Shown: positions 1 through 36,658 of the stretch, piece by piece
Layout: every line of letters starts with the position of its first letter
Position numbering within the stretch: the first letter of the stretch is position 1
Assembly (NCBI GenBank): GCA_028700185.1
Contig: JAQVTF010000008.1
Location: 1 to 36,658, forward strand
Direction: 5' to 3'
Source: Desulfobacteraceae bacterium
GTDB taxonomy: Bacteria; Desulfobacterota; Desulfobacteria; Desulfobacterales; UBA2174
Length of the DNA stretch: 36,658 bases
Made by a program: the position numbers and the translations under genes
The notes under the pieces: generated by a model
Told to the model about the DNA's origin: nothing
What the model saw: only the letters and a program-made list of their open reading frames with translations
The model's database searches: none

Positions 1-10
1 GCTGGTGAAA

Positions 11-220
11 TCATGTAATCAACCCGCCTTCCACCGTCCGGCCGTGTTCCGGCCAATCTGTCGGCGCAATGATGGGACCGCCTTGAGCATTGATGATATA
101 GACACGGAGCGATTCCTTGACAAGTCCTAAAGCGCGCCACACCCCCGCTTCTTCAGGCAAAAGCGTTTTACGCCAGCCGGAGGCGATATAGTTTGGATGT
201 GGAGGGAGGGTTTTGGGGAC
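11..220 (-). other. Unassigned open frame, possible gene remnant
   Basis: The first 405 bases hold no intact gene I can recognise. On the minus strand a frame ending at a TGA at 11-13 stays open for at least 200 bases and has a protein-like composition, with stretches such as LLPEEAGVWRALGLVKES and VYIINAQGGPIIAPTDWPEH. I see no ATG with a ribosome binding site, and its codons are less GC-rich than those of the neighbours. On the plus strand at about 247-330 a short Tat-like peptide start (MNRRRFLQGV) runs into a region that reads better in another frame (REVAREMDKAGIVPACFPP). This could be a degraded gene or a horizontally acquired scrap. I assign no function. Confidence 0.2.
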
Positions 221-405
221 ACAAATACACAGGGAAAGTGTTTCCGATGAACCGAAGACGATTCTTACAAGGCGTGAAGGCGGCGATGCAGGGGACGATG
301 CTGACCGCCTTCGGTGATGCGCCTGCCCCGGGGATTGAGCCTACGCGAGGTGGCCCGGGAAATGGACAAGGCCGGCATCGTCCCCGCCTGCTTCCCGCCG
401 AATCT

Positions 406-1134
406 TCACGGCGCGTCGGAGAGACGCCCCTTATCCTCGTAGCCCTCGTCCGGCGGCAGGTCGGCTCGCGCCGACATGCCCCTTACCAACTGGTCACAGC
501 GCTCGTTGAACGTGACGCCGGCGTGTCCCGGCACCCAGACGAAGTGCACGTCGTGAAATTGACAGAGCGCCAACAAATCCGCCCACAGATCCGCGTTGAT
601 GGCCGGTTCCCGGCGGTTGCGCATCCATCCCTGGTCCCGCCAGCGGCGCGCCCACCCCTTGGTGATACCGTCCACCACATAGCGCGAATCGGTATGCAGC
701 CGTACCGCCGTGGGGGTTTTGAAACGGCGCAGGGCCATGATAACCGCGGTGAGTTCCATGCGGTTGTTGGTGGTGTGGCGGTAGCCGCCTGAGATCTCGG
801 TGGGCGGATCGCTGTCCAGGATCACCGCCGCCCAGCCGCCCGGCCCGGGGTTTCCCAAGGCCCCGCCGTCGGTGTAGACTTCGACCCGCGGCCCGCTGGC
901 CGGTGGGGAATGCTTTTCCGGCGCCGAAGACTTGACCTTCCCCGGGCCGACGACCGGTTGGCGCTCGCCTTTTTTCAGGAATGTTTCGGCTTCGGAGCGG
1001 GTGGCAAACCCCTTGTAGCGTGCGTTTTGAAACCCGGTCACCTGGGCCTGGGCACCGTCGGGGCCGAACCATTGGGTATAAATTCCGGGCCGGCGGCCCC
1101 GGGCCACGGCGTAAAACTTCTTGGAGCGGGTCAT
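406..1134 (-). CDS. rnhA: Ribonuclease H with N-terminal viroplasmin-like domain
   Basis: Cleaves the RNA strand of RNA-DNA hybrids (R-loops, Okazaki primers) in the cytoplasm. The 242-residue protein opens with a caulimovirus viroplasmin / RNase H1 hybrid-binding type domain (about residues 5-55: KKFYAVARGRRPGIYTQW, then GFATRSEAETFL). A short linker leads to an RNase HI fold. The metal-binding residues are visible: D89 in YTDGG, E127 in RMELTAV, D149 in HTDSRYVVDG and D214 in NERCDQL, with the flexible-loop H204 in VPGHAG. The ATG at 1134 follows an AAAGGAA ribosome binding site. It overlaps the stop of the upstream cation exporter gene (ATGA), so translation is probably coupled. This two-domain form resembles eukaryotic RNase H1 more than the single-domain E. 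coli enzyme. The family call is secure. Confidence 0.93.
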   Translation of the reverse strand: MTRSKKFYAVARGRRPGIYTQWFGPDGAQAQVTGFQNARYKGFATRSEAETFLKKGERQPVVGPGKVKSSAPEKHSPPASGPRVEVYTDGGALGNPGPGGWAAVILDSDPPTEISGGYRHTTNNRMELTAVIMALRRFKTPTAVRLHTDSRYVVDGITKGWARRWRDQGWMRNRREPAINADLWADLLALCQFHDVHFVWVPGHAGVTFNERCDQLVRGMSARADLPPDEGYEDKGRLSDAP

Positions 1135-2162
1135 CGGTTCCTTTCTGTAATCCCCGCCGGCGGGGCCTCACGGCGGCGGGCGGCCGCCGTACCAGTCAAA
1201 AGGGAACGGGTCCATGGTGTTGGCGAGTGGCCCGGGGCGCTCCGTTGGTGGCACGGATCACGCAGACAATCCACGCAGTTAACCTCCCGGCACGGGTCCA
1301 TGTGAATCACCACGCTGGCCGCGTTGTCGAAAAACGCCATCAACAAATCCTCCAACTGGTTGGCTTCATCGTGGGCCGCTTCGAGAATCAAGTCCCGGGG
1401 CAAGATGAGGTGCAGGCTCAGGTGGGTCATTCGACCGGCCTGGCGACAACGCAGCTCGTGGATGTCGATCCAGTAGGGGCGACGGTGGGCGTTGAGGTGG
1501 GCGGCCAACCGGTCGATGAGAACCGGATCGGTACGGTCCATCAGACCGAAGACCGCCTCGCGCACCAGCCGGCCGCCGGTGGCGAGAATCTGCAATCCCA
1601 CCAGGCAGGCCACCAGCCCGTCGAGCCAGAGACGGCCGGTGAGTTTTACCACCACCAGGCCGACCACCACCCCCACCGAGGTGTAGACATCGGTGAGCAA
1701 ATGGCGCCCGTCGGCCTCCAAGGTCAGCGAGCGGGTCCGCCGGCCGATGCGCAGGAGTAAGATCCCCGTCAGCCCGTTGACCAGAGCTGCGGCGCCCACC
1801 AACCACAAACCGGTATCGAGATGGGGCATCGGCTGGGGATGAAGGATACGCCCACCGCCGGTGTAGAAAATACCCAACGCCGCCAAGATGATGAGGGCGC
1901 CTTCGAACCCGGCGGAAAAATACTCGATCTTTCCATGTCCGTAAGGATGATCCTCGTCCGGGGGGCGCGCGGCGATCCAGATGCTCGTCAGGGCAAAGCC
2001 ACCGGCGATGACGTTGATGATCGATTCCAGGGCGTCGGAAAAAATGGCCGACGAACCGGTGAGGCGCCAAGCCTGAAACTTGACGGTCATCAGGGCAACA
2101 GCCACCACCAGGGATAGGGCGCCGGCAGCCAAACGGGTGCGTTGGAGCGTGGGGGATTCCAT
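1131..2162 (-). CDS. Cation diffusion facilitator (CDF) family metal exporter
   Basis: Proton-coupled export of divalent metal (Zn, Fe, Mn, Co or Cd) across the inner membrane. The 343-residue protein has the CDF pattern of about six membrane segments and a cytoplasmic ferredoxin-like C-terminal domain. The first metal-site motif is FSDALES (D43), followed by HPYGHGKIE (H72, H76) and DGRHLLTDVYTS (H154, D158). Past the usual C-terminal domain is a tail with four cysteines (C291, C296, C299, C304) and a basic, proline-rich end, which is not a standard part of the family. I chose the ATG at 2162 because the Met-free membrane domain begins right after it and the longer upstream reading looks non-coding; its ribosome site is weak (AAGAAAG). 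Its stop overlaps the start of rnhA by 4 bases. The transported metal cannot be read from the sequence. Confidence 0.9.
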   Translation of the reverse strand: MESPTLQRTRLAAGALSLVVAVALMTVKFQAWRLTGSSAIFSDALESIINVIAGGFALTSIWIAARPPDEDHPYGHGKIEYFSAGFEGALIILAALGIFYTGGGRILHPQPMPHLDTGLWLVGAAALVNGLTGILLLRIGRRTRSLTLEADGRHLLTDVYTSVGVVVGLVVVKLTGRLWLDGLVACLVGLQILATGGRLVREAVFGLMDRTDPVLIDRLAAHLNAHRRPYWIDIHELRCRQAGRMTHLSLHLILPRDLILEAAHDEANQLEDLLMAFFDNAASVVIHMDPCREVNCVDCLRDPCHQRSAPGHSPTPWTRSLLTGTAAARRREAPPAGITERNR

Positions 2163-2443
2163 GGGCTTTCTTTTTTGGCAAAAGGGCAACTGGGTTAGGT
2201 TGTAATCGATGGCGGTTTGCTTGTCGAGCGTTTTCCAGATGTTACGCCCTTTTCGTTTTTTTGTACCGAGCGCCCGCCCCCCCTCGGCACTTCCCTGGGT
2301 CGCCTCCAATGGCGGACGCTGTCAAAGGTAGAAATTAAAATTGCCCTCCTTGCGCAACCTTTGCATCTCGCTATTTTGCCGACTTTGAGGTCGATAAAAC
2401 TGCATCGATAAAGGGTTCAGCGGCCCTCAACACTAAATTCTGC

Positions 2444-2472
2444 TTGAAATTCATGCGCTTTTATGCTGTAAG
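2444..2472 (+). promoter_or_regulatory. Probable promoter of the HU gene
   Basis: TTGAAA (2444-2449) and TGTAAG (2467-2472) are separated by 17 bases and lie about 50 bases before the HU start codon. The 363-base gap between the CDF and HU genes (2163-2525) is otherwise AT-richer non-coding sequence that must carry both divergent promoters. I found no clear promoter for the CDF gene and no riboswitch there. Confidence 0.4.
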
Positions 2473-2525
2473 CCTGCCAGGCGACCCAAGTTTAAACCCC
2501 GCAACACTAAAAGGAGGAGGAAGAG

Positions 2526-2798
2526 ATGACCAAGGCGGAACTGGTGGAGTTGATGGCGAAAGATGCCGGCCTTTCCAAGGCGGCGGCGGCGGCGGCATTG
2601 GAGGCCTTTGTCGGCGGTGTCACATCGGCGCTGAAGAAGAAGGAAGGCAAGGTCACGCTGGTGGGCTTCGGCACCTTCCAGAAGGTTCGCCGCAAGGCCC
2701 GCAAGGGACGCAATCCTCAGACCGGGGAAAAAATCACCATCAAGGCTCACAATGTGGTCAAGTTTGTTCCCGGCAAGAAGCTCAAGGACGCGGTCTGA
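2526..2798 (+). CDS. hup: HU family DNA-binding protein
   Basis: Small nucleoid protein that binds and bends DNA as a dimer. At 90 residues it has the usual family length. The N-terminal dimerisation helices are residues 1-45 ([19 protein letters not shown]), then the core GFGTF (about 48-52). The DNA-binding beta-arm carries the typical RNPQTGEKI stretch, and the protein ends [13 protein letters not shown] run of alanines ([11 protein letters not shown]) in helix 2 is longer than usual. A strong ribosome site (AAGGAGGAGG) precedes the ATG. The gene stands alone, with its own promoter upstream and an intrinsic terminator downstream, as expected for an abundant protein. Whether it is the HU-alpha, HU-beta or an IHF-like paralogue cannot be decided here. 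Confidence 0.95.
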
Positions 2799-2826
2799 TC
2801 GCGTTGAATCACCGATTTTTCTCGGA

Positions 2827-2875
2827 GGGGACGGTTCACGCCACCCATTTGCCTGAACCGCCCCTTTTCTTTTGT
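2827..2875 (+). terminator. Rho-independent terminator of the HU gene
   Basis: GGGG (2827-2830), one bulged A and CGGTTCA (2832-2838) pair with TGAACCG (2854-2860) and CCCC (2861-2864). A T-rich run (TTTTCTTTTG) follows. The hairpin lies 29 bases after the HU stop codon. The opposite strand has no T-run, so it works only in the plus direction. Confidence 0.85.
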
Positions 2876-2908
2876 TCCCCCACTTTTCCTTGACGATCCC
2901 TCAGGCCG

Positions 2909-3140
2909 TCATGCCCCCTGCCCTTGCTCCTCGGGCCCGGGCGCCTCGTCCCGTGGCACCGGGACCTCGAACTGCTGGGTTGTGGGCTGAAACTTTTCAA
3001 TTATGGCGGCGTGGTACAACTCTTCCTGCAGGCCCCGGTAAAGACTGTAGCACATGACCACCAGCACGATGGTAAACGGCAATCCGGTGGCGATGGAAGC
3101 GCTCTGAAGCGCGGTCAGGCCACCGCCCAGAAAACCCGCT
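2909..3140 (-). pseudogene. Out-of-frame 3' end of the BCCT transporter gene
   Basis: The frame that ends at 2909 encodes the normal end of a BCCT carrier: [18 protein letters not shown], then [20 protein letters not shown], then a polar tail rich in E and Q. It is shifted relative to the frame of the main gene, which stops at 3115. Conserved BCCT proteins read continuously from FWA through an EG..A.VLL stretch into GGGL.ALQ. Here roughly a dozen residues between those blocks are missing and the frame changes. The tail has no start codon or ribosome site of its own at the junction, so it is probably not translated unless ribosomes shift. Read with the CDS at 3115-4677 as one broken gene. Confidence 0.75.
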
Positions 3141-4677
3141 GGGGAACCGGAGAATCGAGCTTGCCGCCGGAAGTGAGGTGATCCACCACCAGGGAGCCCG
3201 AATCCGAGGAAGTGACGAAAAAGACGGTTACCAGAATGATGCCGATAAAGGAAGTGATCCCGGTGATGGGAAATTTCTCCAGCATCACGAACAGGGCGGT
3301 GGACACGTCCTGGTTCACGGCGGCGGCGATATCGGCCACCCCGGTGGTCTGCAGCCACAGCGCCGATCCGCCGAAGGTGGACATCCACAGGAAGGACAGC
3401 AGGGTCGGAAACACCATGACCCCCAGGATGAACTCGCGCACCGTGCGTCCCTTGGAGATGCGCGCGATGAACATGCCCACAAACGGCGACCAGGAAATCC
3501 ACCAGCCCCAGTAGAAAATCGTCCAGGGATTCTGCCAGTTGCTTCCCTCCGCGCCATAGAAAGTCTCTACCCAGAAACTCAGCCGCGGCAGATTCTGGAT
3601 GTAAAATCCCAGATTCTGGGTAAAGGCGCTCAGGATGTACACCGTAGGCCCCACCGCCAGCAGAAACAGCATGAACAAACCGGCCAGGTAGAGGTTGATG
3701 CTGCTCAAGGTCTTGACGCCCTTGTCGAGGCCGGCCACCACCGACAAGACGGCGATGGCGGTGATCACCGCGATCAGCACCACAGCAAACCCCGTCGTGG
3801 TGGGAAAATCAAACAAATAGTGAAGGCCGGAAGACACCTGCTTGACGCCCAGGCCCAGAGACGTGGCCAAGCCGAAAAGGGTCGCCAGGACGGACAGGAT
3901 GTCGATGAGGTTGCCCCAGAAGCCGTAAATCCGGTCTCCGAGAAGGGGGTGGAAAATCGATCGGATCGTCAACGGCAGGCCCCGGTTGTAGGCGAAGAAG
4001 GCCAGTGATAGGCCCACCAGGGCATAGATGCCCCAGGGATGGATGCCCCAGTGAAAGTAGGTCAGCCCCAGCGCCACCTGGGCGGCCTGGGGGGTTTGCC
4101 CCGGTATCCCGAACATGGGCGACGGGGTGATGTAGTGAAACACCGGTTCGGCCACCGCCCAGAACATCAGCCCGATGCCCATCCCGGCGCTGATGAGCAT
4201 GGCGTACCAACTGAAGGTGGTAAATTCCGGAAGGGCGTCCGGGCCGCCGATTCTGATCCTGCCGAAGGCGCTGGAGGCGATGAGGATCATGACGATGACG
4301 AAAAAGTTGGCCGCCAGGATGTAGAGCCAGCCGAAGTTGTTGCCGATGCCGTCGAGCACGGCCTGGAAAAAGGCGCCCGCCTGCTGCTGGTAGATGATGG
4401 TCAGGATGATGAAGAGAAAAACCAGCCCCCCCGACACCAGGGAAACCTGGGGATGCAGATCGAAGCCGAAGCCCGCCCAGTTGTTTTCCCCGGGCCTGTG
4501 TCCGTGGGAATCGTCGTAGAAGCTCGCCTTGGGAACAATCTGCAGGCCGCGGAAGGTCTGGCGCTCCTTGATGGCTTTTTGCTTCTGCTTCTCCAGGTGT
4601 TCCCGGGCCAACTCGATGGCCTTGTGCTGGTAGCTGCGTTCCTTTTTCGCCTTTTTCTTCTTCGGACGCTTGGTCAT
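3115..4677 (-). CDS. BCCT family betaine/choline/carnitine transporter, truncated by a frameshift
   Basis: Secondary transporter of quaternary ammonium osmolytes at the inner membrane. The 520-residue product begins with a lysine-rich cytoplasmic N-terminus ([12 protein letters not shown] and a charged helix to about residue 50). BCCT membrane segments follow, including [16 protein letters not shown] and the highly conserved block [17 protein letters not shown] followed by ARISKGRT. I chose the ATG at 4677 because GGGAG sits 7 bases before it; the ATG at 4683 would be too close to that site. The frame breaks off at a TGA (3115-3117) right after QRVFWAVA, so the last two membrane helices are lost; they continue in another frame at 2909-3140. 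The transporter is therefore probably inactive, unless the shift is a sequencing or assembly error. The substrate is inferred only from the family. Confidence 0.85.
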
Positions 4678-4898
4678 GGTCATGCTCCCACGCAAAAGTT
4701 CACAGAAGGATGTCGCCACGATAAAGGCTCGAGTTCACCTTTCCAATCACTCTTGGTTCTGGTAATGGCAGATTCCCAGGAGCGGGGTCGCCGGAATTGA
4801 TAATCCATATCACAATCATTGAGGTCGGACACAAAAAAATCGGGTAACCCACCGATAGCGATCCTGGCGGAATCCGGCCTCGATCAACGGAGCTGCAC

Positions 4899-5816
4899 AT
4901 GAAAACCATCCGCAATGTCGCCATTCTGGGCGCCGGGGCCATGGGCGCCTATTTCGCCGCCTGCTTTGCCGCCAACCGAAGTTTCACCACCCGCCTCATC
5001 GCCCGCGGCGCGCGCCGCGAACGCCTGGCGCGAGACGGACTCATCGTCAACGGCCAACCGGTCTTCATTCCGGTGGCCTCGCCGGAAGACGGCCCGGCGC
5101 CGGCCGACCTGATCATCGTGGCCCTCAAGCATCACCATCTGGTGACCGCCGTTGAAGATCTCAAAGGATTCGTTGGGCCGGAAACGGCCGTCATTTCGGT
5201 GATGAACGGCCTGGAAAGCGAGGCCATCATCGGGGAGGCGGTGGGCTCGGAAAAAGTGCTCTACGCCATCTCGGTGGGCATCGATGCCGTGCGGCAGGAC
5301 AATCGGCTCACCTATTCGAACCCGGGGCGTCATATCTTCGGCGAGGCGGACAACACCGTGGTCAGCGACCGGGTGCGCCGGGTGCAGGAGGCCTTCACCC
5401 GGGCCGGCATCGCCTGGGAAACCCCGCCGGACATGATCCGCACGCTCTGGTGGAAATTCATGATCAACGTGGGCATGAACCAGGCATCGGCGGCCATGGG
5501 GGCGCCCTACGGCGCCTTCCAGACCCGCGCCGAAGCCCGGGATCTGATGGAGGCCCTGATGCGCGAGGTCATCGCCCTAGCCGGGCCCTCCGGGGTGAAC
5601 CTGGGGGAGCAAGACATCACGGATTGGTACCAGGTTCTCAAAACCCTCTCCCCCGACGGCAAGACCTCCATGCTCCAGGACGTGGAAGCCGGCCGCAAGA
5701 CCGAGGTGGAAATCTTCGGCGGCACCGTTGTGGCCCTGGGCCAGCGCCACGACGTGCCCACCCCGGTCAACCGCACTCTGTTTCAGATCATCCGGGTGCT
5801 GGAGGGGGCTGCGTAG
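4899..5816 (+). CDS. panE: 2-dehydropantoate 2-reductase (ketopantoate reductase) family protein
   Basis: NADPH-dependent reduction of ketopantoate to pantoate on the way to pantothenate and coenzyme A, or a related 2-keto-acid reduction. The 305-residue protein has the ApbA/PanE layout. The Rossmann motif GAGAMG is at residues 11-16 and the active-site asparagine region (SVMNGLE) is near 100-106. The catalytic lysine is K186 in TLWWKFMINVGMNQ, and the C-terminal helical domain includes SMLQDVEAGRKTEVE, with the usual substrate-contacting glutamate near 266. GGAG lies 7 bases before the ATG. The gene stands alone and its last 29 bases overlap the end of the convergent thioesterase gene. Many genomes carry PanE paralogues with other substrates, so the symbol is a family call. 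Confidence 0.88.
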   Translation: MKTIRNVAILGAGAMGAYFAACFAANRSFTTRLIARGARRERLARDGLIVNGQPVFIPVASPEDGPAPADLIIVALKHHHLVTAVEDLKGFVGPETAVISVMNGLESEAIIGEAVGSEKVLYAISVGIDAVRQDNRLTYSNPGRHIFGEADNTVVSDRVRRVQEAFTRAGIAWETPPDMIRTLWWKFMINVGMNQASAAMGAPYGAFQTRAEARDLMEALMREVIALAGPSGVNLGEQDITDWYQVLKTLSPDGKTSMLQDVEAGRKTEVEIFGGTVVALGQRHDVPTPVNRTLFQIIRVLEGAA

Positions 5817-6216
5817 ACATCAACTTGTCCCTTTTCCGATAAACCATTCCCTGGAAAATGGCGACGAGCTCATCCCGGTCATCGGTGATCCGGACGGTGT
5901 AGGATGCCAGCTTGAAATTGCGGGAGACTTCCGTGGCCTCGGCGAAAAGGGTCCGGGTTCCCGTCCCGGCGGCTTTCAGGTAGGAAATATTGGCGTTGAC
6001 GGCCACCGCCACGTTGCCGTGGGCGTTGGCGGCCACTGCGAACACCAGGTCCGCCAGGGAGAAAATGGCGGCCCCGTGAACGATGTTCACCGCGTTGAAA
6101 TGATCCGGGCGGATGTCCAACTTGGCCCGGGCCCGGCTTTTGCCGATTTCCAGCAGTTCGATCCCGACGCTGGCGGCGAATCGATCCTTTTTGAAAAATT
6201 CGTGCAGATCCGTCAT
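5788..6216 (-). CDS. PaaI-like hotdog-fold thioesterase
   Basis: Probable acyl-CoA thioesterase, cytoplasmic, 142 residues, one hotdog domain. The long helix region carries the family signature: NAVNIVHGAAIFSLADLVFA, with H in the VHG(A/G) turn and an acidic residue (D of LADL) in the usual catalytic position. Strands AVAVNANISYLKAA and GMVYRK follow. I chose the ATG at 6216 because AAGGAG lies 7 bases upstream; the longer reading from 6249 has no ribosome site. It is the last gene of a minus-strand series (carrier, acyl-CoA ligase, MFS carrier, thioesterase), which fits a role in acyl-CoA turnover. The acyl substrate is unknown. Confidence 0.88.
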   Translation of the reverse strand: MTDLHEFFKKDRFAASVGIELLEIGKSRARAKLDIRPDHFNAVNIVHGAAIFSLADLVFAVAANAHGNVAVAVNANISYLKAAGTGTRTLFAEATEVSRNFKLASYTVRITDDRDELVAIFQGMVYRKRDKLMSTQPPPAPG

Positions 6217-6345
6217 CAACGGCTCCTTCGGCCTTGAACCGATGGGCATGTTGTTCGCGTCCGAGGCAGTTGCGACCTTCGGCTCGCATCACCCCGAACA
6301 TTTCCGGTGAACAGGAAAAAACGGTTGGACTTTTCGTGGCGGCGG

Positions 6346-7665
6346 TCAGGGGCCCTCAGTGTAATGGCGGCAGCGGGTTTCTCGGGTGAACACCAGCAAG
6401 ATAAGGGAAAAGGCCAGCCAACCGAGCATCAGGGAAAAACCAGCCCGGTAAGCGGCGGCATCATAGCGTCGCACCCCGTCCACCAGGTCACCGGTCCAGC
6501 AGGCATCCAGCACCCAGCCCACCAGCGGCTGCAAGACCATGGGACCGAGCATCACCCCCATGTTCACCAGGCCGGAAACCGTGCCGGCCAGATCGGTGGG
6601 CACCGACTCCTTGGCGAAGGCGAAACTGACGATCATGGCTCCCGTGGCGCAACCGGTGACCACCAACAGCCCCACCACCACCGGCAGCGGCAGGCCGGGC
6701 AGATAGACCAGGACGCACCAGGCGATCAAGCCGAGGAGGCCGCCGGCCAGATAGAGCGGTTTTCGCCGTCCCAGGCGGTCGGAAAACCAGCCGAACAGGG
6801 GACTGGCCAGGGCCCAGGAGGCCAACTGGAGCGAAGTGAGCGTCGACGCCTGGGCCGTGGACAGGCCGTAATGGGTGGTGAGAAACGGCACGCCCCAGAG
6901 CCCTGAAAAAGTGAGGATGGCCCCAACAAAACCCCCGGGAATGATAAAAAGCAGCCAGGCGTTGCGAAAGCGAAACACCTCGGCCAACCCTTCCAGGACC
7001 GGTCGGTGCCCTTTGGTGGTGGCGCTGTGCGGGTAATCGGCGAACCCCTTCTGCGAAGGACGGTCCCGTACCACGGTCCACACCCCCACGGCCACGGCCA
7101 GGGTAGCCAGGGCCGCCCCCAACATCACGGTGCGCCAGTGGGCATGATCCATGAGCAGGCGCAGCGGCGGCCCCGCCCCCACGGCCCCAAGAACCCCACT
7201 GAGCAGCCCCACCCCGGTGACCATGGCGAACAGTCGGGACGGAAACCACTCGGAGGAAACCTTCAACAGCCCGATCCAGGCCACGGCCACCGAGGCGCCG
7301 ATGAGAAATCGCCCCAGATACGCCCAGCCCAAGGTGGGCGCCAGCGCGAAAAACAGGCCGCCCGCTCCCGCCACCAGGGCTCCGGCGGTGAGCAGACGGC
7401 GCGGCCCCCAACGATCGGCGAGAATCCCGGTGGGAATCTGCATCAAGACGTAGCTGTAAAAATAGAACGCCGACAGGTTTCCCAGGGCCGTGGCGCCGAT
7501 GGCAAAGGTGCGCATGAGCTCTCCGGTCATCACCGCCGGCGCTACCCGGTGAAAGAAGCCCACGAGATAGAGGGGCGCCGCCAGACTCCAGACCCACCAG
7601 GCACTGCGCAACGGCGGCAGGTGCCGCACACCGGGCGCTTGACGATTTTGCGGGAAGGGTTCCAT
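6346..7665 (-). CDS. MFS transporter
   Basis: Major facilitator superfamily carrier of 439 residues with about 12 membrane helices. After a polar N-terminus, helix 1 starts near WWVWSLAAPLYLVGFFHR. The loop 2-3 signature (GILADRWGPRRLL) and its repeat between helices 8 and 9 (GWFSDRLGRRKPLY) are both present. The N-terminal half resembles the D-galactonate/phthalate anion-cation type of MFS carriers. The ATG at 7665 was preferred to a TTG at 7701 because coding character starts there, though its ribosome site is weak. It lies 67 bases after the acyl-CoA ligase gene on the same strand and 129 bases before the thioesterase gene, so co-transcription is likely. Substrate unknown; an organic acid is a reasonable guess from context. 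Confidence 0.88.
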   Translation of the reverse strand: MEPFPQNRQAPGVRHLPPLRSAWWVWSLAAPLYLVGFFHRVAPAVMTGELMRTFAIGATALGNLSAFYFYSYVLMQIPTGILADRWGPRRLLTAGALVAGAGGLFFALAPTLGWAYLGRFLIGASVAVAWIGLLKVSSEWFPSRLFAMVTGVGLLSGVLGAVGAGPPLRLLMDHAHWRTVMLGAALATLAVAVGVWTVVRDRPSQKGFADYPHSATTKGHRPVLEGLAEVFRFRNAWLLFIIPGGFVGAILTFSGLWGVPFLTTHYGLSTAQASTLTSLQLASWALASPLFGWFSDRLGRRKPLYLAGGLLGLIAWCVLVYLPGLPLPVVVGLLVVTGCATGAMIVSFAFAKESVPTDLAGTVSGLVNMGVMLGPMVLQPLVGWVLDACWTGDLVDGVRRYDAAAYRAGFSLMLGWLAFSLILLVFTRETRCRHYTEGP

Positions 7666-7732
7666 CGCAGCTCTGTTAAATCGATCCCCCCGTTGGGTCA
7701 AGGCGTTTGCTCCGCCAAGCGCCCCGGATGCT

Positions 7733-9436
7733 TCAGGAGGCGTCCCAGCCGCCTTGGGCGCGCAGCCGCGCGATGACCGCCTGGGCCGCGTCCTTGAGGG
7801 ACATGTAATCGGTTTTGGCCACCCGGTTGAGGGGGAACTGGCCCGCCGGAAGGATTTCCACGTGGGAAGGGCGCGAATAGGCCGAGATATCCTGGCAGGC
7901 CGCCATCACCTCTTCGACGGTGAGCGTGACCCCTTCGACGGGTTCCACAAAGGCGATGATCCCCTCGGAGTAGACCTCATGGGGAGCCCCCACCACGGCA
8001 ATTTGGTTGATCTTGCTTTTGAGTTTTTCGGCGATGTGGTGTTCCACGTCGTCGGGAAAGACCTGGTAGCCCTTGGGTTTAATCACCAGCTTGGAACGCC
8101 CGGCGAAATGGAGCCCCTCATCGTCATGGTAGCCCAGATCGCCCGTGTAGCAGATCCCTTCGGTGGAGATGGTCTTGGCGGTATTTTCCGGATCGTTGAG
8201 GTAACCGATGAAGATCTGGGGACCTGAAAAACAGATCTCCCCCACCTCGCCATCGGGCTTCTCTTTTCCGGCGCTGCCATCGGCCGCCATCGGTTCCCGA
8301 ATCGTCAGGGGGCAAATGGGCATGGCATGGCCGATGCTCCGGGCGATCTCGTCCACCCCGGCATCAATGTCCGTATAGGTGCAAAAACCGGAGGTTTCCG
8401 TCAGCCCGAGGCCCGTGCCGATCTGGGGTGCCATCTGCTTCATCTTGACGAGAAATTCCCGCGAGACCGCCTGCCCGCCATAGATGGCAAACCTCAGGCT
8501 GGACAGGTCGTAGCGCTGGTAGTCGGGAAGCCGCCACTCCATGTTGAACAGGGCCGGAATCTGGCCCAGGCAGGTGACCTTGTGGGCGGCGATGGCCTCG
8601 AGGCTCATCTTGGGATCGAAGATATGCAGCAGCACGGACACGCCCCCGCCGTAGATGGTGGTGGCGAGTTGCTCGGTGGTGCAGCCCACGTGGGAGGGCG
8701 GCAGGTTGATGAGAAAAACATCATTGTCACGAATTTCGAAAGCCCCCGCCAAGCCGATGTTCTGGGTGAGGATTCCCTCGTGGCAGAGCAGGGCCGGCTT
8801 GGGCGAACCGGTGGACCCGGTGGTGAAGATGATCAGGCACGGATCGCGCTTGGCCACGGCCTGATGCGCCCTGCGCACACTACCGGTGAAAAGGCTCTTA
8901 ATGAACACCTTTTTGATGTCCTTGACAAAGGCGCCGATGCCCACCGCGCCCTCCATGACCAGGTCTTCTTCCTGCTGAAACTGCACCCAGTGCCGCACGA
9001 ACGGCGACTGGGCCATCACTTCCCGGATCATGGGCCTGAAATCCGCCACCGCCGTCTTGCCCAGAAAAAAATACGCCTTGGGCCTGAGCCGATCGAGGCA
9101 GTACTGGATCTCCTTGGTCTTGAGGCGAAGGTCTAACGGCGCCAGCACGATGCCGGTGCGGTAGCAGGCATACATGAGGTAGACATGCTCCTTGAGCAGG
9201 GGCAGGCTGGTGGCCAGAATATCCCCCTTCTTCAGCCCGATGGAAAGCAGCTTGGCGGCGAAGGCCGACACGGAGGTGTCAAACTGCTTCCAGGTGACCC
9301 GGGCACCGGTGTTGTGCTCGATGAGGGCGGTGGCGTTCTTCTTGGTCTTGGCGTAGAAGGCCACGTAATCGGCGAGATTGGGCTTCAGCGCCTGGTACAT
9401 TTCAAGGGTCTTTCGGTCTTTTTGCGAATCTTTCAT
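7733..9436 (-). CDS. Acyl-CoA synthetase (AMP-binding, ANL superfamily)
   Basis: Activates a carboxylic acid with ATP to an acyl-AMP and then an acyl-CoA. The 567-residue protein has the full adenylating-enzyme motif set. The P-loop is IIFTTGSTGSPKP, followed by YGG..VS in the middle and GLGLTETSG (A5). GDLGYHDDEGLHFAGRSK (A7/A8) precedes the hinge, and the C-terminal catalytic lysine is in LNRVAKTDY (A10). I chose the ATG at 9436 because AAAGGTG directly upstream fits a ribosome site. The gene follows the AtoE-type carrier gene by 75 bases, a gap that contains a small hairpin (GGCCGCC at 9461-9467 with GGCGGCC at 9473-9479). The pair suggests uptake of a short or medium fatty acid followed by activation. 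Chain length cannot be read from sequence. Confidence 0.92.
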   Translation of the reverse strand: MKDSQKDRKTLEMYQALKPNLADYVAFYAKTKKNATALIEHNTGARVTWKQFDTSVSAFAAKLLSIGLKKGDILATSLPLLKEHVYLMYACYRTGIVLAPLDLRLKTKEIQYCLDRLRPKAYFFLGKTAVADFRPMIREVMAQSPFVRHWVQFQQEEDLVMEGAVGIGAFVKDIKKVFIKSLFTGSVRRAHQAVAKRDPCLIIFTTGSTGSPKPALLCHEGILTQNIGLAGAFEIRDNDVFLINLPPSHVGCTTEQLATTIYGGGVSVLLHIFDPKMSLEAIAAHKVTCLGQIPALFNMEWRLPDYQRYDLSSLRFAIYGGQAVSREFLVKMKQMAPQIGTGLGLTETSGFCTYTDIDAGVDEIARSIGHAMPICPLTIREPMAADGSAGKEKPDGEVGEICFSGPQIFIGYLNDPENTAKTISTEGICYTGDLGYHDDEGLHFAGRSKLVIKPKGYQVFPDDVEHHIAEKLKSKINQIAVVGAPHEVYSEGIIAFVEPVEGVTLTVEEVMAACQDISAYSRPSHVEILPAGQFPLNRVAKTDYMSLKDAAQAVIARLRAQGGWDAS

Positions 9437-9511
9437 CACCTTTCTCCAATTACGAAAGAAGGCCGCCTTCACGGCGGCCTCCGTGTGGGGTTGAACCATC
9501 AGTTTGTAAGT

Positions 9512-10828
9512 TTACAGGAAAAGAAGCCCGATGGAAATGATGATTCCCGAATAGAGCAGGGCGATGATGCAGTATCCCATGATGTCCCGGGCGTTGAGGC
9601 CGGCGATGCCCAGGGCGGGCAGCGCCCAGAACGGCTGGATCATGTTGGTCCAGGCATCCCCCCAGGCGATGGCCATGGCGGCCCGGCCCGTGTCCACGCC
9701 GATTTCCATGGCGGCCGGAATCAGGATCGGCCCCTGCACGGCCCATTGCCCGCCGCCGGACGGAACGAAGAAATTGACGATGCCGGCGCTGATAAAGCTG
9801 AAGAACGGGAAGCTGAAAGGCGTGGAGACATCGACGAACCACTGGGAAATCATGGCGGCCAGGCCGGAGCTGATCATCATGCCCATGATCCCGGCGTAGA
9901 ACGGAAACTGGAGGATGATGCCGCCGGAGCCCTTCACCGCCTCGTAAAGCGCGACGATATAGCGCCGCGGGGTCCAGTGAAAAAGGATCCCGGCGAAAAG
10001 GAAGATGAAGTTGACGATATTGAGGTTCAACGATCCGCCCTTGCCAAAGTGATAAATCAGGTAAACCACCCCACCGGCGGTGAGAATCATCGAGATGATG
10101 GGCGAGTTTTCGATCTTTTCCGCCGGCGTCCGCAGCTTGGCCGGCGTCTCCGGCGGAGCCTTGGTTTCCAGCAGCGCCGGGTCAATGGCAAACACTTCTT
10201 CTTCCGGGGGAATCATGAAACGCGCCAGGAACGGCAGGGTGACGATGAGAACGATGGCGATGATCAGGTTGTAGGGGGCGAAAATGGTCTGGCTGACAGC
10301 TATCCCGCCGGTGAGCTTGTACGACCAGTCGGTGGCAGTCGCCAGGGAGAGAGGGATCGAACCGGCCAGACCGCCATGCCAGGTCAAAAACCCCATATAG
10401 GCGGTGGCGATGATCAACCGGTAATCGAGCCCCTTGACCTGGCGGGCCATTTCCCGGCCCAGCAGGGCGCCCACCACCAGCCCGAACCCCCAGTTGATCC
10501 AACTGGCGATGGCCGCCACGAAGGCCGTGATCATCACGGCGCTGGCCGGGTTCTTGGCCGCCGCGGCGATCCCCTGGAGCACCTTCTTGATGGGCGCGCT
10601 GTTGGCCAGGGCGTGGCCGGTGACCAGGACCAGGACCATCTGCATGGAGAAGGTGAGCAGCTTCCAAAAGCCGTCGCCCCAGTGCTGCACCATCTGGTAG
10701 GGGCCGCTGTCGGTGAGAAAAACGCCCCCCAGAAAAACAACGAAGGTGAGGATGACGGCGAACAGAAACGGGTCGGGCAGGTACTTCTGAACGAGAGCGA
10801 CAAAAAATTGGGTCAGACGTCTAAACAT
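9512..10828 (-). CDS. Short-chain fatty acid transporter, AtoE family
   Basis: Inner-membrane carrier of 438 residues, related to E. coli AtoE (short-chain fatty acid uptake). It is almost entirely hydrophobic with about 12 membrane segments. Family hallmarks are the start TQFFVALVQKYLPDPFLFA, the motif WINWGFGLVVGALLGRE and the conserved loop NFFVPSGGGQWAVQGP near the C-terminus. I chose the ATG at 10828 because AAGGAG stands 6 bases upstream. It heads a minus-strand unit with an acyl-CoA ligase, an MFS carrier and a thioesterase. The 245-base leader upstream contains a promoter with an overlapping palindrome, a very short open frame and a terminator hairpin, suggesting controlled read-through. 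Confidence 0.9.
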   Translation of the reverse strand: MFRRLTQFFVALVQKYLPDPFLFAVILTFVVFLGGVFLTDSGPYQMVQHWGDGFWKLLTFSMQMVLVLVTGHALANSAPIKKVLQGIAAAAKNPASAVMITAFVAAIASWINWGFGLVVGALLGREMARQVKGLDYRLIIATAYMGFLTWHGGLAGSIPLSLATATDWSYKLTGGIAVSQTIFAPYNLIIAIVLIVTLPFLARFMIPPEEEVFAIDPALLETKAPPETPAKLRTPAEKIENSPIISMILTAGGVVYLIYHFGKGGSLNLNIVNFIFLFAGILFHWTPRRYIVALYEAVKGSGGIILQFPFYAGIMGMMISSGLAAMISQWFVDVSTPFSFPFFSFISAGIVNFFVPSGGGQWAVQGPILIPAAMEIGVDTGRAAMAIAWGDAWTNMIQPFWALPALGIAGLNARDIMGYCIIALLYSGIIISIGLLFL

Positions 10829-10909
10829 TCCATTCTCCTTTCTCAGTTTTGGAATCCAGCCATCACGTCGATCCCCCAACCGTGTCTTTCGGAGCCTTGC
10901 CCCGAAAAC

Positions 10910-10942
10910 AAAAAACCCCGCCTTCCGTTCAGGGAAGCGGGG
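10910..10942 (-). terminator. Intrinsic terminator in the leader of the AtoE gene
   Basis: On the minus strand CCCCGC-TTCC (10942-10933) pairs with GGAAGGCGGGG (10926-10916), with one bulged base and a 6-base loop. Six T (10915-10910) and then GTTTTC follow. It lies about 80 bases before the AtoE start codon and well after the stop of the acetyltransferase gene (11166), which has its own hairpin. It would therefore stop transcripts started at the 11040-11068 promoter: a possible attenuator. Confidence 0.7.
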
Positions 10943-10973
10943 TGCTGTCGACTCTTTTGATCAAAGCTTTCAT
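10929..10973 (-). CDS. Possible 14-residue leader peptide
   Basis: An ATG at 10973 preceded by GGAGG (5-base spacing) opens the short frame MKALIKRVDSTPLP. Its stop codon falls in the loop of the terminator hairpin at 10910-10942. An in-frame ATG at 10997 would give 22 residues but has no ribosome site. The coding part includes a near-palindrome around AAAGCTTT (10959-10976). This geometry is that of a transcription attenuator, but there is no run of a single regulatory codon, so the signal sensed is unclear. It could equally be chance. Confidence 0.3.
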   Translation of the reverse strand: MKALIKRVDSTPLP

Positions 10974-11039
10974 CAAACCCTCCACAGTGACCGCCATGCG
11001 CAAAAAAGACTGAAGCACATCTAGCGGGCCAAGGGAGAG

Positions 11040-11068
11040 CGCATACCAAGGGCGGCTCAAAAAGTCAA
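11040..11068 (-). promoter_or_regulatory. Probable promoter of the fatty-acid uptake unit
   Basis: On the minus strand TTGACT (11068-11063) and TATGCG (11045-11040) are exactly 17 bases apart. The start site would fall near 11033, giving a leader of about 200 bases before the AtoE start codon. The -35 box abuts a perfect palindrome. Confidence 0.5.
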
Positions 11069-11084
11069 ACCGGGCGCCCGGTTT
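11067..11084. promoter_or_regulatory. 18-bp perfect palindrome, operator candidate
   Basis: AAACCGGGCGCCCGGTTT is a perfect inverted repeat whose left end overlaps the -35 box of the 11040-11068 promoter by two bases. Position and symmetry suggest binding of a dimeric regulator; none is encoded next to it. It could also fold as an RNA hairpin, but it lies upstream of the predicted transcript start. Confidence 0.4.
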
Positions 11085-11100
11085 CAAACCGCATCGACTG

Positions 11101-11128
11101 AAAACGCAGGGATTGCCGGCAGCCCTGC
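11101..11128 (-). terminator. Probable terminator of the acetyltransferase gene
   Basis: On the minus strand GCAGGG (11128-11123) pairs with CCCTGC (11111-11106), with the self-complementary TGCCGGCA in the loop. A short GTTTTC run follows. It is 37 bases after the stop codon. The T-run is short, so efficiency may be modest. Confidence 0.45.
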
Positions 11129-11165
11129 ATCATTTTTCCGGCAAAAGAGCGCAATGGCGCATCTG

Positions 11166-11669
11166 TCAGGCGTGGTGGCCGAAACGACCGCCGACATCGT
11201 CCGTTGACCGAGCCAGATGCATGATCATGGTGGGCACGCCGGCAGGATTGAGACCGCCCCTCTGAAAATCCGTGAAACCGAGGCCCGCGTATAATCGCCT
11301 GGCCGCCAGTCCCTCTGGAACGGAGGCGTCGAAGGTTTGCACGAAGATGTTCTCCTTGCGGCTGAGCTTGCCGATGGCAAATTCAAGCAACGCCTTGCCG
11401 ATACCCCGCCCCCGGTAAGCCCGCGACACCGCCAGCCAGACGATCTGGTTGAATTCCTTAGAAATGACGACACCGCCAGCCAGGACCGCCGGAGTTCCGC
11501 CGTCCGCCTGGATCGCACAAAAGGCTGTTTTGGAAGATATCGCCTGGTGCAGGGCGTCGTGAAAGGAGGTTTCCGCCACCATGGGCCCGAACAGGTGCTC
11601 CACTTCCCGTGCCAGCATCATCCACGCGTCAACATCCGTCGCTTTGGCCAGCCGAATTGCAATGGTCAT
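11166..11669 (-). CDS. GNAT family N-acetyltransferase
   Basis: Acetyl-CoA-dependent acetyltransferase of 167 residues, cytoplasmic. The acetyl-CoA binding motif A is visible as WLAVSRAYRGRGIGKALLEF (Q/RxxGxG/A type). Motif B is near the C-terminus (AARRLYAGLGF, with the common tyrosine) and is followed by a strand with MIMHLAR. I chose the ATG at 11669 because GGAAGGG lies 6 bases upstream; the ATG at 11690 has none. It stands alone between the leader of the fatty-acid unit and a small membrane-protein gene. Substrate unknown. Confidence 0.88.
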   Translation of the reverse strand: MTIAIRLAKATDVDAWMMLAREVEHLFGPMVAETSFHDALHQAISSKTAFCAIQADGGTPAVLAGGVVISKEFNQIVWLAVSRAYRGRGIGKALLEFAIGKLSRKENIFVQTFDASVPEGLAARRLYAGLGFTDFQRGGLNPAGVPTMIMHLARSTDDVGGRFGHHA

Positions 11670-11830
11670 CGCAAACCCTTCCAGACTCATGTGTCAACGG
11701 CCCGGGTTCGATACTGGGTTGAGGCCTTTTCGATGTCAATGGCTTGGGGGCCAGACAGGTGAGTTCGCATCGATTCAGGCAGGGTGATGAGGCGTGGGTG
11801 ATGGCAGTCAGCATGAAAATCGCAACCCCT

Positions 11831-11867
11831 CAAAACTGAAACCGATGGGTTGATTTCAACCCATCGG
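11831..11867 (-). terminator. Terminator after the small stress membrane protein gene
   Basis: CCGATGGGTTG (11842-11852) and CAACCCATCGG (11857-11867) form a perfect 11-bp stem with a 4-base loop. On the minus strand it is followed by TTTCAGTTTTG. It lies about 90 bases past the stop codon at 11957. Confidence 0.65.
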
Positions 11868-11956
11868 CGCCGTGACGACCCGCCGCTAATTCATCCGCGA
11901 TGGGGCCAGGTGACGGCGCCGAAGGGCTGGCAGGGGAATCGGTTTCCCCGGTCCCC

Positions 11957-12205
11957 CTACTTCTTCAGTTTCCGATACACAAAAAGCAACAGCACCGCGC
12001 CACCGGTGGCGATGACGATGCTGCCCAGATTGAAACCGGTCACAGGTCCGAATCCCAGAAAAAAACCGATAAACCCGCCGATGAAGGCGCCCGCGATCCC
12101 GATGAGCATGGTTACGATCAACCCGCCGGGGTCCTGGCCGGGCATGATCTTCTTGGCCAACCAGCCGACAATCAGCCCCATCACGATCCATGACAAGATT
12201 CCCAT
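11957..12205 (-). CDS. GlsB/YeaQ/YmgE family stress response membrane protein
   Basis: Small inner-membrane protein of 82 residues with three glycine-rich hydrophobic segments: about residues 2-16 (GILSWIVMGLIVGWL), 28-52 (GLIVTMLIGIAGAFIGGFIG) and 58-77. The family signature (LIVGWLAKKIMPGQDPGG) is clear. Family members are often stress-induced, but their biochemical role is not established. AAAGGAGG stands upstream of the ATG. A long GC-rich hairpin lies between it and the upstream HD-domain gene and a terminator lies downstream, so it may be its own transcription unit. Confidence 0.9.
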   Translation of the reverse strand: MGILSWIVMGLIVGWLAKKIMPGQDPGGLIVTMLIGIAGAFIGGFIGFFLGFGPVTGFNLGSIVIATGGAVLLLFVYRKLKK

Positions 12206-12226
12206 TCATTCCTCCTTTGATTTCCG

Positions 12227-12263
12227 TGGTCCCGCGCCGGCCGCGGCGGCCGGCGCGGGACCA
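12227..12263. terminator. Perfect 17-bp GC-rich hairpin after the HD-domain gene
   Basis: TGGTCCCGCGCCGGCCG (12227-12243) is followed by three bases and its exact reverse complement (12247-12263). It starts 10 bases after the stop of the HD-domain gene and ends 22 bases before the next start codon. No T-run follows on either strand (minus: CGGAAATCA), so it may be a weak terminator, an mRNA 3'-end stabiliser or a processing site. Confidence 0.45.
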
Positions 12264-12272
12264 CTCAGGTGT

Positions 12273-13031
12273 TTACAGCACCGGTGCAAATTCGTCGAGG
12301 ATCACATCGTAGAGCCGCCAGCCGATCTCGATGCCGATGTCAATGAACTCGGGTCCGTAACGCCGGCCGGTGGCACTGCGAAAGGTGCCCCGGATGCGTT
12401 GGAGGCTGTCCATGCCCCGCGGGTAGTGACGCACGAAAACCGCCGGCGGCACACGTTCAAAAGCAAGCATGTCCCAGATGGTGTCGGTAAAATTATCCGG
12501 CCCCCAGCGGAACTTGTCCGCGTCGTAGAGGCAGGCGTCGATGAGCCCGGCAGCCTCGGTGGGCGGCTCGACCATCTCCTTGAACGCTTCGTGGTTGCCG
12601 ATGGCGCTGCAAATGTCGTCCACTGCCGCCGATGGCAGGGGGAATTGCTTCAGCAGGTGCTGGGCAAACACCGCCCCGGCCCGGGCGTGATCGGGACGTT
12701 CGCGTTCGATGTCATGCAACAGACCGGCGCACTGGGCATGGCGCACCGCCGCGCTCAATCCGGCGTTCCGGCGATGCGCCCGGTTGGTTTCTGCCACCAC
12801 CAGGGCGCCGGCATCCAGCGAGACCTTGGTGGCATGACGCAGTCCATGGCCGAAATCGTCGTTGAGGCGGGTGGTCACAAAGCGCCTGACACGCCCCACC
12901 ACGGGATCAGTGGCGTAGAAATTGCGGGACCACGCACAGGCATCGGCACAATCGACGTAAAATGCGGGACGGGGGCAGGCGGAAACGATCTGGCAGGCGC
13001 GCTCCCGAAGGTGGATGTAAACAGGGTCCAT
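12273..13031 (-). CDS. HD-domain phosphohydrolase-like protein
   Basis: A 252-residue cytoplasmic protein with the metal-binding signature of HD-domain hydrolases: H66 (FGHGLRH), H106-D107 (GLLHDIERE), H147 (IGNHEAF) and D170/D172 (YDADKFRW). Such domains hydrolyse phosphomonoesters or diesters of nucleotides. The N-terminal 50 residues include cysteines (C13, C19, C28, C32) that may be structural. The start is uncertain: the ATG at 13031 lacks a good ribosome site, and a TTG at 13097 would add 22 residues of non-coding appearance. It follows the anchored unknown protein gene by 94 bases on the strand of the tmc operon. Substrate unknown. Confidence 0.8.
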   Translation of the reverse strand: MDPVYIHLRERACQIVSACPRPAFYVDCADACAWSRNFYATDPVVGRVRRFVTTRLNDDFGHGLRHATKVSLDAGALVVAETNRAHRRNAGLSAAVRHAQCAGLLHDIERERPDHARAGAVFAQHLLKQFPLPSAAVDDICSAIGNHEAFKEMVEPPTEAAGLIDACLYDADKFRWGPDNFTDTIWDMLAFERVPPAVFVRHYPRGMDSLQRIRGTFRSATGRRYGPEFIDIGIEIGWRLYDVILDEFAPVL

Positions 13032-13125
13032 GGGAAGTGCGTCCAGCGACTTGCGGCGACCGCTGAAACATCCACGGCCGCGACCCGTGTAACCCAAAAG
13101 GCCGCGGCCGGAAGTGGAAATTCGA

Positions 13126-13635
13126 TCAGGTGGCCAGGTCGGCCAGTCCGAAGGGGTTGCCGCAAACCTTCCACTCCCCTTCTTCTTTCACCAGCTCGAG
13201 GGTTTCCTTCAGGTGATGGGTCTCACCGATGGAAAACAACCGGGCCACCCAGGCGAAAACGGGATTAATCGCCGTTCGGCGGGCAGCGGTGATGTGCACC
13301 AGGGCTTGTTCGCCGTCCTCGCTGAACTCGGTTTGAGAGTCCACGTGGTAGAGGTCGGCGTGCATCATGCCGAAGGAGAGACCGCGCTCCCGGGCTTCGT
13401 CGAAGCGCCGCTCCCGCAGCAGGGCCACCGGGTCGGCCTCTTCATCGCTGCGCAGATCGCTGCAGAGAAATGTGCCCATGACCGGGTCGAGCTGAAAGTA
13501 GGCCTTGGAGAAAGCGATGGCCGTGCGGTGGGGCATGGAACGACTGTCCCCGAACGCCAAGACAACTTGCACCAAAATTCCCGCCAGAACGACCAGAACG
13601 ATGGCCGTGCCCATGCTCATGTTGTTGCGGTCCAT
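13126..13635 (-). CDS. Membrane-anchored protein of unknown function next to tmc
   Basis: A 169-residue protein with one N-terminal membrane segment (about residues 8-27, AIVLVVLAGILVQVVLAF). A soluble domain follows, likely on the periplasmic side. The domain begins AIAFSKAYFQLDPVMGTFLC and ends with strands (ALVHITAARRTAIN; GEWKVCGNPFGL) resembling small NTF2-like or DUF4878-type folds, in which a beta-sheet domain measures KVxGxP-type ends. I do not recognise a specific family. The ATG at 13635 follows a strong ribosome site (GAGGAGAGAGGG). It lies 184 bases after the response regulator gene on the same strand. Two cysteines are present (in FLCSDL and KVCGN). Confidence 0.75.
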   Translation of the reverse strand: MDRNNMSMGTAIVLVVLAGILVQVVLAFGDSRSMPHRTAIAFSKAYFQLDPVMGTFLCSDLRSDEEADPVALLRERRFDEARERGLSFGMMHADLYHVDSQTEFSEDGEQALVHITAARRTAINPVFAWVARLFSIGETHHLKETLELVKEEGEWKVCGNPFGLADLAT

Positions 13636-13819
13636 GGCCCTCTCTCCTCTTTTTTCTGTAAACCGACATATCAGCAAAGATGGCAACAGACCCGGCTCGG
13701 ATCAGCTTCAGGCGCGGGCCGGTACCAAAGGGGCGGAAAAGCGCTCTTTCAAATAGCACGATCCATCCGCCCAGACAAGAGGGATGCTCATTTTGTCTGT
13801 TCGGCGGCCCATCGGTCTG

Positions 13820-14170
13820 TCAACCGATGGTATTCTTGACGATACCGATGAGTTTTTCCGGATCGAAGGGCTTCTTCACGAAGGCGATGGCCCCCTTGAT
13901 GGCGTGATCGCCGTCGATGCCGCTGACCACGATCACCGGGATGTCGCGCAGGGCCTCGTCCTGGCGCAGCTTGCGGTAAAACCGTGGCCCCCACTCGCCG
14001 GGCAACTGCAAATCAAGGGTGATCAGGTCCGGCCTTTCCGCCCGTACCACATCCATGGCATCGCCCGCGGTGCCGGCCGTGCAGGTGGCATACCCGTTGT
14101 CGCTGAACACGGCCTGAAGGTATTTCACGATCACCGGATCGTCTTCGACGATGAGGATTTTCTTCGGCAT
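13820..14170 (-). CDS. Single-domain response regulator (receiver only)
   Basis: A 116-residue CheY-like receiver with no output domain. The acidic pocket (ILIVEDDP), the phosphoacceptor aspartate in DLITLDLQLPG, the conserved switch residue in VIVVSGID and the lysine in FVKKPFDPEKL are all present. I chose the ATG at 14170 because GGAG precedes it and the sequence before it is not receiver-like. It lies 43 bases after tmcA and is probably part of that operon; D. vulgaris also has response regulators beside its tmc genes. A hairpin (CCATCGGT 13809-13816 with ACCGATGG 13823-13830) overlaps its stop codon. It has no cognate kinase in the window. Confidence 0.9.
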   Translation of the reverse strand: MPKKILIVEDDPVIVKYLQAVFSDNGYATCTAGTAGDAMDVVRAERPDLITLDLQLPGEWGPRFYRKLRQDEALRDIPVIVVSGIDGDHAIKGAIAFVKKPFDPEKLIGIVKNTIG

Positions 14171-14213
14171 GGCAGTCTCCGTGCGGTTGTTTTTGTTGGC
14201 GTTCCCCACTTGG

Positions 14214-14600
14214 TCATGGGCGCTGGTGACACTCTCCGCACATGATCGGCCCCTTGCCCTTTTCCAGGTGGCACTGCTTGCAGTTGCCATGAAAGGCATC
14301 CATCAGGGCCGGCATCCCGTCATCGGTGTCCGTTTCGGCATGGCAGTCGCTGCAACGGTAGTCTTCGCTGGATTCGTCTTCCACCAGTTGGCCATCGCGG
14401 TAAACGTGGTGACATCGGTTGCATTCGTCGATGCCGGCGGCGGTGTTGTGTTCGTCGTGCACAAACACCGCCGGTGGTCGTTGCGGTGCCATGAAGACAT
14501 CGTTGGGCACTGTCCGCATGTCTTCCTGGGCCAGAAGCGTCGTTGTCGACCACAGCACGCCGCAAGCAACGGCCAGCAACACCGTGACGAACGGTTTCAT
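14214..14600 (-). CDS. tmcA: Tetraheme cytochrome c3 of the Tmc complex (TmcA)
   Basis: Periplasmic electron carrier. The 128-residue precursor has a signal peptide (residues 1 to about 25, ending TLLAQ). Four CxxCH heme sites follow: C60-H64 (CNRCHH), C83-H87 (CSDCH), C107-H111 (CKQCH) and C121-H125 (CGECH). Additional histidines H48, H51, H65 and H104 are suitable distal ligands, giving the bis-histidine pattern of class III cytochromes. The mature protein is acidic, as in type II cytochrome c3 (TmcA), which in Desulfovibrio takes electrons from hydrogenase-linked type I cytochrome c3. GGAG precedes the ATG. It follows tmcB by 60 bases. In Desulfovibrio tmcA is the first gene; here it is the fourth. 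Confidence 0.9.
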   Translation of the reverse strand: MKPFVTVLLAVACGVLWSTTTLLAQEDMRTVPNDVFMAPQRPPAVFVHDEHNTAAGIDECNRCHHVYRDGQLVEDESSEDYRCSDCHAETDTDDGMPALMDAFHGNCKQCHLEKGKGPIMCGECHQRP

Positions 14601-14660
14601 TGAGTCTCCTTGTCGAAATCGCTTGGATCGGTTCTCGTCGCACAGTGGCGGAAATGCGCG

Positions 14661-15998
14661 CTACGCCCCCGGTTTTTCCATCACCTCGTAGATGATATCG
14701 CCGAAAAACTTGATATCCAAACCCAGCTCGTAGGCATGGTTGATATCCTCCAGCCCGCTGTGGCAGTTGTGGCAGGGAGCGATGAGGACCTTGGCGCCCC
14801 GGATCTTGGCATCGGCCAGCTGATCGGCCTTGACCCGGTTGCCCTCGATGCGCTTGTTTTTCCATGGCGGGCCGCAGTTGATCACGCCACCCCCGGCGCA
14901 GCAGCAGTAATTGTGCTCGCAGTTGGGGTACATCTCCACCACCTCTTCACAGATGGCATGGGCCACTTCCCGGGCCATGTGGTGCAACCCGGCACCGCGT
15001 ACCACGTTGCACGGGTCGTGGATCGTCACCGGGGTCTGAAACTTCTTGGCCACCCGGATTTTGCCGCTGGTGAGCAGCTCGTGATAAAACTCGATGGCAT
15101 GAATGATGGGAATCGGCGGAATGCGCCACCCGAGCCAGCGGTTGCCCACGTCGTAGACCGACCGGAACGCATGGCCGCATTCGCCCATCACGATGCGGCG
15201 TACCCGCAGCCGGGCCGCGGTTTCGAAATGCTCCCGCTTGATGCGGCCCATCACCTCGTTGTCACCGGTGTACATGGCCATGTCGCTGTTGTCCCAGCCC
15301 GCCGTGGCCGGCATGGTCCAGTTGACACCGGCCATATCCATGATCATCGCCGCCTGGTAGATCAGTTGAGCCTGGAATTTGGGTTCGGGGCCGATGACCG
15401 AGTACATGATGTCGGCCCCTTCCTTTTCCAGGGGAATGCGCAGGGTGGGAATCTCGCCCCGGGCCTCCTCCTCCTGCCATTGCAGGGTATCGGGCCACTC
15501 GTCCGGCTTCACCCACATCTGGTTGGAGACCGCCGCATGGCTGTGGGCCGTATCCTGGATATACTGAGGGGTCATGCCCAGCAGGTGAACGATACGCCGC
15601 ACCACCAGCATCAGGTAGGCGATATCGATACCGAAGGGGCAATACATGGCGCAGCGCTTGCACAGATTGCACTCGGTGTGAGCAATTTCCGCGGCCCGGC
15701 GCATGAAATCGACACTGACGCGCCCATCGCGACGGATCATCTCCCAGAGCGTCTGCTTGACCTTGGCCACCGGCGAATAGCGGGGGTCCTTGTCGTGGGA
15801 GAGGTAGTAATGGCAGGCATCGGAACAGAGACCGCAGTGCACGCAAGTATCCACGTAGACCTTGAGCCGCGCCCCGCTCTCTCCCTTGAGCACGCGATGG
15901 ATCACCGCCTGGATCCGTTCTTCGGTGAGCCCGGCGGCCCCTTTTTCGATCCCGGGATCGACAATCTGTTTGGCTTCGCTCTTGGCGGATTGCGCCAC
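14661..15998 (-). CDS. tmcB: Tmc complex Fe-S subunit, HdrD-like (TmcB)
   Basis: Cytoplasmic-side iron-sulfur subunit of 445 residues, related to heterodisulfide reductase HdrD. Two 4Fe-4S ferredoxin motifs are near the N-terminus: C52-C55-C58-C62 (CVHCGLCSDAC) and C110-C113-C116-C120 (CNLCKRCAMYC). The C-terminal half has CCG-type cysteine-rich regions: GECGHAF and HDPCNVV, then YCCCAGGGVINCG and APCHNCHSG, the likely non-cubane cluster site. Translation most likely starts at a GTG (15996-15998) placed 7 bases after AGGAGG. The gene follows tmcC by 64 bases. The thiol/disulfide partner (for example DsrC-like) is inferred from the family and is not encoded here. Confidence 0.92.
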   Translation of the reverse strand: MAQSAKSEAKQIVDPGIEKGAAGLTEERIQAVIHRVLKGESGARLKVYVDTCVHCGLCSDACHYYLSHDKDPRYSPVAKVKQTLWEMIRRDGRVSVDFMRRAAEIAHTECNLCKRCAMYCPFGIDIAYLMLVVRRIVHLLGMTPQYIQDTAHSHAAVSNQMWVKPDEWPDTLQWQEEEARGEIPTLRIPLEKEGADIMYSVIGPEPKFQAQLIYQAAMIMDMAGVNWTMPATAGWDNSDMAMYTGDNEVMGRIKREHFETAARLRVRRIVMGECGHAFRSVYDVGNRWLGWRIPPIPIIHAIEFYHELLTSGKIRVAKKFQTPVTIHDPCNVVRGAGLHHMAREVAHAICEEVVEMYPNCEHNYCCCAGGGVINCGPPWKNKRIEGNRVKADQLADAKIRGAKVLIAPCHNCHSGLEDINHAYELGLDIKFFGDIIYEVMEKPGA

Positions 15999-16062
15999 GA
16001 TGCCACCTCCTCATGAAGAAAGACCGGCGCCGGAAGTGTCCCTGACCTGCTCCCGGGGTCGG

Positions 16063-16722
16063 CTACCAGTCGACGGCGTGCCGTACGCCGCCGAACTCAC
16101 TGCCCATGTAGGCCCGGGTCAGCGGTGCAAAGAGCATGTGCACCAACCGGGTGAAGGGAATCGCCACCAGCAGGACCTGCCCGGAGACGATGTGGGCCAC
16201 CAGCATCCAGCGATAAGCGAAGAGCTGATGGTAAGCGATGAACCCGGTGACAAACGGCGCCGCCACCAGGGCCAGCAGCAGGTAATCGGAAGTCGAGGTG
16301 ACAAAGCGCACCTCCGGCCGGACGATCCGCCGGACGAGGAAAAAGACGGCGCCGGCCATGACGACCATCGTCATCCCGTCGGCCACGACATCCGGCAGGC
16401 TCGGCCAGCCCAGGCCCCAGGCCTCCTCGAACAACAACGCATGGGCCATCAGAAAGATGGGCGCCGCCAGCAGGCAGATGTGAAAGGCGAAGGTCACGAT
16501 GGTCATCACCGGATGCAGGCGCCAGTTCACCGTGCCGAAGGGCAAAAGCCAATGCAGGATCGAGCGCAGACCGTACTTGAAGCTCATGTAGCTGAAGATG
16601 AACGGTTCCTTGCGCCGGATGAGCACCAGCAACTGCGCCAGCCGGTAAAGCAGCCCCCCGAAGAAGAGCACAAAGGCGATCCAGGTCAACGGTCCGGTGA
16701 CCCATCCGTATATCGGGTGCAT
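16063..16722 (-). CDS. tmcC: Tmc complex cytochrome b subunit, NarI-like (TmcC)
   Basis: Membrane subunit of 219 residues with about five transmembrane helices (near residues 8-28, 70-95, 112-132, 147-168 and 172-198). Several histidines lie within or at the ends of helices (H57, H70, H81, H94, H165, H177, H195) and can ligate b hemes, as in NarI/DsrM-type quinone-interacting subunits. The family shuttles electrons between quinone, periplasmic cytochrome and cytoplasmic Fe-S subunits. I chose the ATG at 16722 with AAGGAAAAGG upstream; it starts 10 bases after the tmcD stop codon, indicating one operon. Confidence 0.88.
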   Translation of the reverse strand: MHPIYGWVTGPLTWIAFVLFFGGLLYRLAQLLVLIRRKEPFIFSYMSFKYGLRSILHWLLPFGTVNWRLHPVMTIVTFAFHICLLAAPIFLMAHALLFEEAWGLGWPSLPDVVADGMTMVVMAGAVFFLVRRIVRPEVRFVTSTSDYLLLALVAAPFVTGFIAYHQLFAYRWMLVAHIVSGQVLLVAIPFTRLVHMLFAPLTRAYMGSEFGGVRHAVDW

Positions 16723-16732
16723 GGCCTTTTCC

Positions 16733-17995
16733 TTATGCGAGCAGTTGATCCACGGCAAGAACCTGGCGCCGGTAGGTTCCCTTTTCGATGCCCCGCACCA
16801 ACATCCGGGTGCCGTCGGGAGAAAACACCGGTTGCCAGAGGGCTTGATAGGATTGAGGCATCCGGTGGTCGTTCACCACCAGGGCAAACCGCCCCTCGGT
16901 TTCCCCCACCATCGCCACCAGACGGCCGTCCGGGCTGAAGACCGGGGCACGAACCTGATCGAAGCCCTGACGCCAGAGGCCGTCGTCCACCATGAGGGTC
17001 CAGCGACCGTCGTGCTTGGCCGTGGCGGCCACGCGGCGGCTGTCCGGACTGAAGCGCAGGTCCATGATCATTTCGTTGACCGTGGTGCGCCACGATTCGC
17101 CGTCCAGGGCCAAGGTCCAGTATCCATAGCGGGGCGATACGATGGCCGCCAGCCGCCGCCCGTCGGGACTCACCTGCTGGTGCCAGGCCTGGACAAAGCG
17201 CTGGGGCCAGATGGGCGCCCCGTCGGCGGCCAGGGTCCACTGCCCGTCCAGGCGCACCGGGGCGATCACCGCGCCCGAGGCGGGGTGAAAGATCGGCTGC
17301 CAGACGCTGGAAAAGCTTCGCTCCCAGGGGCGGCCGTCCACGGCGATGGTGTAATCGTAGAGCCCCTGGCGCACCTCGGCGGCCAGGCGGGTGCCGTCGG
17401 CGCTGAAGGCCAGGTGCCACACGTTGGTAAAGGCGTTGTCCCACACCTCCCCGTCCAGGGCCGCCGAATAGCAGCCGGCCTGGAAACGGGCGATATCCGC
17501 TTCGCCGATCTCCTTGACCTGAACGGTGGCCGCGGTGTGCCGGCCGTCTGGGCTGAGGGCGAAGTGGGTCATGTTGGAGAACCGATTTTCCCACATAACC
17601 CCGTCCAGGGCCATGGCGTAGGCCATGTCCTGCTGGGCCGCAGCGGCGATGTGGGCGCCGTCGGCGCTGAACAGGGTGTTCCAGACGTAGCCATAGCGAT
17701 CCGGCCAGGTCTCGCCGTCCACCGCCACGGTCCACTCCCCGTCCTCGGAGACGAGGACACTGAGCCGGCCGTCCGGAGAAAACCGCAGGTACCAGGCTTT
17801 GTCGAATATCCCGTCCCAGGGTTGACCGTTGACGCAGACGCTGAACTGGGCCTCGTCGATGTTGACCACAGCGGCGATCCGCTCTCCGTCCGGGCTGATA
17901 TAAGGTTCTTCCACCCAGGCGAAATCGGCCTTCCAGGCATCGAAGGGAATTGTCTTGGTGCCGATCTCCCAATCCCAGCGCGATACGTCGGCCAT
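16733..17995 (-). CDS. tmcD: Tmc complex Trp-rich propeller protein (TmcD)
   Basis: A 420-residue protein without signal peptide or membrane helix. It is made of about eight repeats of roughly 45 residues, each following the pattern DG..W...F.....L.FSPDGR..AA.V. Examples are FDKAWYLRFSPDGRLSV, DNAFTNVWHLAFSADGTRL and RQGFDQVRAPVFSPDGRLV. These are WD40/PD40-like beta-propeller blades, and tryptophan is very frequent, as described for TmcD of Desulfovibrio. I chose the ATG at 17995 because AGGAGG is 5 bases upstream; coding character starts there. It is the first gene of the operon here, whereas it is last in Desulfovibrio. Its role in the complex is not established. Confidence 0.85.
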   Translation of the reverse strand: MADVSRWDWEIGTKTIPFDAWKADFAWVEEPYISPDGERIAAVVNIDEAQFSVCVNGQPWDGIFDKAWYLRFSPDGRLSVLVSEDGEWTVAVDGETWPDRYGYVWNTLFSADGAHIAAAAQQDMAYAMALDGVMWENRFSNMTHFALSPDGRHTAATVQVKEIGEADIARFQAGCYSAALDGEVWDNAFTNVWHLAFSADGTRLAAEVRQGLYDYTIAVDGRPWERSFSSVWQPIFHPASGAVIAPVRLDGQWTLAADGAPIWPQRFVQAWHQQVSPDGRRLAAIVSPRYGYWTLALDGESWRTTVNEMIMDLRFSPDSRRVAATAKHDGRWTLMVDDGLWRQGFDQVRAPVFSPDGRLVAMVGETEGRFALVVNDHRMPQSYQALWQPVFSPDGTRMLVRGIEKGTYRRQVLAVDQLLA

Positions 17996-18077
17996 GCATC
18001 CTCCTGTCCGCGGCACGGCGGCAATGAACTGCGGGGCTGAAACAAAAGCGACGAGGGCGGCTCTTTCCGCCGCCTTT

Positions 18078-18106
18078 TTTATACCGACTTCAGATTGAAA
18101 AAGCAA
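18078..18106 (-). promoter_or_regulatory. Probable sigma-70 promoter of the tmc operon
   Basis: On the minus strand TTGCTT (18106-18101) and TATAAA (18083-18078) are exactly 17 bases apart, about 80 bases before tmcD. The start site would be near 18071. A hairpin (GGCGGC 18056-18061 with GCCGCC 18069-18074) then forms the extreme 5' end of the message. The promoter lies just past the terminator of the upstream tRNA genes. Confidence 0.6.
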
Positions 18107-18176
18107 CCGGCACCGATGGTTATCGGCTTTTTGAGCGACTGAAAACACCGGACGGAGGGCTGATGGAAGCCGTCAC

Positions 18177-18211
18177 AAAAAAAGGCCCGACCGAAAATCC
18201 GGTCGGGCCTT
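18177..18211 (-). terminator. Rho-independent terminator of the tRNA-Ser pair
   Basis: AAGGCCCGACCG (18182-18193) and CGGTCGGGCCTT (18200-18211) form a perfect 12-bp stem with a 6-base loop. On the minus strand a run of seven T follows. It lies 12 bases after the CCA end of the tRNA-Ser(GCU) gene. Confidence 0.9.
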
Positions 18212-18222
18212 GGCAGACAAGG

Positions 18223-18314
18223 TGGCGGAGAGAGAGGGATTCGAACCCTCGGTGCAGTTTTCCCGCACACTCGCTTAGCAGGCGAGCGCCTTCAGCCGAC
18301 TCGGCCATCTCTCC
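18223..18314 (-). tRNA. tRNA-Ser (anticodon GCU)
   Basis: Class II tRNA of 92 bases with the CCA end encoded. The acceptor stem GGAGAGA pairs with TCTCTCC. The D-arm begins TGGCCGAGTCGG, and the anticodon arm has CTGCTAA with anticodon GCT. A long variable arm follows, and the T-loop is GGTTCGAATCC. It reads serine AGC/AGU codons. Confidence 0.95.
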
Positions 18315-18324
18315 ATAGCGACGT

Positions 18325-18410
18325 TGGCGGAGGGAGTAGGATTCGAACCCACGGAGCTTTCGCTCAACGGTTTTCAAGACCGCCGCCTTCAACCACTCGG
18401 CCATCCCTCC
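18325..18410 (-). tRNA. tRNA-Ser (anticodon UGA)
   Basis: Class II tRNA of 86 bases with the CCA end encoded. The acceptor stem GGAGGGA pairs with TCCCTCC. The anticodon loop has CTTGAAA with anticodon TGA, followed by a serine-type long variable arm and T-loop GGTTCGAATCC. It reads serine UCN codons. It sits 10 bases upstream of the tRNA-Ser(GCU) gene, so both are one transcript. Confidence 0.95.
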
Positions 18411-18426
18411 CGCGTATAAGACTGTT

Positions 18427-18455
18427 TTCCTAACATCATCGGCAGAACGGGTCAA
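18427..18455 (-). promoter_or_regulatory. Possible promoter of the tRNA-Ser pair
   Basis: On the minus strand TTGACC (18455-18450) and TAGGAA (18432-18427) are 17 bases apart and about 17 bases before the first tRNA gene. The -10 box is a weak match. Confidence 0.4.
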
Positions 18456-18536
18456 TGGTTTTCACAGCAAGCTGAATCCTTCGCGCCTCGCGATACCGTG
18501 AACGGGCTGGCACCGACCAACCCGCCGGCAAATAGT

Positions 18537-18566
18537 TTGCATTCCTACCCGGGGCATCTGTATAAT
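18537..18566 (+). promoter_or_regulatory. Probable promoter of the DUF748 gene
   Basis: TTGCAT (18537-18542) and a consensus TATAAT (18561-18566) are separated by 18 bases. The transcript would start near 18573 and carry a 39-base hairpin before the ribosome site. Confidence 0.55.
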
Positions 18567-18590
18567 TGATTAAAAAGGCGCCGCGAAACA

Positions 18591-18629
18591 ACCGTCGTCA
18601 TGGGGAGGCTTCAACCCCTTGACGACGGT
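18591..18629 (+). promoter_or_regulatory. Hairpin in the leader of the DUF748 mRNA
   Basis: ACCGTCGTCA (18591-18600) pairs with TGACGACGGT (18620-18629). Inside, GGGG pairs with CCCC after a one-base mismatch, leaving a loop of about nine bases. No T-run follows, so it is not a terminator. It lies about 60 bases before the start codon and may stabilise or regulate the message. Confidence 0.4.
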
Positions 18630-18687
18630 CAATGGCCGGCCCCAACAACGTTTTAACTGGCTCTTGAGAAGATAAAGGGGGAACGCC

Positions 18688-21600
18688 ATGACCACCGAAC
18701 CGCAATCCACTCCCCCATCCCGCCGTCGGCGGGTGATCCAATGGACCCTGATCGGCATTGTCACCCTGCTGGGGCTCTATACGCTCGTGGGGTTTGTGGT
18801 CCTGCCCTGGTGGATCGAGTCCTACGGCGCCGGAATCCTCGGCGATCGCCTCCAGCGGCCCGTGACCGTTACCGAGGCCGCTTTCAACCCCTTCAAGTTC
18901 ACCCTGGAACTCAAGGACGTCTCGATCCGGGAAGCCGACGACCAACCGCTGGCGTCGGTGGGACGAATCTTTGTGGACCTGGAGCCGAGCGCCTATCTCG
19001 GGGGTCCCGCAACGGTACGCACCGTGGCCATCGATCACCCGGAGTTGTTCGTTCACCGCCTGCCCGATGGCCGGATCAACCTGGCCCAACTGGCCCCGCC
19101 CCCCGCCGAACCGGAACCGAAGGCCGATGATACCGAACCGGTCCAATTCCTGGTGGCGGATTTCCGTCTCAACGGCGGCAAGGTCGTCTTTCGCGACGAG
19201 ACGGTGGGCGGTTTTGAAACCACGGCATCTTCCATCGACGCAAAGGTCACCAACCTCACCAACCAGGCCGGCCAGAAGGCCGCTTACGCGTTGGCCCTGG
19301 CCACCGGGGCGGGTGAAGCGATCAAACTGGAGGGCGACCTTGCATTGGCCGATGCCGTGGCCGCCGAGGGCCGCCTTGAGGTTTCGGGCGTGCCGTTGGA
19401 CCACTACGCCCCCTACTACAAAAATTTCGTCGGCTTCGGCAAAGCCGCCGGACACGTCGATCTGGCCCTGGCCTACCGTTATGCCGACGCGCAGGTGACG
19501 ATGAGCGATCTGGCCGTCACCCTCGCCGAGCTGGCGCTTCGCAACCCCGCCGACGGCGAAGCCTTTCTCACTCTGCCGCGGTTGAGCGTCAGTGGCGGCC
19601 GCATCGATACCCGGGCCCGCACCGTGACGGTGCAGCGCATCGGCATCGACGGATTGACCGCTTCGGCCCGACGCGGGGCGGACGGCGACATCGACCTCGT
19701 GGGCCTCGTTTCTGCGCCGGGTGCCGCCGCCGAAACGCCCGCCGCCGCCCCTGCCCCGACGGCGGCCGAAGATGGGGAAACGCCGGCGCCGGCTTCACCT
19801 AAAGCGCCCCGATGGACGGTGAATATCGACGCCGTACACCTGGGCGCCGGCCCGCTGCGTTTCGCCGACTCGTCAGCCCTGCAGCCGGCCCGGGCGGAGC
19901 TGGAGGCCCTGACCGTCGAGTTGGCCGATATCGCCGTCGTGGGGCCCAACGCCACGGTGGCCCAGGCTGAACTCACGGCGGAAAACATTTCATTGAAGGA
20001 CATGGAAAAAGAGACGCCCCTGGTGGAAGTGCCACGCCTCAACGTCACCGGCGCCAGCCTGGATACCAGTGCCCGCAAGGCCTCGGTGGCCCGGGTGACC
20101 CTGAGCGGCACCCGCGTCGAAGCGGTACGCCGGGGTGACGGCACGGTGAACCTGGCCGGCCTGTTTGCCCCCGCCGCCAAGGCCCCGAACAGCAGCGGCG
20201 TCCAAGCTACGCCCGAAGCCTCCGATCCCGGCGCGCCCGCCTGGACCTTCGACCTGGGGGCCTTGGTGCTGGAGGATCATGGGCTGAACCTTCTCGACCA
20301 GGTGCCCGACCCGGACGCCAGGATCACCGTGGACCAGCTCGCCTTGAAGGTGGAAAACTTCAGCACCGCCGCCGGCAACCGTCCCGGGGTGGACTTGGCC
20401 TGCCGTATCAACCAGGCCGGCACGCTGGCTGTGGGAGGGGACGTGACCCTGGACCCCATCGCCTCAGAACTGACGGTAACCCTGAAAGGACTGCCGCTGA
20501 AGCCGTTTCAACCCTATCTCAACGACCAGGTCCACCTGGGGATCACCGATGGCCGCCTCGGGGCCAAGGGGCGCTTGACCCTGACCCTGGCCAAGGAAGG
20601 CGCGCCCCGGATTCATTATCGGGGCACTGCCGAAATCAGCCGCTTTGCCGCGGTGGACAAGCGTGACAAAAAGGATTTTCTCCGCTGGAAAAACCTGTTT
20701 GTGGAAGGGGCCGACATCACCACCGAGCCGATGAAAATCACCATAGGCCGCGTGGCCTTGAGCGATTACTATGCCCGGATGGTCATCACCGCCGACGGGA
20801 AGATCAACGCAACGCAGATTTTCAGTCCGGCGGACAAGGCCCCGGCATCGCCGCCGGGAAAACCCAAGGCCGCCGGGAAACCTTCTCCTCTGCGCCTCAA
20901 CGTCAAGGAAGTCACCCTCCAGGGTGGGCAGGTGGACTTTTCCGATTATTTCACCCAGCCCAATTTCCAGACCCGCATGGTCGAGCTGGGGGGACGGGTC
21001 AGCGGTCTGACCACCCAGGCATCCCAGCCTGCCGAGGTGATGATCCAGGGCGCCCTGGAAAACCAGAGCCCGCTTGAAATGTCTGGTCAAATCAATCCAT
21101 TTAGCCAGGACAAGGACACCGATCTAAAGCTGATTTTCCGCAACATCGAGCTCAGCCCCTTCTCCCCCTACACGGGCAAGTACCTCGGCTACACCCTGGC
21201 CAAAGGCAAGCTGACCCTGGAGCTGGAATACAAGATCGTCGACCGCCAGCTCCAGGCCCAGAACCGGATCTTCTTCGATGCGCTCACCTTGGGCGACCGG
21301 GTGGAAAGCCCCGACGCCACAAGCTTGCCCATCAAACTGGCGTTGGCGCTGCTCACCGATCGCCAGGGCCGTATCGAGCTGGATGTGCCGGTGACGGGGA
21401 GCCTGGACGATCCGCAGTTTTCCGTCTTCGGCATCGTCATCAAGGCCCTGGGCAACCTGTTGACCAAGATTGTCACCTCCCCCTTCGCCGCCCTGGCCTC
21501 GGCTTTCGGCGGCGAGCTGGTCACCGAGCTGCAATTCGCCCCGGGGCAATCCGCCCCGGGAGAGGAGGCGGAGAAAGAGATCATCGGCCTGGCCGACGCC

Positions 21601-22074
21601 CTCCATGACCGGCCGGCGCTGAACCTGGAGGTCCAGGGCTGCGCCGATCCACAGACCGACGCTCCCGCCATCCGTGAGCAGCGCTTCGACGACTTGCTGC
21701 GCGGTTTCAAACGCAGTGCCCTGGTGGCCGCCGGCCAGGCCTACTTGCCCCTGGAAGAGATCCAGATCGACGACGTGGAGCGGCCGGAGCTGATCTCCCA
21801 AGCCTACGCCGCTGCCAATTTCCCCAAGCCCCGGGACGAAGACGGCAAGGAAAAGGCGCTGCCCCCCGAGGAGATGGAAAAACTGCTCTTCACCCAGATC
21901 CAGGTGGACGACAACGACCTGCGCCAACTGGCCAAGGCGCGCGCCAATGCCGTGCGGGACCAGCTCCTGGCCGATACCCGCATCGGGCCTGACCGGGTGT
22001 TTTTGCTCGAGCCGAAGGTGGAAAAAACCGAGGATCCGGATGCGGGCCGGTGTGTGAAGTTCGGGCTGCGTTGA
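18688..22074 (+). CDS. DUF748 / AsmA-like envelope protein
   Basis: A giant 1128-residue protein with one N-terminal membrane anchor (about residues 16-41, VIQWTLIGIVTLLGLYTLVG) and a long, mostly beta-stranded periplasmic part. AsmA-like repeats recur: FNPFKFTLELKDVSI, LPLKPFQPYLN and NIELSPFSPYTGKYLGYTLA. The last recognisable block, with SLPIKLALALLTDRQGRIEL and GSLDDPQFSVFGIV, is typical of DUF748 proteins. The C-terminal 200 residues look like an OmpA/peptidoglycan-like region (FAPGQSAPGEEAEKEI, then LNLEVQGCADPQTD). Linkers rich in Ala/Pro (near residues 345-375) separate the modules. AsmA-like proteins are implicated in lipid traffic between membranes; that role here is inference. A GGGGG ribosome site precedes the ATG, and the gene appears to have its own promoter. 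Confidence 0.9.
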   Translation: MTTEPQSTPPSRRRRVIQWTLIGIVTLLGLYTLVGFVVLPWWIESYGAGILGDRLQRPVTVTEAAFNPFKFTLELKDVSIREADDQPLASVGRIFVDLEPSAYLGGPATVRTVAIDHPELFVHRLPDGRINLAQLAPPPAEPEPKADDTEPVQFLVADFRLNGGKVVFRDETVGGFETTASSIDAKVTNLTNQAGQKAAYALALATGAGEAIKLEGDLALADAVAAEGRLEVSGVPLDHYAPYYKNFVGFGKAAGHVDLALAYRYADAQVTMSDLAVTLAELALRNPADGEAFLTLPRLSVSGGRIDTRARTVTVQRIGIDGLTASARRGADGDIDLVGLVSAPGAAAETPAAAPAPTAAEDGETPAPASPKAPRWTVNIDAVHLGAGPLRFADSSALQPARAELEALTVELADIAVVGPNATVAQAELTAENISLKDMEKETPLVEVPRLNVTGASLDTSARKASVARVTLSGTRVEAVRRGDGTVNLAGLFAPAAKAPNSSGVQATPEASDPGAPAWTFDLGALVLEDHGLNLLDQVPDPDARITVDQLALKVENFSTAAGNRPGVDLACRINQAGTLAVGGDVTLDPIASELTVTLKGLPLKPFQPYLNDQVHLGITDGRLGAKGRLTLTLAKEGAPRIHYRGTAEISRFAAVDKRDKKDFLRWKNLFVEGADITTEPMKITIGRVALSDYYARMVITADGKINATQIFSPADKAPASPPGKPKAAGKPSPLRLNVKEVTLQGGQVDFSDYFTQPNFQTRMVELGGRVSGLTTQASQPAEVMIQGALENQSPLEMSGQINPFSQDKDTDLKLIFRNIELSPFSPYTGKYLGYTLAKGKLTLELEYKIVDRQLQAQNRIFFDALTLGDRVESPDATSLPIKLALALLTDRQGRIELDVPVTGSLDDPQFSVFGIVIKALGNLLTKIVTSPFAALASAFGGELVTELQFAPGQSAPGEEAEKEIIGLADALHDRPALNLEVQGCADPQTDAPAIREQRFDDLLRGFKRSALVAAGQAYLPLEEIQIDDVERPELISQAYAAANFPKPRDEDGKEKALPPEEMEKLLFTQIQVDDNDLRQLAKARANAVRDQLLADTRIGPDRVFLLEPKVEKTEDPDAGRCVKFGLR

Positions 22075-22195
22075 AAATTTGACAACTGAATCTATTTTGG
22101 GAAAAATCGGTGCTTCGCCGCAGGGCGGTGTCCACGCCTGACGCGACGAGGCACTTTTTTTGATTAAATTTAAAGATCCGCTGAAAGGTGGTCCC

Positions 22196-23032
22196 GTGGC
22201 CGACCCATCCCCCCCCATCGTTTGCCCGCGCTGCCGGCGCTTAATCAGCCGGGACGAAACCCGCTGCCCCTACTGCGGACTGCCCCACCCGGCCGGACTG
22301 AACCGCATGGGGGCCCTGGTGCGCTGGCTGGGCCGCCCCGAGGACTTCATCCGTGGCCTGATCTGGCTCAACGTGGCGGTGTTCGGCATTTCGATTCTGC
22401 TCAACCCCGGAGGGGTTCACCTGTCCGCCAACCCCCTGCGGTTTCTGTCCCCCAACACGGAGAGCCTCATTTTTCTCGGCGCCACCGGGACCTTTCCCAT
22501 CGGTCGTCTCGGTCACTGGTGGTCCCTGATCACCGCCGGTTATCTCCACGGCGGGCTGCTGCACATTTTCTTCAACATGGCGGCCCTGAACCAGCTCGCT
22601 CCGATAATCGTCCGGGAGTTCGGCATCTTCCGGATGTTTACCATCTACACCCTCGGTGCCGCCGCCGGATTCTACGCCTCCTATCTGGCCGGCATCACTC
22701 TGACTATCGGGGCTTCGGCCGGTCTCTGCGCCCTGATCGGGGCCGCCCTCTACTACGGCAAGCGCCGCGGCGGCATCTACGGCCGGTTGATTTTTCGGCA
22801 GACTTCGGGCTGGATTGTGGGGCTGGTGTTGATCGGCCTGCTGCCGGGGATCAACAACTGGGCCCACGGCGGCGGGCTGGTGGCGGGCGCGGCCCTGGCG
22901 GCCCTGCTGGGCTACACGGAGCGGCGGCCGGAGACCTTCTGGCACGTCGTCACCGGCGGCATCCTTCTGATGGCCACGGTGCTGGCGTTGGCGTGGGCCG
23001 TGGCCAGCGCCGTGATGCTCCGGTTTTCGTAA
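22196..23032 (+). CDS. Rhomboid family intramembrane serine protease with zinc ribbon
   Basis: Membrane protease of 278 residues. The N-terminus has a zinc-ribbon-like pair (C10-C13 in CPRC and C24-C27 in CPYC). The rhomboid core then shows GYLHGGLLHIFFNMAALNQL (H123, N127), the catalytic serine S174 in IGASAGLCALIG and the catalytic histidine H224 in INNWAHGGGLVAG. Six membrane helices are expected. The start is a GTG at 22196, preceded by AAAGGTGG at close spacing; a TTG at 22160 would add 12 residues without a good ribosome site. It follows the DUF748 gene by 121 bases on the same strand. Substrates are unknown. Confidence 0.9.
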   Translation: MADPSPPIVCPRCRRLISRDETRCPYCGLPHPAGLNRMGALVRWLGRPEDFIRGLIWLNVAVFGISILLNPGGVHLSANPLRFLSPNTESLIFLGATGTFPIGRLGHWWSLITAGYLHGGLLHIFFNMAALNQLAPIIVREFGIFRMFTIYTLGAAAGFYASYLAGITLTIGASAGLCALIGAALYYGKRRGGIYGRLIFRQTSGWIVGLVLIGLLPGINNWAHGGGLVAGAALAALLGYTERRPETFWHVVTGGILLMATVLALAWAVASAVMLRFS

Positions 23033-23049
23033 AAAACGGCCAAATGGCG

Positions 23050-23442
23050 CTACCGGACAGACTTCAACGGCAGATGAGCACCGATGAGATCAAAATCCCG
23101 ATCATCGTGCAGGAGCGGCAAGTCTTCAGCGATGCAAAAAGTGGCGATGATGACATCGATCGTCTTTCTCACGGTGACTCCGGCTTTTCGGAGATACCTG
23201 TAATTTTCCGCGCTCTGAACGGCCATGGCGTATCCCCCCATACTGCGAAAGACCAGGGCCTGCATGGACCCCTTGGCCGTTTGGAAATCCCGGTCGGACC
23301 TGAACCCCTGAAGCACTTCAGTTAGGATCAGCTCTCCCACCACGATGGGAACACGCGACAGGAAATCGTCGAGACGATCTGTCTGCCATGACGGGTGGCC
23401 GTTGAAGTAATCGATCCACACCGAAGTGTCCACCAGGATCAT
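23050..23442 (-). CDS. vapC: VapC-type PIN-domain toxin
   Basis: Predicted ribonuclease toxin of 130 residues with the four acidic PIN residues: D5 (MILVDTSVW), E42 (LTEVLQG), D96 (KTIDVIIA) and an acidic cluster at D113-D116 (HDDRDFD). Length and pattern are typical of VapC, whose family members cleave tRNA or rRNA. Its ATG overlaps the stop of the antitoxin gene (ATGA). It ends convergently, 17 bases from the rhomboid gene. The actual target is unknown. Confidence 0.92.
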   Translation of the reverse strand: MILVDTSVWIDYFNGHPSWQTDRLDDFLSRVPIVVGELILTEVLQGFRSDRDFQTAKGSMQALVFRSMGGYAMAVQSAENYRYLRKAGVTVRKTIDVIIATFCIAEDLPLLHDDRDFDLIGAHLPLKSVR

Positions 23443-23633
23443 ACATCCGCCCTCATGGCATCCAAATCACCATCCCAGTGCAGTTTACCGCGCAACGATT
23501 TCAACCGCTCCTGCTTCTTGATCTGCACCAGCAACCTCAAGCCCGTCTCCACCGCGGCCTTTTTCGTCTTGACCCCGGTCAACGCCATGGCTTCCCGCAT
23601 CAGATCTTCATCAATGACAATGTTGGTTCGCAT
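23439..23633 (-). CDS. vapB: VapB-type antitoxin
   Basis: A 64-residue partner of VapC. The start MRTNIVIDEDLMREAMALTG is characteristic of the ribbon-helix-helix-like VapB family, and the basic/acidic C-terminal part (LRGKLHWDGDLDAMRADV) probably wraps the toxin. The ATG at 23633 follows AAGGAGGG. Translation is coupled to vapC. The upstream inverted repeat at 23647-23675 is the likely autoregulation site. Confidence 0.9.
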   Translation of the reverse strand: MRTNIVIDEDLMREAMALTGVKTKKAAVETGLRLLVQIKKQERLKSLRGKLHWDGDLDAMRADV

Positions 23634-23646
23634 GCGCCCTCCTTTT

Positions 23647-23675
23647 GTGTGTATTATTTTAAATATCATACACAC
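23647..23675. promoter_or_regulatory. Inverted repeat, probable VapBC operator/promoter
   Basis: GTGTGTAT (23647-23654) and ATACACAC (23668-23675) are perfect inverted copies separated by a 13-base AT-only-but-one spacer. The element lies 14 bases before the vapB start codon and is locally much richer in AT than the surroundings. It contains -10-like boxes on the minus strand. The arrangement is that expected for a VapBC dimer binding site. Confidence 0.6.
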
Positions 23676-23701
23676 TCAGATCGCGTCAACGGCTGCGCTC
23701 C

Positions 23702-25120
23702 TTATTGGCCAGCCGCCTTACGCGCCATCTCCAAGGCCTCCCGGCGCGTGGTGACCTGGCCGGCGTCCCGGGCCGCTGTCACCCGGGCCAGGATTTCGCC
23801 GATGCGGGGCCCCGGCGCCAGGCCCAGGGCCAACAGGTCGTCACCGGTGATCAGGGGCGCCGCTCCCAGGGCCGGCACCACGGTGTCAAAATAGGCTTCC
23901 AGGGTTTCACGGCCCCAGTGAAGCCGACGCCGGCGCTCGCCGGCGTCGGCCGCCGGGCCTTGCTTGGCCAGGGTATCCGCCATGCAAAGCAGGATCAGCA
24001 ACACCATGTCATCTCCCAGCCGGCGACTCCATTTCATCAGCGTTTCCGGCCGCACTTCGGGCCTGGACCAGTCGGCGGCCTGCATGTGGCGGGAAACGAG
24101 CAGAACGAGGCGCTCCCGATCACGGACGGAAAGCTTCAGGCGCCGGGCCACCGTTTCGATCAGCCCCGCGCCGATCTTCTCATGCCCGTGGAACTGAACC
24201 CGTCTCCCCTCCGTCACTTCTCGGCGGCAAGCGGGCTTGCCGATGTCATGGAGCAGGCAGGACAGCTTGAGCACAGGCAGTCGATGCGGTGGGCTGAGAA
24301 GATCGAGGACCCCACCGGCGGCGGCGCCGAAATGGGCCACCGGATCCGCCAGCAGCGCCTCAAGCTGTTCCAGGGCCGCCAGGCTGTGGCCCCAGACATC
24401 CAGATGATGGTAGGCGTTCTGGCCGCAGCCTTTCAGCGGCCCGATTTCGGGGAGGATCACGTCCAGGGCGCCCAGGTCGTCCAAAGTCCGGATGTGACGG
24501 GCGCTGGCGGGCTGGGCCAACAGGTCGAACAGCTCCTTGACGATCCGCTCCACCGCCACCGCGGCCAGGGCCGCAGCCCCTTTCCGAGCCAGGTCCAGCG
24601 TGGCCGCCGCCACGGCAAAGCCCAACTCGGCGGCAATGCGTACGGCGCGCAGGATGCGCACCGGGTCATCGCGAAACGCGTTGGGCCCGCAGGCGCGGAT
24701 CACCCGGGCCGCCAGGTCGCGACGCCCGCCCAGCGGATCGATGAGCGGCCCGAATCCATTTTCGGGCAACACCGGCAAGGCCATGGCATTGACGGTGAAA
24801 TCCCGTCGCGCTAAATCGCCTTCCACGCTGCCGCCGGCAATGGGGGATAAGTCCAGAAAATCCTCCGGATCAGCGCGAGACACCACGCGGTGGCAGGGGG
24901 CGTCGACTTTTTTGAGAAAGGGCACCACGGCGGCGTGGTGAATCCGTCCCAGTCGTCGGGCCAGGGCTTCGGGCGCCGGGCAGATCAGGTCCAGATCCTT
25001 GTAGGGCCGGCCGAGCCGATAGTCCCGCACCGCCCCGCCCACCATGAACAATGGCGGCAGTTCGATGCCCAGGGGCGCCAGCCAGCGGCGCAGTTGGGTT
25101 GTGGCATCGGTGGTGTGCAT
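23702..25120 (-). CDS. CCA tRNA nucleotidyltransferase / poly(A) polymerase family protein with HD domain
   Basis: Adds or repairs the CCA end of tRNAs, or adds poly(A). The 472-residue protein has the class II nucleotidyltransferase head: MVGGAVRDYRLG with D42/D44 in KDLDLICP, and ARRDFTVNAMAL. The RNA-binding region has FRDDPVRILRAVRIAAELGF. A C-terminal HD domain follows (CLLHDIGKP, then FHGHEKIGA and SRHMQ). The ATG at 25120 has only a weak ribosome site. Both tRNA genes in this window encode CCA, so repair rather than first addition would be its task for them. Distinguishing CCA-adding from poly(A) activity needs comparison of the head motifs. Confidence 0.9.
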   Translation of the reverse strand: MHTTDATTQLRRWLAPLGIELPPLFMVGGAVRDYRLGRPYKDLDLICPAPEALARRLGRIHHAAVVPFLKKVDAPCHRVVSRADPEDFLDLSPIAGGSVEGDLARRDFTVNAMALPVLPENGFGPLIDPLGGRRDLAARVIRACGPNAFRDDPVRILRAVRIAAELGFAVAAATLDLARKGAAALAAVAVERIVKELFDLLAQPASARHIRTLDDLGALDVILPEIGPLKGCGQNAYHHLDVWGHSLAALEQLEALLADPVAHFGAAAGGVLDLLSPPHRLPVLKLSCLLHDIGKPACRREVTEGRRVQFHGHEKIGAGLIETVARRLKLSVRDRERLVLLVSRHMQAADWSRPEVRPETLMKWSRRLGDDMVLLILLCMADTLAKQGPAADAGERRRRLHWGRETLEAYFDTVVPALGAAPLITGDDLLALGLAPGPRIGEILARVTAARDAGQVTTRREALEMARKAAGQ

Positions 25121-25200
25121 CGAACTTTATCCCGTTGAATTTCCACCCTTTGATATGTCTTGGGGACAAGGTTTCGGGTGTCGGATTTCAGGCGTCGACG

Positions 25201-25262
25201 CTGCCGCCGGCCGATATCGTGTCCGGCTTGATCAACCAGGTGACGGCGGCTTTGGAAATTCC
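25201..25262 (+). repeat. 62-bp dispersed repeat, copy 1
   Basis: This copy is identical at about 49 of 62 positions to 32361-32422, in the same orientation. Shared blocks include TGCCGCCGGCC near the left end, TGTCCGG in the middle and TTTGGAAATT at the right end. It lies in the 550-base non-coding region 25121-25670, which otherwise consists of other repeats. Confidence 0.7.
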
Positions 25263-25303
25263 GGCTTTCTCCCGTCATCCTCTCGAGGAACGGGTTCTCC
25301 CGC

Positions 25304-25336
25304 TGTCATCCCGAGGAGCTTGCGACGAGGGATCTC
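25304..25336 (+). repeat. 33-bp intergenic repeat, copy 1
   Basis: It matches 33816-33848 at 30 of 33 positions; the core is GAGCTTGCGACGAGG followed by (G/A)ATCTC. A degenerate further copy may start at 25275 (GTCATCCTCTCGAGGAACGGG). Confidence 0.7.
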
Positions 25337-25445
25337 TTTGAGCCCACCCCCATTTGCGGCCATTCTTTCCAGCCGCGGACTCCTTGTCTGTGAATAGGCC
25401 CAATTGCCTGGGAAGTCTCCGGAAATTTTCAGCCCTTCGAAATGG

Positions 25446-25468
25446 ACCCCGGGTCTATGGCCCGGGGT
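25446..25468. repeat. Palindromic element
   Basis: ACCCCGGG and CCCGGGGT form an 8-bp stem around TCTATGG. GGTGAC follows, as in common intergenic palindromes. It is too far from genes to be a terminator, and no T-run follows. Confidence 0.45.
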
Positions 25469-25536
25469 GACAAGCTGCTGAAGAATGCTGGACAGCGCTC
25501 GCCGCGGATGTATCAGGGGCCCGGCCTCTTTCCGTC

Positions 25537-25557
25537 ATTCCTGGCTTGACCAGGAAT
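25537..25557. repeat. Palindromic element
   Basis: ATTCCTGG, loop CTTGA, CCAGGAAT: a perfect 8-bp stem preceded by CCGTC. It has the form of a short REP-like intergenic palindrome. Confidence 0.45.
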
Positions 25558-25610
25558 CCAAGTCATGGGGCGGAAGATCTCACAAGACCCCCAAAGCCGC
25601 TTTCCGTTTG

Positions 25611-25673
25611 GATCATTTGAATTTGAATATTTTGAATTTGTTTCGAATTTCGTGCTTCGAATTTCGAATTTCA
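25611..25673. repeat. AT-rich repeat abutting the fetB stop codon
   Basis: Alternating TTTGAAT and TTCGAAT units (for example TTTCGAATTTCGTGCTTCGA at 25640-25659) make an internally repetitive, partly palindromic block, strikingly AT-rich in a GC-rich window. The fetB stop codon (complement at 25671-25673) is its last part. Confidence 0.6.
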
Positions 25674-26465
25674 CCTCCACCCGGCGCGCAGCAGCAGCCG
25701 GTCCCCGGAACCGAAGCAGCGTCGCCGGGCCAGGAGCACCACCGCCACAGTGCTCAAGGCGGTGGATCCCACCAGCATCACCATCACCACGATCTGGTAG
25801 CGGATCGCCGTCAGCGGATCGACCCCGGAAAGGATCTGACCGGTCATCATGCCGGGCAGAAAGACGATCCCCACCCCCATCATGGCGTTGATGGAGGGAA
25901 TCATCCCGGCCCGGATGGCCCCTCGCACGATCGTTTGGCTCGCTTCCCGGGCATCGGCGCCCAGGCACAGGTGCATCTCCACCAGGTCGCGCTGGCTGCG
26001 CAGGTCGGAAAAGAGGCGCTCCAGCGAAATGGCCAGGGCGTTCATCGAGTTGCCGATGATCATGCCGGCGATGGGAATGAAGTACTGCGGCTGCCACCAG
26101 GGTTTGGCGCCGACGATAACGCCCGTGACAACCACCGTCACCACGGCGTAGCTCACCAGCATGGCGCCGAACATGGGCCACAGCAAAGAGACCTGGTGCG
26201 CCTTGATGCGACCGTGAACGATCTGCAGGGCCGCCAGGATCATGGCCCCGAAAACGCCCAGGGTCAGCGTGGCCGATTCCAGCCGGAAAATGAACACCAG
26301 GGCGTAACCCATCAGGGCGAGCTGGGCGAAGGTGCGCAGGGTGCCCACCAGCAGGCTGCGCCCCAGGCCAAGGTGCCAGGTCAGGGAAGCCGCGCCGGCC
26401 AAAAGGACGAAAATCAGCGAAAACAACAGTTGCCAGGAACCGATGGCGATGATCTGGGGCGTCAC
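25671..26465 (-). CDS. fetB: FetB-like ABC transporter permease (YbbM family)
   Basis: Membrane subunit of 264 residues with about six or seven helices, related to E. coli FetB/YbbM, proposed to export iron. Family motifs are AQLALMGYALVFIF, the region MIIGNSMNALAISLERLF and the cytoplasmic coupling stretch LGADAREASQTIVRGAIRAG, then FLPGMMTGQILSGVDPL. It starts with a GTG (26463-26465) that overlaps the fetA stop codon (GTGA), so the two are translated together. Its last residues (GSGDRLLLRAGWR) are not conserved-looking and end where an AT-rich repeat begins, so the natural C-terminus may have been altered by the repeat. Iron as substrate is by family only. Confidence 0.88.
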   Translation of the reverse strand: MTPQIIAIGSWQLLFSLIFVLLAGAASLTWHLGLGRSLLVGTLRTFAQLALMGYALVFIFRLESATLTLGVFGAMILAALQIVHGRIKAHQVSLLWPMFGAMLVSYAVVTVVVTGVIVGAKPWWQPQYFIPIAGMIIGNSMNALAISLERLFSDLRSQRDLVEMHLCLGADAREASQTIVRGAIRAGMIPSINAMMGVGIVFLPGMMTGQILSGVDPLTAIRYQIVVMVMLVGSTALSTVAVVLLARRRCFGSGDRLLLRAGWR

Positions 26466-27124
26466 CGGTCGCCTCCGAGTCGAACGCGGGCCGTGGCGTT
26501 ACGGGCATCGGCCGGGTTGTGGGAAACCATCACAATGGTGACCCCCTGATGACGGTTGAGCCCTTTGACAATCTCCAAAACCCGCCGGGCATTGTCCCGG
26601 TCCAGAGCCGCCGTCGGCTCGTCGAGCAGCAGGACCTCGGGGGCAAGGAGCATGGCCCGCAGCAGGCACAACCGTTGCTTTTGCCCCACCGACAGCTCCC
26701 GGGCCGGCTGATCCAAAGAAATCTTTTCGAGCAGGAACTCGTCCAGACCTTGGCGCAACCGGCCGTCGCCCGGGGCCTCCAAATCCCTGTTGACGCGCAG
26801 GCCGAAGGCCAGGCGCAGGTTGGCCCGCACCGAATCGGCCAGCAGGGCCGGTGTTTGCTGCACGTAGGAAACCCGCCGTCGCAACAAGCCCGGCGGCATG
26901 GCGTCCACCGGCTGACCCGCAAAGCGGACAACGCCGGCATCGGGGGCTTCCAGGCGGCAGGCGAGGCGCAGCAGGGTGGATTTGCCGCTCCCCGACGGAC
27001 CTTCAACACTCACGAAACGGCCTGCGGCCACCTCGAAGGAGAGATCCTCTAGGACCGGCGCCGTTTTCCCCGGATAGGTGAAGGAAACCGCGTCGAACGC
27101 CAGCAGCGGCGCCTCACCGGTCAT
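26462..27124 (-). CDS. fetA: FetA-like ABC transporter ATP-binding protein (YbbL family)
   Basis: Nucleotide-binding subunit of 220 residues. Walker A is GPSGSGKST (residues 42-50), the Q-loop is in VSYVQQTPALL, the signature is ELSVGQKQRLCLLRA, Walker B is EVLLLDEPTAALD, and the switch histidine is in VMVSHNP. I chose the ATG at 27124 because GGAGG lies 8 bases upstream; this start lies inside the last codons of the upstream mechanosensitive-channel gene (11-base overlap). It forms a pair with FetB. Confidence 0.92.
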   Translation of the reverse strand: MTGEAPLLAFDAVSFTYPGKTAPVLEDLSFEVAAGRFVSVEGPSGSGKSTLLRLACRLEAPDAGVVRFAGQPVDAMPPGLLRRRVSYVQQTPALLADSVRANLRLAFGLRVNRDLEAPGDGRLRQGLDEFLLEKISLDQPARELSVGQKQRLCLLRAMLLAPEVLLLDEPTAALDRDNARRVLEIVKGLNRHQGVTIVMVSHNPADARNATARVRLGGDR

Positions 27125-29657
27125 CGTCGGCCTCCGGACCGCCGTCTTGCCCTGGGGCCTGCTCCGGCACCATTCCGGTGGGCAAGCTGCGCACATGCAC
27201 GTCGGTCTGGGGAAAAGCGATTTCGATGCCTCGCTGGCGAAAGAGCCGATCAATTTCAAACCGAAGGGCCGTCTCGGCGCGCAGCATGTCATCCAGCGTC
27301 GTCCAGACCCGCAAACGAAAATCGAGGGTGCTGGCCCCGAAGTCGGTGAACAGAACGTCCGGCTGGGGCTGCACCAGGACCAGGGCCGTGTTGGCCGCCG
27401 CTTCCAGCAGGGTCCGGCGCACCAGTTCGATGTCCGAGCCGTAGGCCACCCCGACGTTGATCTGGCGTCGCAGGTACGGGTCCTGGTGACTCCAGTTGGT
27501 CACGGCGTTGCTGATGAACTCTGAGTTGGGAATGATCAGTGCGGCACCGTCGAAGGTTTGCACCAACGTGGCCCGGACGTTGATCTGCATCACCCGGGCC
27601 CAAATCCCGTTGATCTCGATGTCGTCACCCACCTGGATGGGCCGCTCGAACAGGAGGATCAACCCGCTGATGAAGTTGTTGAAGATATTTTGCAGCCCGA
27701 AACCGAGCCCGATGCCCAGGGCACCGAAGGCCACCATGAGGGAGGTGGTGGAGATGCCGAAAACATGCAGGGCAACGAGAATGCCCATGGCCCAGATCAG
27801 GTACGTCGAAATGGTGACCACCGAGTCCCGCGCCCCGTGGGTCATGCCGCTGCGCGCCAGAATCCGCCCCGTGAGCGCCTGGCGCCACAACCTTGATGCC
27901 AAGTGGGTGAAAAACATCACCAGTAGCGCCATCAGGGTACCGCTGAGGCGGAATGTCGCATCGCCGACAACGATGGGGTAACTGAGAATACGCCCCAGCC
28001 CATGGGCCAGGCTCTCCCCGCCACCCCAGGCCAGGGCCAGCAACGCCAGGAAGCCCGCACCCCACAACAGCCAGGCCAGGCGCAACAGGGCCCACTGTAA
28101 CGGTGCCTGGGCCAGCGGCGCCTCGGTCCGTGTTTCGGGGTCCGTCTGAACCTCGAGCTCCCGCAGGACCTGGCCCAGCAAGGTGGCCCAGATCACCGCC
28201 GCCAGGGTCAAGCCCCAGCCGGCGTACCAGTACAAGGCCAGAGGGCCGTATCCGGCCAGATCGAGCACCGGGGCGGTCAGCACGAAGACATAGCTGAAGC
28301 CGACGGCGACCTGGAAGCGCCATTCCCGGGGGTTGAACGGCTTTCCCCCAACGCTGTATGTCGGCCAACGGCGCCAAAAAACAATCACCCACACCAGCAG
28401 GAAGACTTCCAATACCAGCCGCGCCAGCGCTTCCATCATGCTGGAGGCCCCGAGAGACCAGGTGAAAAAAATATGCGCTGCTGCGTAAAGTCGACTCAAA
28501 TCCACCAAGCGTCTCGCGAAGGCGGCCAGCAGAGACCATTGAAAACCGTCAAGGCCCGGCAATGGCAACGGCAACGCGAAAAAACATCGTACCCAGCGCC
28601 CCGGCAGCCAGACCCACGAGAAAGCGATCACGGCTCCGATGAGGGTTCTCGGATCCGGCGACAGCCGCAAGGCGTTGTTAAAAGCAAAAAAAAGCAGCAG
28701 TCCCAGGGGAAGCACCGTCCGCTGGAGCATGCGCCAGAGACCGGCACACCAGGGCCGCGGAGCGGCCTCGGCGCGCGCCACCATCCGTCCCAGGCCGCTG
28801 CGAAGCCGCCAAAGCGCCAGCAGCAACCCCGAACCGAGCACAAGAGCGGTCAAAATCGATCCCGCGCTCTGGTCCAGGACAGGGGCAGATTGACGGCGCC
28901 AGAAATCGGGGTCATCAAAACGCTGAATGGCCCCCCCAAGGCGTTGGGTTTCGGCGGCCAGCCCCGCGGGGTTCACCCTGTCGATGAAATTCTCGCCGCG
29001 GCTGAACACCGCCGTGCGACGGGCTTCGTCCCTTGCCGCTTCAAGGTTGGGCGCCAACTCGGCCAGATCGACCGCCGTGGTCTCGATCCCGGAAATGGTT
29101 TCCATGTAGAGGGCATCAAGCTTTTCGATCAGATCGAGGCTCTCCTGCTGCACCCGGGTGAGTGCCACAAGCGGCTCCAGCCAGCGGCTTTGCCCCGCCG
29201 CCGGCGGCGTCATTTTTTTCAACTCCTCCAACTGGGACAGGTTCAGGGTCAACCGCTGTTCCGTCTGTTGACGCGTCTGGGCCAGGGCTTCGCGTCGCGG
29301 CACAAGGCGGTCGAGGGTCTCCTGAATCGCGAGCCGGCTTCGCCGCAGCTCCGCCAAGGCTTCCATCAGAATCTCCGGGGCCACCTCCGGTAAAGCCGCC
29401 AGGTTACCGAAAGTGGACAACTGGATGCGATAGGCGGCCAGCTCGCCGGCCAACGCCCGACTTTCGCGCCGGAAGGCCTCCAGGTCTTCGGAAAGCCGGT
29501 CCCGTTGCGCCGCGGCGGTCTCGAGGGCCTCGGCCAGAGAGGCTTTCAGGTCGATGGCGTTCTCCGGTGCCGGTTTCTCGGTGGACATCTGAGCCCCGGC
29601 CCAGGCGGCAGCCAGCAACAGGAGGCACCAGGCAGCCAGAATTCTGCGAATCCTCAT
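27114..29657 (-). CDS. Large MscS-family mechanosensitive channel (MscK/MscM-like)
   Basis: Inner-membrane channel of 847 residues. It has a signal peptide (to about residue 23), then a periplasmic coiled-coil region of about 220 residues rich in L, E, A and R (for example EALETAAAQRDRLSEDLEAF). About ten membrane helices follow. The C-terminal MscS domain has the pore helix GALGIGLGFGLQNIFNNFIS followed by LFERPIQVGDDIEI and IIPNSEFI. This layout matches the MscK/YbdG-like large members that open on hypo-osmotic stress. I chose the ATG at 29657, with AAAGGTC upstream. Its stop overlaps the fetA start, so it is transcribed with fetAB. It is divergent from another MscS gene. Confidence 0.9.
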   Translation of the reverse strand: MRIRRILAAWCLLLLAAAWAGAQMSTEKPAPENAIDLKASLAEALETAAAQRDRLSEDLEAFRRESRALAGELAAYRIQLSTFGNLAALPEVAPEILMEALAELRRSRLAIQETLDRLVPRREALAQTRQQTEQRLTLNLSQLEELKKMTPPAAGQSRWLEPLVALTRVQQESLDLIEKLDALYMETISGIETTAVDLAELAPNLEAARDEARRTAVFSRGENFIDRVNPAGLAAETQRLGGAIQRFDDPDFWRRQSAPVLDQSAGSILTALVLGSGLLLALWRLRSGLGRMVARAEAAPRPWCAGLWRMLQRTVLPLGLLLFFAFNNALRLSPDPRTLIGAVIAFSWVWLPGRWVRCFFALPLPLPGLDGFQWSLLAAFARRLVDLSRLYAAAHIFFTWSLGASSMMEALARLVLEVFLLVWVIVFWRRWPTYSVGGKPFNPREWRFQVAVGFSYVFVLTAPVLDLAGYGPLALYWYAGWGLTLAAVIWATLLGQVLRELEVQTDPETRTEAPLAQAPLQWALLRLAWLLWGAGFLALLALAWGGGESLAHGLGRILSYPIVVGDATFRLSGTLMALLVMFFTHLASRLWRQALTGRILARSGMTHGARDSVVTISTYLIWAMGILVALHVFGISTTSLMVAFGALGIGLGFGLQNIFNNFISGLILLFERPIQVGDDIEINGIWARVMQINVRATLVQTFDGAALIIPNSEFISNAVTNWSHQDPYLRRQINVGVAYGSDIELVRRTLLEAAANTALVLVQPQPDVLFTDFGASTLDFRLRVWTTLDDMLRAETALRFEIDRLFRQRGIEIAFPQTDVHVRSLPTGMVPEQAPGQDGGPEADDDR

Positions 29658-29882
29658 GGGGATTGACCTTTGTCGGGATGCAGGCGCAGGCCGCAACTTG
29701 AAAAATAATCTCAGCCGTGTACCATTGTAAAAGTTAAATCACCATCATCCGATGAACCCCGACCGTCGCCCTCTTCCGGGCTCCATCGCCATCGCTTTGG
29801 CCTTGGATTGCGATGCCGGCGGAAACGCCCTGCCGCCTTGAGCCCGATGCGCAACCCAACGCCAGGCGAGGAAATAATTTTT

Positions 29883-31256
29883 ATGATAGCACATCGTTAC
29901 CGTTTTTTCAGGATCTGTCTGCCGGCTTTTTTCCTCTTGGCCCTCGTCTCGTTTGCCGTCTCCGCAGGTGCCTCCCCCGATACGGAAACCGCCAAAGAGG
30001 ACCGGCGCCCCAGCGTGGTTCAGACGGAAAAAATCGACGCCGCCGGCGAGCGCCTCGGCGCCGGAATCGAGCAACTCGGATCCTTGGCTGCCCGCCATCT
30101 CGGAAAATGGGTCAATGCCCGGATCATTTTTGACATCAGTTGGCTCAAACTGATCACCTGCCTGGCCATGACCTTTGTGGTGGTCCTGGTGGAGCGTATC
30201 CTACGCTGGATTCTGCGACGGCGCCAGAGGCGACTGGACGTTGAAGCCGGGCCGGACAACCTGTGGACACGACTGCTGCTGAAAGCCTTGATTCGTCCCT
30301 TGTCCCTTTTTATCTGGGTCTATGGCCTTTACATCGCCTTGTCGCCGCTGTTTGTCCATTTCCATCGGCCCGAGGAGGCCAACCTCGTCCATCTGGTGGC
30401 TCAACGAGCGGCCGACGTCGGCGGCCTTTTCGCCTTGTTCTGGTTTCTGCTCAACCTGGTGCGGCTACTGGACGAACGGCTGCGCCGCTTTGCCACCATC
30501 ACTGAAAGCACCATCGACGACATGCTCGTCCCCCTGGTGGGCAAAACCCTGCGTCTCTTTATCGGCGCCATCGGCGTCATCGTTATCCTGCGAAATCTTA
30601 CCGGGGTTGAGATCGGCCCGCTGCTGGCTTCCCTGGGCATCGGTGGCCTGGCCGTGGCTCTGGCGGCCAAGGACACCATCGGCAATTTTTTCGGCACGCT
30701 GACGATTCTTTTCGACAAGCCGTTCCAGGTGGGCGAGCGGATCGTCATCGAAAGTCAGGACGGCGTCGTAGAATCGGTGGGATTTCGCAGCACCCGCCTC
30801 CGAACCCTGAGCGGCAATCTGGTGACCATCCCCAACGAAAAAGTGGTCAATTCGGTGCTGGAAAACATCGGCCGGCGGCCCAACATCCGCTGGCTCACCG
30901 ACATCGGCCTGCCCTATGACACCCCACCGGAAAAGGTCGAGCAGGCCGTATCGATCCTCCGTGAGCTGCTGGAAAACCACGAGGGAATGCACCCGGACTG
31001 GCCGCCGCGGGTTTACTTCAACGGGTTCAAGGACTGGAGCCTCAACATTACCGTCGTCCTCTGGTATCATCCCCCGGACTGGTGGGCCTACCAAGCCTGG
31101 CTCCAGGAGACGTGCCTGCAGATCATGCACCGTTTTGCCGCCGAGGGGATCGAGTTCGCCTTCCCGTCCCAGACCGTGTATCTGGCCGGCGACGATCGGC
31201 GTCAGGCGACGCTGAACAGGGTCGCCGGGACCACGGGCCAGGCGCCGCCGAGCTGA
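29883..31256 (+). CDS. MscS family mechanosensitive ion channel
   Basis: A 457-residue membrane channel. It has a signal-like segment (about residues 8-28), a short charged periplasmic stretch, then about five membrane helices. The MscS pore region is LASLGIGGLAVALAAKDTIG followed by GNFFGTLTILFDKPFQVGE, then the beta domain TIPNEKVVNSVLENIG and the C-terminal alpha/beta domain ending EGIEFAFPSQTVYLAG. I chose the ATG at 29883, with GAGGA about 10 bases upstream; an in-frame start further 5' is possible. The gene is divergent from the larger channel gene, with 225 bases between them in which I found no convincing promoter. Confidence 0.9.
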   Translation: MIAHRYRFFRICLPAFFLLALVSFAVSAGASPDTETAKEDRRPSVVQTEKIDAAGERLGAGIEQLGSLAARHLGKWVNARIIFDISWLKLITCLAMTFVVVLVERILRWILRRRQRRLDVEAGPDNLWTRLLLKALIRPLSLFIWVYGLYIALSPLFVHFHRPEEANLVHLVAQRAADVGGLFALFWFLLNLVRLLDERLRRFATITESTIDDMLVPLVGKTLRLFIGAIGVIVILRNLTGVEIGPLLASLGIGGLAVALAAKDTIGNFFGTLTILFDKPFQVGERIVIESQDGVVESVGFRSTRLRTLSGNLVTIPNEKVVNSVLENIGRRPNIRWLTDIGLPYDTPPEKVEQAVSILRELLENHEGMHPDWPPRVYFNGFKDWSLNITVVLWYHPPDWWAYQAWLQETCLQIMHRFAAEGIEFAFPSQTVYLAGDDRRQATLNRVAGTTGQAPPS

Positions 31257-31306
31257 AGGTGGCCGACCGGATCAGGGAGAGTGGCTTCATCGCAGCGATG
31301 AAAGTC

Positions 31307-31335
31307 TTGACCATCACCGTCGCCCTGTTTATATC
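31307..31335 (+). promoter_or_regulatory. Probable promoter of rpoH
   Basis: TTGACC (31307-31312) and TATATC (31330-31335) are exactly 17 bases apart. The start would be near 31342, only about 18 bases before the ATG at 31360. Confidence 0.5.
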
Positions 31336-31359
31336 CTTGACACAACTCTAATATTGAGA

Positions 31360-32301
31360 ATGGAAACAGACCTGGAAAATCAATCCCGCCTACCCGTCAA
31401 AGCGCCGAGCAAAAGCCTGGTGCGCCTGGATCCCTTCCAGCGCTATCTGGCCGAAATTCGACGCTATCCCCTTTTGAGCCGGGAAGAGGAACACGAACTC
31501 GCCGTAAGGGTCTACGAGAAAAACGATCCAGAAGCGGCCCTGAAGCTTGTCACCGCCAACCTGCGCCTGGTGGTCAAGATCGCCATGGATTTCCAGGGCA
31601 TCTGGATGCAAAACCTCCTCGACCTGGTCCAGGAGGGCAACATCGGGCTGATGCAGGCCGTCAAGAAATTCGATCCTTACCGAAGCGTCAAGTTCTCCTA
31701 CTACGCGGCCTTCTGGATCAAGGCGTACATCTATCGGTTCATCATGGCCAACTGGCGGCTGGTGAAGATCGGCACCACCCAGAATCAGCGCAAGCTTTTT
31801 TTCAAGCTCAAACAGGAAAAGCAGCGGCTCATCGACCAGGGGTTCGATCCCCAGCCCAAACTGCTCGCCAGCCGTCTGGGGGTCAGCCAGGACGAAATCA
31901 TCGAAATGGATCAGCGTCTGGACGGTTGGGATCTGTCCCTGGACCAGCCGGTCAAGGACGACTCGGACACCGAACGGATGGATCTGGTGAGCGGCGATAG
32001 TGAATCGGTGGAGGACCAGCTCGCCCAGATGGAAATCGAGCAGATCCTCCAGCGCAAGATCGGCGAGTTTCGCGCCCAGCTCAACGACCGCGAGCAGGAA
32101 ATCTTCGAGCAGCGCATGCTCTCCGACAACCCGCTGACCCTCCAGGAAATCGGTGACCGCTACGGGGTGAGCAAGGAACGGATCCGTCAAATCGAAAACA
32201 AGCTTATCAAACGGTTGCGCGCCTTCATCCAGGAGGAGGTCCCGGACTTCAACCCCGAGGATCTTTTCAACGAAGCCGGCGCTCTGACCAAAAGCCGCTG
32301 A
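31360..32301 (+). CDS. rpoH: RNA polymerase sigma factor RpoH (heat-shock sigma-32)
   Basis: Directs RNA polymerase to heat-shock promoters. In this 313-residue protein region 1.2 starts at LDPFQRYLAEIRRYPLL. Regions 2.1-2.4 show LVTANLRLVVKIAMDF, LLDLVQEGNIGLMQAVKKFD and SYYAAFWIKAYIYRFI. The RpoH box (QRKLFFKLKQEKQ, about residue 143) is diagnostic and involved in FtsH/DnaK control. Region 4.2 is the helix-turn-helix LTLQEIGDRYGVSKERIRQI. The ATG at 31360 lacks a clear ribosome site; a TTG at 31354 and a GTG at 31420 are alternatives. It follows the MscS gene by 103 bases and seems to have its own promoter. Confidence 0.95.
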   Translation: METDLENQSRLPVKAPSKSLVRLDPFQRYLAEIRRYPLLSREEEHELAVRVYEKNDPEAALKLVTANLRLVVKIAMDFQGIWMQNLLDLVQEGNIGLMQAVKKFDPYRSVKFSYYAAFWIKAYIYRFIMANWRLVKIGTTQNQRKLFFKLKQEKQRLIDQGFDPQPKLLASRLGVSQDEIIEMDQRLDGWDLSLDQPVKDDSDTERMDLVSGDSESVEDQLAQMEIEQILQRKIGEFRAQLNDREQEIFEQRMLSDNPLTLQEIGDRYGVSKERIRQIENKLIKRLRAFIQEEVPDFNPEDLFNEAGALTKSR

Positions 32302-32360
32302 GGGTGGCAAGATCCCCTCGAAGTTCCGCAACGGCCTCATCTACGAGGGACATTTCAGGG

Positions 32361-32422
32361 TTGCCGCCGGCCACTGTCTTGTCCGGTTTGGCCAAGGAGG
32401 TGACTGCGGTTTTGGAAATTTC
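32361..32422 (+). repeat. 62-bp dispersed repeat, copy 2
   Basis: Same element as 25201-25262, about 79 % identical and in the same orientation. It fills much of the 169-base gap between the convergent rpoH and moeA genes. Both copies stay open in one frame (LPPA..(V/L)SGL...VTA.LEI), so a degraded coding origin is possible. Confidence 0.7.
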
Positions 32423-32470
32423 TGGAAAAATATCAGGCAATTGCATATTGTCACAGACGAGTGGAATCCG

Positions 32471-33700
32471 CTAGAACAACGCCACCGCCACGGGATCGCC
32501 CTTTTCCAGCCCCTCGGTGTTCATCTCGACGGCAATCAGTCCGTCGGCCTGCACCATGGTCCGAATCAAGCCGGATTTACCCAGAATCGGTTCAGCCAGG
32601 ATCTCGCCGTCGGCACCGTGGACCAGGCGCACCCGGATGAAATCCACCCGTCCGGCCGCCGATTCGAGGTTGCGGGTCAATCGCGCCATCACCGGGGGAC
32701 GCGCCGACCCGGCCGTCAAGCCGCAGAGCCGATCGAGAAAGGGACGCACCACGGCGCTGAAGACCACCATGGCCGAGGTCACGTGGCCCGGCAGGCCCCA
32801 GACGAGCTTGGCACCGCTTTGCGCCAGGATGGTCGGCTTGCCCGGACTGATGGTGATGCCGTGGACCCGGATGCGGCTGTCGGGGAGCTGGGCCAGGGCC
32901 TCGACGGTAAAGTCGCGCATCCCGAGGGAGCTGCCCCCGGAGATCAGCACCATGTCGTTTTCCGCCGTCGCCTGGCGACACAAGGCCTTGAGGCGCGGCA
33001 GATCGTCACCCACCAGTCCGTATTTGGCCGGAATGGCGCCGGCCTGGCGCACCAGATCGGCCAGGGTGTGGGTGTTGACATCACGGACCTGCCCCGGTCC
33101 GGGTTTGGCTTCGGCGGGCACAATCTCGTCGCCGGTGGAAACAATCCCCACCCGGGGACGGCGATGCACCCGCACCCGGGTGCGTCCCAGGGCCGCCATC
33201 AGCCCGGCATCCTGGGGTCGCAATCGCCGACCGGCCGCGATCAACGTTTCTCCCAGGCCCAGGTCCTCGCCCACGCCGATGACGTGCTGGCCGGGAGCGA
33301 CGCTGCGGTAGATCTCGATGGTCGTCTCATCCAGGGGCGCGGCGTGCTCCAACATCGCCACGGCGTCGGCCCCCGGCGGCAGCATCCCGCCGGTGGAGAT
33401 TTTCATCACCTCCCCTGGCCCCAGCACGTTGACAGGTACCTCGCCCATGGCAATCCGCCCGGTGACGTTGAGATAGGCCGGGTTGGCTTCCGAGGCGCCG
33501 AAAGTGCTCGCCGCGGCCACGGCGAAGCCGTCCATGGTGGCCCGGGCAAAGGGGGGAACATTCTCTCCAGCGCTGATCGGTTCGGCCAGCACCCGTCCCA
33601 GGGTGGAGCCCAACGGTTTGGGTTCGCTGTCGGTGGGCCGAATTTCGTCGGCCATGGCCAGGACGTCTCTCAGGTCGGTCACCTGGAAAAAGGGCTTCAT
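32471..33700 (-). CDS. moeA: Molybdopterin molybdenumtransferase (MoeA)
   Basis: Inserts molybdate (or tungstate) into adenylated molybdopterin to form the cofactor. The 409-residue protein has the MoeA layout. The N-terminal lobe contains the motif NVPPFARATMDGFAV, and STGGMLPPGADAVAMLE follows. The MoaB/Mog-like domain shows GIVSTGDEIV, DVNTHTLADLV and ISGGSSLGMRDFT. GLPGHVTSAMVVF lies at the end of that domain, and the C-terminal beta domain closes the protein. I chose the ATG at 33700; it has no strong ribosome site and a TTG at 33748 is a weaker alternative. The window contains no molybdoenzyme; formate dehydrogenases are typical users in this kind of organism. Confidence 0.94.
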   Translation of the reverse strand: MKPFFQVTDLRDVLAMADEIRPTDSEPKPLGSTLGRVLAEPISAGENVPPFARATMDGFAVAAASTFGASEANPAYLNVTGRIAMGEVPVNVLGPGEVMKISTGGMLPPGADAVAMLEHAAPLDETTIEIYRSVAPGQHVIGVGEDLGLGETLIAAGRRLRPQDAGLMAALGRTRVRVHRRPRVGIVSTGDEIVPAEAKPGPGQVRDVNTHTLADLVRQAGAIPAKYGLVGDDLPRLKALCRQATAENDMVLISGGSSLGMRDFTVEALAQLPDSRIRVHGITISPGKPTILAQSGAKLVWGLPGHVTSAMVVFSAVVRPFLDRLCGLTAGSARPPVMARLTRNLESAAGRVDFIRVRLVHGADGEILAEPILGKSGLIRTMVQADGLIAVEMNTEGLEKGDPVAVALF

Positions 33701-33815
33701 CTCAGCGGGGTTACCTTTCGTTGATGGCGATTGAATGTCGACAGACAACGACCATACTACAGACGCTTCCGGGGGCCAAGAATGATAACGTCGTAAAAAA
33801 GCCGAAAACAGCCAT

Positions 33816-33848
33816 TGTCATTCCGACGAGCTTGCGACGAGGAATCTC
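33816..33848 (+). repeat. 33-bp intergenic repeat, copy 2
   Basis: It matches 25304-25336 at 30 of 33 positions (core GAGCTTGCGACGAGG). It lies in the 410-base region between moeA and the helicase gene, which holds no gene, only this repeat, the TTTAGTCAC units and a promoter. Confidence 0.7.
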
Positions 33849-33930
33849 AAGCATCCGCTATTATGATACATTTCGTTTTACGAAGGAATCCTGGCAGTTA
33901 TATAAAAACCGGAGCGAAGCGACGCCACCA

Positions 33931-33968
33931 CTTTAGTCACTTTAGTCACTCGTAATTTTAGTCACTCA
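33931..33968 (+). repeat. TTTAGTCAC repeat cluster
   Basis: TTTAGTCAC occurs three times (33932-33940, 33941-33949, 33957-33965). The 25 bases 33944-33968 recur in inverted orientation at 36634-36658 with 21 of 25 matches, so the helicase and phoU genes are flanked by the element. Confidence 0.65.
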
Positions 33969-34034
33969 GAAAAGTTTCATCCAAGGGATCATCGCCAAAA
34001 TTTGACGGGGCCCCGCGAAGCCCCCCCGGCCTAC

Positions 34035-34062
34035 TTGCAAAATCGGACAAATCACGTATAAA
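34035..34062 (+). promoter_or_regulatory. Probable promoter of the DEAD-box helicase gene
   Basis: TTGCAA (34035-34040) and TATAAA (34057-34062) are 16 bases apart. The start near 34069 gives a 42-base leader to the ATG at 34111. Confidence 0.5.
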
Positions 34063-34110
34063 GAAAAAGATTATGCCAAGATGGCGAAACTACAAACAGG
34101 ATTATTTCGT

Positions 34111-35793
34111 ATGACCGACGCAGTCGACTCCCAAACATCCGACCAACGCGCTCCGGCACCAACCTTTCTCACCGAAACCCGCTTTTCCGATTTCGACTTG
34201 CATCCTTCCCTGCTCCAGGGATTGGATGATAGCGGTTTTTCCCGCTGTACGCCCATTCAGGCGCAAACCCTGCCCATCTCCCTGTCCGGCCGTGATGTGG
34301 CCGGACAGGCCCAGACCGGCACCGGCAAAACGGCCGCCTTCATGGTAACCGTGCTCCAGCGGCTGGCGGTTGAAGCGCGGCCCGCGGACGGATCTCCGCG
34401 AGCCCTCATCGTGGCCCCTACCCGCGAGCTGGCCCAGCAGACCTACGAGGAAGCCCTCAGCATCGGTCGCCACATCGACCTGGAGGTGGTGCAGGTAGTG
34501 GGTGGCATCGACTACGACAAGCAGTCCGAAGCCCTCAAGAAGGGGGTGGACATCGTGGTGGGGACCCCCGGGCGAATCATCGACTACATCAAGCAGGGGA
34601 TCTTCAAGACCAGCGGGATCCGCATCGTGGTCATCGACGAGGCCGACCGGCTCTTCGATCTGGGGTTCACCCAGGACATGCGATTCATCCTGCGCAAGCT
34701 GCCCAGCTACGAAAAGCGACAGTCCATGCTTTTTTCCGCCACCCTTTCCTACAGGGTGCTGGAGCTCACCTACGAGTACATGAACCTGCCCGAGTTCATC
34801 TCGGTGACGCCCCAGGACGTTGCCGTTGAAGGCATTGCCCAGGAACTCTACCACGTGGGTGAGGATCAGAAGCTGCCCCTTTTGCTCGGACTGCTACAGC
34901 GTGAAGAATGGGAACGGGTGCTGATCTTCGTCAACACCAAGGTGGGGGTCGAGTGGCTGACCCAAAAGCTCAAGGGCAACGGTTTACCGGCCGAAATGAT
35001 CACCGGCGATCTGCCCCAAAAAAAACGTTTTCAGCTCATGGACCGCTACAAGAGCGGCAAGATCAAGATCCTGGTGGCCACCGACGTCGCCTCCCGAGGC
35101 ATTCATGTGGAAGATATCAGCCATGTGATCAACTACGATCTGCCCCAGGACGCTGAAAACTACGTGCACCGGATCGGTCGCACCGCCCGGGCCGGGAAAC
35201 AGGGAAAGGCCATCTCCATGGCCTGTGAGCGTTACGTGTTGCACTTGGAGCCGGTGGAAACCATGCTCGGCTACAAGATCCCCGTGATCTGGGCCGAAGA
35301 TGACTGGTACGCCGAGGACAAGGCCGGCTCGGTGAGAGTGGCATCGCGCACCCGTGACAAACGCAACGGCCGAAGCAAGCCGGCCCGCAACGGCGAAGCA
35401 CGCAAAAACGGTCCGTCCATCCCCCGGGTACGGGAAAAACCTCAGCCCAAGCCCGCGGCCAAGCGCCCGCCGGGTTATTTCCCCGGCACCTTCTTCGGCT
35501 TTGCGCCGCCGGAGACGAAATCCCAACCTGAAAACGAAACAACGGTCGAAGCGCCTGCCCCAGCCCCGGCCCCGGCCCCGGCCCCGGAAGTGGCCCCTGC
35601 CCCCGAGAGCGAAACGCCGTCGACAGCGCCACCCGCCGAGACCGCGACGCCGGCCGAGACCCCCAAGCCCAAAAAACGCCGACGCCGGCCACGCCGACGC
35701 CGCAAGAAGCCGGAAGAGGGAGCCGCCGGCGCGCCGCCGGAGGTGGAACCGCCGGCCCAGCCGGCGACAGACAGCGTGCCCGCCTCAGACTGA
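34111..35793 (+). CDS. DEAD-box ATP-dependent RNA helicase
   Basis: RNA unwinding or RNP remodelling, RhlB/RhlE-like. In this 560-residue protein all helicase motifs are present: Q-motif CTPIQAQTLP, I AQTGTGKT, Ia PTRELAQQ, Ib TPGRIID, II VIDEADRLFD, III SATLS, IV LIFVNTKVGVEWL, V ATDVASRGI and VI HRIGRTARAG. After the core (to about residue 380) comes a long disordered tail: basic patches, an (AP)n run, and a very basic end (KKRRRRPRRRRKK) likely to bind RNA. I chose the ATG at 34111 because AGGA lies 9 bases upstream; an ATG at 34081 would add 10 residues but lies 12 bases from the predicted transcript start without a ribosome site. It may act in mRNA decay or cold adaptation, by family only. 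Confidence 0.93.
   Translation: MTDAVDSQTSDQRAPAPTFLTETRFSDFDLHPSLLQGLDDSGFSRCTPIQAQTLPISLSGRDVAGQAQTGTGKTAAFMVTVLQRLAVEARPADGSPRALIVAPTRELAQQTYEEALSIGRHIDLEVVQVVGGIDYDKQSEALKKGVDIVVGTPGRIIDYIKQGIFKTSGIRIVVIDEADRLFDLGFTQDMRFILRKLPSYEKRQSMLFSATLSYRVLELTYEYMNLPEFISVTPQDVAVEGIAQELYHVGEDQKLPLLLGLLQREEWERVLIFVNTKVGVEWLTQKLKGNGLPAEMITGDLPQKKRFQLMDRYKSGKIKILVATDVASRGIHVEDISHVINYDLPQDAENYVHRIGRTARAGKQGKAISMACERYVLHLEPVETMLGYKIPVIWAEDDWYAEDKAGSVRVASRTRDKRNGRSKPARNGEARKNGPSIPRVREKPQPKPAAKRPPGYFPGTFFGFAPPETKSQPENETTVEAPAPAPAPAPAPEVAPAPESETPSTAPPAETATPAETPKPKKRRRRPRRRRKKPEEGAAGAPPEVEPPAQPATDSVPASD
35563..35586 (+). repeat. GCCCCG hexamer repeat (4 copies) in the helicase tail
   Basis: Four exact tandem GCCCCG units encode part of the alanine-proline run of the helicase tail. 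The unit is a multiple of three, so slippage would change the length of the tail without breaking the frame. Confidence 0.8.
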
Positions 35794-35934
35794 CTTCCCA
35801 TCCAAAACCGGCACCCGCGCAACCGTCCAGGGACGTGCCGCGCGGGGTGCTGGTGAGTTTGCCGTCATGCGCGCTTTGGTCACCACGGCGCTGAAAACTG
35901 GCGTTGTGCGGACGGCAGGCGCCAAAAACGAAAT

Positions 35935-36591
35935 TTAAAACTTGCCGTGGCGCACGATCTCCCCTTCGACGAGGTAGATTACCTCTTCGGCGATGTTGGT
36001 GGCGTGGTCGGCGATGCGTTCCAGGTGCCGCGAGATGAGGTAGTAGTTGAGCAGGTACTTGATCGCTTCGGGACGGCGGCCCATCTCCCGGCAGGTGCGC
36101 TGATAAGCATCGCGGTGCATGGCATCCACCTCGTCGTCGCACACCACCACCTTGAAGGCCAGATCCACATCGAGGTTGACCAGAGAGTCGAGACTCTTCT
36201 TGAGCATGTTTTCCGACTTGCTGGCCATACCGACATAATCGAAGCGAAAGCCTGGATCTTCTCGCTTGGCGATGGAGATCACCCGCTCGGCGATGTTCAT
36301 CGCCTCGTCGGCGATGCGCTCCAGGTCGTTGTTGATCTTGATTACCGCAACGAGAAAACGCAAATCCACCGCCACGGGCTGATGCAACGCAAGAATTTTG
36401 AGGCACTCTTCCTCGATCTCCACCTCGGCCTCGTCAATTTCCCAGTCGGTTTCCACGATCTTGGCCGCCAGCGCCTGATCGGTCTGCTCGATGGCCTGGC
36501 TGGCCATCCGCACCCGGTCCTCCACCAGGGCACCGAGGGAGAGAATTCGCTTCTTGATGTTGTCCAGTTCCTTTTGAAGATGCCGGCCCAT
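35935..36591 (-). CDS. phoU: Phosphate-specific transport system accessory protein PhoU
   Basis: Negative regulator of the Pho response that links the Pst phosphate transporter to the PhoR kinase. The 218-residue protein consists of two three-helix bundles with the duplicated metal-binding motif: NNDLERIADEAMNIAERV in the first half and SRHLERIADHATNIAEEV in the second. I chose the ATG at 36591 because AAAGGAG lies 6 bases upstream. It ends convergently with the helicase gene, 141 bases away. The rest of any pst operon would lie beyond the right edge of the window. Confidence 0.95.
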   Translation of the reverse strand: MGRHLQKELDNIKKRILSLGALVEDRVRMASQAIEQTDQALAAKIVETDWEIDEAEVEIEEECLKILALHQPVAVDLRFLVAVIKINNDLERIADEAMNIAERVISIAKREDPGFRFDYVGMASKSENMLKKSLDSLVNLDVDLAFKVVVCDDEVDAMHRDAYQRTCREMGRRPEAIKYLLNYYLISRHLERIADHATNIAEEVIYLVEGEIVRHGKF

Positions 36592-36633
36592 GCCGTCTCC
36601 TTTGAGGCTGTTTTTCGACAGAGTGACAAATGA

Positions 36634-36658
36634 CAAGTGACTGAAGTTACGAGTGACT
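36634..36658 (-). repeat. TTTAGTCAC-type repeat, inverted copy at the window edge
   Basis: On the minus strand it matches 33944-33968 at 21 of 25 positions. It begins about 43 bases upstream of the phoU start codon and probably continues beyond the window. Confidence 0.6.

Follow-up and report, generated by a model that had tools for sequence, protein, structure and literature searches.

A Desulfobacteraceae tmc operon in the standard D-C-B-A order with a linked stand-alone receiver of the DVU0259 family

In Desulfovibrio, the Tmc complex is reduced by Tp1-c3/hydrogenase and the electrons then cross the membrane, according to the part of PMC4215793 available to us. On the regulatory side, PMC10924467 cites the single genetic precedent found in the literature, hmc with rrf1-rrf2, and a figure legend in its accessible text names rrf1 and rrf2 as regulators of hmc expression. 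The available portion of PMC5109826 describes a tmc1-hmc region in Desulfococcus multivorans with response regulators, a universal stress protein and kinases, and likens it to that of D. vulgaris Hildenborough. Rec-only relay intermediaries with a missing helix alpha4 are described in the accessible passages of PMC9981736, which also report that alpha4 is absent from a hybrid kinase and from PhoB prior to its activation; because of these two cases, the loss of alpha4 alone is no proof of a relay role.

We analysed a 36,658-nt stretch of DNA from a Desulfobacteraceae bacterium (the window), which contains an ordinary tmc operon, for a membrane complex feeding electrons to sulfate reduction, in the standard order D-C-B-A. 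Table 1 lists its features.

Table 1. Positions in the window of the tmc genes, the receiver and the flanking elements
Feature	Position	Strand	Description
tmcD	16733..17995	-	420 aa beta-propeller; NF045725 594.7 bits (cut-off 440); Pfam PD40/WD40
tmcC	16063..16722	-	219 aa NarI-like membrane cytochrome b-type anchor; NF045723 325.6 bits (cut-off 240); PF02665
tmcB	14661..15998	-	445 aa cytoplasmic Fe-S protein, CCG domain, GTG start; NF045724 828.4 bits (cut-off 735); PF02754, PF13183
tmcA	14214..14600	-	128 aa type II cytochrome c3; NF045722 156.2 bits (cut-off 114)
Stand-alone receiver	13820..14170	-	116 aa, DVU0259 family; NF045717 (DVU0259_DivK) 176.1 bits (cut-off 160)
Next downstream gene	13126..13686	-	ORF, 186 aa; NF051431 match below cut-off; not assigned to the operon
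Putative sigma70-like operon promoter	18078..18106	-	TTGCTT, 17 nt, TATAAA; weak evidence, sequences compared by eye
Strong terminator-like hairpin	18182..18211	-	After tRNA-Ser(GCT); 13 pairs, then a T run
Two tRNA-Ser genes (GCT, TGA)	18223..18410	-	ARAGORN; upstream flank, outside the system

The order of transcription on the minus strand is tmcD-tmcC-tmcB-tmcA-receiver, with intergenic gaps of 10, 64, 60 and 43 nt and a purine-rich, Shine-Dalgarno-like stretch before each of the five genes. All four subunits and the receiver exceed the NCBIfam curated cut-offs, which are equivalog cut-offs for TmcABCD, and both coordinates and scores agree with the original prediction of five closely spaced genes on one strand. 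TmcA carries four CxxCH motifs (tetrahaem; PF02085, 51.5 bits) and, judged by eye, a hydrophobic N-terminal signal. In TmcD, 10 WD40/PD40-like repeats of the SPDG type were counted and no signal peptide was seen by eye; its AlphaFold2 model has a mean pLDDT of 95.7, and every structural match listed is to a propeller, the kinds being many, with a best Z of 14.6 and with TMq and TMt reaching 0.49 and 0.51. Searching PDB sequences with the profile of TmcB gave no match at 1e-20.

The hairpin stands between the tRNA unit and tmc. A stretch resembling the putative promoter was seen by eye upstream of tmcD in two other loci (L127 and L128), where the family of the 186-aa gene also lies 3' of the receiver; a consensus promoter scan did not list 18078..18106, its sole match being inside tmcB, against 1.2 in shuffles. 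Control of tmcD by sigma54 was rejected, as the mean best site score over 145 upstream regions was 10.66 compared with 10.58 after shuffling, with no enrichment, and the accessible part of the sigma54 regulome paper (PMC4641369) gave no match for tmc or for four locus terms.

The original prediction regarded this order as the reverse of that in Desulfovibrio. An ancestral A-B-C-D operon that was genuinely inverted would fit the subunit letters and the D. vulgaris locus tags, which ascend from A (DVU_0263) to D (DVU_0266) in the available part of PMC10920352, and these tags may be the source of the idea that transcription runs A-B-C-D. In our survey, none of the 168 distinct TmcB loci has the order A-B-C-D, while in 143 of them tmcD precedes tmcC-tmcB in the same orientation. 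All 40 regions read in the Desulfovibrio-like family, hand-picked from the TmcD places for spread over genera, are D-C-B-A; the genomes read do not include D. vulgaris Hildenborough itself, and in five of them cytochrome c3 shares 85-89% identity with the D. vulgaris protein. The inversion is thus refuted in the sample, and we regard it as hardly credible. Since D-C-B-A is the norm, Desulfovibrio-like genomes included, the claim that the receiver was retained despite a rearrangement falls as well. A false lead is hereby removed and replaced by a survey fact, namely that tmc is transcribed D-C-B-A in our sample; no survey of tmc transcription order was found in the titles, abstract openings and passages of the literature available to us. 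The name order "TmcBCA" given for Desulfobacterium autotrophicum in the accessible text of PMC2702500 could be a subunit list rather than a gene order, and no such order was seen in the surveyed loci. As to sampling, the named loci are the top 80 among 459 and hence close to the window, the genome-wide places above about 410 bits were all fetched and the weaker ones in part, and some loci that contributed to the local profiles were later scored with them. At locus L067, which reads D-C-B, a TmcA gene on the other strand precedes tmcD, and the sole TmcA match after tmcB is a weak one.

The receiver itself is associated with tmc beyond chance. Receivers are common, with 49 receiver-domain matches in the 3.29 Mb of the window genome, which is the one point in favour of a chance adjacency in this lineage; the tmc-adjacent one alone exceeds the NF045717 cut-off. 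Among 395 genomes, NF045717 was matched at E<=1e-38 in 22, and all 22 are among the 87 with a TmcB-profile match at E<=1e-100, a threshold that takes in HmcF-type matches (hypergeometric 3.5e-16, relatedness not corrected). From the genome-wide search, 19 of the 27 receiver-family places lie within 8 kb of a TmcB/HmcF-type match and 8 do not. With 180 local bits as the lower limit for presence, and cases of 130-180 bits (e.g. L058, L060, L061) accordingly scored absent, the receiver was found at 87 of the 127 decidable tmc loci; no receiver over this threshold was found within 8 kb at the other 40, including 20 of the 37 in the Desulfovibrio-like family. The distances of TmcB and receiver are correlated (rho 0.73 for 81 loci picked for having the receiver, against a maximum of 0.21 in 300 permutations). 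As the linkage holds in the named, family and phylum samples as well as genome-wide, and divergence is correlated, chance adjacency is disfavoured to the point of being very improbable. The DVU0259-family receiver is therefore linked to and co-inherited with tmc, without being universal. Linkage far beyond chance together with co-inheritance makes a functional link likely, as originally proposed with redox or electron-flow signalling as an example, and the link would probably be regulatory.

The receiver aligns over residues 1-116 with positions 1-117 of the 117-position NF045717 model. Its phospho-site is complete (acceptor D53, acidic E9/D10/D11, S83 and K100), with D53 and K100 conserved in 100% and 99% of 99 receivers. 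When compared to a canonical response regulator, it retains the phospho-site and lacks both an output domain, a single Pfam domain spanning the 116 aa, and helix alpha4, which is missing between beta4 (79-83) and beta5 (96-99) in an AlphaFold2 model, not a solved structure, with a pLDDT of about 75 at residues 81-90. The beta4-beta5 region is correspondingly short: the spacing from S/T to K is 17 (S83 to K100), within the shortened class of 17-18, and the receivers at the Rrf1 position of hmc are shortened likewise (18 in 3/3). The controls are thin, with 22-23 in the 8 parseable of 125 kinase receivers and, in the 14 parseable of 52 other receivers below 100 bits, 23 in five and 30 in nine. 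The 18 receivers of 100-180 bits are mixed (4 at 18, 2 at 20, 5 at 30, 1 at 10 and 6 with none).

The neighbours of the receiver bear on its partners. Of 98 distinct receivers, 36 are immediately followed by a K-type kinase gene in the same orientation, and another 36 are preceded by tmcA with no scored gene behind them. No kinase adjoins the receiver in the window; elsewhere in the window genome, at the edge of one contig (C47), a cut K-type receiver half (61% identity) stands beside an H-type kinase. In one genus, all six tmc regions read carry, divergent from tmcD, a fusion protein of an Rrf2-type DNA-binding domain (24-154) and a receiver (221-328), of which no report was found in the literature titles, abstract openings and passages available. 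Four of the six fusion receivers are in the receiver tree, where they nest among the other receivers from that genus (98*). This tree was built by a quick method from 126 columns with 45 of 77 inner branches open, its group labels were set from the locus (with L258, a contig start, taken as tmc-linked), and thinning left Rrf1 with one long-branched row whose placement is not settled. Family members also occur after hmcF where TmcD was not found (L250, L251, L259-L261), with the arrangement hmcF-receiver-Rrf2 in L259-L261. For the window organism, Rrf2 as the receiver output was rejected: its assembly (94.8% complete) has no Rrf2-family PF02082 match at E<=1e-5, compared with matches in 12 of 14 control genomes. 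Its HmcF-profile match at E<=1e-60 is TmcB alone, with no separate HmcF.

We consider two other roles for the receiver. It might bind the Tmc complex from the cytoplasmic side, for example at TmcB or TmcD, and tune electron flow post-translationally or report the redox state. This is consistent with its place directly after tmcA in the window, with a distance of at most 400 nt behind TmcA/TmcB in 60 of the 168 loci and with the large propeller of TmcD, a usual docking fold; set against these, the hmcF-linked members without a detected TmcD and the Rrf2 fusion make such binding unlikely. Judging by the fusion and by the neighbouring genes, the candidate partners are kinases and a DNA-binding domain of the Rrf2 type rather than TmcD. 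Alternatively, the receiver could be a general relay, a hub like Spo0F or MrrA with targets elsewhere, for which the tmc site offers suitable expression. The 36 receivers without a scored gene after them would agree with this, and so would the best structural matches (the DivK, FrzS and KdpE receivers) and the hub function of single-domain receivers described in the accessible part of PMC9981736, yet linkage to both tmc and hmc, divergence correlated with that of TmcB and the divergent position of the fusion before tmcD leave it a doubtful explanation.

Our preferred reading, to which we assign a probability of roughly 55%, is an ordinary D-C-B-A operon with a phosphorylatable receiver acting as a relay or hub that regulates tmc, and hmc where present. 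By analogy with the path proposed for Desulfovibrio, electrons from cytochrome c3 in the periplasm would reach TmcB by way of TmcA and TmcC, and probably go on to DsrC. Kinases of the linked cassettes (a REC-PAS-HATPase protein and a PAS kinase) would phosphorylate the receiver, which in turn would set the transcription of tmc, and in some lineages the output may be an Rrf2-type DNA-binding partner. More tentatively, the DVU0259/Rrf1-type receivers could form an alpha4-less phospho-hub family that serves specifically the complexes with which sulfate reducers transfer electrons across the membrane; kinase signals and an Fe-S-type Rrf2 sensor might converge on these hubs to balance Tmc against Hmc, hub and DNA-binding domain having merged facing tmcD in one genus. 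The regulatory reading thus gives a testable hypothesis on the way in which sulfate reducers control their supply of membrane-crossing electron complexes.

Compared with known systems, the window has the same four subunits and the same receiver family (NCBIfam) as the tmc locus of D. vulgaris Hildenborough (DVU_0263-0266), near which, judging from its locus number, DVU0259 presumably lies. The genomes with a D. vulgaris-like c3 share D-C-B-A with the window, whereas their receiver is located further down, in an X-Usp-receiver-kinase run, instead of 43 nt after tmcA without an adjacent kinase. In hmc operons with rrf1-rrf2, a related receiver (127-130 bits to NF045717) lies 231-266 bp after hmcF in five genomes; the window receiver shares its shortened beta4-beta5, and neither follows hmcF nor is paired with Rrf2. 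As in the tmc1-hmc region of Desulfococcus multivorans, in the portion of its description available, signalling genes stand beside tmc/hmc, with the difference that the window keeps the receiver alone, without Hmc, Usp or kinase beside it. Membership of the FATGUY-type receivers is not claimed, as their motif PFxFATG[G/Y] is absent from the receiver alignment, the stretch reading KPFDPEK. In build, the window receiver resembles Sma0114 and SdrG, alpha4-less receiver-only proteins in the accessible text of PMC9981736, in that it likewise stands alone with a complete phospho-site and a model without alpha4.

The original prediction had placed five closely spaced genes in the window, the four tmc genes followed by a receiver, and this part was borne out: the gaps from tmcD through tmcC, tmcB and tmcA to the receiver are 10, 64, 60 and 43 nt, a Shine-Dalgarno-like stretch stands 5' of each of the five starts, and all five proteins exceed their curated NCBIfam cut-offs. 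TmcA contains four CxxCH motifs. Upstream of the operon, the window shares with its two nearest relatives, by sequence comparison, a TTGCTT-17-TATAAA stretch that was unlisted by the consensus scan. The closest titled loci are from two Desulfobacteraceae bins (TmcB identity 95% and 92%), which points to an organism of the Desulfobacterales. Downstream of the receiver, the 186-aa gene and the HD-domain gene form a same-strand pair that recurs near tmc in several loci.

Coordinates of the features in the window and in surveyed loci of other genomes (L-numbers)
Feature	Location	Strand	Remark
TmcD, TmcC, TmcB, TmcA, 116-aa receiver	window 17995-13820	minus	order as transcribed
Two tRNA-Ser genes, strong terminator-like hairpin	window		upstream of the operon
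186-aa gene, HD-domain gene	window 13686-12273	minus	
Rrf2-receiver fusion	L093 6078-7085	minus	divergent from tmcD
Rrf2-receiver fusion	L099, L215-L218		divergent from tmcD
TmcB frame interrupted by TGA	L074 9284-10621	plus	family f39
TmcB frame interrupted by TGA	L076 2787-4232	plus	family f39
TmcB frame interrupted by TGA	L077 9256-10653	minus	family f39
TmcB frame interrupted by TAG	L099 10095/10096		
HmcA-like gene after tmcB	L056-L058, L060, L061, L063-L065, L068, L070-L073		

A TmcB profile search of 395 genomes of the phylum found 87 at E<=1e-100, with 33 above the cut-off. The order survey drew on 80 regions of this phylum sample, 80 titled loci and 40 TmcD regions from the Desulfovibrio-like family, and the locus set consisted of 168 distinct TmcB sequences of at least 600 bits, scored by local profiles. 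In 143 of the 168 loci tmcD precedes a co-oriented tmcC and tmcB, 5 are additional TmcB copies located ahead of a D-C-B set, in 20 TmcD is absent from the fetched stretch, and A-B-C-D occurs in none. One genus of the Desulfovibrio-like family has a cytochrome c3 that shares 85-89% identity with the D. vulgaris query and matches PDB entries 1it1 and 1a2i, from D. vulgaris Miyazaki and Hildenborough; all five regions of this genus are D-C-B-A (D. vulgaris Hildenborough itself is outside the sample). Therefore the order that had been called reversed, relative to A-B-C-D in Desulfovibrio, is the normal state of tmc in the surveyed loci. One locus (L230) carries a tandem pair of complete operons, D-C-B-A-D-C-B-A.

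The predicted association of a stand-alone receiver with tmc is correct and largely known already. NF045717, the NCBIfam model of the DVU0259-family receiver, matched 22 of the 395 genomes at E<=1e-38 (15 above the cut-off), and each of these 22 also belongs to the 87 genomes giving a TmcB-profile match, HmcF-type matches included (hypergeometric 3.5e-16, kinship ignored). Of 27 NF045717 places, 19 are no more than 8 kb from a TmcB/HmcF-type place, 7 occupy contigs that lack any such place (in G297:C21 the receiver is at the contig start, with Usp before and a K-type kinase after), and 1 is 890 kb away. By locus, the receiver follows TmcA/TmcB within 400 nt in 60/168, is further downstream but within 8 kb in 24 and elsewhere in 3; it is absent from 40 loci having at least 8 kb of sequence, and 41 near contig ends are undecidable. 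It is present in 55 of 59 decidable loci of titled Desulfobacterales, 17 of 37 of the Desulfovibrio-like family and 15 of 31 of the phylum sample. Receiver and TmcB distances are correlated (rho 0.73 over 81 loci; highest permuted value 0.21). The association is real and inherited, and it depends on lineage.

Among 98 distinct DVU0259-type receivers, 36 resemble the window in that TmcA precedes them and nothing scored follows, and another 36 are directly followed on the same strand by a K-type kinase, the preceding gene being TmcA (13), a second receiver (10), Usp (7), a c-type gene (3), nothing scored (2) or H-type (1). The others are Rrf2 fusions divergent from tmcD (6), receivers reaching a contig end (8), TmcA before with K on the other strand after (3), and other single or double arrangements (9). 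The Pfam domains are receiver-PAS-HATPase in one K-type protein and HAMP-PAS-HisKA-HATPase in one H-type protein; one S-type protein is a PAS-sigma54 activator by Pfam, and U-type is Usp. L210-L214, of the D. vulgaris-like genus, have behind Usp a receiver frame of 311-364 aa that scores >300 bits, resembling a joined pair of receivers.

In the window genome, 1 of 49 receiver matches exceeds the NF045717 cut-off, and profile searches found neither a separate HmcF nor an Rrf2 match; the top K-type hit, with 61% identity, corresponds to a receiver half and sits beside an H-type kinase at the very edge of contig C47. The kinase cassette is therefore dispersed or partly lost in this genome, or the assembly has separated it, and only the receiver remains beside tmc, an arrangement also seen in relatives L127 and L128.

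The model of the receiver (mean pLDDT 92.8) contains alpha1-3 and alpha5, and the stretch joining beta4 to beta5, with pLDDT down to about 75, is free of helix; its closest solved folds are the DivK, FrzS and KdpE receivers. The Ser/Thr-to-Lys spacing is 17-18 in 89/92 family members, 3/3 Rrf1-position receivers and 5/6 fusions, with few parsed controls. Passages of PMC9981736 describe Sma0114 and SdrG as Rec-only relay intermediaries with missing helices, such relays being probably independent of the alpha4-beta5-alpha5 face, and also list a missing alpha4 for PhoB before activation and a hybrid kinase. The predicted alpha4 loss is a new lead. TmcD is modelled as a confident beta-propeller (pLDDT 95.7, ten repeat motifs), with general propellers only among the matches listed.

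Passages of PMC4215793 state that Tmc has an important role in H2 oxidation by D. alaskensis and propose that its electrons reach DsrC; passages of PMC10553843 describe methane-linked sulfate reducers whose Tmc operons lack TmcA. In family f39, TGA stands at the Cys of the ECGH motif of other TmcB (C274 in the window), and these proteins likely contain selenocysteine. In 13/167 loci a 16-17-haem HmcA-like cytochrome replaces the four-haem TmcA after tmcB, and a 14th, L096, has both. In L058 and L064 the cytochrome gene is followed by two genes that hmc loci likewise have behind their HmcA-like genes; such loci are possible Tmc-Hmc hybrids.

The Rrf2-receiver fusion, another new lead, occurs in 6/6 tmc regions examined of another genus of the Desulfovibrio-like family. 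Pfam places Rrf2 at 24-154 and the receiver at 221-328 of one fusion; the L218 fusion sits within a 1697-aa open frame, its N-terminal limit unsure. All six keep a C-X6-C-X5-C set, which by analogy with Rrf2 proteins may be of Fe-S type. In a quick tree, the four fusion rows remaining after thinning form one branch (96*) within a group of seven with same-genus receivers (98*). The TAG in TmcB of L099 falls at a non-cysteine position and may reflect either damage to the gene or faulty assembly. In three hmc regions examined of the fusion genus (L262-L264), Rrf2 follows hmcF without an intervening receiver, and a further, weaker receiver (119-122 bits) lies elsewhere with kinases and two Rrf2 genes (L265-L267).

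The five genomes of the D. vulgaris-like genus have two NF045717 matches, one tmc-linked (194 bits) and another (127-130 bits) 231-266 bp after hmcF, with an Rrf2 gene 3' of the latter in 3/3 hmc regions examined. According to a passage of PMC5109826, D. multivorans resembles D. vulgaris in carrying regulators, kinases and a universal stress protein alongside tmc and hmc. The hmcF-receiver-Rrf2 order of L259-L261 is the rrf1-rrf2 arrangement of hmc-operon regulators named in a figure legend of PMC10924467.
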